Shown piece after piece: positions 1 through 64,000 of a DNA stretch of 64,000 bases (positions within the stretch are counted from its first letter, which is position 1; the number at the start of each line of letters is the position of its first letter). A program made the translations under genes and the position numbers. Source of the DNA: Bacteroidota bacterium (GTDB lineage Bacteria > Bacteroidota > Ignavibacteria > Palsa-1295); NCBI GenBank assembly GCA_021324735.1, contig JAJPIO010000003.1, positions 1 to 64,000 on the forward strand, written 5' to 3'. The notes under the pieces were generated by a model. That model was not told the DNA's origin. It saw nothing but the letters and a program-made list of their open reading frames with translations, and did no database searches.

Positions 1-328
1 CTGTCAAAGAACGAGGTCCATCAATGTCTCCGAACCAGTAGCGCGGGTGGCTTCTTCTTTTCAGAGTTCGGACTTCGTGTAGGACCGTAGCGACGATCTA
101 TCTTCAAAATGGTAGGGATCACGCACGAAGTCTAATTTCTAGATGCCTGTACGGGCAGAGGCGTGTTTGCCTGGTAGGATCGGAACCGCTAGGAGTATTT
201 TTTTTCGTGTCTGAGGGCACTCCAACCCGGAAGAAGTAGAACACGAACGGACCCCCAAAGGTTCCCATATGGGCACCTATTTCTTTAGGAATATCAAATT
301 AATTCTATCCGATTGATTACGCCGCAGA
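1..328. other. gene-free stretch, no feature recognised
   Basis: No convincing reading frame, RNA gene or promoter is seen. Minus-strand conceptual translation gives short plausible-looking pieces separated by stops, so it may be a decayed repeat or gene remnant, but I cannot name a parent. A small palindrome (ggttcccatatgggcacc, 270-287) lies within it. Confidence 0.4.
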
Positions 329-925
329 CCCGAAGAGCTTGCCCTGAGCTTGTCGAAGGGGTCGAAGGATTTTCCTTTCGTCCCCTCGGGACTCTGAGAA
401 TATTCTTGCTCCTCTTACCGGGGACTCGCGTCCCCGGCTAAGTCCTTAAGTCCCTTCGGGACGAATCTAACAACGTGGCCCCTTTCCGACAGAGCGCATA
501 GCAGACCCGAAGAGCTTGCCCTGAGCTTGTCGAAGGGGTCAGAAGAAAATAGCCGTGGGCGTAAGCCCACGGTAAAAGCGATATATCAAACGCACCAGAC
601 CCGAAGGGTCGAAAGGACTTAGCCGTGGGCGTAAGCCCACGGTAAAAGCGATATATCAAACGCACCAGACCCGAAGAGCTTGCCCTGAGCTTGTCGAAGG
701 GGTCGAAAGGACTTAGCCGTGCGTAAGCCCACGGTAAAAGCGATATATCGAACGCAATAGACCGAAGGGTCAGAAGGAAATAGCCGTGGGCGCGAGCCCA
801 CGGTAAAAGCGATATATCGAACGCACCAGACCCGAAGGGTCGAAAGGACTTAGCCGTGGGCGCGAGCCCACGGTAAAGGGAATATATCGAACGCACCAGA
901 CCCGAAGGGTCGAAAGGATTCCTCT
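329..925. repeat. array of about 70-bp palindrome-containing repeats
   Basis: Five units carry the palindrome tagccgtgggc...gcccacgg at 550-572, 620-642, 714-733 (2-base deletion in one arm), 781-803 and 851-873. Each is followed by a conserved spacer (taaaagcgatatatc) and then a 'cagacccgaagggtcgaaag' segment. Three copies of a longer variant of that last segment, which adds gagcttgccctgagcttg, lie at about 325-367, 501-541 and 664-707. Centres of the palindromes alternate between gtaa and gcga, so the units form two subtypes. Open frames across it are only translated repeats. The outer arms (tagccg...cgg) match single palindromes inside nrdJ and after coaBC, which makes this a dispersed REP-like family in local tandem. 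Confidence 0.9.
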
Positions 926-1034
926 TAAAGTAGGTGTAACTCCCCGCAAGTTCGAGTGTTATTCTACCCAGTGTCGAATAGCTCAGTGTCGAATAGCCGG
1001 GAGACTTGCTTAAACCCTTAAGATTTAGTTGATC

Positions 1035-1784
1035 ATGAAATACCTCTCCACTGTGCTCCTGCTCGGACTGCTTGCCGGATGCAGCAGCAGCAATCAGCCT
1101 TCCACTCCCTCTACGTCGGATAATCACATTATCGGAGTCGTATCACTCATGGAGATGGATTGCTCGAATTCAGCTTCGTTTGCCGGCGTAACGGTCCAGG
1201 TGGTTGGGACGAACTACCAGACCACGACCGATAATACCGGAACGTGGCAGATCGATAATATGCCGGCGGGCGTCTACACCTTCAAATTTTCGAAACCTGG
1301 TTTTACTCATTTCATCGAGTCCGGCATCTCCTTCCCGGGCGGAACAATGTATTGGGCGCAGATGCCATATACCCCGGTACGTCTGGCGAGGTTGAATAAC
1401 TTCACGACGACGCTCGACACGGCCATTGTTACTCGCTACATCTCGCAAGGCGACACATCGTTCAACATTTCGTTTCCAAAGCTTCGTGTGACCGATTCGA
1501 CCGGAGCAGCACTCGCCCCAAACGTCTACGAATTCGCCGGACGAAAGCCGACCGTCTCGAGCAGCGATACGAGTTCGTATTTTACCTATAACAACGCGCA
1601 GGCATACCCCCTATATGTTTCGTTGCGCTATCACCACATGACCACCGGCGACACCGTCTATATCGTTGCCTATCCTTCGAATTGCGGGGTTGGCCAGATC
1701 AACTACGTCGTCGGCAACACCTACACCTACGACTGGGCCGGCTTCGGACCTCCTTCACAAGTTAAAGCAGTCGTACTGCGGTAG
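1035..1784 (+). CDS. lipoprotein with carboxypeptidase-regulatory-like domain
   Basis: Predicted outer-membrane or periplasmic lipoprotein of 249 residues. The N-terminus has a lipoprotein signal peptide with a lipobox-like LLAGC followed by a Ser-rich linker. Residues about 35-95 read as a carboxypeptidase-regulatory-like beta-sandwich (GVTVQVVGTN..TTTDNTG.W...NMPAGVYTFKFSKPGF), a fold common in surface proteins of Bacteroidota. The rest is Ser/Thr-rich beta-type sequence of unknown function. The ATG at 1035 is preferred over the in-frame TTG at 1029 because it sits directly before the Lys-Tyr-Leu signal sequence. It stands alone, downstream of the repeat array and convergent with the next minus-strand gene. 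Confidence 0.8.
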   Translation: MKYLSTVLLLGLLAGCSSSNQPSTPSTSDNHIIGVVSLMEMDCSNSASFAGVTVQVVGTNYQTTTDNTGTWQIDNMPAGVYTFKFSKPGFTHFIESGISFPGGTMYWAQMPYTPVRLARLNNFTTTLDTAIVTRYISQGDTSFNISFPKLRVTDSTGAALAPNVYEFAGRKPTVSSSDTSSYFTYNNAQAYPLYVSLRYHHMTTGDTVYIVAYPSNCGVGQINYVVGNTYTYDWAGFGPPSQVKAVVLR

Positions 1785-1826
1785 CGGTGGCTGCCTCGGA
1801 TGCTTGCGAAGACGGGCGGCACCTCT

Positions 1827-2318
1827 TCACTCCAACGGTGTATCAATCGCTTCAACTAGATTGGATCGCAGAAGATAACTAGCGATATTGAAGGCGATCA
1901 TCGCCACAAGATAAACAGCGAGGACAATTAGAAGAGGAAGAGCGCCATCGAGCGAATCGCTTATCTGCGCGACGGGACCGTATTCCGGAATGAGCATTAA
2001 TGCGGCGATAAGCCCGGCGATCGTGTGGTAATAGAATGGTGCTCGCGGCAGGATGCGGAGATCAATCGTGGTTGAATCGCCCTGCTGCCGAAGTGTGCCA
2101 CGCATCTCTACGTATGACAAGCGCCGCAAGAATGCGCGCCAGAGTTCGAAGCGCGTCACCTCGACAGTGCCGTAGAAACACCAGTAGTCTCCCGTCATAA
2201 GGCTCGCAAGCTCCGCCCCTTCGCGCGCGAGCGCGTACTTGGGTTCGTGCGTCAGCGCCGCGAGGCGCTTGCTGATTTCCACCGCGCTCTGGTTCGTCGC
2301 GTGGCTTACTATTAGCAA
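1827..2318 (-). CDS. two-TM membrane protein of unknown function
   Basis: 163 residues: a soluble N-terminal segment of about 95 residues, then two hydrophobic helices (around residues 98-112 and 128-150) and a short tail. The pattern FYGTVEVTRFELWRA...RGTLRQ...TTIDLRI before the helices resembles a widespread group of small bacterial membrane proteins that I cannot name. The reading frame begins with a TTG that overlaps the last 7 bases of the AIPR gene; no ATG is available near the N-terminus, so the true start is uncertain (a GTG lies about 12 codons in). Base composition is GC-rich like the core genes and unlike the AT-rich AIPR gene upstream, suggesting a native gene whose 5' end abuts an acquired segment. 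Confidence 0.6.
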   Translation of the reverse strand: MLIVSHATNQSAVEISKRLAALTHEPKYALAREGAELASLMTGDYWCFYGTVEVTRFELWRAFLRRLSYVEMRGTLRQQGDSTTIDLRILPRAPFYYHTIAGLIAALMLIPEYGPVAQISDSLDGALPLLIVLAVYLVAMIAFNIASYLLRSNLVEAIDTPLE

Positions 2319-4132
2319 TCTGAAGCGACACCACTTGTTCTTTCTATCGGCAACGACACTGGCATAGTAGTGGGCGAGTAAGTACCAAAGTAAGATAGTA
2401 CGGCTTCTTCGAATCTCTTACTACGAAACCACCGATCAAGCCTGAACACTTTCCTGGCTTCTCCAGTCTCTTTGTCATAGGCAAGAAAGTTAAATCTGTC
2501 CGTATCGTTGATGTAAGAGTCGACAAACTCACTCCACTCGTCAAGAAAGTTTGCGGTATTGGCGCTTACAGCCTCATCAAACTCTTCAATGTTGCTTGGC
2601 ATATAGCGCTGGGTAAAGCCATAAACCTGCCCGAAAACGCTCCTGTCCTTACGCTTTATGTACTTAGAATCTGATATAAGCTCTTGAAGACAAAGAAGTG
2701 CAAAGAAGAATCTATCAAGCCGCTCGAAATCCCGTACGAGGCCAGTATTAACTTCAGCGTTCTGAAATAACTTCTTTGTAGTAGCCCTATTCAGTCTCCC
2801 TTCCGAGGCGTAAAGAAGACGATAAAAAAGATTTCGCTCAATGACTGACTTCGTATCGAGATAATTATGACTCAACCCATCATAGAACTCACCTCTTTTT
2901 CGTTCAAAGAGTAGTCCATATCGGGAGAATAGGACTTTTTGAAGTTCTAAGTTAAACGTTTCGTTTGAAAACCTGTCTGCGGGGATGACGGGCGTCTGCT
3001 GATTGGTTGCCGTTGAAATGCTCTCTATGAGACCGAGCTTCCTGCTTTCATCGGATGATTCGGCAAGGGTTATCACCTTGAGAAGCACTTCCTTGTTGTT
3101 GAATACGGACTCGCCACTTGACTCCAAGATTCTACTGAGAGTATATGCAGTCTGGCCTCCGTTTATTATCTGCGGATTCCTAACCGTTAGTTGCGCTCTG
3201 TTCTTCTGCCCGATCTTCTCGTTTAAGTAAGATTCATCCGAAATCATGGTGATACCATTGTTAAAGAGGGCAAATTCATTTGTGGATTCCTCAAGAATAG
3301 TGCCTCGTATTGCCGCGTTAACTTTTTGGCCCTCGAGTTCTAAGTAGCTCCGAGGGTTGTAATGCAGAATAGAATTCTTATAGCGATTCATCACCTTAGC
3401 AATCTCTAAAGTCGGCACAAACAATACCGTTATTTCGCAGTCGCCGTTACTTGTCTGTACGTCATAACGGATTTTACTGCCTGCGTTTTTATTGCTGAGG
3501 TCGATATTGATATTGAGATCAACCGCATTGTAATAGGTCCCCGAAACAACCGGGAATACAAGCCTATCATAGCACCTGTCGGAATTGAAAATCTCGGTTG
3601 AATAGCCTCCCGTTAGTGACTCTAATTTCCCCTTCGGCAATTTGTCATTGAGGTTAGCAAGCAAAATCACTTTGTATTTATAGCGTGCGATTCCATCAAG
3701 TGAGGATACCTCTCGCTGCATCTGCTTTATTTTGCCATTATACTCATTGCCTTCAACATCGAACTCCTCACCGTCCAGAATACGAGTGATATCCATTCGG
3801 AGGATTTCTTCAAGTTTTATATCCTTGTTTTCGAAGTTGCGCGCAGTTGTTCGAAACTTAGATTGAATAAAGAAAATCGTTTTTGAATCCTCGTGAATCA
3901 AATAGCCATCGATTCCACCATCGTTGGATCCATCGGTAATCCAATGCTCTCGCTCCTCAAAGTCGATAATGCCAAATCCAACCTTGAGATAAAGATGAAT
4001 GAATGACCGGGATCGGGCAGCGTTTATCTTGTCTATATCCGACTCTCCTAAGGCGTAAAGCTTGGAGTACTTCGCGCCGGCCTCGGCTCGCAGCTGATCT
4101 AGAATATTTACAAGTGCGATGTACTTGTTCAT
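2312..4132 (-). CDS. AIPR-family protein, probable anti-phage nuclease
   Basis: 606 residues. The AIPR (abortive infection phage resistance) signature is clear in the middle: FNNGITMISDE at 290-300 and NPQIINGGQTAY at 319-330. The N-terminal part resembles a PD-(D/E)XK nuclease core: DGGIDG (71-76) followed by IQSKF (89-93), supplying candidate Asp75 and the Gln90-x-Lys92 pair, with acidic residues at 58-60. AIPR proteins are known from plasmid abortive-infection systems and from defence islands. The gene is visibly more AT-rich than the flanking nrdJ and membrane-protein genes, which fits acquisition. It lies 77 bases downstream of the HNH-like gene on the same strand, and the two may form one transcript. 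Target and trigger cannot be read from sequence. Confidence 0.85.
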   Translation of the reverse strand: MNKYIALVNILDQLRAEAGAKYSKLYALGESDIDKINAARSRSFIHLYLKVGFGIIDFEEREHWITDGSNDGGIDGYLIHEDSKTIFFIQSKFRTTARNFENKDIKLEEILRMDITRILDGEEFDVEGNEYNGKIKQMQREVSSLDGIARYKYKVILLANLNDKLPKGKLESLTGGYSTEIFNSDRCYDRLVFPVVSGTYYNAVDLNINIDLSNKNAGSKIRYDVQTSNGDCEITVLFVPTLEIAKVMNRYKNSILHYNPRSYLELEGQKVNAAIRGTILEESTNEFALFNNGITMISDESYLNEKIGQKNRAQLTVRNPQIINGGQTAYTLSRILESSGESVFNNKEVLLKVITLAESSDESRKLGLIESISTATNQQTPVIPADRFSNETFNLELQKVLFSRYGLLFERKRGEFYDGLSHNYLDTKSVIERNLFYRLLYASEGRLNRATTKKLFQNAEVNTGLVRDFERLDRFFFALLCLQELISDSKYIKRKDRSVFGQVYGFTQRYMPSNIEEFDEAVSANTANFLDEWSEFVDSYINDTDRFNFLAYDKETGEARKVFRLDRWFRSKRFEEAVLSYFGTYSPTTMPVSLPIERTSGVASDC

Positions 4133-4209
4133 TGTCTACATGATCAAAATAGTGATTCGACTCCATGTAACCCTCGACTCGCGCTTCGAGGAAGACAGAA
4201 AAGCCAGCG

Positions 4210-4971
4210 TCACGCGCATTTCCTATCTATCAAGTGGTGCCTTTTGTCGCCCTCTCGATAGAGATCGCTTTTGCGTGCCTCTGCTGTAATTCGAAGCAAT
4301 CGTGGATCATTCTTAATATCCTTCTTTGGAAGAAGTAATATGCCTTGGCTGTTAAAGCAGAACGGGCCTATCTCTCCTATCGGGTGGCTCGAGACAATGT
4401 ACCGCCAAATACATGATCCAAAATCGAAAACGTAAACCTTGTGTCCCTCCATTCTGGCAGGCCCTGGCTCGGTAACGTATGTGATTGAGTCGCCCTCGAA
4501 TGTCTGGTAGTTCCCATAAAACGTGTATTGATCGTCCCTACCCGGATTCTTGTCAAGAATCATTTTTCTAATGACCTCTTCATGCGGGCCAAGTCTGACG
4601 TTTCTAAACGTATTCCTGTTCGAAACACTCGCACGCCACAAGACACTCAGATGAAAGAGCTTAAAGCGCGTATAGTCAAGCCCGCGCATCACATATCCGC
4701 TTCCATGATCCTCGCCCGGGAATTGACTTTGCCAAACTCCAATCGCATACGTTTCAAATTCTGAATTTAGGAAATGCTCACACGATGCACAAAGCAACCG
4801 GTCGTAGAATCCTTTCCTTATTCTTCCTTCCGAGTAAGGTAAAGCACTCAATGCAAGGGCAGTGTGCTTTTCATCATACATTCCAGTAAAGAAGTACTCT
4901 GGAATAATGTGTGACTCGCAAAGAAGATCTTCCTTGTGACATAGCTTACAAATTCCTCGAACCTGAGCCAT
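4210..4971 (-). CDS. zinc-binding HNH-like protein, probable AIPR partner
   Basis: 253 residues. Two CxxC knuckles (CKLC at 8-11 and CASC at 61-64) bracket an SHIIPEY segment (20-26). This arrangement is seen in HNH-endonuclease-like proteins of defence and mobile loci, where the conserved His after Ser and the Cys pairs build the zinc site. A full canonical HNH triad is not obvious, so it may be a structural zinc protein or a divergent nuclease. Residues about 65-253 have no motif I recognise. The gene begins 9 bases after a strong terminator hairpin belonging to the DUF2442 gene, so it must have its own promoter in or near that hairpin, or rely on readthrough. It precedes the AIPR gene and shares its AT-rich composition. 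Confidence 0.65.
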   Translation of the reverse strand: MAQVRGICKLCHKEDLLCESHIIPEYFFTGMYDEKHTALALSALPYSEGRIRKGFYDRLLCASCEHFLNSEFETYAIGVWQSQFPGEDHGSGYVMRGLDYTRFKLFHLSVLWRASVSNRNTFRNVRLGPHEEVIRKMILDKNPGRDDQYTFYGNYQTFEGDSITYVTEPGPARMEGHKVYVFDFGSCIWRYIVSSHPIGEIGPFCFNSQGILLLPKKDIKNDPRLLRITAEARKSDLYREGDKRHHLIDRKCA

Positions 4972-4979
4972 AAATAAAA

Positions 4980-5000
4980 AAGGCCGCTTAATGCGGCCTT
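4980..5000 (-). terminator. intrinsic terminator after the DUF2442 gene
   Basis: Perfect 8-bp stem (aaggccgc / gcggcctt) with a 5-base loop. Read on the minus strand it is followed by a T-rich run (tttttatttat). It ends the nrdJ-side transcript 26 bases after the DUF2442 stop and separates it from the defence genes. Confidence 0.85.
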
Positions 5001-5025
5001 GTAAAGTGATTACTAAAACCGCCTC

Positions 5026-5043
5026 TTACGAGCATCCGCTCGT
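5026..5043 (-). repeat. nrdJ 3'-end repeat, copy A
   Basis: The 18 bases ttacgagcatccgctcgt (plus strand) are identical to the last 18 bases of nrdJ. They contain an inverted repeat acgagc / gctcgt with a 4-base loop and include the stop codon of the DUF2442 gene. Confidence 0.9.
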
Positions 5044-5319
5044 GGTCCCGCAAACGGTACAAACGCCGAAGCGAGCCAACTCGTAGAGATGCTCCGGCGC
5101 AATGTCGGCACCGTTCGGCCAATAGATCGTGCCGAGTTCGTGACTGAATTTCACTTCACGAAAGCGTACAATGTCCTTCAATGGCTCGAATATACGACCA
5201 TACAACTCGGACTCTAAATCGATTGTGGAGTGAAGACCATCCGCGAACCAGAGTTCGACCTTATAACCTTCGACGTATCGCGCGTCGCGAATAACCCATT
5301 CCGGTATTTCGGCTTTCAT
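5026..5319 (-). CDS. DUF2442 protein with NrdJ-like cysteine tail
   Basis: 97 residues. Residues about 10-82 match the DUF2442 pattern: a short beta-rich domain with VELWFADGLHSTIDL, ..GRIFEPLKD.., GTIYWPNGADIAPEHLYE. Such proteins are often paired with DUF4160 in toxin-antitoxin-like pairs, but no partner is seen here. The last 11 residues, [11 protein letters not shown], do not belong to DUF2442. They reproduce the C-terminal redox tail of the neighbouring NrdJ ([15 protein letters not shown]) with three residues removed. The last 18 bases are identical to nrdJ, while the codons before them differ mostly at silent positions, so the tail looks kept at protein level. It could be a redox-active tail acting on the reductase, or a relic of insertion at the nrdJ 3' end. 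Confidence 0.8.
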   Translation of the reverse strand: MKAEIPEWVIRDARYVEGYKVELWFADGLHSTIDLESELYGRIFEPLKDIVRFREVKFSHELGTIYWPNGADIAPEHLYELARFGVCTVCGTTSGCS

Positions 5320-5486
5320 CCTGTCGCCCCTTCGGGGCTCACAAATCTAATCTAACTCGCAACCCCGGGTTCCGCTGCGCATCGTTGCCGATGCTTGCTC
5401 CACCCGGGGCTACAAATCTGTCGCTCCTCTGGAGCTTAGTATGAAGGTGCCTCCCTTCATACTTCATAACTCATACTTCATACTTG

Positions 5487-5520
5487 TTACGAGCACCCGC
5501 TCGTGATGCCGCAATCGTCG
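5487..5520 (-). repeat. nrdJ 3'-end repeat, copy B (untranslated ghost)
   Basis: 34 bases matching the nrdJ 3' end with 5 mismatches. Read on the minus strand it would encode DDCGITSGCS and a stop, almost the exact NrdJ tail ([10 protein letters not shown]), but it lies 10 bases past the stop of the VOC-family gene and belongs to no visible reading frame. It keeps the acgagc / gctcgt inverted repeat. It looks like a displaced remnant of nrdJ. Confidence 0.88.
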
Positions 5521-5530
5521 CGCCTTCCCC

Positions 5531-5905
5531 TTAATGTTTGCTTTCGTACAGTTGCAGCACATTGCCAAAGGGATCGGCGAAGAGCGCGAGCTTTTCGTGC
5601 GCGTTCGGGTCGCCGGGATCGATCACTCGTCCGCCGTTGGCGGTAATGAGATGAAGCGTATCGGCAATGCTATCGACCATGATCGAGATGCGAATACCCT
5701 CTTCGGTCGCGGGCTTTTTGCCAAGCACCCACCTACCGCTCACCTCACCGACCGAGTCATCGAAAGCGGTATTTCCGGCGTTATTGACGCGGATGCGCCA
5801 GCCAAAGGCGTTGCCATAAAAAGCGGCCGATCGCTGAATGTCGGCTGCGGGAATTTCCAGGTAACAGATCTTCCCGTTGCCAAAGGTTGGATGTGAGTCA
5901 GGCAT
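5531..5905 (-). CDS. VOC (glyoxalase/bleomycin-resistance-like) family protein
   Basis: 124 residues, one VOC domain: CYLEIPAADIQRSAAFYGNAFGW at the start (paired beta-alpha-beta-beta-beta units) and the closing FADPFGNVLQLYE typical of the family. VOC proteins are metal-dependent lyases, dioxygenases or binding proteins; the substrate here is not inferable. Glu near the C-terminus (LYE) is the usual metal ligand position. It lies 21 bases downstream of nrdJ on the same strand, and its stop is followed by copy B of the nrdJ 3'-end repeat, so it appears to have been placed between two copies of that repeat. Confidence 0.85.
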   Translation of the reverse strand: MPDSHPTFGNGKICYLEIPAADIQRSAAFYGNAFGWRIRVNNAGNTAFDDSVGEVSGRWVLGKKPATEEGIRISIMVDSIADTLHLITANGGRVIDPGDPNAHEKLALFADPFGNVLQLYESKH

Positions 5906-5926
5906 AGTCCGCCAAAGATTTAGAGA

Positions 5927-5960
5927 TTACGAGCATCCGCTCGTCGTGCCGCAATCATCA
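5927..5960 (-). repeat. nrdJ 3'-end repeat, copy C (native)
   Basis: The authentic end of nrdJ, encoding [10 protein letters not shown] and the stop, with the inverted repeat acgagc / gctcgt. Copies B and A lie 440 and 901 bases further downstream. Confidence 0.9.
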
Positions 5961-8900
5961 CACACCGTGCAGGCGCCGTTGCGCTTTACGCGCATGCTTC
6001 CGCAGGCGGAGCATTGCTCGCCGGTGTAACCCTTGCTTCGTGCTTCGGCGCGGAGTGATGTAGCCGTAGCCTTCAGGCTACGGTGTTCCTCGCCGGAGCG
6101 TGGGCTTACCACGCCTACCGGCTCTTCTACTCGCTCTTCGCGCAACCGCGCAATGTTCGCCTCTTCGTCGATCTGTGTCGTCGAGACGGCATCGGCGAGC
6201 GAGCCGTCGCCTTCTTCTTGCGCCACCGGCGTAGCAGGTGCCGGATGTGCATGCTTCGGTTCGTCCACCGCTTTTACATGGACGAAATCCTGGCGGCCGA
6301 GGTACTCGTATCCGAGTGCGCGGAAGACATAATCGAGGATCGAGGTCGCGTTCTTGATCGCTTCGTGACCTTGGACGGCTCCCGCCGGCTCGAAGCGGGT
6401 GAACGTGAACGTATCGACCAGCTCTTCGAGCGGCACGCCGTATTGCAGCGCCTTCGATGCGAGCACGGCGAAGCAATTCATCAAGCCTTTGAACGACGCG
6501 CCCTCTTTATACATATCGATGAAGATCTCGCCGAGCGAGCCATCTTCGTATTCGCCGGTGCGGAGATAGACTTTGTGTCCGCCGACGACGGCTTCGCGGA
6601 GCCATCCGTGTCGCTTGACGGGCAGCTTATGGCGTCGCAGCTCCGGCGCCATCGCGATCGCCTGCGCTTCCACAAGCTGGTGCAGCTTCGCCGCGTCGAT
6701 CGTCTCCTTCGAGGGATCTTCGACGTCGTCGAAGAGGACTTCCTCGGCGAGGTCGGCATCCTCATTCGAAGCGTTGAGCGGCTGCGAAAGCTTGCTTCCA
6801 TCGCGATAGAGCGCGTTGGCCTTGAGCATCAGCTTCCACGAATCGAAGTAGGCCTTCGAGACGTCGGCTACGGTCGCCTCGTTCGGCATGTTGATGGTCT
6901 TCGAGATCGCACCCGAGATGAACGGCTGCGCCGCGGCCATCATGCGAATGTGAGCCTCGTACGGAATGAAGCGCGTGCCATATTTACCGCACTTGTTCGC
7001 GCAGTCGAAGATGGGAAGGTGTTCGTCCTTAAGGCCTGGCGCTCCTTCGAGCGTCATCGTACCGCAGACGTAATCGTTCGCTTTGTTGATCTCGTCCTTG
7101 GTAAAGCCAAGCGCGGCGAGCATGTTGAAATTGGGATCGACGAGCTGCGCGGGCGTGAAGCCGAGCTTTGCGCAGAAGTCTTCGCCGAGCGTCCACTTAT
7201 TGAAGGCGAACTTGAGATCGAATACATTATCGCACAGCTTCTCGATCTCGTCGATCTTCTCTTCGGTGAAGCCTTTCGCCTTGAGCGAGTGCCGATTGAT
7301 ACCCGGGCATCCGACGAGCGTGCCGTGGCCCTTCGAATATTTCTCGATCTCTTCGATCTGCTTCTCGGAATATCCGAGCTTCATCAGCGCCTTGTGCACC
7401 GATTGATTGACGATCTTGAAATAGCCGCCGCCCGCGAGCTTCTTGAACTTCACGATCGCGAAATCCGGCTCGATACCGGTGGTGTCGCAATCCATAACGA
7501 GGCCGATCGTGCCCGTCGGCGCGATGACGGTTACCTGCGCGTTGCGGTATCCGTGCTTCTCGCCGAGTTCGTACGCTCGGTCCCATGCATCGCGTGCGCC
7601 TTCGAGCAAATCCTCGGGGCAATGCTCGGGATCGATGCCCATCGGCTTGATGGTGAGCTGTTCGTAGCGCTCCGGCGCAGCGTTGTACGCCGCAAGCTTA
7701 TGATTGCGCATGACGCGGAGCATCGGCTCGCGGTTAGCATCGAAGCGCGGGAAGGCACCTAAGTCCTTCGCCATCTCTGCCGAAGCCGCGTAGGACTCAC
7801 CCGTTAAAATCGCGGTAAGCGCTCCGGCGATCGCCAAAGCCTCCGGCGAATCGTACGGAATGCCGGCCGTCATGAGGATCGTACCGAGGTTCGCGTAGCC
7901 GAGACCAAGCGTGCGGTAATCGTACGAACGCTGTGCGATCTCGCGGGACGGGAATTGCGCCATGAGCACGGAGATCTCGAGCACGATCGTCCACAAGCGA
8001 ATGGCGTGCTTGTAATCATCGAGCTTGAACGCGCCGGTCTCGTCATCGTAGAAGTATGCGAGATTGAGCGATGCCAGATTGCACGCCGTGTCGTCCAGGA
8101 ACATGTACTCCGAGCACGGATTCGATGCATTGATGCGACCATCATTCGAGCACGTGTGCCACTCGTTGATCGTCGTATCGTACTGCAGGCCCGGGTCGGC
8201 GGACATCCACGCCGAAAGCGTGATCTTGTCCCACAATTGTTTTGCTTTGAGCTTCTTCGACGGCTTGCCGTTCGTGCGGTTCTTCAACTCCCAATCCGCA
8301 TCGGTTAGAACGGCGTGCATGTAATCGTTCGTCACGCGGACCGAATTGTTCGAGTTCTGACCCGAAACGGTCTGGTAAGCCTCGCCTTCGTAATGCGTAT
8401 CGAATGTTTTGAAGTCGATGTGATCGTAACCCATCTCGACCATGCGGAGCACACGAACGATGTAGTTCATCGGCACGCCACGGCCGAGCGCCTTCTTGAT
8501 CGCCATATCGAGATCGTGGTTCTCCTTGCGGTCGGTACCACCATCGGCAGCGATCTTCATGATCATATTGAGGAAGACATCGCAGATCTTCGAACCGGCA
8601 ACAAGCGCGGCGACCTTCTGCTCTTCCAATGCTTTCCACTCGATAAACTGCTCGACATCCGGATGGTCGATATCGAGGATGACCATCTTGGCAGCACGAC
8701 GCGTCGTACCACCGGATTTCACTGCACCGGCCGCGCGATCGTTGATCTTAAGGAAGCTCATGACGCCACTCGCTGCACCACCGCCGGAAACACGCTCGCC
8801 TTCGGCGCGAAGCGAGCTGAAGTTCGTACCGGTGCCCGAGCCGTACTTGAAGATGCGGGCTTCGCGCGTTACGAGATCGAAGATGCCGCCTTCGTTCAGC

Positions 8901-9475
8901 ATGTCATCCTTGATCGACTGAATAAAGCACGCATGCGGCTGCGGATGCGTATAGGCATCCTGCGAACGGGTCATCTCACCCGTCTTCGGATCGACATACC
9001 AATGGCCTTGCGCCGTACCATTAATACCATAGGCCCACGCGATACCCGTGTTAAACCACTGTGGTGAATTCGGGGCGGCCATCTGGCGAAGGATCATATA
9101 GCTGATCTCATCGTAGAATGCCTGCGCGTCCTCCTTCGTATTGAAGTAGCCATGCTCTTCACCCCAGGCACGCCAGCAACCGGCCAGGCGGTGCGCTACC
9201 TGCTTGATCGACTTTTCCGGTCCGGTAATGATATTGCCGGCTTTGTCGCGCAGGGGCGTGCCGAACGTATCTATCTGCGGTACGCCCGCACGGCGGAAAT
9301 ATTTCTGGGCGAGGATATCCGTCGCAACCTGCGACCAGTGTTTCGGTACTTCAATGTCGTCCATCTGAAAGATGGGCTTTCCATCCGGGTTACGAAGGGT
9401 CGTGCCGCGCTTCGTGTACTGGAATTGATCGAACGGACTCTTGCCTGAGGCGGTAAATCGACGAGTGATCTGCAT
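5927..9475 (-). CDS. nrdJ: vitamin B12-dependent (class II) ribonucleotide reductase
   Basis: Adenosylcobalamin-dependent reduction of ribonucleotides to deoxyribonucleotides in the cytoplasm. 1182 residues, the long NrdJ type. Visible active-site elements: Cys183 (HACFIQS), the NPCSE motif at 452-456 supplying Asn452, the thiyl-radical Cys454 and Glu456, and Cys465 (DTACNLASL). GSGTGTNFS lies at 212-220. The C-terminus has two CxxC-type motifs (CSACG, then CTVCDDCG) and ends TSGCS, the swinging redox tail that re-reduces the active site. The linker before the tail carries an in-frame palindromic repeat unit (6060-6083). The start ATG is preceded closely by ttataatt, so the mRNA leader would be short if that is the -10 element. 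No NrdA/NrdB or NrdR is in the window. Confidence 0.97.
6060..6083. repeat. REP-like palindrome inside the nrdJ coding sequence
   Basis: gtagccgtagcc-ttca-ggctacgg: arms ccgtagcc / ggctacgg around a 4-base loop, flanked by gta. It is read in frame by nrdJ as HRSLKATAT in the linker between the catalytic domain and the Cys tail. The unit matches the palindromes after coaBC (gtagccgtgacctttaggtcacgg) and those in the 329-925 array. Confidence 0.8.
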
Positions 9476-10466
9476 ATCCGAATTATAACCGTTTTTGTCC
9501 TTGATTCATTAGCTCAAAACGCCCTTCTGGCGCTGAGATTAAGCGCTTTTCATGCGCTCTTCGATACTCTTTTTTGCCCTCGGAATTACCGCTTTTTTCA
9601 ATTTACGGCGATACGCTCCCCACCTTCACCGGATAAAAAGCGAAGGCTATTTCCCGTAAGCGCAAACCGACGGGCCGGGGTGGCAGTTCACACGAATTGT
9701 ATGAACTTCCTCGGGTGTGATTATCCTATTTCAATCAGTGGGGCGGCTGTGACGCGAACACCAATGGTGCATCGCGGGCGTACTATGGATGCGCCATAGT
9801 GCTCCTGCCAGCGCACGGGCATGAATGCCTTTCGTCGCCGGCGTGGAAGGATCTGTGGGCTTAGGGACTGCTGTACAAGAGACAGCGGGGGCAGTAACAC
9901 GAATGACCGGTGTGAGCCGGGCATCCTGGTGACCCATCACGAATGATCGATCACACAAGTCTTCCTAAGTAGCTTCGTCCTTCGAAAAACAAAAACTTTG
10001 TAAATGAGCCGGTGCTGTGTGCTGCCGGATCTTGATCCGGCCATTGTTCATGGAGCATCGAGGCCTGAAGCGGTGTGCGACTACGCTGAAACGCGTTATA
10101 CGCTAACACTACGCTGCATGCGGCGATGCTACTTGTCCTCTCTAATCTCGCAATGAGCACCCCTTGAAACGCCCCACTCGGAATCTCGGTCCTTCGACCG
10201 TTATCCGCCGGATGTCCACAATCCGTGTTGCATTCAAGTCGTACAATTTTACTAAACTTTCGGTCAAATTGTTCGCCCTAATGACCCAATTCTTCCCACA
10301 TTTTTTCAATATTACCGGCTCACTTATCCACCGCTTTTATCAACGTGTTTGTAAGTTGTTGAGGGGATGGGGAAAGCAGGAATTTTGGATTTTAATCTGT
10401 CTTTCGGCAACTGATTTACTGTAACTTTTGGCCTGTTCATTTGTCCTCTATATGGAGAGTTGTGCA
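9476..10466. other. long intergenic region, possible leaders on both sides
   Basis: About 1 kb without a convincing gene. Short open frames at 9731-9958 and 9951-10160 on the minus strand have atypical composition and no recognisable family. The nrdJ-proximal part (9601-9660, minus strand) holds a GGGAA...CCGGTGAA...GGAGC...GCCGTAA series faintly like the core of a cobalamin riboswitch, but no B12 box was found. The other end contains taacttttgg at about 10427, close to a Bacteroidota -7 element for the following T9SS gene. Confidence 0.35.
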
Positions 10467-13400
10467 ATGAACCGGTACTCCGCATCCTTCCTAACGGCTA
10501 TTCTCACCGTTGCGAGCCTGAGCGAATCTGCTTTGGGGCAAACCTGGCAGCAGATCGGTCCTCGGCTTGGCTTTGGAATTCAGTGTGGTTATTTTTGGAA
10601 TCGTGGTACCGGCGTTGTTGCTACCGGCAGCGGACAATTCTATTATCTCCGAGGGGGCGTTTGGAAGGCAGGTCAGCAGCTTCCTCATACATCGTACGTC
10701 AATTCTATCCGCTCGTTCGACGGCGCCACCCTTTATGCACCGGTCCTTCGAAACAAGAATACTTGCCAGCTATGGATCTCATCGGATAGTGGTGTTACCT
10801 GGAAGCAAACGTCCTTCTCCAGCACGTGGAATTGGGTAGACGGTCCGGACGTCTGGTGGGATTACAAAACACAAACGCCGGTACTTCGCGGCAGTACCGA
10901 TGTTCGGCTCGATAGCCAGGACATCGTTTCAACTTTCGATTATTGGGGCACTGGTCCGCCTAATTATACTCTGGATGGCGGCAAGACCTGGCAAAAAGGC
11001 GCCTATGTCACGCCTCCTCCGACCAGCTATAACGTATACTGTGGCTTCGGCGCCTGTGTCGATCTGACCAACAAACTCTATTATGCTTGCGTAGAATCGG
11101 GATTTCCGGGGCTCTTCCGTTCGAGCGATTCGGGCCGCACCTGGACCATCATTACCTCGATCCCGCAAAACCTCTTTATGATGGATGATGTCGAGGGCAT
11201 CTACGATCATACCTACATCCAAACATCGAACGGCATCTATGTAACCAGTGATAAGGGTGGTACCTGGACGAACCTTGGCGGACCAGCGCGTGCCAATTCC
11301 GATGAAGCTCGCTTTTTTGTGTTTGGCTGTACAGGCCAGGCAGTCATTGCCTTTGATGATGGCGGCGGCGTATGGATCGCCAATGGTTGGGACGCTCCTG
11401 ATCCCGGCGAACTTCACTCCACCTTTTCGGCCACCACAAATGTCTGCGATACCGCCCTCATTACCATTCAAATGGATCGCGGCTTCGAACTCGGAAGATT
11501 GAAAATATCCATTGACAGCGATTCTGCCGGAGTCTTTCAACTGGTCAGCCCCGACACACTGGAATCGGCGACACAGCCAAATAAGATATTCGTTCGCTTT
11601 CATGCAAGAGATCTACTTTCACATCGCGCGCAGTTTACGATCACGCCTCTCGACTATGGCCTGTGTCCGATCACGCATCCTCTTTTCGGCCAGGCGCATT
11701 TGACTCCGCCGCAGATCAAGGTCGAATCACCTGTCGTTATTTGTAATGCTGGTTCGTCGAAGCTTACTATCTCCGATATGGACTGTGATTCGCTTCGATT
11801 CATTTCCGTCTCGACCTCTCCAGAAATAATGGTACTTCCCTTCGACTCCACAATTGTCGGCACGGACAGTATCCGACTTAATATTCTGCCAGCCGGCAAA
11901 GACACAACCATTCACTCTCTCATTCGTATCACCGGCTCGAGACTACCAACTGGCATTTCATTCGACACGACGGTACCACTTATCGTACGAACATCACATG
12001 TATGTTCAACGCTCGGCTGGGCCGGACTTTCCAAATTGAACTACGCACAACCTACAGCTTGTAACTCCATTGACACGAACATAATCATTTGGAATGATGG
12101 ATGCGACACTGTCACGTTTGACTTAGGCACTTCACCCATTATTTCGAATGGTTGGAACATTGATTTCAATGGCGGCCAACAAACTCTTCTCCCTGGTCAG
12201 GCGGACACATTATACGTTCATTTCTTTTCCAATCACTCTGGATCACACGCATACCATCTTACAATAAACTATGTATTTGGTACGTCACGTCAGGACTCAG
12301 TTGGCTTTGAGTTGAACGCACAGGTCCCTTCTTCAACCTCTGGAATATTATTATCACCTGCACGTTGCGACATTGGCTCGCGATCCTTTTGCTCCGACAC
12401 AACCCTTACATTATCGTTACGTAGCCTCGGTTGTGATACACTGTACATTTCGAATGTGCATCTTGGCCGCGGTGAGGACTTTTACCTGAATCCACCGCTC
12501 GATACGATCTTGTTGCCGAATAAAGATGCGAATCTATCGGTCGTGTTCTCACCCATCCACCACGGTGCTGACTACGACACATTAAGGTTTCGCTATAGTA
12601 ATTCCACCGGTACTATTTCGGGCGATACTGCGATCGCTATCGTTGTAAACATTACCCGTGGATATACGACCCTCATTGCAAGCGCTTCGGTGATCGATTT
12701 TGATACGTTAGCGATCTGTGATGAACGTGACTCGGTGATCGTTCTTCAAAATGTTAGCTGCGATACCGTTTGCATCTCATCGGTCTCGAGTTCGTCCGAG
12801 GACTTTCAACTGACCGGTAATTGGTCGCCACATTGCCTTGGTCCCGGCGATATTGATACACTGCACGTCCTCACTCATATCGATACCTTGGGACATCCGG
12901 CGCAGAATTCTGCCTTCATCACTATAACATCTGACGCCGATAGTACCATAGCACCGATCAGGCTCACACGAGAGATTCGTTATCCGGTTTCGTGGACCAT
13001 CGAACCGAGCGGTGCGGACAGCACGCTCGCCGGGAAGAACGTATCCTACCGAATCATTCAACACGGCGTGTTACCATCCGATGTTTCAGCATTTGATTTT
13101 TCTCTATTTTATTTTGCTGACCTACTTGAATTCAAATCAACCGATCGTTCGACCGTGCAATCGCTCAGCAGCCAACGATCGGCCGATGGATTTGTCTATC
13201 AGGTGTTCCATGTCACCTCGCCTTCTCGAGATTCGGTCATCGCAGTGTTGACGTTCCGAAGTTATCGGGCAGCACATTCGAGCACCGTCCTTCGGCTTTC
13301 CGATGTTCAACTTACTTCCGAACTCGACCGTCCTGCCAACTGCATTGCGGATGTAGTGATGGATTCAAGTTCTTACACTCTCCTACAGCAGTGCGGCGAT

Positions 13401-13688
13401 CCGGAATTGCAATTGGCGTTGAACCAGGAAGTTATTCACTTCGAAATATTTCCGAACCCGGCATCCGACATCATTACCGTACAAAGTACATCTTTGCTTC
13501 CGGCGGAGGCTACTGCGTATTTCTCGATTGAAGATGCACTTGGTCACACATGCTCGGAAGGCACATTTACGCTCTCATCAGGACCATCGCTTTATGCGAT
13601 CGACGTGCGCGATCTTGCCTGTGGAATTTATGGACTCCACGTGCGTATAGCCGGAAAACAATTCGAAAACTTATTTATAAAGAAATAA
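10467..13688 (+). CDS. large secreted BNR / anchor-D / cohesin-like T9SS protein
   Basis: 1073 residues from the ATG at 10467, which has ggag 9 bases upstream and opens a clean signal peptide ending SALGQ. The first third is an Asp-box propeller (SSDSGVTWK, TLDGGKTWQ, SSDSGRTWT, TSDKGGTWT), the middle is a series of roughly 100-residue beta-sandwich repeats with paired Cys and CDTL/CDTV motifs as in choice-of-anchor-D proteins, and a cohesin-like segment follows (AGKNVSYRII...FDFSLFYFADLLEF). The end (FEIFPNPASD...GIYGLHVRIAGKQF...FIKK) is a type A T9SS sorting domain, so export across the outer membrane and surface attachment or release are expected. It is a paralogue of the 34184-37477 protein. 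Specific function unknown. Confidence 0.85.
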   Translation: MNRYSASFLTAILTVASLSESALGQTWQQIGPRLGFGIQCGYFWNRGTGVVATGSGQFYYLRGGVWKAGQQLPHTSYVNSIRSFDGATLYAPVLRNKNTCQLWISSDSGVTWKQTSFSSTWNWVDGPDVWWDYKTQTPVLRGSTDVRLDSQDIVSTFDYWGTGPPNYTLDGGKTWQKGAYVTPPPTSYNVYCGFGACVDLTNKLYYACVESGFPGLFRSSDSGRTWTIITSIPQNLFMMDDVEGIYDHTYIQTSNGIYVTSDKGGTWTNLGGPARANSDEARFFVFGCTGQAVIAFDDGGGVWIANGWDAPDPGELHSTFSATTNVCDTALITIQMDRGFELGRLKISIDSDSAGVFQLVSPDTLESATQPNKIFVRFHARDLLSHRAQFTITPLDYGLCPITHPLFGQAHLTPPQIKVESPVVICNAGSSKLTISDMDCDSLRFISVSTSPEIMVLPFDSTIVGTDSIRLNILPAGKDTTIHSLIRITGSRLPTGISFDTTVPLIVRTSHVCSTLGWAGLSKLNYAQPTACNSIDTNIIIWNDGCDTVTFDLGTSPIISNGWNIDFNGGQQTLLPGQADTLYVHFFSNHSGSHAYHLTINYVFGTSRQDSVGFELNAQVPSSTSGILLSPARCDIGSRSFCSDTTLTLSLRSLGCDTLYISNVHLGRGEDFYLNPPLDTILLPNKDANLSVVFSPIHHGADYDTLRFRYSNSTGTISGDTAIAIVVNITRGYTTLIASASVIDFDTLAICDERDSVIVLQNVSCDTVCISSVSSSSEDFQLTGNWSPHCLGPGDIDTLHVLTHIDTLGHPAQNSAFITITSDADSTIAPIRLTREIRYPVSWTIEPSGADSTLAGKNVSYRIIQHGVLPSDVSAFDFSLFYFADLLEFKSTDRSTVQSLSSQRSADGFVYQVFHVTSPSRDSVIAVLTFRSYRAAHSSTVLRLSDVQLTSELDRPANCIADVVMDSSSYTLLQQCGDPELQLALNQEVIHFEIFPNPASDIITVQSTSLLPAEATAYFSIEDALGHTCSEGTFTLSSGPSLYAIDVRDLACGIYGLHVRIAGKQFENLFIKK

Positions 13689-13691
13689 GAC

Positions 13692-13964
13692 CTACACTTC
13701 CTCCACGATCAACTCACCATCCGGCTGAGAGAGCATTTGCCGGTATTCGGGAATTACGATCGGCGGATGCGGCGAGATGGCATTCTCGTTCTCCAGGTAA
13801 CGCTTCCAGATCTCAATGGCGCGCGAGCGAAGATGGACACGGCGTTCGGAGGTCAGCGAGGTCCAATGACGGGAGGGCATCGTCCCGGCGGCGGGGATAC
13901 CATAGACGTGCTGCTCTGCTTCCCAGAGCGACGAAATGCGTTGTTCGAGTACTAACCGTAACAT
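13692..13964 (-). CDS. small hypothetical protein
   Basis: 90 residues, soluble and charged, ATG start. No family recognised. The C-terminal half (IEIWKRYLENENAISPHPPIVIPEY) has ordinary protein-like composition, and the gene fits exactly between convergent neighbours, ending 3 bases from the T9SS gene stop, which argues for a real gene over the overlapping plus-strand frames. No operon partner is apparent. Confidence 0.55.
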   Translation of the reverse strand: MLRLVLEQRISSLWEAEQHVYGIPAAGTMPSRHWTSLTSERRVHLRSRAIEIWKRYLENENAISPHPPIVIPEYRQMLSQPDGELIVEEV

Positions 13965-14169
13965 ATAAGCGATTCCTACTGGCCGCTAGTAGCACGCGGC
14001 CAAAATTCAGAGCGATAATTGTATTGGCAACCAAACTAAGCTCTAAGACAGCTACTCCTGCTCCCTCGAGCAGAAGGAAATGCAATATAAGCTTTTGAGA
14101 ACAACAAAGCAAGCATTTGAACATTAAAAAGCGCTTCCCCAAAGCAATTCACGAAAAGGAAGAAAAAGA

Positions 14170-14193
14170 GGCGTAATTGCCAGCAATTACGCC
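14170..14193 (-). terminator. intrinsic terminator after the DUF6252-like lipoprotein
   Basis: 10-bp perfect stem ggcgtaattg / caattacgcc with a 4-base loop. On the minus strand it is followed by tctttttcttcctttt. It lies 56 bases downstream of the lipoprotein stop. Confidence 0.8.
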
Positions 14194-14249
14194 CTGATCT
14201 GCAAGAAAGATTGGTGTTAAAACGGCTACCTGCGACCGTAAGACAACCG

Positions 14250-14771
14250 TTATTGAAGCGGCACGTTGAACTTGCCGTTCGTGATGACCACCGTATCACC
14301 CATACCACTGCGAGCACTGAAATAGAACGTGCCTTGAATGTTCGTATTGGTAAACGCAGTGACCGTAATGGAGCCTTGAAGAATATCTGAGTATGAACCC
14401 GTCATCGTATTGAACGCCGTGTTAGCAAGTTGACCGCTTTGCGGGACATCTCTCACAAACGGATAGGTGCCGGTCGTATAAATATCCGGGCTGAGCACAA
14501 TGGGTATCTGCTGAAACGGTGTGTTAACCCATCCTTCGAACTGGACGTCATTCAACCCCGGCGCATGACGAAACCCGACGACCTGCCCGGTCCAGGCTTT
14601 GCCGTTAACGGTGGCCGTCATGCCGACGGTATTGGTATTACCTCCGTTGTTATTGCCGCCGTTATTGTTATTGTTTGTCGTTGAATCAGCACTTGTACTA
14701 TTACTCTTGCAGCCGCCGATAAGCGCTGCACCAACAAGCAATACGAATGAAAATCGGGAAAGGGATCTCAT
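14250..14771 (-). CDS. DUF6252-like lipoprotein
   Basis: 173 residues from the ATG at 14771, chosen over an upstream in-frame start because it opens a lipoprotein signal peptide ending GAALIGGC. A Ser/Thr/Asn linker with a poly-Asn/Gly run (encoded by an aac/ggc-rich microsatellite at about 14637-14680) precedes a beta-rich domain: MTATVNGKAWTG...GTYPF...GSITVTAFTNTNIQGTFYFSAR...VVITNGKFNVPL. This layout (NGK.W near the start, ITNG.F.V at the end) is that of the DUF6252 family of Bacteroidota lipoproteins. Function unknown. It is transcribed alone. Confidence 0.8.
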   Translation of the reverse strand: MRSLSRFSFVLLVGAALIGGCKSNSTSADSTTNNNNNGGNNNGGNTNTVGMTATVNGKAWTGQVVGFRHAPGLNDVQFEGWVNTPFQQIPIVLSPDIYTTGTYPFVRDVPQSGQLANTAFNTMTGSYSDILQGSITVTAFTNTNIQGTFYFSARSGMGDTVVITNGKFNVPLQ

Positions 14772-14863
14772 AGGACTCAAATGATACGTTAAAAGACAGT
14801 TGTTTGCACTATAAACGAATGAGGGGAGGAAACCTGACAGCAACTAACAAACCAAAGATTGCG

Positions 14864-16399
14864 TCAATTTACAGTTTGCAATATCTTATTCCAAAGCCAA
14901 GCATACGACATAATTTGGCCGCCGTGAAGACCATTATCAGCTAACGACTTTTTCAGATCAGCCAACACACCTTGGGAAATTGATTTTGCCTCTTTAGGAT
15001 CAAAGTCAGTTTCAATAAGATTATCAAGCAATCGAATAAACAGACTCGCCTGTTCACCGGCAATTCCAGTAAGATGTCGCGAGCGATACAGCTTCAGGGA
15101 TTCAATACGTGCAATCAACGAGCGCTTCTGTCTTCGTCCTTGCAGGAGCAATAGAATCTCCAATGCAATGACAGACATTTTAAAACCTGTATAATCATCC
15201 TTCAGATCGGGTAGGAGCTTAAGCAAGCCTTTTGTAATGTCGCCGGGTTTCATCATCACCTGCTCCCAATCCTCCGCTAGCAACGGACGGTTTGTCAAGA
15301 AATCTGCCCATAATAGGAATAGCTGAAACTCCTGTTTTACAGACTCGCTCTGTACATTATACCGTTTACTCGAAAGGACTTCACGGAGAATTTCCTTTGC
15401 CTCATTAAATTGCTCACTGCGGAATAAAAGTAAAAGTTGAAGCTGCTTAAAATAGAACCAGTTATTCGAATCCTTATCTATGTTTTCTTCGCAGGACTGA
15501 ACCGTTTTGAAAGCTTCTTTGAAATGCTGAAGTTGAACCTGGCACATAAGCTTGGTTGCAGCATTCAATCCGCGCTTCGATCGATTGGTAAACTGAGGAT
15601 ATTCTTTCAAGAGTACATCGGTTTCCAGTGTGATCTTCAATGCCTCGTGGTACTTCATCTCTAATTGAAGCCCCATTTTCCTCAATCGAAGGGCGTTCCA
15701 TTGCAGCTTGAATGTTTTGTACTGGTGAAGCGCTGGCGCTAATTCACTCAGTGCTTTATCAACCTCTTGTTTTAACCATGGTTTTTCAGAGCGAGAGGAA
15801 GCAAATGCTGCTGTTAACCGCTCTTGTGCAACCAGTGAGAGCTCTTCATAACGAAGAAGCTCGAATAGCGTATTGGATTCATTCGTATATCGTTCGACCT
15901 GTTCGCCATCCCCCGCCATCGAAGCTGCATCCCGCAACAGGGATATAAGCTCTCGAGCGGTAGACCACTCTTCTAATTCTCGAGCCTCAACAATATATTC
16001 TTCTGCGATCGTCATTGCTACGACACGGGCACCAGCAGAGGCAAGGGTCTTGACAAGAAATTCAGCTTTACGAAGCTCATTCAACCGCTGACTATACTCC
16101 GAATATTTGGCTCGCTTCAGATCGAGCACAAATACCAGATTTAGTAAAATTGAGGTCAGCTCCGATTTAACTCTTTCGTATCTCTCAGTATTAAAGTCTG
16201 CCGGAAGATTCTTTTTAACAGCTCGTTCTCCCGGTTGTTGAGTAGATAGTATTGTTCGATAAAGAAGAGCCTCCTGACTCTCAGAGGCTTCCTCCAACAT
16301 GTGACGAGATACAAACTGCTGCTTGGTTGGCCCTAACCTGTTAATAATATCGACCAGCTCTTGTAGTCGTAAAAATGAATTAGAAGATTTTTCGAACAT
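14864..16399 (-). CDS. long alpha-helical hypothetical protein
   Basis: 511 residues from the ATG at 16399 (a TTG lies two codons upstream). No signal peptide or membrane segment. The sequence is almost wholly helical, with a Leu/Glu/Lys/Arg-rich repeat texture suggesting TPR-like or alpha-solenoid packing (for example residues 240-420), so a cytoplasmic scaffold or regulatory role is plausible. I recognise no named family. It is divergent from the secreted-peptide/sigma cassette, with about 70 bases between its start and the candidate promoter at 16469. Confidence 0.75.
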   Translation of the reverse strand: MFEKSSNSFLRLQELVDIINRLGPTKQQFVSRHMLEEASESQEALLYRTILSTQQPGERAVKKNLPADFNTERYERVKSELTSILLNLVFVLDLKRAKYSEYSQRLNELRKAEFLVKTLASAGARVVAMTIAEEYIVEARELEEWSTARELISLLRDAASMAGDGEQVERYTNESNTLFELLRYEELSLVAQERLTAAFASSRSEKPWLKQEVDKALSELAPALHQYKTFKLQWNALRLRKMGLQLEMKYHEALKITLETDVLLKEYPQFTNRSKRGLNAATKLMCQVQLQHFKEAFKTVQSCEENIDKDSNNWFYFKQLQLLLLFRSEQFNEAKEILREVLSSKRYNVQSESVKQEFQLFLLWADFLTNRPLLAEDWEQVMMKPGDITKGLLKLLPDLKDDYTGFKMSVIALEILLLLQGRRQKRSLIARIESLKLYRSRHLTGIAGEQASLFIRLLDNLIETDFDPKEAKSISQGVLADLKKSLADNGLHGGQIMSYAWLWNKILQTVN

Positions 16400-16468
16400 G
16401 GGCAATTCTACTCAAAAGTCGCGATTTTCGCTCATTTTGGAGGGCGGAAAAAATGGCCTCTCGTGACA

Positions 16469-16499
16469 TTGACTATTGGACGGTCGGAGGATAAGTTTG
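16469..16499 (+). promoter_or_regulatory. Bacteroidota-type promoter for the secreted-peptide/sigma cassette
   Basis: TTG at 16469-16471, 20 bases, then taagtttg (16492-16499), an exact match to the TAnnTTTG -7 element with the usual -33 TTG. It would start transcription near 16506, about 35 bases before the ATG at 16541. Confidence 0.6.
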
Positions 16500-16540
16500 C
16501 GAAGTCTCAACAAAATAATTCGCAACCAACTCTCGATCCA

Positions 16541-16900
16541 ATGAAAAAAATAATCCTTGTTTTACCGCTCCTATTTATTCTCGTTGACCCCAGCGGAAGC
16601 TGGGGTCAACCATCCTGTAACACGTTTACAATTACGAACAGCTCCTCATTCGCACCTGGGGGGATTATTATCGGGGATGGCAACGGCGATGCAACCAGCG
16701 TTGATGTGACAAGCCAAGGTAACTTCGATACCACGATTTGCTATACGGCGCTATGGGTGGAAGTTAACGGGCAATATGTAAGCTACCCAAACTCTCAGGC
16801 AGTGCAGCTATCGGATGGTTCTTACATCACCGTAACGTGGCACAGCACAACCTGGATTGAGCTTGGTGACAAAGTAACAAACAATACGACGATTCATTAA
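16541..16900 (+). CDS. small secreted protein, unknown
   Basis: 119 residues from the ATG at 16541, preferred because it opens a clear signal peptide (MKKIILVLPLLFILVD...SWGQ). The mature part is about 95 residues, Ser/Thr/Asn/Gly-rich and beta-prone with two Cys (QPSCNTF and TTICYTALW) that could form a disulfide once exported. No family recognised. It lies directly behind a good promoter and 18 bases ahead of the sigma-factor gene, so the two are probably co-transcribed. Confidence 0.7.
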   Translation: MKKIILVLPLLFILVDPSGSWGQPSCNTFTITNSSSFAPGGIIIGDGNGDATSVDVTSQGNFDTTICYTALWVEVNGQYVSYPNSQAVQLSDGSYITVTWHSTTWIELGDKVTNNTTIH

Positions 16901-16918
16901 TTAGTTTGCCCTTGACTT

Positions 16919-17431
16919 ATGATTCAACCAATGATAATTACCGGTCAAATGCATTCACTTCAAAGTCTTGCAAAAGTTTTACAACAGAAGTATCCTCGCG
17001 TTCCACGGCAATATGTTGAAGATGCAGCGGCGACCGCAATCGCGATAGTTACCACAAAAATTATCCAAAACCTTATTAAAAGACCAGATGACACCTTTAT
17101 ATATTCATTAAAAACAGCAACGCGACTTCTTTGGAAGGAAATTAATCGATCGCGAAGAGTCATCCTTTTTGAGGACCTTCCTGACATTAGCAAATACTCC
17201 GAATTAGGCCAGCCTGATTTGATGGGAATAGAGAGTGCATTTGAATACCTGGCAATGCTCCCAATGCGAGATAAATATCTGCTCGAATTACATTACAGTG
17301 AAGGAAGGACTTTTGATTCGATAGCCAAAGAAAAGCATAGAACACCCGCCGCAATTCGAAAACAAGCACAGCGAGCAATTAAAAAATTACAAAAAATACT
17401 GAACGTAGAACGATCTTCTTGCCACAAATAA
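16919..17431 (+). CDS. sigma-70 family (ECF-like) RNA polymerase sigma factor
   Basis: 170 residues. The N-terminal half looks like sigma region 2 (helical, FIYSLKTATRLLWKEINRSRR around residues 60-80) and the C-terminal half is region 4 with its helix-turn-helix: LPMRDKYLLELHYSEGRTFDSIAKEKHRTPAAIRKQAQRAIKKLQK. Length matches ECF sigmas. No anti-sigma factor gene is adjacent, so regulation may be transcriptional or through the neighbouring secreted proteins. ATGs at codons 5 and 11 are alternative starts. It sits between two genes for small secreted proteins, suggesting that it directs or responds to this cassette. Confidence 0.85.
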   Translation: MIQPMIITGQMHSLQSLAKVLQQKYPRVPRQYVEDAAATAIAIVTTKIIQNLIKRPDDTFIYSLKTATRLLWKEINRSRRVILFEDLPDISKYSELGQPDLMGIESAFEYLAMLPMRDKYLLELHYSEGRTFDSIAKEKHRTPAAIRKQAQRAIKKLQKILNVERSSCHK

Positions 17432-17595
17432 AATATCGAAGTTGTGTCACATTTCAGATGGGTGCTGGCTCTCTATTATGGGCTCTTAAAAGTTCAAAGC
17501 TGAATGATTAGATTAAAACAGCCACGGACTCTTCAAAAAGCTGGACCGGAAACGCCGGAAGCAGCTGTGCACTATACCTCATTTCATAAATACAT

Positions 17596-17970
17596 ATGAA
17601 AAACAAGCTAGGACAAAAAATCGTTGGCAGTATTGCCATTGCTATGTTTCTGTCTCTGACGATACCATCAGTCTCGAACGCGTGGTATATCCGTGTAACA
17701 TCGGGTGGCGGAGCAGGTGGTTTTGACAAGACCTCAAAAACGGTCGATAATAATGGCAATACAACTATCCAATGTGCCGGGTCAGGTAATACTCCCTGCC
17801 CTACCATCGCTTATAACCCGCATGAACAACCAGGTGTTGATTATGCAATGACGCAAATTTCAGCGGGGGTACTTACCGGAACGTACAGTGATCCGTTTAA
17901 TGGTACGACAACCACTTGGACATCTGACGATACCTTTGGCGATAATAGCCAGATTAATGTCAACGAGTGA
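17596..17970 (+). CDS. small secreted two-cysteine peptide (NVEALA-like)
   Basis: 124 residues with a signal peptide (IVGSIAIAMFLSLTIPSVSNA). The mature part is Gly/Asn/Thr-rich and holds TIQCAGSGNTPCP, a C-x-G-x-G...CP arrangement like that of NVEALA-type secreted peptides, which in Bacteroidota are commonly encoded beside a 6-bladed propeller protein and a thioredoxin-fold protein. Exactly such genes follow here. The resemblance is by motif and context, not by alignment. A very stable hairpin begins 12 bases after the stop, so this gene may be expressed more strongly than those downstream. Confidence 0.65.
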   Translation: MKNKLGQKIVGSIAIAMFLSLTIPSVSNAWYIRVTSGGGAGGFDKTSKTVDNNGNTTIQCAGSGNTPCPTIAYNPHEQPGVDYAMTQISAGVLTGTYSDPFNGTTTTWTSDDTFGDNSQINVNE

Positions 17971-17981
17971 TTAACAATTAG

Positions 17982-18019
17982 CTTAACACCGCTCCGATTA
18001 ATCGGGGAGCGGTGTTAAG
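17982..18019 (+). terminator. strong hairpin between peptide and propeller genes, possible attenuator
   Basis: 14-bp perfect stem (cttaacaccgctcc / ggagcggtgttaag); the loop itself contains gatt/aatc. No T-run follows on the plus strand, so it may act as an attenuator or an mRNA-processing/stability element instead of a full terminator. It overlaps a possible GTG start at 18012, which is one reason to prefer the ATG at 18030 for the next gene. Confidence 0.7.
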
Positions 18020-18029
18020 CCACAAAACT

Positions 18030-19208
18030 ATGCTAATTCTTTCTTTGATTTTCGGATTACTGAGTCATTCCGCTCCGGTTTCTGCACATTTAATAACTTT
18101 AGACACAATCATAGAGACCCGAATTCCGGCATCAAGTTGTTTCGAAAGCCGAATTGCTATCGCGGGTAATCAAAATGAAGCTCTAATTTATCTCCCGTCT
18201 CCGGATGATAATGATACAATAAAATTTTTGCAGATTCTTCTTCCGGGTATGCACTTAGATACTTTATCAGTGGTAATTCCCGGTCTTACAATGCGTATTT
18301 CTTCACCTCTGGCAGATGAGTTTACCTGCGACCAACATTATATAGTGTTAGGGTTTGGGAGAAATCTCTTAATCATAAATAGAGATAGCTCTAAATTGAG
18401 TTTTCACGAATTTTTACCGCTTGCAGAAAGTATTACTTTCGCGCACGTAAGCAATAATAAATTGATTGTTGGCAGATGTTATGATTTTAATCGGCTGGAC
18501 GCTGCTCAACCGACTATGCTGACGATTTATGATCTCGATACACGGAAATTCCTTCAACCACTTTATCCCAAATTCAATAATATTGAATTAACTCATTTTA
18601 GCCCCTTCCACAATATTGATGTCTACGGTAATCTGATAGCCTTTTCCCAGACCACCCGTTATGAAATCGCGATATATGATACCAGCTTAAAGTTGTTGAA
18701 TATCCTGAACCGCAACGTGCAGAATTGGAGTCCGTTTGATACCACGGTTATTTCACTGCTTCATGCAAAGCATTTAGGTGCACATGGAGCAATTCAGGAA
18801 TTATCTGGTCCTGAAGAAGCTGCAAGTCGCCTTGAATCAGTAGATTTTTTAGATTCAAGAACGCTCCTCGTTCGCTATATCCCTGCCAAAGGTGACATAT
18901 TTCCCCGAACACGTAGACTGGATTTATGGGAAAGAGATGCGTCTAGTTGGAAACTAGTTAATCAAGATTTTTTAGACTCCAGGCCCATTGACACTGAGAT
19001 ACTTACGAAAAAATATTATCCATTGGAAAGCGGATACTCCAACACCCAATATGTTGCAGCAGGAGACAAGTTATTAATCTCACCGCGCTTTTCATCGGCA
19101 ACCCCAAAGTTAGGGCTGCGCATGAAGGATATGAAACGCCTCGAAAATAATTATATTTCGAAGCATGATCCAATCCTTTGTATCTTCATTTATTCGGTCG
19201 AGAAATAA
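18030..19208 (+). CDS. secreted beta-propeller-like protein
   Basis: 392 residues from the ATG at 18030, which opens a signal peptide (MLILSLIFGLLSHSAPVSA). The mature protein shows repeating strands with motifs such as GNQNEALIYLP, DQHYIVLGFG, VSNNKLIVGRC, DVYGNLIAFSQ and SVDFLDSRTLLVRY. This resembles the 6-bladed propeller (BF3164/DUF4934-like) proteins that accompany NVEALA peptides, though identity is too low for certainty. No lipobox, so it is probably periplasmic or surface-exported. It follows the hairpin after the two-Cys peptide gene and ends 3 bases before the thioredoxin-like gene. Confidence 0.65.
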   Translation: MLILSLIFGLLSHSAPVSAHLITLDTIIETRIPASSCFESRIAIAGNQNEALIYLPSPDDNDTIKFLQILLPGMHLDTLSVVIPGLTMRISSPLADEFTCDQHYIVLGFGRNLLIINRDSSKLSFHEFLPLAESITFAHVSNNKLIVGRCYDFNRLDAAQPTMLTIYDLDTRKFLQPLYPKFNNIELTHFSPFHNIDVYGNLIAFSQTTRYEIAIYDTSLKLLNILNRNVQNWSPFDTTVISLLHAKHLGAHGAIQELSGPEEAASRLESVDFLDSRTLLVRYIPAKGDIFPRTRRLDLWERDASSWKLVNQDFLDSRPIDTEILTKKYYPLESGYSNTQYVAAGDKLLISPRFSSATPKLGLRMKDMKRLENNYISKHDPILCIFIYSVEK

Positions 19209-19211
19209 GCA

Positions 19212-19775
19212 ATGACTACGTGGCATTACGGTATACTAATCGCCACGCTATCAGTCATAATGGCTGCGTCCGGAAAGACGCAAAATCGAGCCGTTACTTT
19301 AGGGCAGGATACCATCTCACTTATAGAGTCTTCTAAACCAACAACGATAATAATCCTTCTACAAGATCCATGCGTCTCGTGCGAGTCCGAACTTGGCAAC
19401 TGGTGGTATTCTGACTTCCATGATACAATGGATTGCCAGCTGATTTGTTTGTTAACCACCAGCGAGTCCTCCTACTCTCGTTATATTGCACGTCAGCGTT
19501 GTATGCGAATATTTCCGACCGCCGAGATATTGTTCAAAACTTGCGATTCTTCCAATAAAAGCCAAGATACGAGTGATCCGGTTAATAAGTTTACAACTAC
19601 AACAGATGTAACTCCAGCATTATTATTATGGAATAATAGAGGAAAGCATGTTATGAGAGTAAGTACTTACGATAAACTCTTCCAGAATTCAGGGACATTA
19701 AACTATAACGAACTTGCTATCTTAGACGACCTTCTCAAGCGGGGGAAAAGTATTGAATATCGAATAGAGAAATAA
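19212..19775 (+). CDS. secreted thioredoxin-fold protein with CxxC
   Basis: 187 residues with an N-terminal hydrophobic signal segment. TTIIILLQDPCVSCESELGNW matches the start of a thioredoxin/TlpA-like domain: a beta strand, then a CVSC redox pair at about residues 55-58. A later VTPALLLWNNRGKHV matches the strand with a cis-Pro (TP) that packs against the CxxC. It could oxidise or reduce the cysteines of the small peptides encoded upstream in the same cassette (inference). It starts 3 bases after the propeller gene stop, so the two are co-translated neighbours. Confidence 0.7.
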   Translation: MTTWHYGILIATLSVIMAASGKTQNRAVTLGQDTISLIESSKPTTIIILLQDPCVSCESELGNWWYSDFHDTMDCQLICLLTTSESSYSRYIARQRCMRIFPTAEILFKTCDSSNKSQDTSDPVNKFTTTTDVTPALLLWNNRGKHVMRVSTYDKLFQNSGTLNYNELAILDDLLKRGKSIEYRIEK

Positions 19776-19795
19776 GAGTTATACTGTAATCAAAA

Positions 19796-20221
19796 ATGCG
19801 TTACGCATTCATACTCTTTCTATTTATCCCTTCTTTTGTTTGGGCTCAACGGTGGCAATGTGTTGGCAATGACGCATACACTGGCGTCACTAACCGAAGG
19901 GACGGTTGCCTAGCTCTCCTCCGCTGCCCTAGCGATATCCTCCTCAGCACTGATTCCGGCCTTACCTGGCATGAAGTATATCACAGTCGTGAAACGATCG
20001 ACACGATTTATCAAGAGAGCGATGGTTCAGTCGTGGCTGTGTTGGATAGTGTAACAGAGCTCGTCTCCAATGACACTGGCCGCACATGGCAAACGGAGAG
20101 TGGAGAATGGAAAGTGGAGAGAGTAAAACTTTCGTTGCCTGCAAGCCTGATGAACAATTCAGGCTTGCGGGCACAATACCGTTGGACTATAATGTCTCTA
20201 TATAGTGGATCTAATTTGTGA
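19796..20221 (+). pseudogene. truncated BNR/T9SS gene fragment
   Basis: An open frame of 141 codons with a good signal peptide (MRYAFILFLFIPSFVWAQ) and then one Asp-box unit (STDSGLTWHE), but it stops after 141 codons with no propeller completion and no sorting domain. The stretch 19921-20149 aligns without gaps to 21781-22009 in the intact 605-codon gene downstream, with 14 mismatches in about 229 bases. After that point the sequence diverges and runs into a stop. It is best read as a broken partial duplicate; a short secreted product cannot be excluded. Confidence 0.7.
19921..20149 (+). repeat. duplicated segment, copy 1
   Basis: Gap-free match to 21781-22009 at a constant offset of 1860 bases (about 94% identical by eye count). 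It includes a short ggagaatggagaatgg-type tandem motif. The similarity ends sharply at gcaagcct. Confidence 0.9.
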
Positions 20222-20260
20222 TCAGTAAACGGGGCTGTCGAAATTTGTAAGGGGATAAAT

Positions 20261-21606
20261 ATGAGAAGGCATCTTCTTTTAATTCTATTGATTGTCGGCG
20301 CTTTGTCCTCTGGCACGCATGCGCAATACCGTTGGCACGTTGTCCTGCCCGATCCGATTGACACGCTATTTTATCGGGGCTTTTCCAGTATTTCGTGCAG
20401 CGGTGAAAATTGCATTGCAACAGAAATTATCTATGCTAATTTGAGTCACCAAGATCGCTTGCTAGGCGATTCAAATGTCATCCTATGCAGTCACGATGGA
20501 GGGATGTCGTGGTCGCCAGTTGCAGCTGGTATTCCCCGGTGGAAGTATGATTCTTTGGGGAAAAGCAGAGTAGGCCTTTATTTTGATGCTTCGCAACAAA
20601 TCGATTCCTTAGATGCAATCGTGGCTGACAAGCAATATGGTGTAACCATTATTACACACGATGGTTGGAAGACCTGGCGCGTCGATAGCAGCAATAAGGA
20701 TGGCATCCACAGTGTTAACTTTGCCAATGTTGCCGAAGGCAGATGCAAGAGCCATTTGGCTTTTATTGGACTACCGTTGATTCTGGCAATCACTGGCGGC
20801 GCGAGGTATTTGCGAATGGTGTCTCCTGTCGTTCGTATGGGGATAGTACCTTTCGATTGTTTAGTATGCCCAACGAGATTTTTACTACCCATAATAATTG
20901 GAGTACGTGGGATACGACGCGTATCTCAGTTGGTAGCTTGCTGACAGATACAAGTTTTCATCCCTATGACCTTTTTTTGGGCTCGGGCGATACGCTCGCC
21001 ATTGAAGGGTGGCGCTGGAAGGACCTTTCTGATTATCAGGCGTCCGTAGCAATGGCACTTTCTACAGATTTCGGAGAACACTGGGCTGAATTATCCATCC
21101 CACATGACAATGGCATCTATTTCGCAGTGACCGCTCTTCAAGCACCGCTAGACTGGAATCACATGGTCATAGCTGGCAACGATTCTGTTGGCCGCATCGT
21201 CCAAAGCTTCGATGGCGGAATGCATTGGGAGTGCGATACTGTGTCGCTAAGCACTGGCATTTCATATCATTCCATTATGCCATTCACTGTTACGGGCTCG
21301 GGTCGCGTGCTTGCAGGGGTTGCAGGTAATGGTGACTTCATCGGCTCTTCATCGCTTGCGTATTTGGAGCGAGTCCCGGCAGCGGTAACCTCTACTCCCC
21401 AGAATATTACAACGATCTTATTTCCAAATCCAACAACGAGCGTCCTTGATATTTCTTCGATAAAGGGAAATATCTCCATTCTCGATCTCTTAAGCCGGAG
21501 TTATGGAGTACAACGAAGTGGAAATACGCTCGATGTTTCAGGACTCCCGCCAGGGACCTATTTCGTCAGCGATGGTAATTCGAGGCTGAAGTTTGTGAAG
21601 GAATGA
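20261..21606 (+). pseudogene. BNR/T9SS secreted protein with frameshift
   Basis: Two overlapping frames make up one protein. The first (20261-about 20740) has a signal peptide (MRRHLLLILLIVGALSSGTHAQ) and Asp-boxes (SHDGGMSWS, THDGWKTW). The second continues the same fold (TVDSGNHWR, STDFGEHWA, SFDGGMHWE) and ends in a T9SS sorting domain (ILFPNPTTSVLDISS...GTYFVSDG..RLKFVKE). Joining them needs one extra base near 20740 (…VAEG-x-MQEPFGFYW…), so the present sequence carries a one-base deletion. It is either a real frameshift in a decaying paralogue or a sequencing or assembly error. Intact, it would have about 448 codons. Confidence 0.8.
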
Positions 21607-21646
21607 ACTGGCCAGTTTGAAGGGTGGGTGCTTGTTTTTCCAAATC

Positions 21647-23434
21647 ATGCGGATTCGAACCTACCTAGTAACCCTTACTATATTTTTGCCATGTATACTT
21701 CAAGCGCAGTCATGGCAAGCAATCACCAACAATTCTTTTAACGCAGTTACATGTCTTAGTGGTGACTACATCGCCCTCGTCCGCTTCCCCGGCGATATTC
21801 TCCTCAGCACTGATTCCGGCCTTACCTGGCATGAAGTATATCACAGTCGTGAAACGATCGATACGATTTATCAAGGGAGCGATGGTTCAGTCGTGGCTGT
21901 GTTGGATAGTGTAACAGAGCTCGTCTCCAATGACACTGGCCGCACTTGGGAAACGGAGAATGGAGAATGGAAAGTGGAAAGAGCAAGACTTACGTTGCCC
22001 GCAAGCCTCTATCCTCTGCCCACAGGTACTCATTCGGTCACATTCGCCAATTCGCTTTATTACGCTGTTGGAGAACCGGGGCTCATTTGCGTCTCGGATC
22101 GGAATTACACGCATTGGAAGGAGTTGCACCGCGCACCGTTTTCCTCCGGGGAAATAGTGGCAACGTCCGGCAAGGATACTCAATCAACCGGGCCACAAGG
22201 CATTCATTCAATTGAATTCTTCTCTCCTTCGGATGGCCTCATCACACGGTATAACGAGTTGTACTTCACGCATGACTCGGCAATCACGTGGTGCAGGACC
22301 ATACTTCCGGATACTGCTACCGCATCGCTCATGATATCCGATGATGCAGCGCTCGTTGCCACGCACCCAAAACCGCACGATACTTCTGCGATCGTTCTCT
22401 CGTTAGTAAAGAGCGGCTCCGTATCGAAACTTCAACCACAGATATCGATCTATCGGCCCATTCTGCAACTGGGATGGACAAACAAGCTCTATTCGAATAT
22501 CTATCTTCTTACCGATTCAGCGATCTATTTCTTGGATACGAGTTTATCCTCGATAACAATATCCGCGCTGCCGTTACGAGCTGGCGAGCACGCGGTTTGC
22601 GCCAGCTTTCCCGATCCCTATACCGGGTACATCCTTGCCGACTCGATCACACGCCGTGATACGACACTCGAGATCGATAACGCGTGGAGAGACACCACGT
22701 TATCGTTTGATACTTGCACGATCTATCGGTCAACGGATGGAGGAGCGTCGTGGTATCCTACACTACAAAATGCCGCGGGGCTTAGGAAGCTATTTTTTAC
22801 CAATGCCAAACATGGCTTTGCCTGTGGTAACGATGGCATCGTTATGAGAACCGATGACAGTGCATCCCACTGGGCACGCTGGGGTGTTCGGCAAAACATG
22901 AATGAAATTCGATTTATAAACGATAGTGTAGGGTATGTCGTCGGTGATAGTGGTGCGGTGTACTTTACGCAATCGGGTGGCCGCTGGTGGCGTCCCACCT
23001 ATCCGGTCCCTCAATTTATGCATCCAGCATCTTGCTACAGCAGTATCGCCTTTTCGGATGCCAACACCGTTTATATTCTATCGAATGATGGCTGTTATCG
23101 CCAGCACATCCCAGAGCCTGTGCAGTGGCGCTTTCACTGGCGGCGAACACAAAAGGCTCCTATAAGCATCACAGCATCACCGAATCCTTCGACCGGCGCC
23201 ATGCATTTTGATGTGAAGTTACTTCAGGGAATCAGTGATGGCAGTGAAAATCCATCGATCAAGATAGTAGACTTCGCTGGACGAGTGGTATTCAACACTA
23301 TCGAGTGTGCCGGCTCGGCACCAAACGAATGGTCTGCTAATGCTGATCTCTCCTATCTTACAACAGGAGTCTATGTTGCAGTCGCCTCACTAGGCAGCAC
23401 GACTGCCAAGTGCAATTTTGTGATCGCCCACTAA
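21647..23434 (+). CDS. secreted BNR-propeller T9SS protein
   Basis: 595 residues from the ATG at 21647, chosen because it opens the signal peptide (MRIRTYLVTLTIFLPCILQAQ). Asp-boxes occur through the protein (STDSGLTWHE, THDSAITWC, STDGGASWYP, TDDSASHWA), with YVVGDSGAVYFT typical of the photosystem-assembly/BNR-like propellers of these secreted families. It ends in a T9SS sorting domain (ITASPNPSTGAMHF...IVDFAGRVVF...LTTGVYVAVASLG). Part of its 5' region is duplicated in the truncated gene at 19796. Function unknown; probably a surface or released protein. Confidence 0.85.
   Translation: MRIRTYLVTLTIFLPCILQAQSWQAITNNSFNAVTCLSGDYIALVRFPGDILLSTDSGLTWHEVYHSRETIDTIYQGSDGSVVAVLDSVTELVSNDTGRTWETENGEWKVERARLTLPASLYPLPTGTHSVTFANSLYYAVGEPGLICVSDRNYTHWKELHRAPFSSGEIVATSGKDTQSTGPQGIHSIEFFSPSDGLITRYNELYFTHDSAITWCRTILPDTATASLMISDDAALVATHPKPHDTSAIVLSLVKSGSVSKLQPQISIYRPILQLGWTNKLYSNIYLLTDSAIYFLDTSLSSITISALPLRAGEHAVCASFPDPYTGYILADSITRRDTTLEIDNAWRDTTLSFDTCTIYRSTDGGASWYPTLQNAAGLRKLFFTNAKHGFACGNDGIVMRTDDSASHWARWGVRQNMNEIRFINDSVGYVVGDSGAVYFTQSGGRWWRPTYPVPQFMHPASCYSSIAFSDANTVYILSNDGCYRQHIPEPVQWRFHWRRTQKAPISITASPNPSTGAMHFDVKLLQGISDGSENPSIKIVDFAGRVVFNTIECAGSAPNEWSANADLSYLTTGVYVAVASLGSTTAKCNFVIAH
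21781..22009 (+). repeat. duplicated segment, copy 2
   Basis: The intact-gene copy of the segment at 19921-20149; see that entry. Confidence 0.9.
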
Positions 23435-23574
23435 ACCGGGATTACACAGAATTGGATGGATTTCGCGCAAAGCTTACATGCCTGTTGATATCGAGACAAA
23501 TCAGCATTGTCTTCCCTTCGCAATAGTGGTGAAAATGCGCCGATGAAACCACCCCAAAGACCACCGCGAAATTA

Positions 23575-23607
23575 AAAGACCTGACATCATATTGATGTCA
23601 GGTCTTT
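23575..23607. terminator. bidirectional terminator between T9SS gene and ftsH
   Basis: 15-bp perfect stem (aaagacctgacatca / tgatgtcaggtcttt) with a 3-base loop. The minus-strand side is followed by taattt, so it ends ftsH 42 bases after its stop; it can also serve the convergent plus-strand gene. Confidence 0.85.
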
Positions 23608-23648
23608 CCTGAAAATCCATCTAATCTGTGTAATCCAGGTTCAGGCCC

Positions 23649-26003
23649 TTACAGCGCATCCCCCTTATCCCCTGGGCCGACGACGGTTTCGCCGGCGGTG
23701 GGATTGTCCTTCTTTTCCGGTGGTGGTTCGCCGTTAGCGGTTTGACCGGCGGGCTGTTGCCCGTTGCCACCTTGCTGCGCCTTCTTCAACGTTTCCACCG
23801 CTTTCGTCAGATTGAACGTGCGGTTCTCTTTGCTGAACGGCGGAAGCTCTTCACCGGCCAGGATAAGATCGATCTCGCCGGAGTCGAGCGTTTCACGTTC
23901 GAGCAGCGCCGCCGACATCTTATGCAGGACCTCGAATTTCTCTTTCAGAATATTCTGAGCGCGGTCCGCACCGGTTTCGACGATATGACGAATTTCTTCA
24001 TCGATGATACGCGCCGTCGTATCCGAGAACGTCTTCTGGTGACCGTAATCGCGGCCTAAGAATACTTCCTGCTCGGCCTGTCCGTATTTAAGGGGACCCA
24101 ACTTCTCGGACATACCCCAATCGCACACCATCTTACGTGCAATATCGGTAGCTCGTTCGATGTCGTTGCCGGCGCCGGTGGTGATCTGATTGAAGACGAG
24201 CCGTTCGGCGGCGCGTCCACCAAGCGCGTAGGCGATCACCGCTTCGAGATATTCACGCGAATACGTGTGCTTCTCGTCCACTGGCAAGTAGCTTGTCACG
24301 CCGAGTGCTCGGCCACGCGGAATGATCGTCACCTTGTGCACGGGATCGGCCTCCGGTATCATCTTCGCGACGATAACGTGTCCGCACTCGTGATAGGCGG
24401 TCGTCTTCTTCTCATCGTCACTGATAAGCACCGATTTACGCTCGATACCCATCATGACCTTATCCTTCGCGTTCTCGAAATCATACATCGTGAGTCGATC
24501 GGCGCCACGACGCGCGGCCAGCAGCGCCGCTTCGTTCACAAGATTCGCAAGATCGGCACCCGAAAGCCCTGGGGTACCACGCGCGAGCGCTGTAAGATCG
24601 ACATCCGGCCCGAGCGGAGTATTACGCGTATGAACTTTGAGAATGCCTTCGCGGCCGCGAACGTCGGGGCGATCGATAACGACCTGACGATCGAAACGGC
24701 CCGGACGAAGCAGCGCCGGATCGAGAACGTCCGGGCGGTTCGTCGCCGCCATAATGATGACGCCATAGTTCTGGTCGAAGCCGTCCATCTCGACGAGCAA
24801 TTGGTTAAGCGTCTGCTCGCGCTCGTCGTGTCCGCCGCCTAAACCGGCGCCACGATGGCGACCGACAGCATCGATCTCGTCGATAAAGACGATACACGGT
24901 GCATGCTTCTTCGCCTGGTCGAAAAGATCGCGAACGCGCGATGCACCTACACCGACGAACATTTCGACAAAGTCAGCACCCGAGATCGAAAGGAACGGAA
25001 CACCCGCTTCGCCAGCAACGGCGCGAGCGAGAAGCGTCTTACCGGTACCAGGAGGTCCGAGAAGAAGTACGCCACGCGGGATCTTGCCGCCAAGTTTTTG
25101 GAATTTACCCGGCTCGCGTAAGAACTCGATGATCTCTGCCAGCTCGACCTTCGCTTCATCCGCACCGGCGACATCATTGAATGTTACCTTCGGTGCATTC
25201 TCTGTTACGAGCTTCGCGCGCGATCGGCCAAAACTGAATATCCCCTTCGTACCACCACCGCCCATGCCCTGCGTTTGCATACGGCGCATGATGTAGAAGA
25301 ACCACGCAACGATGAGAACATAGGGAAGGAATGTGATCAGCGTCTCTCCCCAACCACCCGAGTTATCGGTCTTCGTGATCTGGACGCCTTTTTCCTGCCA
25401 CTGCTTGTATTGATCGGCGAGCGTTTCGGGTACAAGGTTCGTCACGATGTCGTGAGCGGTCTTCTTGCCCTCGAGCGTCATGACCTGCATGTCGGTCTTC
25501 AGCTTGCCATGGAATCGATACTGGTTCTGACCGTACTGTTCGACTCGGCCGGCAACGAAATCACCGGCGTTAAGTAAATTTTGGTATTCGGTCGTCGAGA
25601 CTTCGACTTCCGGAGCATTATTATTCCGGTTGAAGATGACGACGAGAAAGACAACGCCTAACAGCAGCACCGCCCACAACAGGACCGTACGCATAATATG
25701 GCTGAAATCCATCTCTTCGCGGCGAGGCGGCTGACCCTGCGGGCGCGGCGCATTCGGACGGCGCTGACCGTTCGTGCGCTTCCCTCCCTGCGGCATCGAA
25801 ACCGGACGGCGACGGCCGTTCTGCTTTTGCGAACGGTCCTTCGTCTCCTGCTGAGCTTGATCCTCCGAGCCCGAAGGTTTCGAGCCTGAAGGCGTCGAGC
25901 CGGATGGCGGCGTGTTGCCTACCCGCACATCGGACGAGGATGGGCGGGATTCCGAGGACGGACGACCATCCCCATTTTGTGTGGTATTCGTTAATTCTGA
26001 CAT
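23649..26003 (-). CDS. ftsH: ATP-dependent zinc metalloprotease FtsH
   Basis: Membrane-anchored AAA+ protease for quality control of membrane and short-lived proteins. 784 residues, longer than the usual 610-690. TM1 at about 104-124, a periplasmic domain, TM2 at about 221-240, Walker A GPPGTGKT at 316-323, Walker B FIDEIDA at 373-379, second region of homology around 418-439, and the zinc-site HECGH at 538-542. Unusual: about 100 residues precede TM1, Ser/Gly/Pro-rich then Arg/Gln/Pro-rich with short repeats ([15 protein letters not shown]), and a Gly/Gln/Pro-rich tail follows the protease domain. The extension would sit in the cytoplasm. A terminator follows at 23575-23607. Confidence 0.97.
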
Positions 26004-26216
26004 TAAATAAGCTCTTGGGCAATATCGTAGCGACCCCGTGGAGGACCGCCCATGCGCATTGTTGCTGTGTACGAGCCGTGAACTGGACCGTTACACCCTT
26101 AGCCGACGACCATTCGTCCGGCACGATTACCCGTAATTCGGTTCAACGCCGCAACAGCTATACCCGTGCCCAGCGGTAGAACGCCAGAGACCTCCAATGA
26201 TAACACGTAAAACAGC

Positions 26217-28232
26217 TTAGCGGCATATAGCAAGACGGCCCACCACCCGATTTATTGAACTCCCGGTCGTGCCAGATGAATAGGTGAGGATGGCTTCATA
26301 AATGCCGTTGGCAAGATGCGGGTCATAGAATGGAATGGAAACATCGCCGGCTTCGTGCTCACCATCGAAGATTGTAGCGCAAAGTGTACCGCGTGCGTCG
26401 TAAAGCTTTAATGTGATGTGCGATCGCTCGGCAAGGTCAAAGGAGAATACTATCTTATCGGTGGAAGGATTTGGATAAATAGATAATCCTTTGCTGGAAA
26501 CTGATGAATGATCCAGAACACCAAGCCCAACATCGCTAAGTTTTGCACGCCATAAACCACGGCTTGTTGTTCCAAGATACGCATAAGTATTATCCACTCC
26601 AAAGGTCCGAACGAGACTCAAACTGTCGTCCGACGCAACTGTTCGAATGGTCCCGTTATCGAAAAGGTATTGGACGCGTCCCAAATATTGTTTGTTATTT
26701 AGTCTGGGGTCTGCTTCATCGAAAACGAGGGCGCCCTTTACAGAATGCAAAAAGGTAGCATTATCAATCATCAAGTTTTTGGTCCATGTTTTAGCGCTAT
26801 CGTCTGATCGCCACAACCCATATTCGTCAGCAATATATAAAGCACCTTCGTGTTTTATAAACGCCGTTGGATTATACCAGCCAGAAGGAGTATTGGTAGG
26901 TGACCATGTCAATCCGCTATCAGTTGAGACGTTTAAATGCAATTCTCCCGACCATCCTTCCACTAAGGCATATACTCGTGCGCCATCACATAACAGATAC
27001 GCTATATCCGATTCTTCCACAGCCGGAGGAACCGGTATAAATGACCACGTTGCACCGTTATCGGTCGAGCGGACACCTGTTCCTTGCCACTGTGTTCCGT
27101 TATATCCCAAGCCAGCATAAATAATATGTCCATCACCAGCGAGCGATTGGATAATCGTGTCCACCACCTTTACCCAACGATTGCCATTCCATTTTAGTAG
27201 CGATGCCATTGCGGCAAAGAGCGTGTCGCCAATTTGGAAAAATCCATTGCCATAACTTGGCGCATAGCTCGAAGATGAGTCCTGCAATTCCCACGTCATC
27301 CCATGATCGGTACTTCCATACAAGATGTTGTTCGAAACCACGAAAAGATTTGTGCCGCTTGTCGCAACTTGCCAAATGTATTCATCATGTACGGTGGAAT
27401 ATGTATAGTAATGTGGTGGACCACCGCTTGAACAACTAATCCATTTACCGCAGATCGATTTCGTCGGCCCAGTTTTAAAACTATCCACCTTCCAGGTATC
27501 ACCATGATCCAGAGAGATAAGATACGGCTTGCCAGCACCCGCATAAAGTGTATCACCTGAGGTCCAAAGGTCGGTTGTTCCTATAGGAATATTGTCTATC
27601 GCTGACCATCTGTCGTCCACAAGTGAATATTTTGCCCCATACGAGATGCTGTCGTTCAACAGAAACCACCCTATTGCAATGAGATTATCGCCGCTCAGCT
27701 CTACTCTGAGGATATTCGGAGGGATATTTGACCCAATCGTTGGATACGCAATTGAATCGAAGGTTTTACCAAAGTCCGTCGAAAAATAAACGTCATCATT
27801 CGTCGCAACGATAAGTTGTCCCTGATCCTTAGCTAAGCCAATAACACTCGATCGAAGCTTGTTCACCGCTGACCAGTGGGTACCATTATCCAGCGAACAA
27901 AAAAGAGTTTGAGGAGCGAGCAAATAATTACTGGCCGTATCCAAATAGGTTTGCGCTGTCGCAAAGATTGCTCTGTGCGTTAAGTCTAGTGAGTAAACGA
28001 ATAACCGTTGAACGGAATATCCCTCTAATCCTGCGGGCGACCATGTTTGCAATGAATCCTCAGAGCGCCATATGCCATTATCGGTTGCCAAAAGCACGCG
28101 GTCGATCGAGCCAACGTGAATCTCTGCGAAATCGTATACCCAAGCACCCCCAGGCCCCGGAAGTTGCTGCCATTGAGCACGAGCTGAAATGGAAACCAAT
28201 AATAAAAGCGCGAGAAATTGTATTCTGACCAT
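26217..28232 (-). CDS. secreted BNR-propeller T9SS protein
   Basis: 671 residues from the ATG at 28232, chosen because it opens the signal peptide (MVRIQFLALLLLVSISARAQ); an upstream in-frame start adds only 13 residues. Many Asp-box units (STDFGKTFD, SLDHGDTWK, STDHGMTWE, STDNGATWS, STDSGLTWS, SDDSAKTWT) indicate one or two seven-bladed propellers. The C-terminus has a T9SS sorting domain (LSIYPNPSTDKIVFSF...LYDARGTLCATIFDG...NGIYEAIL...RVVGRLAICR). Binding partner unknown. It is divergent from coaBC, with about 270 bases between the starts. Confidence 0.85.
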   Translation of the reverse strand: MVRIQFLALLLLVSISARAQWQQLPGPGGAWVYDFAEIHVGSIDRVLLATDNGIWRSEDSLQTWSPAGLEGYSVQRLFVYSLDLTHRAIFATAQTYLDTASNYLLAPQTLFCSLDNGTHWSAVNKLRSSVIGLAKDQGQLIVATNDDVYFSTDFGKTFDSIAYPTIGSNIPPNILRVELSGDNLIAIGWFLLNDSISYGAKYSLVDDRWSAIDNIPIGTTDLWTSGDTLYAGAGKPYLISLDHGDTWKVDSFKTGPTKSICGKWISCSSGGPPHYYTYSTVHDEYIWQVATSGTNLFVVSNNILYGSTDHGMTWELQDSSSSYAPSYGNGFFQIGDTLFAAMASLLKWNGNRWVKVVDTIIQSLAGDGHIIYAGLGYNGTQWQGTGVRSTDNGATWSFIPVPPAVEESDIAYLLCDGARVYALVEGWSGELHLNVSTDSGLTWSPTNTPSGWYNPTAFIKHEGALYIADEYGLWRSDDSAKTWTKNLMIDNATFLHSVKGALVFDEADPRLNNKQYLGRVQYLFDNGTIRTVASDDSLSLVRTFGVDNTYAYLGTTSRGLWRAKLSDVGLGVLDHSSVSSKGLSIYPNPSTDKIVFSFDLAERSHITLKLYDARGTLCATIFDGEHEAGDVSIPFYDPHLANGIYEAILTYSSGTTGSSINRVVGRLAICR

Positions 28233-28502
28233 AGGACCTAATGTGAAGACTGCTTTTATAACCGGTGTCAAATTACCCGTTCTTGTGGCTCCTTACTTCC
28301 GGGCTATAGAAGAACACTTCATCAGTCGCAAAGGAACATCCTTGTTGCAAATTTTCCTACATTTAGGAACCCCGTATAATTCATTAAATTAAAACGCGAA
28401 AAATAAAATCCTAAAAGGGCGTAAACTCTCCAAAGTGAGCCTAAAAAGTTAAAGGACCTAAAAGAACGAAATAGGCTACCGTGAGCCGTATTTTTGTCGA
28501 AC

Positions 28503-29846
28503 ATGTCTCTAAAAGGTAAACGGATCATTCTGGGCGTGACGGGATCGGTGGCGGCGATCAAGGCGCCGGCGATAGCTCGTGAGCTCGTTCAGGCGGGAGC
28601 GATCGTTAACTGCGCCGTGACTGAGAATGCGCTCGAATTTGTGAGCGTCGAGGAATTGAGGGGTGTTTCGGGAGAGGACGTTGTGACCAAGATATTCTCT
28701 TTCGATCAAAACCACCCCCTGTCCCCCTCCTTCGAAAGGAGGGGGGACTTTGACAGGCAAAATATTGCGAAACCTCGAGGTGATGCCGTGTGGCATGTCC
28801 ATCTCGCTCGCTCGGCCGATGCGATGATCGTTGCGCCATGTTCGGCGTCGACCATCGGGAAATTGCGAGGAGCGATCTACGATAATCCCGTAACGTTATT
28901 GGCCGCATCTCTCCCTCGAACCACGCCGCTCTTCGTCGCTCCGGCAATGGATGAAGAGATGTGGCTTCAACCGGCCCTTCAGGATGCGCTCGAGTGGCTG
29001 AAGAAGCATGGAGTGAGATCGATCGGGCCGGTTTCGGGTCCCCTGGCGAGTGGCTTAACGGGATTCGGACGGATGACCGAACCATCAGACATAGTTAAAG
29101 CTCTTGAATTGGCTTTACCAGAAACCACAGCGTCCGATACGTCCGCTTTGTCCACCACGAGTTTTGGTCGGGCTGGAAGCACCGGCCTCCGCGGGAAGAG
29201 AATTCTCATTACCGGTGGACCGACCTACGAACCGATCGATGCCGTGCGATTTATAGGGAATCGGTCGAGCGGCAAAATGGCAGCGGCAATAGCGTTGGAA
29301 GCAAAGCGAATGGGCGCGGAGGTAACGCTCGTCATGGGGCCGAGTCCGATCGGGACGGACGGTCTCGCAAAACGGCTGGATGTCGAAACGGCCGAAGAAA
29401 TGTTGAACGCCGTAAAAAGCGAAGTGGCCACCGCCGACATCATTATTATGAGCGCCGCCGTAGCGGATTTCGCGCCAGAGCAAGCAAGTGACGAAAAGCT
29501 GAAGAAGGGATCGTCGGAGTCGATGACTCTGACGCTGAAGCGGACGCCGGATATCTTATCAGAGGTAGCAAGAACGAAGCGGAGCGACCAGATACTGGTC
29601 GGGTTCGCACTCGAGAAAGGAACAAGCGCGGAGGATTACGCGAAGTCGAAGCTAAAGAAAAAAAATCTCGATATGATCGTACTCAATAATATTGCCGACG
29701 AAGGCGCCGGCTTTGGCTACGATACGAACAAGATCACGATCTTTACAAGATCAGGTGAACGGGAGGCGTTACCACTAATGACGAAAGAAGAATGCGCCCA
29801 GGCAATCCTTTCAAGGATTGCCGCCTTTTGTAGTCGTAACCTTTAG
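28503..29846 (+). CDS. coaBC: phosphopantothenoylcysteine decarboxylase / phosphopantothenate-cysteine ligase
   Basis: Two steps of coenzyme A synthesis in one 447-residue protein. CoaC domain, residues 1-about 205: flavin-binding GVTGSVAAIK (11-20), the catalytic His98 (WHVHLAR), PAMDEEMW (147-154) and LASGLTGFGRM (181-191). CoaB domain from about 230: ITGGPTYEPIDAVRFI, NRSSGKM and SAAVADF. Compared with E. coli Dfp, the PxMNxxMW Asn is Asp150 and the catalytic Cys158 is Ser183; I recall the same changes in Bacteroidota CoaBC. Residues 70-88 are an in-frame palindromic repeat insertion. The start is ATG 28503, only 6 bases after tatttttg, a -7-like element, so the mRNA may be leaderless. The last codons and stop lie in a palindromic repeat. 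Confidence 0.93.
   Translation: MSLKGKRIILGVTGSVAAIKAPAIARELVQAGAIVNCAVTENALEFVSVEELRGVSGEDVVTKIFSFDQNHPLSPSFERRGDFDRQNIAKPRGDAVWHVHLARSADAMIVAPCSASTIGKLRGAIYDNPVTLLAASLPRTTPLFVAPAMDEEMWLQPALQDALEWLKKHGVRSIGPVSGPLASGLTGFGRMTEPSDIVKALELALPETTASDTSALSTTSFGRAGSTGLRGKRILITGGPTYEPIDAVRFIGNRSSGKMAAAIALEAKRMGAEVTLVMGPSPIGTDGLAKRLDVETAEEMLNAVKSEVATADIIIMSAAVADFAPEQASDEKLKKGSSESMTLTLKRTPDILSEVARTKRSDQILVGFALEKGTSAEDYAKSKLKKKNLDMIVLNNIADEGAGFGYDTNKITIFTRSGEREALPLMTKEECAQAILSRIAAFCSRNL
28712..28757. repeat. palindromic repeat inserted in frame in coaBC
   Basis: Nested inverted repeat: inner arms gtccccctcctt / aaggaggggggac (one extra G) and outer arms cctgtc / gacagg. It is translated as HPLSPSFERRGDFDRQ, between the FS and KPRGDAVWHVH segments of the CoaC domain, where E. 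coli Dfp has only a short connection. The ccccctcc-ttcgaa-aggaggggg core is a well-known kind of intergenic palindrome in bacteria. Confidence 0.8.
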
Positions 29847-29964
29847 GTTACGATCTCTTTCGTAGCCGTGACCTTTAGGTCACGGTCTCTGTTTCAATTG
29901 CGTTCGCATTTTCAAGATAACCTTTAATAAATTTCGCCGTGACCTAAAGGTCACGGCTACACGG
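29835..29964. repeat. three REP-like palindromes after coaBC
   Basis: gtaacctttaggttac at about 29836-29851 (it encodes the last residues and stop of coaBC), ccgtgacctttaggtcacgg at about 29867-29886, and ccgtgacctaaaggtcacgg at 29937-29956, followed by ctacacgg up to the next start codon. The third is the second in reversed orientation. They belong to the same family as the palindrome inside nrdJ. Confidence 0.85.
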
Positions 29965-29965
29965 A

Positions 29966-31129
29966 ATGGACTCACTCGCCAAAAAATATCGTCATCATTT
30001 TCCGATCTTAGAAACGAGCTGTTACATGATCTCGAACTCGTTAGGCGCAATGCCGCGAGAAGTAGAGACGGAATTGCAATCGTATGCAACGCTCTGGCAA
30101 ACCGAAGGCGTCGAAGCATGGAACGAGTGGTTTCCGTTCGTCGATGAAGTAAGCGGGCTCGTTGCGAACCTTATCGGCGCGGAGGCACGCGATGTGACGC
30201 TCATTCATAACCTCACGATCGGCTCTGCCCTTATCGCGAGTTGTTTAGATTTTTCGGGTCCACGAAATCGGATCGTTTACTCCGATCTTCACTTCCCCAC
30301 TATTTCCTATCTCTGGCAAGGTTGGAAGAAGTACGGCGCTGAGCCGTATGTCATCGAGAGCGATGGCATCTGGACGGAGACCGAAAAATATCTAAATGCG
30401 ATCGACGAGCGAACGAAGCTTGTGGCGCTATCGCATGTCTATTTTAGATCCGGTGGCTTGCAGGATGTAAAGCCGATCATCGATCGAGCACACGAGGTAG
30501 GCGCTTTGGTCATGCTCGATTCCTATCAGGCCGCAGGCGTGATACCGATCGATGTTAAAGCGCTCAATGTCGATATTCTTGCAACCGGTGTTTTGAAATG
30601 GCTGTGTGGTGGACCGGGTGCAGCCTTTATGTATGTCCGTCGCGATTTACAGCCGCAGTTCATGCCAGCGATCCGTGGATGGCTGAGTGATAAGGAGCCG
30701 TTCGAATTCCATATGCCGAACGTTAACTTTGCGGAAGGCATGCACCGGTTCCTGACCTCGAGTATTCAGGTACCGTGTCTTCACACCGCGCGACCCGCGC
30801 TTAAAATGTTCGGCGAGATCGGCCTCGAAGCGATCCGAGAAAAATCACTCGCACTAACAGATCGGCTGATCGAGCGATGCGACGAGTATGGCTTCCAGGT
30901 AAATTCTCCTCGTGAAAAGCAACGCCGCGGCGGAGCCTTGACCATCGACCCGTTAGGGTTAAAGAAGCATTCGACGTTAACGACGAAAACGGTTTGCGAC
31001 GAGCTGATCCGGCGGCGCTTCATTGTGGACTACCGGCCACCTCTTGGTATCCGTATCGCTCCTCATTTTTACAATACTCTGGATGAGATTGACGGCATCA
31101 CTAAAGAAATGGCGAAAATCATCGGATAA
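29966..31129 (+). CDS. class-V aminotransferase-fold PLP enzyme, kynureninase-like
   Basis: 387 residues, fold type I PLP enzyme of the class V / kynureninase group. Visible: the phosphate-binding region HNLTIGSAL (81-89), Asp185 in MLDSYQAAG which pairs with the PLP ring nitrogen, and the Schiff-base Lys211 in ATGVLKWLCGGPG. The GGPG after the lysine and the DSYQ motif are as in kynureninases and related desulfurase-like proteins. Kynurenine hydrolysis is the nearest guess, but no other tryptophan-degradation gene is near, so the substrate is open. It begins 2 bases past the repeat block behind coaBC. A weak hairpin (ttgtct-tgc-agacaa, 31138-31152) follows the stop. Confidence 0.8.
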   Translation: MDSLAKKYRHHFPILETSCYMISNSLGAMPREVETELQSYATLWQTEGVEAWNEWFPFVDEVSGLVANLIGAEARDVTLIHNLTIGSALIASCLDFSGPRNRIVYSDLHFPTISYLWQGWKKYGAEPYVIESDGIWTETEKYLNAIDERTKLVALSHVYFRSGGLQDVKPIIDRAHEVGALVMLDSYQAAGVIPIDVKALNVDILATGVLKWLCGGPGAAFMYVRRDLQPQFMPAIRGWLSDKEPFEFHMPNVNFAEGMHRFLTSSIQVPCLHTARPALKMFGEIGLEAIREKSLALTDRLIERCDEYGFQVNSPREKQRRGGALTIDPLGLKKHSTLTTKTVCDELIRRRFIVDYRPPLGIRIAPHFYNTLDEIDGITKEMAKIIG

Positions 31130-31549
31130 ACCCAAAGTTGTCTTGCAGACAAAATTCATAAGTCCCCGTTCTGTGTGCCGTATATTTGTCATTGTGAGAG
31201 GACTGCGAAGCTCAAGAGACGCCCAGTGCGCGGCTCGAGGAGAGGTTTCGTGGGACGTTTGCGAAGGCTGGTGGTACAGTGGATAGGGATCGAAAGTAAA
31301 TATCCACGTCGTGTTACTATTGTTTTTCCGCCTTCATCTTCGTATTTTTGTCAGTGAATTATCGCTCCTCCGCAGTGGAATCTTCCACAACGTTCTTTTT
31401 GACAATTGCTGAATAACAACATGAGCTGGCGACTTCTAAGCCGGTCCATGGGCGGGTAAGAAGTATGCAGGTGTAAGGAGTTCTGCTCCGTTCACCGGTG
31501 CAACTTGTCCGTTAGTGTTTCCACAAACTAAACTAAGAGGTAAATTGCC
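31130..31549. other. intergenic region with promoter and long leader of next gene
   Basis: No gene seen. The first part (31165-31290) contains a 'gtcattgtgagaggactgcgaag' type sequence common as a dispersed repeat. From about 31357 to 31549 the sequence would be the untranslated leader of the small lipoprotein gene if the promoter at 31320 is used. It can form local hairpins, for example around 31428-31470, but I recognise no riboswitch class. Confidence 0.5.
31320..31350 (+). promoter_or_regulatory. Bacteroidota-type promoter candidate
   Basis: TTG at 31320-31322, 20 bases, then tatttttg at 31343-31350, which fits TAnnTTTG with the same spacing as the promoter at 16469. Predicted start near 31357, giving a leader of about 190 bases before the lipoprotein ATG. 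Confidence 0.55.
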
Positions 31550-31807
31550 ATGAGGCTTCGTAAACTCATTGTGCTTAGTGCTTTAGTAGCATTCGTAGGC
31601 GCGATGTCTTCGTGCTCCAAGAAGACGGACAACGCGACGACCGACACGACCACCGCTCCCCCGGCGACCGCTCCGGCGACGCCGCCACCACCACCGCCAC
31701 CGCCGCCTGCGGATACAACCGCAATGAAGTCGGCTGATACGGCGAAAAAGGCCGGCGGCGAGATGATGAAGAAGGAAGAGAAGAAAGAAGAGAAGAAGAA
31801 AAAATAA
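31550..31807 (+). CDS. small proline/lysine-rich lipoprotein
   Basis: 85 residues: lipoprotein signal peptide ending MSSC, a Thr/Ala/Pro linker with a run of nine Pro, and a Lys/Glu-rich C-terminus ending in four Lys. No folded domain is likely; it may span or bind the cell wall much as small Lpp-like lipoproteins do, which is inference only. The start ATG has gaggtaaattgcc before it, with agagg at the right distance. It is bracketed by its own promoter candidate and a strong terminator, so it is a single-gene unit, probably highly expressed. Confidence 0.8.
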   Translation: MRLRKLIVLSALVAFVGAMSSCSKKTDNATTDTTTAPPATAPATPPPPPPPPPADTTAMKSADTAKKAGGEMMKKEEKKEEKKKK

Positions 31808-31900
31808 CTTTTTCTCGACCGAAGTCTTGAGGGCCAGAATTACTGCATAGCTCCGGTTGTGCGATGATAATGGTCCCTTCTTCAAAGGACGAAAGTTGAA

Positions 31901-31939
31901 AGAGAACGCCTGGTCAGAAATGACCGGGCGTTCTCTTTT
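31901..31939 (+). terminator. intrinsic terminator with GAAA loop
   Basis: 16-bp stem (agagaacgcctggtca / tgaccgggcgttctct, one G-T pair) capped by gaaa and followed by ttta. It lies 93 bases downstream of the lipoprotein stop. Confidence 0.9.
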
Positions 31940-32000
31940 AACGATGTGTGTTGTAGTACAGCGCTTCAAAAGTGTTTAGAACCTCAAACTCTATTAAACC

Positions 32001-33746
32001 ATGAAAGTTACCCGGCTAAGCAGCCTTCTTTCCCTCCTCTTCTTCGCGCTTCTTCTGTTAGCGGTGCATCCCACTTACGCTCAGCATACCGTACTCTTTG
32101 AGACCTTCGACAATGGATGCGACCCGTGCCCGGCAACGGGTATTCGCAAGCCGTTCAATGATGCAGTGAAATCGACCGTTCAAGGTAATAGCACAAAGAT
32201 CATTTGGCTAAATCATCATATTGGCAACATTTGCGATCCGGCCGCACAATCGTGTGTGAACTCGAGCTTTGCGGGTACACGATTATCTGGGTCAGGCAAC
32301 CTTGTCTTTTATGGCGCTGTCGACCGAGCTATCTTCAATAGCAATGGAACGCGGGTTTCTCCCAATACCACTGGCGGCTCTACTAGCGATTGGAGTGATG
32401 CCATCAATCAGTTGTACTCTAACCCAGCCGCTGCAACGATCACGTTGGACAGTGCAACCATCGATAAAACTGGAAGTCCTTACGTGCTGACTGCGTATGT
32501 CTCCGTTACAACGTTACAGGCAATTCCAGACTCCCTAATACTCCGTTTCGCGGTCACACAAGACAACGTACCTTTCATTCCTGCGGCCAATAATCAGGTA
32601 AGCTGCAGTTCCGATCCAGCACCTACGCCACAAAACGATGTTGTTCGAATTATTACGGTCAAAGATACCGGTATGTTCGTGATCGTTCACGGCGGAGCTG
32701 CCGCCGGAGTGACAAAACACGTCGTATGGTCGCAGCCGATAAAAACTCCTTCACAAAATCCGTCGTGGAAATTAGCAGACATGACGCTTATTGGCTTCGT
32801 TGAGCAGACACATGGTGGCAATTTCCAAGTTGTTAACGCTGCGGTTTTGAAGAAAGACATTGATACGCTTCAATCACCCGCTCCGACACTTGCATTAATC
32901 GATACCGGATTAAATGGGCACACATTCAATCCTGGTACGAGTGTTCAAATATCCTTTAACAGTACTAATCTTCCAGGTGGTGTCAACGCCTACTACTCGC
33001 TGGACAATGGCACGACGTGGCGCTTTATCGCTAAGTCGCTCTTCTCGAAGGTCAATTGGACCATTCCCGACTCCGTCACCACTCAAGGTAAGATCAAACT
33101 CGTTGCTGTCGATAACGCAAACCTACAAGTTATTCAAAGCGGAACATTTACAATTGCTTTCGCGCCTTTCCTTCGCATCATTCATCCCCTTGCCACCGAT
33201 ACGGCGCACGCCAAACAGCCATTCCTTATCCAGTGGAGTAAGTATGCTGTGAACGGCGTGACCTTACAGTATTCACTCGCCGATCAGCAAAGTGCGTTCT
33301 CATCCTGGACGCCAATTGCGACTCATGTCACCGATACTTTCTACTCGTGGACGGTACCGGATACCAACCGCATGGCCGAGATTCAAATTTTGGATGCGGA
33401 AGGGACTGCACAACCCGCGACCAGCAATCCTTTTCCGATCTTTAAGTCTTCCCCGGTTGGTGTGGTGAGTGGTTCTCCGGATATCAGAGGGCTATCGATC
33501 ACCGATCTCTTCCCGAATCCCGTGGGGCAGAGCAATTCACTTACCGTCCGATTCCTGAATGATAATCAGAATCCGGTGACCGTTCAACTGCTCGACTTGC
33601 TGGGGCACATCGTATTTCAGAATACGCTCGACGCCGGTGAATCATCGCTCGCGATCCCGACTCGTTCCATCGCCGCCGGTACCTATCTCGTACGTATTTC
33701 CGATGGCGACAGAGCTGTTACGAAGCGTGTAGAGGTGCTTCACTAA
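32001..33746 (+). CDS. Omp28-like secreted protein with T9SS sorting domain
   Basis: 581 residues with a signal peptide ending HPTYAQ. The mature N-terminus (VLFETFDNGCDPCPATGIRK) carries the E-x-(F/Y)-x-x-x-x-C-x-x-C-P pattern of Omp28-related outer-membrane proteins, a thioredoxin-like fold with a CDPC pair at about residues 40-43. Middle regions are Ig-like (VQISFNSTNLPGGVNAYYSLDNGTTWRFI and FLIQWSKYAVNGVTLQYSL). The C-terminus is a T9SS sorting domain (ITDLFPNPVGQSNSLTV...LDLLGHIVFQ...GTYLVRISDGD..VTKRVEVLH). It stands alone with a hairpin downstream. Confidence 0.82.
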   Translation: MKVTRLSSLLSLLFFALLLLAVHPTYAQHTVLFETFDNGCDPCPATGIRKPFNDAVKSTVQGNSTKIIWLNHHIGNICDPAAQSCVNSSFAGTRLSGSGNLVFYGAVDRAIFNSNGTRVSPNTTGGSTSDWSDAINQLYSNPAAATITLDSATIDKTGSPYVLTAYVSVTTLQAIPDSLILRFAVTQDNVPFIPAANNQVSCSSDPAPTPQNDVVRIITVKDTGMFVIVHGGAAAGVTKHVVWSQPIKTPSQNPSWKLADMTLIGFVEQTHGGNFQVVNAAVLKKDIDTLQSPAPTLALIDTGLNGHTFNPGTSVQISFNSTNLPGGVNAYYSLDNGTTWRFIAKSLFSKVNWTIPDSVTTQGKIKLVAVDNANLQVIQSGTFTIAFAPFLRIIHPLATDTAHAKQPFLIQWSKYAVNGVTLQYSLADQQSAFSSWTPIATHVTDTFYSWTVPDTNRMAEIQILDAEGTAQPATSNPFPIFKSSPVGVVSGSPDIRGLSITDLFPNPVGQSNSLTVRFLNDNQNPVTVQLLDLLGHIVFQNTLDAGESSLAIPTRSIAAGTYLVRISDGDRAVTKRVEVLH

Positions 33747-33756
33747 AATTGCTGAT

Positions 33757-33789
33757 GTAGGGTATAGAAGCAGACCTTCTATACCCTAC
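33757..33789 (+). terminator. hairpin after the Omp28-like gene
   Basis: 14-bp perfect stem (gtagggtatagaag / cttctataccctac) with a 5-base loop, 10 bases after the stop. No T-run follows, so termination may need another factor. Confidence 0.6.
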
Positions 33790-33805
33790 GCTATATCCTC
33801 CCGAA

Positions 33806-34099
33806 ATGAACGACCGACTCATCGAGATCCTTACCCACCGGCCCGATTTCAATCTTTCCAGCGAAGACAAAAAGCTTCTCGATTTCTTCGCCGAATATCT
33901 CGACCATGGCTCGCTCTTTCTTTTCCGCTTCGAGCCGAACGCCGATCCCGCCGAGGCCGCGTTCGTCTTTACGAACGAGGCGCAGCATTTCCGTTTTACG
34001 ATGAGCGATATTCGCACCTACGTTCACCAAATGAAAAGCGGCAAGCCGATCGACTGGGCCACCGTACCGTTCCAGTTCGTTGATAGAAACGAGCGGTAG
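33806..34099 (+). CDS. small hypothetical protein
   Basis: 97 residues, soluble, ATG start. The order RPDFNLSSEDKKLLDFFAEYL...LFLFRFEPNADPAEAAFVFTN...IRTYVHQMKSGKPIDW has normal protein-like composition, with alternating helix and strand, but matches no family I know. The antisense frame over the same bases is less protein-like. It lies between a hairpin and the next T9SS gene, with no clear partner. Confidence 0.6.
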   Translation: MNDRLIEILTHRPDFNLSSEDKKLLDFFAEYLDHGSLFLFRFEPNADPAEAAFVFTNEAQHFRFTMSDIRTYVHQMKSGKPIDWATVPFQFVDRNER

Positions 34100-34183
34100 C
34101 AACCGGAACCGTAGGCTTTCCTTCTCGTTGTAATGGTACAGTGCGAGTTGTTGGTGATCCCGATCGCGTAGCCGCCAGTCAAT

Positions 34184-37100
34184 ATGCGGATGTTCTCGTC
34201 TCTTTTTATTGGTATACTCCTACTGCAATGCTGTAGCGCCGTAACGCTTACAGCCCAATGGACGAAGCTCGGTAATTTCGGGTCGTCCGACGTCTCCTGT
34301 ATTTTTTTCCTCGACAAGATCGGTGCTGCCAACGTGGGATTCGTTGGAGCATCCGGTGGCATTTATCGCACCGTGGATGGAGGGAAGACCTGGAAACAAG
34401 TATTAAGTGGCATCCAGGGGGAGCCTACTGACTTTACATTCAAAGATGGCAGAACCGGATGGTGCAGTATGGGCGGCTCCAAATCATTGCCTGCTATATA
34501 TCGCACGATGGACGGCGGTCAAACATGGGCACCACTTTCTGTTACCGGAGATGCCACCGATGTGTATTACAACAGCACGTCGGGAATTCTCTGCCTCTCA
34601 GTACGATCGTCTGGCTCGCCTTCTGTTATCTCAATGGATGATGGTGTATCCTGGACCGCGCTCAATAATCAGCTCAACCAAAACGGCTTCGCATTTTGCA
34701 ATCCCTCGTATGGGATACTGACTGCGCCGGCCAGCTCCTTTTATCAAACCGTGAATGGTGGAAAAACATGGACGAGCTTGAATCATAGTCAGCATTCCTG
34801 GTCTCCGTGTGCGATCCCTAATTCTTTATCGTATGTATCTGCGCAAGACCAGGGGAATAATATTTATTTATCGACCTCCGCTGGACAAACCTGGGGCAGT
34901 GGAGGTTGGGTACCTTATCCCTTAACTGGTTGCGTTCGTGCAGGTCTGTGTGCTATATATGTACAAACCTCGGTGGGGCTTTATGAGTCGGTGGATTTTT
35001 CGAACTGGTCAGCGATCGGTGGTCCCGGCAACACTTATGATACTCGATTTTATGTAACATCGACCGATATTTTTGCCGGTGATATTGCCGGTAATGTATG
35101 GTCACTTCCCTCTGGTACCGGCAACTGGCCTTCGCTTCGATTTAAGCCATCGAACATCTCGCTTGTGCAAGCTGCCGGATGTAGCAAAAGTACTGCTCTT
35201 GCAGCATTTCAGAATCTATCATGCATTCCACTGACGATCAAGGGAGCAACCCTAAGCGATTCCTTACGATGGTCGCTGGGGCCGGTTAAATTACCGGTTA
35301 CTTTACAGCAGGGAGACTCACTCCAATTTCATCTTGCAGGTATGGGAGAGACGCCGGGTACATATTCGGCCACCCTACGCCTTTTTATTCAAACGCAGAC
35401 AGGTATCACCGATACACTATTGCCGTTACAGATCACCTTGCAGCCGATGATACCGCCGACATTACCATCGGTAAACATCACAGTGAAGGACCAATGCACT
35501 TCCTTAGATACGACCATTAGAATCCACAACAATCACTGCGATACGATCCTGCTCTCCTCGTTTTCGATGCTCGATTCGGCCCTCTTCCGTCTTCCATCCG
35601 TTCACTTGCCGATCGTTATTCCCCCCGATTCCAATTGCACCATCCCAATTCATGCTCGCCCTACTGGCCGGGGCAGTTACCAGGATTCTCTCTTAATTCA
35701 ACTCACGTATGCAGGCTACCCGCTCGATACGATCGTACCATTACATGGTACCGTTAAGCCCTCCGGCATACAAGCATCGTTAAGCACTTCCCACGCACTA
35801 TTCGACACGGTTTTTTCGTGCGATACGAAATACGATACGATCTACCTACATAATACTTCCTGCGACTCGGTAACGATCACAGAACAATTCATCAGTATTA
35901 GCAGCCCTTTCAAAGTTATCAGCAACAACCTCGGCCGGAGAATGGGATATGGCGATAGTATTGCTTTTGTGATCGCTTTGCCAGGCGCGGATGGCACGGG
36001 AGATTATTACGATGAGCTCGATATTATGCTGGATAACGGCGCGTTTCAACAGCAATATCCTCTCATATTGTCCGGCTCGGTCCATTCGGCGGCACGAGCA
36101 CTTACGATCAGTACGGCAAGTATCATCAAGGATAGCCTCGCTCCCTGCGGGCACTTTGACACAACCTTCTTCTTTACTGCATCGGGCAGTTGTGATAGTA
36201 GTATTACGTTATCCACGATAACGTACAATGGGAATGGAGGCATTACGCTCAATGCGAGCCGCCCGTTGCCAACTACACTTGGTCCTCATGATACACTCTG
36301 GTTTACACTAAGTTACGCTCCTATGGCTGGAGAGAAGATCGACGGTACTCTTCATTTAAGTGGCACCAGGTTAGACACCATCGTGCCACTTCATTTAACC
36401 GTTGCATCGGATAACAATGTGATCGCTTTCTCCGCTCATCGAACGACCCTTACGGCGAGCTATTGCGGATCGGATACAGCTACGATCGTTCTTTCGAACA
36501 ACGGCTGCTCGACCGTTACGATCGATAGTTTAAGACTTTTGGGAAGCGACCCCACGCAATTTACTCTATCAACAGTTACATTACCCATCACCCTTCGAGC
36601 AGGTATCGATACGATACTGCATGTAGTGTATCACGGTGATATTTCCGCTTCCGGTAATACTATCTTTAGCGCCACTCAAAATGGTCATCGGTTCACTCAA
36701 AGCATTTCAGGTTCGACGATTCCTACCAGCGCAGCCCGCATTGGGATCACAGCCGAGGGCTCATCTTTAAATCTTGTCGCGGGGGCCAGCACCAGCGCTC
36801 GCCTCTATTTTGCTGATAGCGTTGCATCATCAGCGAACCTGCAAAGCTTAAGGTGCAAATTGACCTATGACGATAATGTATTAACACCTGGCTCGATCAC
36901 CGGTCAAAACGGATGGAATATTCAGCAGGAATCCGCACCACGCGGTAATTTATCGCTGCTTTGCACCCGAGGCTCAGCCAATGCGATCGCCCCAAAGGAT
37001 GCGCTATGCACCATCAGCTTTACGGCGACAGTTTCTGATTCATTGTGGTCGCCGATCACACTGACAAATATCGCCTATACTCCTACCGACCCAATGTATG

Positions 37101-37477
37101 AACGTTGCATGCTATCCTCTGGTATAGAACAACCCAGCATCGATGTACATCTTGCTACACAATGTGGCGATAGTCTGCTTAGCATCGTATTACGGGGCGA
37201 GCAGCCGATGATCTCCTCCATCGAGATAATACCGAATCCTGTAGTAGTAAACAGTGAATCCGGTATGACCCTTAGCTTCGCCTCACGTGTGGAAATCCCG
37301 GTCACGATAAGGATTATGGATGTGCTGGGTCAACAGGTTTTGTCGATTGAACAGCCTGCGACAAAAGGAGTAAATTCGATCGCCTTATCTCCCGCCAACT
37401 TACGAGCAGGCACGTATTACGTCGCTGTGCAGGCTGGAATGTCCGAGTGGGTCAAACGGATAGCTGTTCTTCGATAA
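34184..37477 (+). CDS. giant secreted BNR / anchor-D / cohesin-like T9SS protein
   Basis: 1097 residues with a signal peptide ending LTAQ. Same architecture as the 10467 gene: Asp-box propeller in the first 320 residues (TVDGGKTWK, TMDGGQTWA, SMDDGVSWT, TVNGGKTWT), then several Cys-paired beta-sandwich repeats of about 110 residues (CDTI, CDTK, CDSV, CGSD motifs), a cohesin-like segment (SLNLVAGASTSARLYFADS...CKLTYDDNVLTPG), and a T9SS sorting domain (IEIIPNPVVVNSESGMTL...IMDVLGQQVL...AGTYYVAV...VKRIAVLR). The 3' end overlaps the convergent mfd gene by 26 bases. A surface structural or binding role is likely; nothing more specific can be said. Confidence 0.87.
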   Translation: MRMFSSLFIGILLLQCCSAVTLTAQWTKLGNFGSSDVSCIFFLDKIGAANVGFVGASGGIYRTVDGGKTWKQVLSGIQGEPTDFTFKDGRTGWCSMGGSKSLPAIYRTMDGGQTWAPLSVTGDATDVYYNSTSGILCLSVRSSGSPSVISMDDGVSWTALNNQLNQNGFAFCNPSYGILTAPASSFYQTVNGGKTWTSLNHSQHSWSPCAIPNSLSYVSAQDQGNNIYLSTSAGQTWGSGGWVPYPLTGCVRAGLCAIYVQTSVGLYESVDFSNWSAIGGPGNTYDTRFYVTSTDIFAGDIAGNVWSLPSGTGNWPSLRFKPSNISLVQAAGCSKSTALAAFQNLSCIPLTIKGATLSDSLRWSLGPVKLPVTLQQGDSLQFHLAGMGETPGTYSATLRLFIQTQTGITDTLLPLQITLQPMIPPTLPSVNITVKDQCTSLDTTIRIHNNHCDTILLSSFSMLDSALFRLPSVHLPIVIPPDSNCTIPIHARPTGRGSYQDSLLIQLTYAGYPLDTIVPLHGTVKPSGIQASLSTSHALFDTVFSCDTKYDTIYLHNTSCDSVTITEQFISISSPFKVISNNLGRRMGYGDSIAFVIALPGADGTGDYYDELDIMLDNGAFQQQYPLILSGSVHSAARALTISTASIIKDSLAPCGHFDTTFFFTASGSCDSSITLSTITYNGNGGITLNASRPLPTTLGPHDTLWFTLSYAPMAGEKIDGTLHLSGTRLDTIVPLHLTVASDNNVIAFSAHRTTLTASYCGSDTATIVLSNNGCSTVTIDSLRLLGSDPTQFTLSTVTLPITLRAGIDTILHVVYHGDISASGNTIFSATQNGHRFTQSISGSTIPTSAARIGITAEGSSLNLVAGASTSARLYFADSVASSANLQSLRCKLTYDDNVLTPGSITGQNGWNIQQESAPRGNLSLLCTRGSANAIAPKDALCTISFTATVSDSLWSPITLTNIAYTPTDPMYERCMLSSGIEQPSIDVHLATQCGDSLLSIVLRGEQPMISSIEIIPNPVVVNSESGMTLSFASRVEIPVTIRIMDVLGQQVLSIEQPATKGVNSIALSPANLRAGTYYVAVQAGMSEWVKRIAVLR

Positions 37478-40400
37478 CTTGTTCTCGAAGCTCGGGTGGT
37501 GTCAGCGTAGTGATAGCCTGTTCGATCTCCTTCAAACGTTCTTCACCGTCCGTGCGTGTTTTGAGCCGAATGACAAGACGTAGCGCCTTTCCTTCACCGA
37601 GTAGCCGAACATTCTGCTCGCCGATGATAGGAAACCGGTCGAGAATCTTGGGGAAGGTATTTTGATAATAGAACTCTTCGGAGTCCTGCGGCAGCAGAAT
37701 GCGTAAGGTGCGTGTCGGCTCTTCGTAGGTCGCATTTCGCGCACCGAGTATCGTAAGGCGGTGCCGCACGCGGGCCACATGAAGGAGCGCGGTCGCTTCT
37801 TCGGGCAGCGGCCCGAACCGGTCGCGTAGTTCGCGAGCGATCTCTTCGACCTCGTCATCGGTACGCGCCCCGGCGAGCCGCTGGTAGAACTGGAATCGTT
37901 CGGCATCGTCTTCAATGTAATGGTCGGGCAGGAGCGCATCAACGCCGAGAGAAACGGTAACCGGAGCAGCAATGCCGCTCCCATCACCATCGGTAGCGAG
38001 GCGTTTACGTCCAAAGGCAGTACGCGTCTGGCGGGCGAGTTCGTCCTTAAAGAGTTCGCTGAATTCTTCGCGCTTGAGTTCTTCGACGGCCTCTTCAACG
38101 GTCTTCTGATATAGCTCGAAACCGATCTCGTTAATAAAGCCGGATTGCTCGGCACCGAGGAGATTACCGGCTCCTCGAATTTCGAGGTCGCGCATCGCGA
38201 GTTGAAATCCGGCGCCGAGATCTGAGAATTCTTCCATGGCTTCCAGGCGACGAAGGGCGTCCTGCGATAGCGCGTTGACCGGTGGTGCTATGAGATAGCA
38301 ATAGGCTTGCTCGTTCGATCTCCCGACGCGCCCGCGTAATTGATACAACTCCGCCAGCCCAAAGTTCTGCGCATGATTGATCACGATCGTGTTGGCATTC
38401 GGCACATCGAGTCCGGACTCGACGATCTTGGTCGCCACGAGAATATCGATCCTGCGCTCGATGAAATCGCGCATGACTTTCTCGATCGATGATGGCGGCA
38501 TTTGCCCGTGCACGATACCGATACGCACTCGCGGCGCAGCTTCGCGCAGCTTATTGGCAAAGAGTTCGATGTCACCAACTTTATCGTTGATGGCATAGAT
38601 CTGTCCGCCGCGAGCGAGTTCGCGCTTTATCGCCTCGGCAATGACGTGTTCGTCATAACCCGGCAGCACTTCGGTCATGACCGGCAACCGGTTTCGGGGG
38701 GGCGTTTCCATGACGGAAAGATCGCGCGCGCCCAGTAAGGAGAAATTAAGCGTACGCGGAATAGGAGTTGCCGTTAAGGTCAGCGTATCGATATTGGCTC
38801 GCACTTCGCGAAGCTTCTCTTTTGCCGCTACGCCGAACCGATGTTCTTCATCGATGATCAGAAGGCCAAGATCCCTGAACACAACATCTTTCGAAAGCAA
38901 CCGGTGAGTGCCGATCAGGATATCGATCTTCCCTTCGAGCAATTGTTGCAGAATGGCGGTCTGCTCCTTTTTCGAACGGAATCGAGAAAGCGAGGCGCAT
39001 TTAACGCCAAAGCGTTCGAGGCGATCGGTAAACGTGCGATAATGCTGCTCGGCAAGAATGGTGGTCGGGACGAGTACCGCGACCTGCTTTTTGTCAAGTA
39101 CCGCCTTCATCGCCGCGCGCATGGCTACTTCGGTCTTGCCGTATCCGACGTCACCGCAAATGAGGCGATCCATCGGATGGACAGACTCCATATCGCGCTT
39201 GATCTCTTCCGTCGCACGAGCCTGATCTGGAGTATCCTCATACAAGAAGGCCGCCTCCATTTCACGCTGTATGATGTCATCGAGACTAAAGGCAAACCCC
39301 TCGGCCTTTCTTCGCTTCGCATAGAGCTGGATAAGATTGCGGGCGATATCCTTGAGCCGCTTTTTGGTGCGCTCTTTCGTTCGCTGCCATTCCGCAGAGC
39401 CCAGTTTCGAAAGCTTCGGAGCAGCTTCTGCTTCACCGGTCGAATACTTGGAGAGGCGATTAATATAATCGAGATTAACGAACAGCACGTCGTTATCACG
39501 ATAGACCAATCTCACCACTTCCTGCTTCTTGCCGCCGACCTGGATCGTCTCCAAACCCATGAACTTGCCAATGCCTTTATCTTCATGCACCAGCAGATCA
39601 CCACGCTTGAGCGAACGTAACTCTCGAAGCGATATACCCTTGGTACGTGCGGCTTTTTTACGAGAGGAAGCACCACGCTCGCGTTTCCGGCCAAAGAGCT
39701 CATGTTCCGTGTAGATAGCTACGCCGGGAAGCTGAAATCCTTGAGCAAGCGATGGCTCGATAAACGTCGGCAACGCCCTATAGCTGTGCGTACCGGCATC
39801 TTCTACTCCATCGAGCTTTAAAGCTTCGATATCTTTTTGCTCAGGCTCCTCTTCGACGTCAAGCAGGTCCTTCAAACGTTTCGCAAGATCGCGTGACTCG
39901 GACATGACGATCACTTTCGATCCTTGAGAAACGACCTGTTGAATGTGCTCGCGAATGAGCTTTACATTGGCATTAAAACTCGGCTGGGTCCGGCTGCCAA
40001 AGTCGATTATTCTATTCCCGGAGGGTGGGAATGCGCTGATATGGATGTTAAAGAATTTCGAAAACCCTGCAAGCACATCCGGTGAAATATTCTCTTCTTC
40101 GAGCTTCGTTTGGATACGGCTTATTTCAAAATTTATGACGACGGTGCCAGCGTTCAGATAATCAACGAGTGTCGCCTCATTTACGACATTCGCTTCGGTA
40201 AGGACGTTGGGCACTAATACTAACTCGGGTCGCCCGGAGGTCGAGCGCTGGCTAATGGCGTCGAACGCACGCATGCTTTCGATCATATCCCCAAAGAATT
40301 CGATTCGAATAGGAAGTGTCTCGGTATATGGAAAGACATCCACGATGCCGCCACGAACGGCAAATTCACCGGCCGATTCGACAAACTGCTTTCGCTCAAA

Positions 40401-40913
40401 ATGATGAGCTTCGAGCCATTTTATTACGTGTTCGAATCCCCTCTCTTCACCGGCCTTTAATATGAGTGCTTCACCGGCAAATTGCTGCTTTGGTGGAAGC
40501 AATGTACCGAGTGAAGCAACGTCCGCGATAGTGATGATCGGAGATTCCGCTCGAGCCAGCCGATCGACCGCTTCCAACAGTTGTGCTGTGGCTTCCGCGG
40601 ATTGTGCTCGTTTTTGCTTCTCCCGCTTGATCAGCGAAGCATGAGCGCCTTCACTGTATAATGCAAGGTGTTCCTCATCGAGAAGCCTGGCTAGATCATC
40701 ATAGAGGCGTTCCGCATCCTGCGCCTCTTCAACGATCAGTGCCAACGACCGTGACTCTTTCTCGAACGCGGAAGCAATAAGCACAGCATCCAGTGAAGGC
40801 ACCAGATTCGTCAAATAGATCGAGTCGCCCTCGCCAGTAATTGCTTTCCGAAAATCGGCATAAGCCGGCAATGCGGTGACAAGTGGCGATAAAAGCCGAT
40901 AAAGGGGAGTCAC
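37452..40913 (-). CDS. mfd: transcription-repair coupling factor
   Basis: Removes RNA polymerase stalled at DNA lesions and recruits UvrA. 1153 residues, full length. Order visible: UvrB-homology domain 1 (start to about 330), RNA-polymerase-interacting CarD-like domain (LKRGDLLVHEDKGIGKFMGLETI), RecG-like helicase domain with Walker A GDVGYGKTE and DEEHRFG as motif II, TATPIPRTL as motif III, QLRGRVGRS as motif VI, and the C-terminal TRCF domain. Last gene of a minus-strand run that starts at rodZ-like, 123 bases after the membrane-protein gene, so it may also have its own promoter. Confidence 0.97.
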   Translation of the reverse strand: MTPLYRLLSPLVTALPAYADFRKAITGEGDSIYLTNLVPSLDAVLIASAFEKESRSLALIVEEAQDAERLYDDLARLLDEEHLALYSEGAHASLIKREKQKRAQSAEATAQLLEAVDRLARAESPIITIADVASLGTLLPPKQQFAGEALILKAGEERGFEHVIKWLEAHHFERKQFVESAGEFAVRGGIVDVFPYTETLPIRIEFFGDMIESMRAFDAISQRSTSGRPELVLVPNVLTEANVVNEATLVDYLNAGTVVINFEISRIQTKLEEENISPDVLAGFSKFFNIHISAFPPSGNRIIDFGSRTQPSFNANVKLIREHIQQVVSQGSKVIVMSESRDLAKRLKDLLDVEEEPEQKDIEALKLDGVEDAGTHSYRALPTFIEPSLAQGFQLPGVAIYTEHELFGRKRERGASSRKKAARTKGISLRELRSLKRGDLLVHEDKGIGKFMGLETIQVGGKKQEVVRLVYRDNDVLFVNLDYINRLSKYSTGEAEAAPKLSKLGSAEWQRTKERTKKRLKDIARNLIQLYAKRRKAEGFAFSLDDIIQREMEAAFLYEDTPDQARATEEIKRDMESVHPMDRLICGDVGYGKTEVAMRAAMKAVLDKKQVAVLVPTTILAEQHYRTFTDRLERFGVKCASLSRFRSKKEQTAILQQLLEGKIDILIGTHRLLSKDVVFRDLGLLIIDEEHRFGVAAKEKLREVRANIDTLTLTATPIPRTLNFSLLGARDLSVMETPPRNRLPVMTEVLPGYDEHVIAEAIKRELARGGQIYAINDKVGDIELFANKLREAAPRVRIGIVHGQMPPSSIEKVMRDFIERRIDILVATKIVESGLDVPNANTIVINHAQNFGLAELYQLRGRVGRSNEQAYCYLIAPPVNALSQDALRRLEAMEEFSDLGAGFQLAMRDLEIRGAGNLLGAEQSGFINEIGFELYQKTVEEAVEELKREEFSELFKDELARQTRTAFGRKRLATDGDGSGIAAPVTVSLGVDALLPDHYIEDDAERFQFYQRLAGARTDDEVEEIARELRDRFGPLPEEATALLHVARVRHRLTILGARNATYEEPTRTLRILLPQDSEEFYYQNTFPKILDRFPIIGEQNVRLLGEGKALRLVIRLKTRTDGEERLKEIEQAITTLTPPELREQVIEEQLSV

Positions 40914-41036
40914 AAAAATCTGTTATAGAAATAGCAAAATGCGGCAATGCAGAGAAAGACGTGCTTTCACTGCTGTCGCTTATTTATCGTACGATGCTAT
41001 AACAAACGCCGTGCGAGCTTGGTGCGAAGCTTAAGC

Positions 41037-42110
41037 TCAGGTGGCATCCTCTACGTATACTAACGGCCCATCATGACGCGTGCGGAGGTCGTAGTAAAGT
41101 ACTGTAAGAAAAGAGGGAAGAGAAAAGAATAAGAACAATAGGAATAGCGATATTTCCGCGACGATCGACCACAGGATACCAGGCAGAGTGTCTATAAACC
41201 ACTGAAAAGAGATCGGACTCTTGATCAGAAAATCCTTAGCCCATGAAGTGATATTCGGGAAAAGCAATCCGGTCACTTCACTTACGACAATACTAACGAA
41301 GATCAGCACTAATCCGAATGCTAACGAAAAAGCAAAGATGCGCCAACCCAAATGGCGTGTTAGCTCCCAGCTTCGTCGCACGGCTTCGAACGGACCGAGC
41401 TCTTCGCTTATCATCGCGGGAAAAACGGCTGCCAGCCGAACGAGAATATATATTTGAGCGATCATTAAGAAAAAGGCAAGAACGCTACCAACCTGAACGG
41501 GAAAGACACCAATGATGGTGTTAATTAGAACTACTGCAATGGTGTAAAGAATGTAGAGCAATGATATTTTCCACGTATTCCCTCGCAAACCGCTCCACAA
41601 TGCATAGATCGGTTCCTGTGGCCGCTCTTCGAAGATCTGGCAGGAAAGATCGATAGAGGAAGCGATCAGCGTAAAGCAACCAATAAGGAGGAGTAATCCA
41701 CCGAAAAAGAATAGCAGATAGGAGTTAACGAAGAGAGTAGCGTTCTTTTGAAAGTATGCAGCAAGCCGTTGAGTTTGGGGGTGAATTTCAACACTGTTCG
41801 TATCTGGCAATGGTGCGCCAGTATTACTTAGCAGTGCTTGTTCCTCGGCGAGAAAGAATGGATTTTGCTCACGCAGCGACGCCCGAAAGTCATTTCGAAT
41901 AACTGTTGCATCACTATCCGAGAGATGCAGGTCATGCTCCGCAGCACTCATTGCATCGGTACCAAAACTAGAGATTCCGCTAGTAAGGAGAACGGCTCCC
42001 GGTACAAACAATAGCACGAAGAGCAGCGCATATCTCGGGAAAGCCCTAATATAAATGCGTGCTGTTTCTGAAACGGTCTCCGCAAGATTTAATGGACGAG
42101 ATGGGATCAA
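41037..42110 (-). CDS. multi-pass membrane protein
   Basis: 357 residues with about six hydrophobic segments: near 25-47, 132-155, 179-202 and 206-225, with others near 255-280 and 305-335. The pattern (an N-terminal amphipathic stretch, EELGPFEAVRRSWELT before a TM helix) resembles the DUF7544/glycerophosphoryl-diester-phosphodiesterase membrane-domain-like proteins, in which a conserved SW-x-L-T precedes a helix; function unknown. It sits 33 bases downstream of ligA in the same direction and is probably co-transcribed. Confidence 0.7.
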   Translation of the reverse strand: MIPSRPLNLAETVSETARIYIRAFPRYALLFVLLFVPGAVLLTSGISSFGTDAMSAAEHDLHLSDSDATVIRNDFRASLREQNPFFLAEEQALLSNTGAPLPDTNSVEIHPQTQRLAAYFQKNATLFVNSYLLFFFGGLLLLIGCFTLIASSIDLSCQIFEERPQEPIYALWSGLRGNTWKISLLYILYTIAVVLINTIIGVFPVQVGSVLAFFLMIAQIYILVRLAAVFPAMISEELGPFEAVRRSWELTRHLGWRIFAFSLAFGLVLIFVSIVVSEVTGLLFPNITSWAKDFLIKSPISFQWFIDTLPGILWSIVAEISLFLLFLFFSLPSFLTVLYYDLRTRHDGPLVYVEDAT

Positions 42111-42143
42111 CGGTAATTACAGTCTTAGTAGAGAGATACGATG

Positions 42144-45798
<3,655 letters not shown>

Positions 45799-45810
45799 AC
45801 TATGTATCTA

Positions 45811-47277
45811 TTAGGGACTGGGTGGAATCGGCTCGACCGGATGAATCTGTGGGGCCGACGACTTTTTCGAAGTTTTCGAATTTGTTGTCTGTTTTGAAGC
45901 ACTCGACTGTGTCTGCTTTGAAGCAGGTTTTGAAGTAGGAGTTTTCACCGCACTATTACTTTGAGTTTTCTTTGCCATTGACTTCACACTCGTTTTTGTA
46001 TTCCCTTTTAGAGTAGTTGCCGGCCTATTATTAGCAGACTTTGCATTAGCATTAACAGATTTTGCATTCACCTTTGCATTTGTTTGCGGTGAAGGGACGG
46101 CAGTTGGCAATGCTACTTTCGGAGCAGGCGGTGGTGGTGTCGAAGTAAGTTTTTGATAATCGACAGCGTTACCTCCCAATAACACGCGATCGCGCATGAG
46201 AACAAGGTCGCGAACCACAACGCTCGAGTTTTGTATCGTCGGCAGACCAGATAACGGTGTTCCGTTGAATGCCATCGAAACACTCTTCTGATTACCGATA
46301 TTTACCACGAATTTGGTACCGGCGTGGAACGTCTTTACTTCGCCTGGTTTCATCTCACCTTTATAGGCAGGAATACCATCCGGAGCGATCGAAACCCACA
46401 CTGGCTGCGTCGCACGGATCATGAATTGAAGTGAGTCTTTTATCGCAGGAGCCGCCGCAACAGGCGGAGTCGCGGCTTTTTCTACTTTGCGTTCAACAGG
46501 AATTTGCGGCTTCTCCAATGGCGCTGGAACATACTCCTTGCTCGCTGCCGATTGCTCACTGCCAGTGTGCGACATACGGATCGCGAAATAAGCGGCAACA
46601 GCAAAGACCATTGCCAACAACGTGATCACAACATTGGTCGCCCTCTTGGATGTCCGTGCTTTGGAAACTCGCTGCGTTACTTCCGCAAAGATCGGTGATT
46701 CCTCTTTCTCAGGAGTTTCTTCCTTTCGAGGGGGTTCTACTTTCGGAGCTTCCGGTTTCCGTTCAAGCGGTGGTAAACCATGCCGCTCTCGACGGATATC
46801 CTCGGCCTCTTCCCATAAACTCTTGGACGTTAGTACCTCGAGTGCTTCTTTTCCCCCGGTTTCGACGAGATTAACGACACTCTCCGTGGTCTTTGTGACC
46901 GTCTTTACTGCAGATTTAACGGCCGTATTAGCGATCCTCGCCGTTTCCTTTGCAACTTGTGACAGTGGCGGTATATCCGGTCCCTTCCCGGCAGGATGGC
47001 TTACCACGTTGGGATCGCGAGACGATCTACCCGCCGCCATTGGAGGTGGGGCGTATTCTGCTGGAAGCGGTACATTAAGCGATCGGGCATATTCCCTCAC
47101 AAAGGCCATAACATAGGGGCCCTGTGGCAATGAGGTAAGGTCGCCCGCTTCGATCGCTTCTAAATGGCGACGATGAATTTTGATGGAGGACGCAATATCA
47201 TCCAGGCTCCGCCGTTGTTTTTGGCGCTCCGACCGTAATTGCTCCCCAAATGACCGTAATGTATCCGCCGATGCCAT
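45811..47277 (-). CDS. RodZ-like helix-turn-helix membrane protein
   Basis: 488 residues. Cytoplasmic HTH_25-type domain at about 8-65 (FGEQLRSERQKQRRSLDDIASSIKI..RHLEAIEAGD), a charged linker, one TM helix at 214-234, and an extracytoplasmic DUF4115-like domain around 285-355 (LQFMIRATQPVWVSIAPDG...GEVKTFHAGTKFVVNIGN). RodZ links MreB to the cell-wall machinery and sets rod shape. The tail (370-488) is low-complexity Ser/Asn/Lys/Thr/Ala, likely disordered in the periplasm and longer than in most RodZ proteins. First gene of the minus-strand run toward mfd. No mreB is in the window, so the name is by domain layout. Confidence 0.82.
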   Translation of the reverse strand: MASADTLRSFGEQLRSERQKQRRSLDDIASSIKIHRRHLEAIEAGDLTSLPQGPYVMAFVREYARSLNVPLPAEYAPPPMAAGRSSRDPNVVSHPAGKGPDIPPLSQVAKETARIANTAVKSAVKTVTKTTESVVNLVETGGKEALEVLTSKSLWEEAEDIRRERHGLPPLERKPEAPKVEPPRKEETPEKEESPIFAEVTQRVSKARTSKRATNVVITLLAMVFAVAAYFAIRMSHTGSEQSAASKEYVPAPLEKPQIPVERKVEKAATPPVAAAPAIKDSLQFMIRATQPVWVSIAPDGIPAYKGEMKPGEVKTFHAGTKFVVNIGNQKSVSMAFNGTPLSGLPTIQNSSVVVRDLVLMRDRVLLGGNAVDYQKLTSTPPPPAPKVALPTAVPSPQTNAKVNAKSVNANAKSANNRPATTLKGNTKTSVKSMAKKTQSNSAVKTPTSKPASKQTQSSASKQTTNSKTSKKSSAPQIHPVEPIPPSP

Positions 47278-47407
47278 CTATCTTGCCTCAAGATTGAACG
47301 CCGTATATTGCTTTGATGGTTCAAAATTCATTGTAAATGAGCAAGTACTAACGATTTCATGCGAGCAAGCTTCCGCGGTGTTATATTTGCACGAAAAACT
47401 ATTTTGA

Positions 47408-49973
<2,566 letters not shown>

Positions 49974-50102
49974 TCAGTTGGTGTTTTTTTGGCAATCATT
50001 GCAAGATTAGCGACGGCTTGCAAATCTAAGGACACTTTGGGTTGCGTTTTTGGGATTGTTCTTCCGAGTTTTGCCTTTTCACTATAGGTTTTCGCCCTCA
50101 CT

Positions 50103-50990
50103 ATGCGTAACATCCGCATTGCCACCGTCTCATTCCTTATGGAAGATGAGCCTCATTCGGTTGAGATGAATCTCGATCGAATTGCTTCATATATTAAAGA
50201 GGCCAGCCATAATGGGGCCAACATCGTGTGCCTGCCCGAGACGGTAACCACTAATGGTGTCGCCAACGTTAAAGCCGAGACCGATGGCTACCTCCATTGG
50301 ACCGATTTCTTTGTCACGGAAGCGATTAGAAACTCCATTGCGATCGTTGCCCCATTTTTCGTCCGAGAGGGCAATGCAATATATAATCAGGCAACGATTT
50401 TCGGTCCCGTTGGGAATACCCTCGGTTATTACCGCAAAATTCAACCGACGGGTTCAGAAGCGAAATGGGTTACTCCTGGTAGCTCTTTTCCAGTTATCGA
50501 TCTTGGTTTTGCAAAGGTCGGCATTATGATCTGCATGGACATCTACTTCCCGGAGATCGCTCGCATTTATGCGATGAAGGGGATCGATATCCTCTTTTGG
50601 CCCACGACAACGCATGGCCCCACACAGAATGGCCTGGAAGCACAACTACGGTCACGAGCGATCGATAACTCGTTGTATATCGTAGAATCTAATCTCGCCG
50701 GGCACCCGCCGTATGCACCGTATAACGGCCGATTCTATCCGGGCAATGCTCGTATCGTTGATTTTAACGGTGATATTATTGTGCAAAGCGGCCGTCGGGC
50801 CGGTGTCGCAGTCGCTACCATCGATCTCGACGAGCGGCGCAAGACAGCCGATGTGGTACTGATCCACGAACAAGATGACACTCGTGCGGACCTGGAAGCA
50901 TTAGTTCGAATGGACCTTTACTCGAAAGAGTACGGAGAGATCGCTAAGCATCAGCAACGGTATTACGAGAGCTTAAAGAATAACACATGA
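50103..50990 (+). CDS. carbon-nitrogen hydrolase (nitrilase superfamily)
   Basis: Hydrolyses a non-peptide C-N bond (amide, carbamoyl or nitrile). 295 residues with the full Glu-Lys-Cys triad: Glu46 (CLPET), Lys112 (YYRKIQ) and Cys144 (IMICMDIYFP). The second Glu typical of amidases lies near the 120s (GSEAKW). Closest in feel to ureidopropionase/N-carbamoyl or aliphatic-amide hydrolases. No signal peptide, so cytoplasmic. First gene of a seven-gene operon; its stop overlaps the start of the binding-protein gene by 4 bases (ATGA), which implies translational coupling and a shared pathway. Confidence 0.9.
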   Translation: MRNIRIATVSFLMEDEPHSVEMNLDRIASYIKEASHNGANIVCLPETVTTNGVANVKAETDGYLHWTDFFVTEAIRNSIAIVAPFFVREGNAIYNQATIFGPVGNTLGYYRKIQPTGSEAKWVTPGSSFPVIDLGFAKVGIMICMDIYFPEIARIYAMKGIDILFWPTTTHGPTQNGLEAQLRSRAIDNSLYIVESNLAGHPPYAPYNGRFYPGNARIVDFNGDIIVQSGRRAGVAVATIDLDERRKTADVVLIHEQDDTRADLEALVRMDLYSKEYGEIAKHQQRYYESLKNNT

Positions 50991-52273
50991 GGTTGCGTCT
51001 ATTATTAGTTCTGGTTGTGGGTTGTTTTCTTGTCTCTTGTGGTCAGGAGAAAGCAACCGATGGCAAAGTTCACCTGAAGCTTACTCATTTTTATCTCGAT
51101 CAAAAAGATACCTGGCAGCACGATGTGATCGAGCCGTTTATGAAGACCCATCCTGGAATCGATGTGGAGGTCGAAGCGATACCGTTCGGACTGTACACGA
51201 CCAAGATCTTATCAGCGGCGGCAAGTGGCACCTCGATCGGCGATGTTATTTTGATAGACGATTGGTTCGGTCAGGATCTTTTCAAACGCAACTACACGAT
51301 CTCACTCGATAGCTTTTATCATCGCGATCTTCACGATAGCGATTTCTTTACCCAGTTTTTTACCGTCTGGCGAAAAGGCAATGTGGCAAGCGGCCCACTT
51401 ATGGCAATGCCTGCTTCGGGTGGAGTCACCGCCCTTTTTTATAACAAAGATCTTTTTGATAAAGCGGGTTTAAAGTATCCCGATTCCACCTGGACCTATG
51501 CCACGCTTCTCGATGCTGCCCGTAAGCTAACCAATAATGCAGCTAACCCGCAGGACAAAACGTGGGGGCTTCTTGTCGACGATGGCCTTTTTACTGGTAT
51601 AGATACATACATTTATTCCAACGGCGGCAAAATATTATCGGACGATAAGACCCGTAGTGCCATGATGGAACCGGCTACTCTTTCCACCATGCAATCGTAT
51701 GTCGATCTGGTGCAAAAAGAACATGTCGCACCTCCACCAGACCCGTCGCAAGTGTTGGGGCAGAAATTCCTTCTCGGGCATGCAGGAATGATGCTTCACA
51801 TCGATTTTGCGAAGACTGAACTTACACACGCCACATTTAAGTGGGACTTAACGGCCCCTCCGCGGGGCAGCACTGGTCTTGCCGATCGCCAGAACGGTCA
51901 GGCGTTCGGTATCGCCCGTACCTGCGAACATCCGGATTCTGCATGGGAGCTTATTAAATGGATTGTCACACTACCTACCAAGAAGGGAATTAACGATCTC
52001 TTCTTTTCTGCCATGCCACTATACAAACCTCTCGCTTATTCCAGCGAATATCTGGATGGCACACCTAAATGTGATCGAAGGGCGCTTCTCGATATCAATA
52101 AGTCAGGACATCTCTTCACCCTCATAACACCGGGCTGGCAAGAGTGGCGCGATCACGGCTTTATACCGAACGTGCAAGACATGCTTGCTGGCCGTAAATC
52201 GGTTCACGATGGTTGTGCTGCCATCGATGCGAAGATCAGTGAGGTCTTAAGCCGGAGTGCAACATCGCCGTGA
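50987..52273 (+). CDS. ABC transporter solute-binding lipoprotein, sugar-type
   Basis: 428 residues. Lipoprotein signal with lipobox LVSC, then a family-1 extracellular solute-binding fold (LKLTHFYLDQKDTWQHDVIEPFMKTHPGIDVEVEAIP...GDVILIDDWFGQDLF...TALFYNKDLFDKAGLKYPDSTWTYATLLDAARKLT). Proteins of this class deliver oligosaccharides, polyols, glycerol-3-phosphate or related compounds to MalF/MalG-type permeases, which follow directly. Starts by ATGA overlap with the hydrolase and ends by GTGA overlap with the first permease. Confidence 0.92.
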   Translation: MRLRLLLVLVVGCFLVSCGQEKATDGKVHLKLTHFYLDQKDTWQHDVIEPFMKTHPGIDVEVEAIPFGLYTTKILSAAASGTSIGDVILIDDWFGQDLFKRNYTISLDSFYHRDLHDSDFFTQFFTVWRKGNVASGPLMAMPASGGVTALFYNKDLFDKAGLKYPDSTWTYATLLDAARKLTNNAANPQDKTWGLLVDDGLFTGIDTYIYSNGGKILSDDKTRSAMMEPATLSTMQSYVDLVQKEHVAPPPDPSQVLGQKFLLGHAGMMLHIDFAKTELTHATFKWDLTAPPRGSTGLADRQNGQAFGIARTCEHPDSAWELIKWIVTLPTKKGINDLFFSAMPLYKPLAYSSEYLDGTPKCDRRALLDINKSGHLFTLITPGWQEWRDHGFIPNVQDMLAGRKSVHDGCAAIDAKISEVLSRSATSP

Positions 52274-53130
52274 GATCACGATCGGCCCTTTGGTATATTC
52301 TTCCCATTTTTATTGGCCTTTCGGTTTTTACGGTTGGGCCAGTAGTGGCGTCGCTCATTCTTTCTTTTACACATTATGGGATAAGCGAGACTCCAACATT
52401 TATCGGGACTGCTAATTACGTTGAATTGCTTCGCTCCAGTCTATTTTGGCAGGTACTCGGCAATACATTGTATTACGTGCTGCTCTATGTACCTGCCAGT
52501 ATTGTCGTTTCGCTTGCACTGGCGCTGTTGATCGAAAAGAAAATTCGTGGCATCGCGATCTTTCGCACCATCTATTTTTTGCCGGTTGTAACCTCTATGG
52601 TAGCGGGCGCCATCATCTGGTCATGGCTCTATAATAGTGACATTGGCCTATTGAATTACATACTCTCTCTTCTGGGGATCACCGGCCCTAAATGGCTGCA
52701 GGATCCTCATTGGGCGTTGCCGGCTATTGCGATCATGAGCATCTGGAAGAATGCCGGATACAACATGATGATTTTTCTTGCCGGGCTTTCAACGATTCCC
52801 AAAGATTACCATGAAGCTGCCCGCCTCGATGGTGCGCGTTCATGGTATCGATTCCTGTACGTCACACTTCCCTTGCTTTCCCCTGTAACGTTCTTCGTAC
52901 TCGCCGTTACAACGATCGGTGCGTTTCAAGTTTTTGAACAGACCTTCGTCATGACGAATGGTGGCCCGGGCACATCCACACTCACATTGAGTTATTATAT
53001 TTGGCAAACAGCGTTCAAATTTTTTGATCTTGGCAGTGCCAGTGCGTTGGGTTATCTCTTCTTTGTGCTGATAGTGATCGTCACAGCCCTGCAGTTTCTT
53101 ATTCGGCGTAAATGGGTCGTCCAGCAATAA
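52270..53130 (+). CDS. ABC transporter permease, MalF/UgpA type
   Basis: 286 residues, six TM helices. The coupling loop HEAARLDGARSWYRFLYVTLPLL is the EAA motif that contacts the ATPase. It starts with GTG at 52270, overlapping the binding-protein stop by 4 bases, and its end overlaps the next permease by 19 bases. No ATPase gene is in the operon, so a shared MsmX/UgpC-like ATPase encoded elsewhere is expected. Confidence 0.93.
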   Translation: MRSRSALWYILPIFIGLSVFTVGPVVASLILSFTHYGISETPTFIGTANYVELLRSSLFWQVLGNTLYYVLLYVPASIVVSLALALLIEKKIRGIAIFRTIYFLPVVTSMVAGAIIWSWLYNSDIGLLNYILSLLGITGPKWLQDPHWALPAIAIMSIWKNAGYNMMIFLAGLSTIPKDYHEAARLDGARSWYRFLYVTLPLLSPVTFFVLAVTTIGAFQVFEQTFVMTNGGPGTSTLTLSYYIWQTAFKFFDLGSASALGYLFFVLIVIVTALQFLIRRKWVVQQ

Positions 53131-53963
53131 GGGCTTCGAAGTCCTTGCATTACATAGCGCTCCTCGTGGTGGCGCTTGTAATGCTTGTACCCTTTTTATG
53201 GATGATCGTTACATCGCTTCAGTCACCGGAAACACTCGTAAAATTTCCACCGGACCTCATCCTAACGTCGCCGAAGTTCTCGAATTACTCAGAGGTCTTT
53301 CGCGATCTAACGATCGGTACGTTCTTCTTTAACTCGATCAAAATATCCTTACTGGGAACGCTCGGCGAATTACTCGCGGCTTCTCTTGCGGCATTTGCTT
53401 TTGCTCGAATGGAGTTTCGGGGCAAGAAGATCCTTTTTGCCGTTCTTCTTTCTACCATGATGATCCCATTTCAGGTAACCATGATACCGGTCTATATTAT
53501 AATGAAATGGCTGGGATGGCTTGATTCCCATGCATCCCTCATCATTCCACATTTTTTCGGAGGCGCTTTTGCTTCGGGTGCGTTTGGAGTATTCCTGTTA
53601 CGGCAGTTCTTTGAATCGATACCTCGCGAGTTAGAAGATGCTTCTCGAATTGACGGCGCAAGCCGCTTCCGCTTTTTCACGACCATTCTACTTCCACTTT
53701 CGAAGCCGGCGCTCGCGGTACTCGCTTTGTTCGTCTTTATGGGAATTTGGAATGACTTGCTTAGTCCGGTGCTGTTCCTGTCGAGCGAAGAAAAAATGCC
53801 GCTTACGTTTGGGCTTGCAATACTACAAACCGTTCAGCATAATTTCCGGTACGATCTTCTCATGGCTGGCACACTTATCAGCATTGTCCCTATTCTCATC
53901 GTTTATATTATATCCCAGCGGTTCGTAACCAATGCATTTTTGCGGACCGGAGTAAAAGGTTGA
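53112..53963 (+). CDS. ABC transporter permease, MalG/UgpE type
   Basis: 283 residues, six TM helices. EAA motif LEDASRIDGASRFRFFTTILLPLSKPAL. The start ATG lies 19 bases inside the upstream permease. It forms the heterodimeric channel with that protein. The stop is 2 bases before the enolase-superfamily gene. Confidence 0.93.
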   Translation: MGRPAIRASKSLHYIALLVVALVMLVPFLWMIVTSLQSPETLVKFPPDLILTSPKFSNYSEVFRDLTIGTFFFNSIKISLLGTLGELLAASLAAFAFARMEFRGKKILFAVLLSTMMIPFQVTMIPVYIIMKWLGWLDSHASLIIPHFFGGAFASGAFGVFLLRQFFESIPRELEDASRIDGASRFRFFTTILLPLSKPALAVLALFVFMGIWNDLLSPVLFLSSEEKMPLTFGLAILQTVQHNFRYDLLMAGTLISIVPILIVYIISQRFVTNAFLRTGVKG

Positions 53964-53965
53964 CA

Positions 53966-55093
53966 ATGCGAGAGACCGAGATCAAGATCGAATGTGCTGT
54001 TCTTCGTCGTGTCAGTGTGCCCATGCGAGAGCCGTTTCGCATCTCGAACGGTGTTGTGCATGAAAAAGAAAGCATTATTGTGGAGCTTCACTCGGACTCC
54101 TTTATCGGATATGGTGAAGCATCTCCCATGAGTGGCTCGTTCTATTCTGTAGAAACGCCGGAGACGACGTGGCAGGCGCTTACACAGGGCCTCGTCCCGG
54201 ACATTCTTACTCGAACAATCCAAAATCCTGTCGAATATGCGAACGTGCTGGACGCCTATATCAAAGAGCCATTTGCTCGAGCTGGAATAGAAGGAGCCGT
54301 TTGGGATCTTACTGCTAAAAAGCTCGGAACAAGCTTAAACGAATTATTCCGCGCCCCCAAAGGACGAATAGCTTCCGGACTGGCTATAGGTATCTACGAT
54401 TCAATCGACAAATTGCTTGCCGCGATCGCTCGATATTTGCCAGATGGTTATCAGCGCCTTAAGATCAAGATCGCTCCCGGTTGGGATATTGAGCCGCTCA
54501 CCGCAGTCCGGAAGCGCTTCGGAAATATCCCGCTAATGGTCGATGCCAATGCTGCGTATAACCTGAGAGAGCATCGAGAGATACTTCGCTCCCTCGACGC
54601 TTTCGATCTTATGATGATCGAGCAGCCACTTGCGGCGGGAGCGCTTTCAGATATGGCTGAGCTTGCCTCACTCCTTCGAACGCCACTTTGTGCCGATGAA
54701 TCGGCCGATTCTCTGACCGCTTTGGAAGAGATCATTCGCCTTAAAGCGGCTTCTATTATAAATATTAAAGTACAGCGCGTAGGTGGCCTTTGGAATGCAA
54801 AACGAATGCACGATAGAGCCCACCAAACGGGATTACAGTGTTGGTTAGGTACGATGCCTGAGTTAGGAATTGCAAGTACTCAGGCCTTATCACTGGCCAC
54901 CCTGCCGGGATTCGTTTATCCGACCGATATCGAGGCGAGTTCGCGCTGGTTCGTCGATGATATTATTCGGCCTCTTATACAGATTTCTAATGACGGATTC
55001 ATTGTTTCAGATGACTCTTCACCAATGCCATTTTCCGTCGATCGGCAAAAGTTGAAGCGATATACGATCGAAACAAAAGAATTTCGAGCTTAG
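53966..55093 (+). CDS. enolase-superfamily enzyme (NSAR/OSBS or epimerase-like)
   Basis: 375 residues. Capping domain (REPFRISNGVVHEKESIIVELHSD..IGYGEASPM) and muconate-lactonising-type barrel: the K-x-K base in RLKIKIAP, metal ligands MVDANAAY, MIEQPL and CADES, and the second base in NIKVQRVGG. Overall layout is that of the o-succinylbenzoate synthase/N-succinylamino-acid racemase group (MenC type 2); no menaquinone gene is near, so racemisation, epimerisation or dehydration of a transported acyl-amino or acid-sugar compound is more likely. The ATG at 53966 follows the permease stop by 2 bases and fits the family better than an upstream TTG. Confidence 0.85.
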   Translation: MRETEIKIECAVLRRVSVPMREPFRISNGVVHEKESIIVELHSDSFIGYGEASPMSGSFYSVETPETTWQALTQGLVPDILTRTIQNPVEYANVLDAYIKEPFARAGIEGAVWDLTAKKLGTSLNELFRAPKGRIASGLAIGIYDSIDKLLAAIARYLPDGYQRLKIKIAPGWDIEPLTAVRKRFGNIPLMVDANAAYNLREHREILRSLDAFDLMMIEQPLAAGALSDMAELASLLRTPLCADESADSLTALEEIIRLKAASIINIKVQRVGGLWNAKRMHDRAHQTGLQCWLGTMPELGIASTQALSLATLPGFVYPTDIEASSRWFVDDIIRPLIQISNDGFIVSDDSSPMPFSVDRQKLKRYTIETKEFRA

Positions 55094-55096
55094 CGT

Positions 55097-56083
55097 ATGA
55101 AATCGCGTGACCTAATCGGCGAACTTCGCCACCGGCTGATCCCTGCCCTTCCTGTTCCATTTACCCAGGAACGCACCATCGATCTCGATTCGCATATCCG
55201 AATGGCGGAATACATTCAGGATATGCCTGTCCCTGGTGTTGCGGTATGGGCACATACAGGTCGAGGTCTCTATTTAACAGAAGAGGAGCGCGCTACTGTA
55301 CTAACACATTGGCGAGAGTCGCTGCCTCAATCGGTGATCGTCGCAGGCGCAGGATGTCCCAGTTCGAATGGTGAGCGAGCGAAGTCAGATGACGAGTATA
55401 TCGCGCACGCACGAGCAATGGCAGAACATGCACGAGCACTCGGTGCAGATGCTATCCTATGCCATCCACCTACTCGTTTCTGGGACCGCCCCGAACGAGA
55501 GCGCGAAGAAGCTATTCTTCAGTATCATAGTGAACTCGCAAAAGCCGGTCTACCTCTAATACTGTTTTATCTTTACGAGGCTGCAGGCGGACTTAGCTAC
55601 TCTTCAAGAGTTATCTCATTACTATTTAACCTCCCCAATGTCGTTGGTATTAAGATCGCGACGTTGGATAGTGTGATGACCTTTCAGGATCTTGCGACGT
55701 CGATCAAATCCGAGTATCCGGAGAAACTGCTTATTTCTGGCGAAGACCGGTTTCTTGGCTATTCGTTAATGGCTGGTGCCGATTCTGCACTGGTTGGAAT
55801 GGGATCTGCCCTTACAGCCCTGCAGGCGGATATGATGAAAGCCTACTACACGCAAGCCTTTGACGATTTCCATTACCGTTCGCGATACATCGATCGATTC
55901 TGGATGACAACGTTCATGGATCCCATGGAAGGTTACATTAGCCGAATGCTCTATGCGTTGTCGTGGCTTGGTGTTGTTTCCTCCCACGCGGTCTACGATC
56001 CGTGGGGACCAACGTTATCGGATTCCGATATTGACCGAGTTGGCGATTTTTTGACCGCATTACCCACCGAGTTAAAGCATTAA
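55097..56083 (+). CDS. DapA/NAL-family class I aldolase
   Basis: 328 residues, TIM barrel of the dihydrodipicolinate synthase / N-acetylneuraminate lyase family. Schiff-base Lys186 in VVGIKIATLD, Tyr near 158-160 (LFYLYEAAG), N-terminal PALPVPFTQERTIDLDSHIRM. The WAHTGRGLYLTEEER segment replaces the usual GTTGE loop of DapA, so the pyruvate-carboxylate site differs and the substrate is not the lysine-pathway one. Likely splits or joins a keto acid in the same pathway as its operon neighbours. 3 bases after the upstream gene. Confidence 0.88.
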   Translation: MKSRDLIGELRHRLIPALPVPFTQERTIDLDSHIRMAEYIQDMPVPGVAVWAHTGRGLYLTEEERATVLTHWRESLPQSVIVAGAGCPSSNGERAKSDDEYIAHARAMAEHARALGADAILCHPPTRFWDRPEREREEAILQYHSELAKAGLPLILFYLYEAAGGLSYSSRVISLLFNLPNVVGIKIATLDSVMTFQDLATSIKSEYPEKLLISGEDRFLGYSLMAGADSALVGMGSALTALQADMMKAYYTQAFDDFHYRSRYIDRFWMTTFMDPMEGYISRMLYALSWLGVVSSHAVYDPWGPTLSDSDIDRVGDFLTALPTELKH

Positions 56084-56087
56084 TACG

Positions 56088-57290
56088 GTGTCGTCATATC
56101 AGTCCCAAATTTTAGAAGACTTCGAGCGCTTTAAGCACGCTCTACCTGATAACCTCGAAGAGTACATTTTAGAACAATATGCGATCTCTCTTGCTAGTAC
56201 CTATGGTAATCTGGCAATAAAGAACCCCTTTGGGAAAGCATCCGGTCAACTTTCTCTCAATGCTAATCAGATCGAACGGGATGCGCGATCAGGATTAGGA
56301 TTCGCAGTATTGAAAACGGTTATCGCGCAGGATGCGTCCGGGGCGCAATCAATGAAAGCATGGGCGATCCCTGCGGCGCGTATGACGGTAGAAGAAATTA
56401 TCGGCACACGCGAAACGGTGCGTGGCGAGAAGGGGTGGACCGTAACCTGGAAGGGCCGCGGATGGAGTGAGACCTTTGAAGCGTATCTCGAATTCTTCGA
56501 TCGAGCATTAGAAATTGGTCGCAAAAACGAAACCCTGGTTATACCTTCGGTCAAATACCATCTTCCAAGACCAGATGAAAATGTCTGGCGAAGTTCGGAA
56601 TACGAATTCACAACCGGTAAGCTGTACGAGGTTTGGAATAAACATAACGCATCACCAATGCCGCTGGAGAAGGACTTTTCTCCTACGCTGGCAGGTGATA
56701 TGAATTTTTCGCGCGAACGGGAAAATATCTTATCGTGGCTTCGTGAAGTACCGAGCCAGATCCACAAAACCTCCGTTGGTCCTAATATTCATCTCGGGCT
56801 TAAGATATTCAACGCTGCACACTCCGACGATTTCCAGCTTGAAATGCTCAATATGTGTGAATCGACTTCTGGTCAGGAGCGAGCGGATTATGTGATCTAT
56901 GGCAATCGCCTATTCGATCCAAACAAGGAATATGAAGGAGTGAGCGGCGTAGCCTTTGGCGGACCAGACCTTAGCGATCGCAATTTATCTATCCTTTCAC
57001 AGTGGCGCCATTCACTACCGCTTTCAGCAACCGGCAACATTACGACCGGCAAAATGGCGTTCGAGTATTTAAAGCGTGGTGCTACGAGTTTCCAAATGCA
57101 CACGCTTTTTCAGTTGCCCGATAGCGAATTTGAGATGAAGGGCGGTACTCGCACGGCTCGGGCGCTCCACCGTCTTCTCTTTCATCCTCAAGACGGGTTT
57201 CTTCTCTGTGTTCTTCATGAGAAAGAAGTGCGTGCCTGGCGAGATAGCATCTCGATCCCAGAAATGGCAGCTCAATTGAGACCTTCGTAA
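56088..57290 (+). CDS. dihydroorotate-dehydrogenase-like TIM-barrel protein
   Basis: 400 residues starting with GTG. The barrel starts with IKNPFGKASGQLSLNANQIERDARSGLGFAVLKTV, like the NPvGLAAG...GFG..e.GTvT of dihydroorotate dehydrogenases, and ends with GGPDLSDRNLSIL...LSATGNITTGKMAFEYLKRGATSFQMHTLF, like the phosphate/FMN-binding GGI.tg.Da.e.l.aGA. The middle differs strongly (no NxSCPN motif; SVGPNIHLGLKIF instead), so orotate synthesis is doubtful. Plausibly an FMN oxidoreductase for the operon's substrate. No Fe-S Cys cluster is seen. Last gene of the operon, 4 bases after the aldolase. Confidence 0.75.
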   Translation: MSSYQSQILEDFERFKHALPDNLEEYILEQYAISLASTYGNLAIKNPFGKASGQLSLNANQIERDARSGLGFAVLKTVIAQDASGAQSMKAWAIPAARMTVEEIIGTRETVRGEKGWTVTWKGRGWSETFEAYLEFFDRALEIGRKNETLVIPSVKYHLPRPDENVWRSSEYEFTTGKLYEVWNKHNASPMPLEKDFSPTLAGDMNFSRERENILSWLREVPSQIHKTSVGPNIHLGLKIFNAAHSDDFQLEMLNMCESTSGQERADYVIYGNRLFDPNKEYEGVSGVAFGGPDLSDRNLSILSQWRHSLPLSATGNITTGKMAFEYLKRGATSFQMHTLFQLPDSEFEMKGGTRTARALHRLLFHPQDGFLLCVLHEKEVRAWRDSISIPEMAAQLRPS

Positions 57291-57304
57291 TTATAAATCT
57301 GGAT

Positions 57305-57333
57305 TTTACGGGCACGGAAAATATTCGTATAAT
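57305..57333 (+). promoter_or_regulatory. promoter candidate for the aminotransferase
   Basis: A perfect tataat (57328-57333) lies 17 bases after tttacg (57305-57310). It would start transcription about 45 bases before the ATG at 57389, independent of the upstream operon. Confidence 0.55.
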
Positions 57334-57388
57334 ATTTGTATTCCGCACGTGAGAGAAAATCGCGTGCTTTCCTAAGTAGAGAACCTGC

Positions 57389-58705
57389 ATGAATACTGAA
57401 GTTGCCGAAGTGGATATTGTTCGACCAACGTTTAAGGTCCGTAATGTACCGCCTGTTTCTCACATGGCCCGCGGCCTCATCGGCTCGGAGATCTTAAAAA
57501 TTGCTGCGGATATTCGCGCCATGGTCGCCGAAGGCCATACGATCTGCAATCTCACCGTCGGCGATTTCGACCCTCGCTATTTCCCTATTCCTGCATCACT
57601 GAAACGCGGAATTGAAACAGCATTGCAAGCGGGTGAAACGAACTACCCACCTTCGGATGGTATGCTGAATCTCCGGAAAGCTGTGAAAGCGTTTTATGAG
57701 CGACGCCTGGGGCTTGACTATCCGTTGGAATCGTTCGTTATAACGAGTGGTGCTCGACCAGCGATTTATGCCACGTACAATGTGCTGATCGATGAAGGTG
57801 ATAAAGTAGTCTATCCGATTCCTTCCTGGAATAACAACCACTATTGTCATATCAGCCGAGCCACGGTCCAGACTGCGATTTGCCGCCCGGAAGATTCCTT
57901 TCTTCCTACTCGCGAAATCCTGGAAGGTACGCTAGAGGACGCAATGTTGCTGTCGCTTTGTTCGCCACTCAATCCGACCGGAACAGCATTTACACGCGAA
58001 GCCCTGCTTGGAATTTGTGATCTTATCATTCAGGAGAACGATCGCCGCGGCAACGATGAGCGCCCCATGTTCCTCATGTACGATCAGGTTTATTGGATGC
58101 TGACGTTCGGCGAAACAGTACACCACAATCCTGTATCACTTCGGCCAGAACTTGCCTCGAATACGATCTTTGTCGATGGTATCAGTAAAGCCTTTGCTGC
58201 CACGGGCGTCCGTGTCGGCTGGGCCGTTGCGGCACCGGATGTCGCGCATCGTATGTCGAACATTCTGGGCCATGTTGGTGCTTGGGCACCACGTGCCGAA
58301 CAAGTGGCTACGGCCGCTCTCTTGCTCGATGATGATGCGATCGATGGCTATCATGCCACCATGATCTCAGAGATAGAACTTCGTTTGAACGCTCTCTTTG
58401 ATGGCATACAGAATCTAAAGAACAATGGATATCCCGTCGATGCGATCCCACCCATGGGGGCGATCTATCTCACGGCTCGTTTTAATCTTATTGGTCGTAA
58501 AACGCCAAACGGTCAGGTCCTGAACACGAACGAGGAAATTCGGAAGTATTTGCTCGAATCCGCCCGACTAGCGATCGTCCCATTTCAGGCGTTCGGTTCG
58601 GAGGAGAACACCGGTTGGTTCAGGCTATCGGTCGGAGCTGTTTCGACCGATGATATCATGGATATGCTTCCGCGCCTGATGAACTCGCTCGAAGTGCTGG
58701 ATTAA
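57389..58705 (+). CDS. PLP-dependent class I/II aminotransferase
   Basis: 438 residues, fold type I. Asn195 (SPLNPTGTA), Asp232 and Tyr235 (MYDQVYW), Schiff-base Lys267 (DGISKAFAATGVRVGW) and the terminal carboxylate-binding Arg (WFRLSVGA). The N-terminus (ICNLTVGDFDPRYFPIP) is like aspartate-aminotransferase subgroup I-gamma. Amino donor and acceptor are not inferable. It has its own promoter candidate, and its stop overlaps the convergent pgi gene by 4 bases. Confidence 0.92.
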   Translation: MNTEVAEVDIVRPTFKVRNVPPVSHMARGLIGSEILKIAADIRAMVAEGHTICNLTVGDFDPRYFPIPASLKRGIETALQAGETNYPPSDGMLNLRKAVKAFYERRLGLDYPLESFVITSGARPAIYATYNVLIDEGDKVVYPIPSWNNNHYCHISRATVQTAICRPEDSFLPTREILEGTLEDAMLLSLCSPLNPTGTAFTREALLGICDLIIQENDRRGNDERPMFLMYDQVYWMLTFGETVHHNPVSLRPELASNTIFVDGISKAFAATGVRVGWAVAAPDVAHRMSNILGHVGAWAPRAEQVATAALLLDDDAIDGYHATMISEIELRLNALFDGIQNLKNNGYPVDAIPPMGAIYLTARFNLIGRKTPNGQVLNTNEEIRKYLLESARLAIVPFQAFGSEENTGWFRLSVGAVSTDDIMDMLPRLMNSLEVLD

Positions 58706-60351
58706 GCGAGCGCCGCTATCGCAGCGAGTGGATCATTACCCAACGAAAATCCAATAACCGGACGATCGTGCTTTCGGAGCGTTTCAAAATCTCCGATGGC
58801 CTGGGCATGAATGAGTGAGCCGAAGGTGTAAGGTTTTCCTGGAATCGGAATATCTTCTTTCGGTGTATCGGTGAGTTGAATGAAGGTCCCGGTCGGTTGA
58901 CCACCTTTATGCAGTTGCCCGGTACTGTGAAGAAAACGCGGACCAAAGCCAACAGTAACCGGTACGTGATATTTAAGGGATAGCTTATCTCGTAGTTCAG
59001 CCAAGGCTGCGATCGAACGCTCATTTCGCTCGATATACGCCATGATCGCAATGTAACCTTCTGGTCGGACTGACTTGGACAAAAATTGATTGAGTGTTTG
59101 AGATAAGTTTTGTGCCAGTGGTTGTCCGATCACATCAACATTGTCAATGCTGCCACTAACATTCGGAAACTTCAGATGCTGGCCGTTGTAACCTGCAAGT
59201 ACCTCATTCGTTTTGGCTTTGCTCTCTGCGACGTTCGGCTCATCGAATGGATCGATACCAAGGATAGAGCCTGCAATAGCGGTCGCAAATTCCCAGCGGA
59301 AAAATTGAGCACCAATGCCCAATTGGTCAGCAAGATGTAATTCTAATCGTATAGGATCGCGGCGTTCATCATCACTTAGCGCACCCTCACCAATCGTAAA
59401 GTACGTATAAATGCGGCGTTCACGCTGTTCGTTACGAGCACGCTCGCTTTCTCCCTCGACCGGTAAAATGCCACGGCCGAGCTTTCCTGTACTTTCGGCA
59501 ATCAGTTGCTCGGCCCAATATCCAAAGGAATGAAGCTCCGGAGGAGTAACGATGGTTAGTTTATCGCGTCCATCCTTTGCTGCACGGCCCATAAAAAGTC
59601 CGAGAATGAGCGACGCATTTCGTTCATCTTCAGCTTTACTGAGACCAGCTTCAGAGCTTGCTCGTGATAATACTTCCTCGATATCGATGCCAATAAGCGC
59701 GGCCGGCACCATACCGAAATAAGATAAGGCTGAATAGCGGCCGCCAATGTCTGGAGGGTTAGCAAATACACCTCGAAACTGGAGATCGATCGCCATTTTT
59801 TCGAGGGGTGTGCCGGGATCCGTAATGGCCGCAAAGTTTAATCTTCGGTCGCTGCCATATTGTTCGAGCTTATTCCAAAAGTACTCGTAATAGCATTGCG
59901 GCTCGAGTGTCGTACCCGATTTACTGGCAACGATAAATAGCGTCTTTTTTAGATCGCATGCCCGCTCGACCGCAAGAACCTGATCGGGATGTGTTGAGTC
60001 GAGCACGAGTAGATTGGGATACCCTTTTTTTGCCTCGAACGTATCGCGAAGCACCTCAACGCATAGGCTGCTTCCACCCATGCCCAGTATCACGATCGAT
60101 GTAATACCATCTTTTCGTACTTCGTCGGCAAAGTCGATGATCTTTGAAAGGCGTCCAAGCGACCAATCGGGTACCGTCAGCCAACCTAAACGATCTGCAA
60201 TGGTTTTGCAGACCTGTTCATCGTTCGACCAAACAGTAGTATCTTTTTCCCAAATGCGTGTGACCAGGCGCTGCTTAATGGCCTCCTGAACTGCATTCAG
60301 TAAATCAACAGGAAGGGTGGTAGCTTCATTGGCGACGTCCGGTATTGGCAT
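58702..60351 (-). CDS. pgi: glucose-6-phosphate isomerase
   Basis: Interconverts glucose-6-phosphate and fructose-6-phosphate. 549 residues; motifs GMGGSSLCVEVL (sugar-phosphate-binding SIS domain), ASKSGTTLEPQCYYEYFW, and QPLAQNL...HSTGQLHKGGQPTGTFI near the C-terminus. It is of the type that in other bacteria occurs fused to transaldolase, and here it lies 5 bases downstream of tal as a separate gene, so the two are co-transcribed for the glycolysis/pentose-phosphate junction. Confidence 0.94.
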   Translation of the reverse strand: MPIPDVANEATTLPVDLLNAVQEAIKQRLVTRIWEKDTTVWSNDEQVCKTIADRLGWLTVPDWSLGRLSKIIDFADEVRKDGITSIVILGMGGSSLCVEVLRDTFEAKKGYPNLLVLDSTHPDQVLAVERACDLKKTLFIVASKSGTTLEPQCYYEYFWNKLEQYGSDRRLNFAAITDPGTPLEKMAIDLQFRGVFANPPDIGGRYSALSYFGMVPAALIGIDIEEVLSRASSEAGLSKAEDERNASLILGLFMGRAAKDGRDKLTIVTPPELHSFGYWAEQLIAESTGKLGRGILPVEGESERARNEQRERRIYTYFTIGEGALSDDERRDPIRLELHLADQLGIGAQFFRWEFATAIAGSILGIDPFDEPNVAESKAKTNEVLAGYNGQHLKFPNVSGSIDNVDVIGQPLAQNLSQTLNQFLSKSVRPEGYIAIMAYIERNERSIAALAELRDKLSLKYHVPVTVGFGPRFLHSTGQLHKGGQPTGTFIQLTDTPKEDIPIPGKPYTFGSLIHAQAIGDFETLRKHDRPVIGFSLGNDPLAAIAALA

Positions 60352-60356
60352 GTGGA

Positions 60357-61490
60357 TCAGGCAATAGCTTCTTCAATAGCGTGGCGTTTCTTTTCCAGGT
60401 TCTGAGAGAGTGACGCAAATGCATCCGCGAATTTCTTTACTCCATCGACCTGCAACTCCACAGCTACCTGTTCGGTATCGATACCCAATTTTTTAAGGCG
60501 ATCGATCACATCGTGCGACTCAGCGATGCCGTCAGCCAACGTATTAGCGACCTTGCCATGGTCCGCAAATGCTTCGATCGTCTCATCGGGCACGGTCGTA
60601 ACCGTTTCTGGCCCGATCAATGGCTCGATATAGAGAACGTCGCTATACTTCGGATTTTTCGTGCTAACGCTCGCCCACAAACATCGTTGCGGGCGCGCAC
60701 CAGCCGCCTTCAGATCAGAGAATTCTTCGCCATGAAATATTTGCAAATATCGCTCGTATGCCAGCTTTGCATTGGCAACAGCAGCCTTCCCCAACAGTTG
60801 ACGGGGTTCGTGGGCAACGCCATCCGCAGCACCGATCTTAGCTTCGAGCTTCTTATCGATGTTGGTATCGACACGAGACAAAAAGAAGCTCGCCACACTG
60901 GCGATCTTCGTTATGTCCTTGCCATTCTTTTTACGCTCGCGAAGAGCATCCAGATAGGCATGAGCAACCTCCGTATAATTTTCGATCCCGAATAAAAGCG
61001 TAATATTGATATTAATCCCCTCCGCAAGACATTGGCGAATTGCTGGAAGTCCTTCCGGAGTCCCGGGTATCTTGATCATTATGTTGGGACGGTCTACCGT
61101 CTTCCAGAGGCGCCGAGCTGCTTCGATCGTTTCTTTCGTTTTGGAAGCGATCCTGGGATCCACCTCGATCGAAACATAACCATCTTCACCTTGGGTACGG
61201 TCAAATACTGGACGCATCACGTCGGCAGCATTACGCACATCGTCGGTCGTCAACCGCTCGTAGATCTCGGCTGTCGTCAGTCCTTCGCGGATAGCCGTCT
61301 CGATATCATCATCATATTCGTCGCTGCCGGAGATCGATTTTTCAAAAATGGATGGATTAGATGTAATACCTCGGAGGCCGAGCTCGTCAATCATACTTGC
61401 GATCTTGCCGCCGGAAATGAATGAGCGGCTCAGGTTATCGTACCATAAGCTTTGTCCGAGCTGTTCGACGTCCTTCCAGGAATTTGGCAT
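60357..61490 (-). CDS. tal: transaldolase
   Basis: Transfers dihydroxyacetone units between sugar phosphates in the non-oxidative pentose-phosphate pathway. 377 residues, the longer TalA/TalB-like bacterial subfamily. ITSNPSIFEKSI at 42-53, the Schiff-base Lys140 in IMIKIPGTPEG, and SVASFFLSRVDT further on. Ahead of pgi in a two-gene operon. An ATG start at 61490. Confidence 0.96.
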   Translation of the reverse strand: MPNSWKDVEQLGQSLWYDNLSRSFISGGKIASMIDELGLRGITSNPSIFEKSISGSDEYDDDIETAIREGLTTAEIYERLTTDDVRNAADVMRPVFDRTQGEDGYVSIEVDPRIASKTKETIEAARRLWKTVDRPNIMIKIPGTPEGLPAIRQCLAEGININITLLFGIENYTEVAHAYLDALRERKKNGKDITKIASVASFFLSRVDTNIDKKLEAKIGAADGVAHEPRQLLGKAAVANAKLAYERYLQIFHGEEFSDLKAAGARPQRCLWASVSTKNPKYSDVLYIEPLIGPETVTTVPDETIEAFADHGKVANTLADGIAESHDVIDRLKKLGIDTEQVAVELQVDGVKKFADAFASLSQNLEKKRHAIEEAIA

Positions 61491-61630
61491 TTGCTACGAA
61501 AAAGAAAAGGTGATGAATTAATCGTCTTTGAGAGCCGAATTGTCTTCTTTGGAACGGCTCGTAAGCGAGTTAGGCTCCGGCTCATGAAAACAGCTTCCAT
61601 ACCATAGCCGAGCAGTTCGCTGAATAGCAA

Positions 61631-61667
61631 AAAACAAGCCCTTGCAGTAGCTGCAAGGGCTTGTTTT
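61631..61667. terminator. terminator after the partial T9SS gene
   Basis: 17-bp perfect stem (aaaacaagcccttgcag / ctgcaagggcttgtttt) with a 3-base loop and T/A-rich ends on both strands. It lies 18 bases beyond the stop of the T9SS gene at 61685; it also insulates the tal-pgi operon upstream region. Confidence 0.92.
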
Positions 61668-61684
61668 CCAAAAATAACGCTATC

Positions 61685-64000
61685 TTATTTTTGCACTACG
61701 ATCCGTTTAGAATTAATGTACGCGCCGGATGCTAAGCGAAGTACATACGTGCCGCTGGCAAGCTCGGTAGCATCAAAGTTGACGGTATGGTCACCGGAGG
61801 CCATTGCCCCGGAAGCGATCGTCATGACTTTATTGCCCAGCATATCGTAGAGCTCCATCGAAATATCCTTGCTGTTCTCCCGTAAAGAATACTGTACGGT
61901 AGCCGGGCCTGAGGCCGGGTTTGGTACAACGCTCTTCACCCACACGGGCGGCAAGCCCTCCAACGATCTGCGGAGCGTCAGGTCGCCACATTCGTTTTGC
62001 CCCACGAACGTACCCGGAATACTGTCCTTCGATACCCAGCATACGGTGTTACCCTTGTCATTCATAAAGGCCAGATCCTGGACCTGAATAGGCGTCGTGC
62101 TGTCTTTATTCACCACATACAGGAATACAACATTAGCGATCGTCGTAATACCCTGGATCGGGGAACCCGACGTTTCTGTCACAGTCAGAAGATCATAGTT
62201 CGGATCGGTTTTGTCCAGTACCGGTACTGGCTGAGTCGTAGAACCAGAAAGACCTCCAGACGTGACCACCTGCTCCGGCACGAACATATCCCTGCGATAA
62301 CGAAGAGTATATGTAATGCCGTAGACCTTCGCTTTCGGGTCAAATGCCTGCGCAAGTGTGATCGGTACTGATATCGTATTATTCGGAAGTACTGAATAGT
62401 TTGTATCGACATCGTTCTTGCGGGCGCTTACGGTATTTGCAAAGTGCAGACCGACGCCTTTTAGGGTTGCAACATAGTTCGAATCGGGTGGGTCATTTTC
62501 CGGAATGATCAGATGGAACACGATCTTCGCACCATTCCCACCATTGATCGAAGGTGTATATTTCACGGTAAACGGTATCGTTTGGCCCGGATTGATCGCA
62601 AGATTGAGTTTCCCCTTCGATTGTTTACCATCGGTAAATGTAAACTGACTGGCCCCCGTCGTTCCAAGGGTATCTATGATATAGACACTATCGACAAAAG
62701 CATTCTTGGAGTTATCATTATTCGAAATGCTAACGATCATTGTCGAATCCTGACACACGTACACGTTGCCATAATCAGCGCCCTGAGGTACCGCTGCAAA
62801 GCGCGAGCTAAAGGCAGTAAAGGTCGCCATTTTTGCAGTATCGCAATCCCCACCAACGGTGAGTGATGCCTGCATCGTACCGACCTGCGAATTTCCGTTG
62901 ATCACTATTGGAATGCTATCTCCTGGCGGAATGATCTGGCCCGGAGTAAAGCCACTATCCGTAAAGATACCCGATGGCGTACCGGTAAGAGCTACATTAT
63001 TAAGTGTCAACGCGGTATCACCGTCATTATGGATCCATACCGTCGTTGTCAGCGCGTCGTTCGGTGGGACGGTACCAAAGTCGTACGCTGCGGGGGTGAT
63101 ACGAATATTCGAATGACGAACAATGCCACTGAAGCTGATGACCGGATTGAAATCATGCTCGGGATGCGCAAGATCTTTACCCGAAGCAGCGATCTGTGCA
63201 CTGCGCAGAGCGTATCCCTTAGTAAGGTCCGGCTTAAACATGACATCGACCCAAATGCTAGCTCCCGGGTCCAATTGATATAGCGTCGTACTTGGAACCT
63301 GCGTCCGTAGAATGCTAAATTCATTCGCATCCGCACCGGTAATACTAATATTTTGAATGATAATTGAGGATCCGGTCTGCGGAGAAGAAGTATTCAATAA
63401 ATACATCCGGATGACTTCCGAATCGCATTGTGCGGTGTACTCTTGCTTCGATCGATCCCAGTTAAGGCCAGCCTGCACACCGACACCAGTAAGGAAAGAA
63501 GTATCCTTGATCGAATGCTGGAATGGCGTGAGGAGGTTAGTACCCCAATCCTGCCTGCCGGTCGATGTGCCGGTGGTATCCGGATGGAAGCACAGGAAAA
63601 GCGACGTCGATTTGCCTGGTGCAATAGTGATCGGCAAGGCCGATGTATCTTCGAATGAGAATTCTTTCGAGTTGTGAAGCAACCAATTTTTGTCGATCAC
63701 AAGCGGCGCATTGCCAACATTTTTGATCGTAAGCTGCTTGCATGCGGTATCTCCTACGAGTACATTGCCAAAGTCGAGATCGGACGCGTAGATCTGTGGC
63801 GTCACTCCTAATCCGACCATAGGATACAAGAATGGTAGACAGCCGACTTGTAATGCAAGCGTATCGAATGCCTGCACCGTGTCCAGCGATGTAAAGCACA
63901 CTCGAAGCTGAACGGTATCTCCGGATTGCAGCGTGCGATTGATCGCGGTCGGCGTAACCGTGAACTTACCACCTACCGCACTGCCCATGACCTGCGCCGT
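61685..64000 (-). CDS. secreted anchor-D-like T9SS protein (5' end outside window)
   Basis: At least 771 residues; the frame is open to the window edge, so the N-terminus and signal peptide are missing. Repeating beta-sandwich domains of about 100 residues with ASDLDFGNVLVGDTACKQLTIKNVG...PLVID and ITPAAYDFGTVPPNDALTTTVWIHNDG...TLNNVALTG are typical choice-of-anchor-D (ASPM/SPD2/Hydin-like) units. A cohesin-like segment (NTISVPITLAQAFDPKAKVYGITYTLRYRRDMFVPE) precedes the T9SS sorting domain (VVPNPASGPATVQYSL...LYDMLGNKVMTI...GTYVLRLASG...KRIVVQK). Surface-exposed or released; function unknown. Confidence 0.87.
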   Translation of the reverse strand, partial: TAQVMGSAVGGKFTVTPTAINRTLQSGDTVQLRVCFTSLDTVQAFDTLALQVGCLPFLYPMVGLGVTPQIYASDLDFGNVLVGDTACKQLTIKNVGNAPLVIDKNWLLHNSKEFSFEDTSALPITIAPGKSTSLFLCFHPDTTGTSTGRQDWGTNLLTPFQHSIKDTSFLTGVGVQAGLNWDRSKQEYTAQCDSEVIRMYLLNTSSPQTGSSIIIQNISITGADANEFSILRTQVPSTTLYQLDPGASIWVDVMFKPDLTKGYALRSAQIAASGKDLAHPEHDFNPVISFSGIVRHSNIRITPAAYDFGTVPPNDALTTTVWIHNDGDTALTLNNVALTGTPSGIFTDSGFTPGQIIPPGDSIPIVINGNSQVGTMQASLTVGGDCDTAKMATFTAFSSRFAAVPQGADYGNVYVCQDSTMIVSISNNDNSKNAFVDSVYIIDTLGTTGASQFTFTDGKQSKGKLNLAINPGQTIPFTVKYTPSINGGNGAKIVFHLIIPENDPPDSNYVATLKGVGLHFANTVSARKNDVDTNYSVLPNNTISVPITLAQAFDPKAKVYGITYTLRYRRDMFVPEQVVTSGGLSGSTTQPVPVLDKTDPNYDLLTVTETSGSPIQGITTIANVVFLYVVNKDSTTPIQVQDLAFMNDKGNTVCWVSKDSIPGTFVGQNECGDLTLRRSLEGLPPVWVKSVVPNPASGPATVQYSLRENSKDISMELYDMLGNKVMTIASGAMASGDHTVNFDATELASGTYVLRLASGAYINSKRIVVQK

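Follow-up and report, generated by a model that had tools for sequence, protein, structure and literature searches.

Gene content of the locus

The window, a 64,000-nt stretch of contig JAJPIO010000003.1 from an Ignavibacteria member of the Bacteroidota, holds between positions 16463 and 19775 five genuine ORFs, all codirectional, which encode two small proteins (pep1 and pep2), an ECF-like sigma factor, a propeller-like protein and a thioredoxin-like protein (Table 1). As read in the initial annotation, pep1 and pep2 each begin with a signal-like segment and carry two cysteines beyond it, but they belong to separate units; neither gave a significant match in Pfam or NCBIfam. Just beyond this interval, and absent from the initial annotation, lies a further gene that is divergent from pep1 and stands back to back with it. 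A scan for sigma-70 promoters and terminators revealed no excess over shuffled sequences.

Table 1. Features at the locus, with positions in the window
Feature	Position	Strand	Remarks
Candidate cytosolic peptide-pheromone receptor	14864..16399	-	about 512 aa, TPR-like superhelix (predicted)
pep1, candidate pheromone precursor, secreted	16541..16900	+	119 aa from ATG 16541; predicted signal at the C-terminal end
Predicted mature-peptide region IELGDKVTNNTTIH	16856..16897	+	inferred from relatives; ends approximate
ECF-like sigma factor, proposed output regulator	16919..17431	+	170 aa; begins 18 nt after pep1, same strand
pep2, secreted two-Cys peptide, first operon gene	17596..17970	+	124 aa
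RNA stem-loop in the pep2-propeller gap	17981..18020	+	-28.9 kcal/mol, z -8.1
Secreted propeller-like protein	18030..19208	+	family is conserved and has pep2 and thioredoxin genes as neighbours
Secreted CxxC thioredoxin-like protein	19212..19775	+	10 homologues share C54, C57 and P135 without exception

The five genes had been proposed to form a single cassette. Their existence and shared strand held up, but a neighbourhood check of their co-occurrence was negative: the last three genes (pep2, propeller and thioredoxin) recur without the sigma factor, neither the sigma gene nor pep1 accompanies the other copies of this trio, and the recurring partner of pep1 is another gene, located outside the interval. 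Two conserved units meet at the locus, namely the receptor with pep1, and pep2 with the propeller-like and thioredoxin-like genes.

A divergent candidate receptor gene with a TPR-like predicted fold

The AF2 model of the divergent gene product (pLDDT 85.8, pTM 0.80) has as its top structural matches (VIA) the RRNPPA receptors Rap, NprR and AimR at Z 15-20, with Rap-Phi3T at Z 20.1 over ~303 residues, NprR at 18.4 and AimR at about 16. The TPR domain of MalT scores Z 19.1, on par with the Raps, so the likeness to RRNPPA receptors reflects a shared fold class and is not proof of descent; Foldseek returned nothing at E<1e-3. Searches of Pfam, NCBIfam and PDB sequences gave no significant match to any RRNPPA or TPR family, the PDB match being to synthetic TPRs at E 0.015 only, and for this reason the protein is not filed as an RRNPPA member, only as working like one. 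At the N-terminal end, where RRNPPA receptors have an HTH or a Rap-type three-helix bundle, 144 residues were modelled as helical; no HTH was matched in this domain, and residues before 94 are barely covered by PDB matches. Two features that define RRNPPA systems are found here: the predicted structure has a TPR or TPR-like superhelical fold, and the receptor loci carry an adjacent short precursor with a presumed C-terminal signal.

Candidate precursors and their C-terminal peptides

Genes of the pep1 family have the same divergent partner as pep1 itself, and homologues retrieved with a pep1 profile turn up beside receptor homologues. By inspection, and with two precursor classes pooled, a divergent precursor is present at all of the inspected home-family receptor loci (27/27). 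The second class, represented by pep1, carries a 100-residue folded-looking domain. Precursor class follows the receptor tree, with 0/500 shuffles as low. At three loci (L087, L109 and L113) two or three different precursors share identical last ten residues, and these decapeptides display 3-6 synonymous codon differences and zero amino-acid differences, while the rest of the ORFs differ. The C-terminal peptide of pep1 is present in a single copy in the window, with no duplicate. Clear candidate peptides are exemplified by IVVVDTLEMN and GGTGNWDTKD. Most short precursors lack the basic residues with which a Sec signal usually begins.

The association was further examined in two held-out locus sets scored by one unchanged short-ORF rule, which detected a short precursor at 7/18 loci against 8.7% in the control in the first set (P 5e-4) and at 22/30 loci against 3.7% in the second (P 1e-17). 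An earlier chance control had given 13/38 loci against 7.3%, or 7/38 against 0.2% when a C-terminal pattern was included; this pattern was written after the data were seen, and reliance is therefore placed on the two later sets. No precursor was seen at nine outlying loci (L176, L178, L180, L183-L186, L191 and L192), and one Hymenobacter plasmid carries a receptor copy with no recognisable precursor.

The candidate receptor family beyond the home class and its linkage to importer genes

The receptor also occurs in other classes, including 193/200 genomes of a Hymenobacter-related family, and nearly all members of one family have one system per genome. A profile built solely from receptors of the Hymenobacter-like family retrieved the window receptor at E 3.7e-43. 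Precursors of the Hymenobacter-related family terminate in peptides of the GG(T/S)GxW type, which some of them repeat in tandem up to six times. TGAGGWGGD and GGTGGWVGD occur in six-copy precursors, and other tandem or multi-gene precursors are found as well. At 29/30 loci of this family an SBP_bac_5 (Opp-type oligopeptide-binding) gene lies downstream of the precursor, accompanied at L179 and L181 by two permeases, and in the home genome SBP_bac_5 genes are present and unlinked to the receptor locus. Receptor and precursor at the window locus seem to belong to a family of cell-to-cell signalling systems that is undescribed and occurs widely in the Bacteroidota.

The pep2-propeller-thioredoxin operon

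The propeller-like and thioredoxin-like genes recur together as an operon at ten further loci within the class; eight of these have a pep2-like Cys peptide directly upstream, and none has a sigma factor. Stem-loops in the same place as that of the window were found at L134, L136, L137, L141 and L142. In pep2, residues C60, G64, C68, Q87, Y97 and W108 are invariant among nine sequences, with the cysteines in a C-x-G-x-G...C arrangement. This motif and the similar gene order uphold part of the earlier comparison of pep2 with NVEALA peptides, but membership is unsupported because neither pep2 nor its eight homologues matched the Pfam NVEALA model at E up to 1. A literature search for NVEALA found no mention.

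The thioredoxin-like reading was borne out at motif level, the CxxC and the proline at the cis-Pro position both being invariant in 10 homologues, one of which gives weak scores to Pfam Thioredoxin models; a role for this protein as a handler of the pep2 cysteines is plausible. The propeller assignment found no support in NCBIfam, in Pfam, where 11 homologues gave no match, or among PDB sequence profiles, where a single NHL-repeat chain at E 0.11 was retrieved and nothing was significant.

The sigma factor gene

The sigma gene product matches sigma-70 region 4 with a score that passes the cut-off (Pfam PF08281, E 5e-7). ECF models match weakly, a full-length one covering residues 63-161 below its cut-off, and region-2 models gave no match on their own. 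Among 60 related genomes no relative of the sigma factor reached E<1e-8, and a scan of genome contigs yielded one match, weak and irrelevant. A sigma gene clearly follows the precursor at the window locus only, and a sigma-4 or GerE-type HTH gene lies directly after the precursor in 4/27 home-family loci, so that the sigma factor without an anti-sigma, as originally described, is just one local variant.

Proposed mechanism and alternative explanations

The predicted receptor fold, the fixed receptor-precursor pairing, the conserved C-terminal peptides, the tandem-copy precursors and the linkage to importer genes are all computed, and on this wholly computational evidence we consider the locus a likely copy of an RRNPPA-like system for peptide quorum sensing in diderm Bacteroidota. 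From these elements we infer a sequence of steps in which pep1 would be secreted and processed to a short peptide from its C-terminus, which would then be re-imported, elsewhere in the family presumably via the oligopeptide importer encoded beside the precursor. Inside the cell, the peptide would bind the divergently encoded cytosolic TPR-like receptor and alter its hold on a regulator. The original idea of peptide signalling joined to a sigma factor is probably right, with its parts misassigned, as the signalling pair would be pep1 and the divergent gene.

The regulator at this locus would most likely be the sigma factor; the receptor would then serve as an anti-sigma gated by the peptide, and the secreted pep2-propeller-thioredoxin operon would be the regulated cargo. 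That the sigma factor is the local output of the receptor-pep1 pair is a tentative proposal. A slightly stronger candidate, although still short of being favoured outright, is that receptor and pep1 are a real signalling pair and that the sigma gene and the operon are unrelated and lie downstream by chance: the genes 3' of pep1 differ between loci, a 164-nt gap separates sigma from pep2, the sigma gene is a local orphan, and the pep2 operon occurs elsewhere without receptor or sigma. Yet the sigma gene starts only 18 nt 3' of pep1 on the same strand, HTH genes occupy its position at three other loci (L091, L093 and L121), and secreted proteins rich in Cys, or cargo of the propeller type, are found repeatedly downstream of pep1.

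The pairing itself might have another meaning, with the precursors being bacteriocins or secreted RiPP-like peptides that may be multi-core, and the TPR-like protein being their regulator or immunity partner instead of a pheromone receptor. Multi-copy Gly/Trp-rich cores, Cys-rich secreted neighbours at several loci and the TPR-like genes that some predicted RiPP clusters of Bacteroidales contain (PMC10352776) fit this explanation, which we nonetheless regard as improbable, given that the ORFs surrounding L179, L181 and L182 include no evident modification enzyme, that the precursor's neighbour is an importer, that the peptides are short and vary between loci, that the predicted receptor fold matches pheromone receptors, and that one system per genome in nearly all family members is unusual for bacteriocins. 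A single NVEALA-like system of peptide, sigma factor, propeller and thioredoxin, for which the close spacing of the five codirectional genes and the genuine unity of the last three speak, is very improbable indeed, as every other trio copy lacks sigma and pep1, the partner of pep1 is the divergent receptor and no NVEALA match was found.

Under the preferred pheromone reading, the broadest proposition joins a phylum-wide diderm peptide quorum-sensing family, made up of a TPR receptor, divergent pheromone precursors with one or several peptide copies and, in certain lineages, an oligopeptide importer of its own, to a window receptor that serves as a pheromone-gated anti-sigma over the secreted peptide, propeller and thioredoxin operon; taken whole, it is doubtful. 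Clear candidate peptides, receptors that are predicted to be soluble and a system in nearly every genome of one family make direct binding and reporter tests feasible.

Comparison with known systems

Bacteroidota NVEALA loci comprise an NVEALA peptide, a six-bladed propeller and a thioredoxin. The downstream operon resembles them in its small secreted CxGxG...C peptide followed by propeller-like and thioredoxin-like proteins, and differs in that its peptide and propeller have no Pfam match to such families. In the Rap-Phr/ComA system, Rap proteins are anti-activators that control ComA through its GerE-type DNA-binding domain; the predicted receptor fold is similar here, and the GerE or sigma-4 HTH genes beside some receptors recall the GerE domain of ComA, whereas binding of the sigma or HTH protein by the receptor is a proposal here.

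Among the RRNPPA systems at large (Rap-Phr, NprR-NprX, AimR-AimP, PlcR-PapR, Rgg-SHP and PrgX), the parallels extend to a TPR-like superhelical receptor, predicted in the present case, and to an adjacent short precursor with a presumed C-terminal signal in single- and repeated-copy forms. RRNPPA peptides are taken up by an Opp-type permease (PMC9765709, PMC11343458), and gene linkage suggests that uptake here may follow a similar route. The differences lie in the receptor of about 500 residues, whose N-terminal domain is not recognised as an HTH and which has no significant match to RRNPPA models, in the importer gene that in one family has a fixed place next to the precursor, in a second precursor class, that of pep1, whose domain of 100 residues looks folded, and in the host, a diderm Bacteroidota rather than the Gram-positive Bacillota. 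No RRNPPA receptor outside Gram-positive bacteria and their mobile elements was described in the papers searched. If the present reading is true, the window's sigma factor gains its missing partner, the route of the peptide across the outer membrane becomes a question, and a large diderm phylum shares the RRNPPA logic, its signals being deducible from genome sequence and available for immediate synthesis.

The five genes do not form one unit

The initial annotation had described a cassette in which two small secreted peptide genes (pep1, pep2) flank an ECF-like sigma factor and are followed by propeller-like and CxxC thioredoxin-like genes. All five reading frames are present on the plus strand. 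Region 4 of sigma-70 is clearly recognisable in the 170-aa product (Pfam PF08281, E 5.3e-7), which ECF models match weakly. The propeller-like start was set at the ATG since a GTG at 18012 falls within an RNA hairpin. The encoded T9SS sorting domain (TIGR04183, above cut-off) identifies the host as a diderm of the Bacteroidota group, probably from a Kapabacteria-like lineage. Just 3' of the cassette lies a partial tandem duplication, in which a 141-aa ORF nearly repeats, in truncated form, the beginning of a BNR-type protein.

Positions of the features discussed in the window
Feature	Positions	Strand	Detail
Receptor gene	14864-16399	-	just outside the cassette
Five-gene cassette	16463-19775	+
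pep1, preferred start	16541	+	ATG
Sigma factor	16919-17431	+
RNA stem-loop	17981-18020		between pep2 and propeller-like gene; z -8.1
Propeller-like gene, start	18030	+	ATG
141-aa ORF	19796-20221
T9SS sorting domain	20743-21606
BNR-type protein	21617-23434

The proposed co-occurrence of these genes did not survive neighbourhood analysis. Among 60 related genomes, of which six belong to the same genus, no relative of the sigma factor reaches E<1e-8; the last three genes recur without it, and pep1 pairs elsewhere with a divergent gene of ~500 residues outside the cassette; the five genes therefore do not form one unit. Propeller-like homologues were detected in two genomes, G009 and G015, and in G015 a pep2 homologue lies immediately 5' and a CHSC thioredoxin-like gene immediately 3', with no sigma factor. 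Additional propeller-like loci came from a profile search; outside the window, a thioredoxin-like gene immediately follows the propeller-like gene in 10 loci, eight of which carry a Cys peptide gene 5' and none a sigma factor. This recurrent gene order, together with the invariance of the peptide cysteines and of the thioredoxin-like CxxC and proline in alignments, argues that the trio is a conserved operon by itself, independent of the sigma factor and pep1. Six trio operons, including that of the window, have a strong stem-loop between the Cys-peptide and propeller-like genes (L134, L136, L137, L141 and L142, z -3.4 to -6.9, same position, unrelated sequences), which suggests that it keeps the peptide transcript in excess over the rest of the operon.

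A divergent candidate receptor is paired with a small, putatively secreted precursor

pep1 belongs to a paralogous family spread over the genus and family, nearly all copies of which adjoin a homologue of the minus-strand gene beside the cassette, a candidate peptide-pheromone receptor. When a profile of the receptor itself served as query, 12 of 13 genomes of the window's (home) family proved to carry it, with up to seven copies each, as did members of other families in the class. At loci reached via this profile alone, the divergent side again carried a pep1-like gene or a far shorter ORF (48-75 aa) with a hydrophobic N-terminus (e.g. MDVLLAILLYLGLLST) and C-termini such as IVVVDTLEMN, VIIINPEENN and IDRRED. 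Counting short and pep1-type genes, a divergent precursor is present at 27/27 home-family receptor loci with sufficient flanking sequence, and precursor class tracks the receptor tree (3 changes vs 10.3 shuffled; 0 of 500 shuffles as low). At six loci (L079, L082, L083, L084, L089, L189), a secreted Cys-rich protein of 140-270 aa is encoded immediately 3' of the precursor, a possible recurring cargo class.

The C-terminal peptide appears to be under selection

Three ORFs in L087 share the end IVVVDTLEMN but otherwise differ (5-6 identities in the 35 residues before it), two in L109 share IVVTDSQEGF (2 of 35), and three in L113 share VIIINPEENN (2-13 of 35). Inside each locus the ten end codons vary at 3-6 nucleotides and 0 amino acids. 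These synonymous differences rule out recent copying as the source of the shared ends; such nucleotide-only variation indicates that selection acts on the peptide, and the C-terminus is thus predicted to be the signal. C-terminal peptides vary from locus to locus. In L126 (genome G046), a 53-aa ORF (+833 to +994, counted from the start of the receptor) consists mostly of three copies of (S/T)PYLIDRGENN, and the short precursor of the adjacent receptor ends IFDRYED. The pep1-type precursors of L084 and L112 extend 20-30 residues beyond the motif that normally ends them (ILDHEIL..., IIDPDEIL...); these two precursors have either an internal signal or a lost stop codon.

The pairing extends to other classes

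With a broader profile, the receptor was also detected in further classes of the phylum, and the short-ORF rule was kept unchanged for loci not used before. It identified candidate precursors at 7/18 loci of a first held-out set vs 8.7% of control windows (P 5e-4). Outside the rule, L182 encodes a 118-aa precursor with six TGAGGWGGD copies, and its congener L181 has six GGTGGWVGD copies. The family of genome G470, with the receptor in 193/200 genomes, is labelled Hymenobacteraceae-like because a plasmid receptor relative in Hymenobacter sp. BRD128 shows 41% identity. That relative (L223; NZ_CP053909.1, 57156-68670) adjoins a tyrosine recombinase; the gap upstream contains no precursor that could be recognised, and the gene is perhaps an eavesdropping or mobile copy.

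For the Hymenobacteraceae-like family, the second held-out set, the rule identified candidate precursors at 22/30 loci vs 3.7% of control windows (P 1e-17, conservative, being computed with the 8.7% rate). In these precursors a hydrophobic start leads via a Thr/Ser-rich linker to the C-terminal end (e.g. YGGTGNWDTKD, IGTSGWDDRN, GIGSGGWDDKN); at one locus three genes in tandem each end in GGTGSWDDNN, and others carry tandem GGTGWGEGQ or IGTSGWDHD units. A homologue of L181's SBP_bac_5 gene lies 3' of the precursor in the same direction in 29/30 loci; two permease genes follow it in L179 and L181, where the three genes make up an Opp-type importer. L130 and L133 (G028 and G093), from another family in the class, also have an SBP_bac_5 gene near the receptor, but on its 3' side and not adjacent to a precursor. 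A profile built only from Hymenobacteraceae-like receptors matches a single ORF within the 64-kb window, the receptor (3.7e-43), and direct BLASTP between the window and L181 receptors gives E 4e-15 with a common SNNWFYF motif.

Receptor fold and proposed mechanism

AlphaFold2, run on a 13-member alignment, confidently predicts that the receptor consists of helical repeats throughout (pLDDT 85.8, pTM 0.80). Foldseek returned no matches at E<1e-3, its best-listed structures including Rap of phage Phi3T and NprR. VIA-align ranked RRNPPA receptors (Gram-positive peptide quorum-sensing receptors) at the top over ~270-310 residues: Rap-Phi3T with pheromone (Z 20.1), Rap with CSF (19.6), pLS20 Rap (18.6), RapF and NprR-NprX (both 18.4) and AimR (~16). 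MalT domain III scored Z 19.1, so the receptor matches the regulatory TPR class, not RRNPPA exclusively. The structure search drew on the receptor model alone and so owes nothing to the peptide evidence. In the model, the first 140 residues are helical; they gave no HTH match, residues before 94 being barely covered.

Computation gave the receptor fold, the receptor-precursor pairing, the conservation of the peptides and the linkage to an importer. For precursor processing, peptide transport, binding and receptor targets, we infer the following. The precursor would be exported and its C-terminal peptide, or every tandem copy, released; the peptide would be imported via the neighbouring importer in the Hymenobacteraceae-like family, and perhaps, in the home genome, via SBP_bac_5 systems not linked to the locus. 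On binding it, the receptor would alter its hold on a target. A sigma-4 or GerE-type HTH gene lies immediately 3' of the precursor at four home-family loci (window, L091, L093, L121). The GerE domain of ComA is an established binding partner of Rap proteins, and the RapF-ComA structure, 3ulq, is among the VIA-align matches listed for the receptor model. Given these HTH genes and Rap-GerE binding, the window receptor may be the missing anti-sigma, with the sigma factor set free by the pep1 peptide. Secreted cargo under this control would be the pep2-propeller-thioredoxin genes in the window and Cys-rich and BNR-type proteins elsewhere.

Comparison with known systems

No paper linking RRNPPA to Bacteroidota, Kapabacteria or Hymenobacter was found in a search that left most subscription papers and all preprints outside its reach. 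RRNPPA systems are known to include repeated propeptides and to rely on uptake by a permease (PMC11343458, PMC9765709). Most likely, the receptor-precursor system works like RRNPPA, a likeness of working rather than of demonstrated descent.
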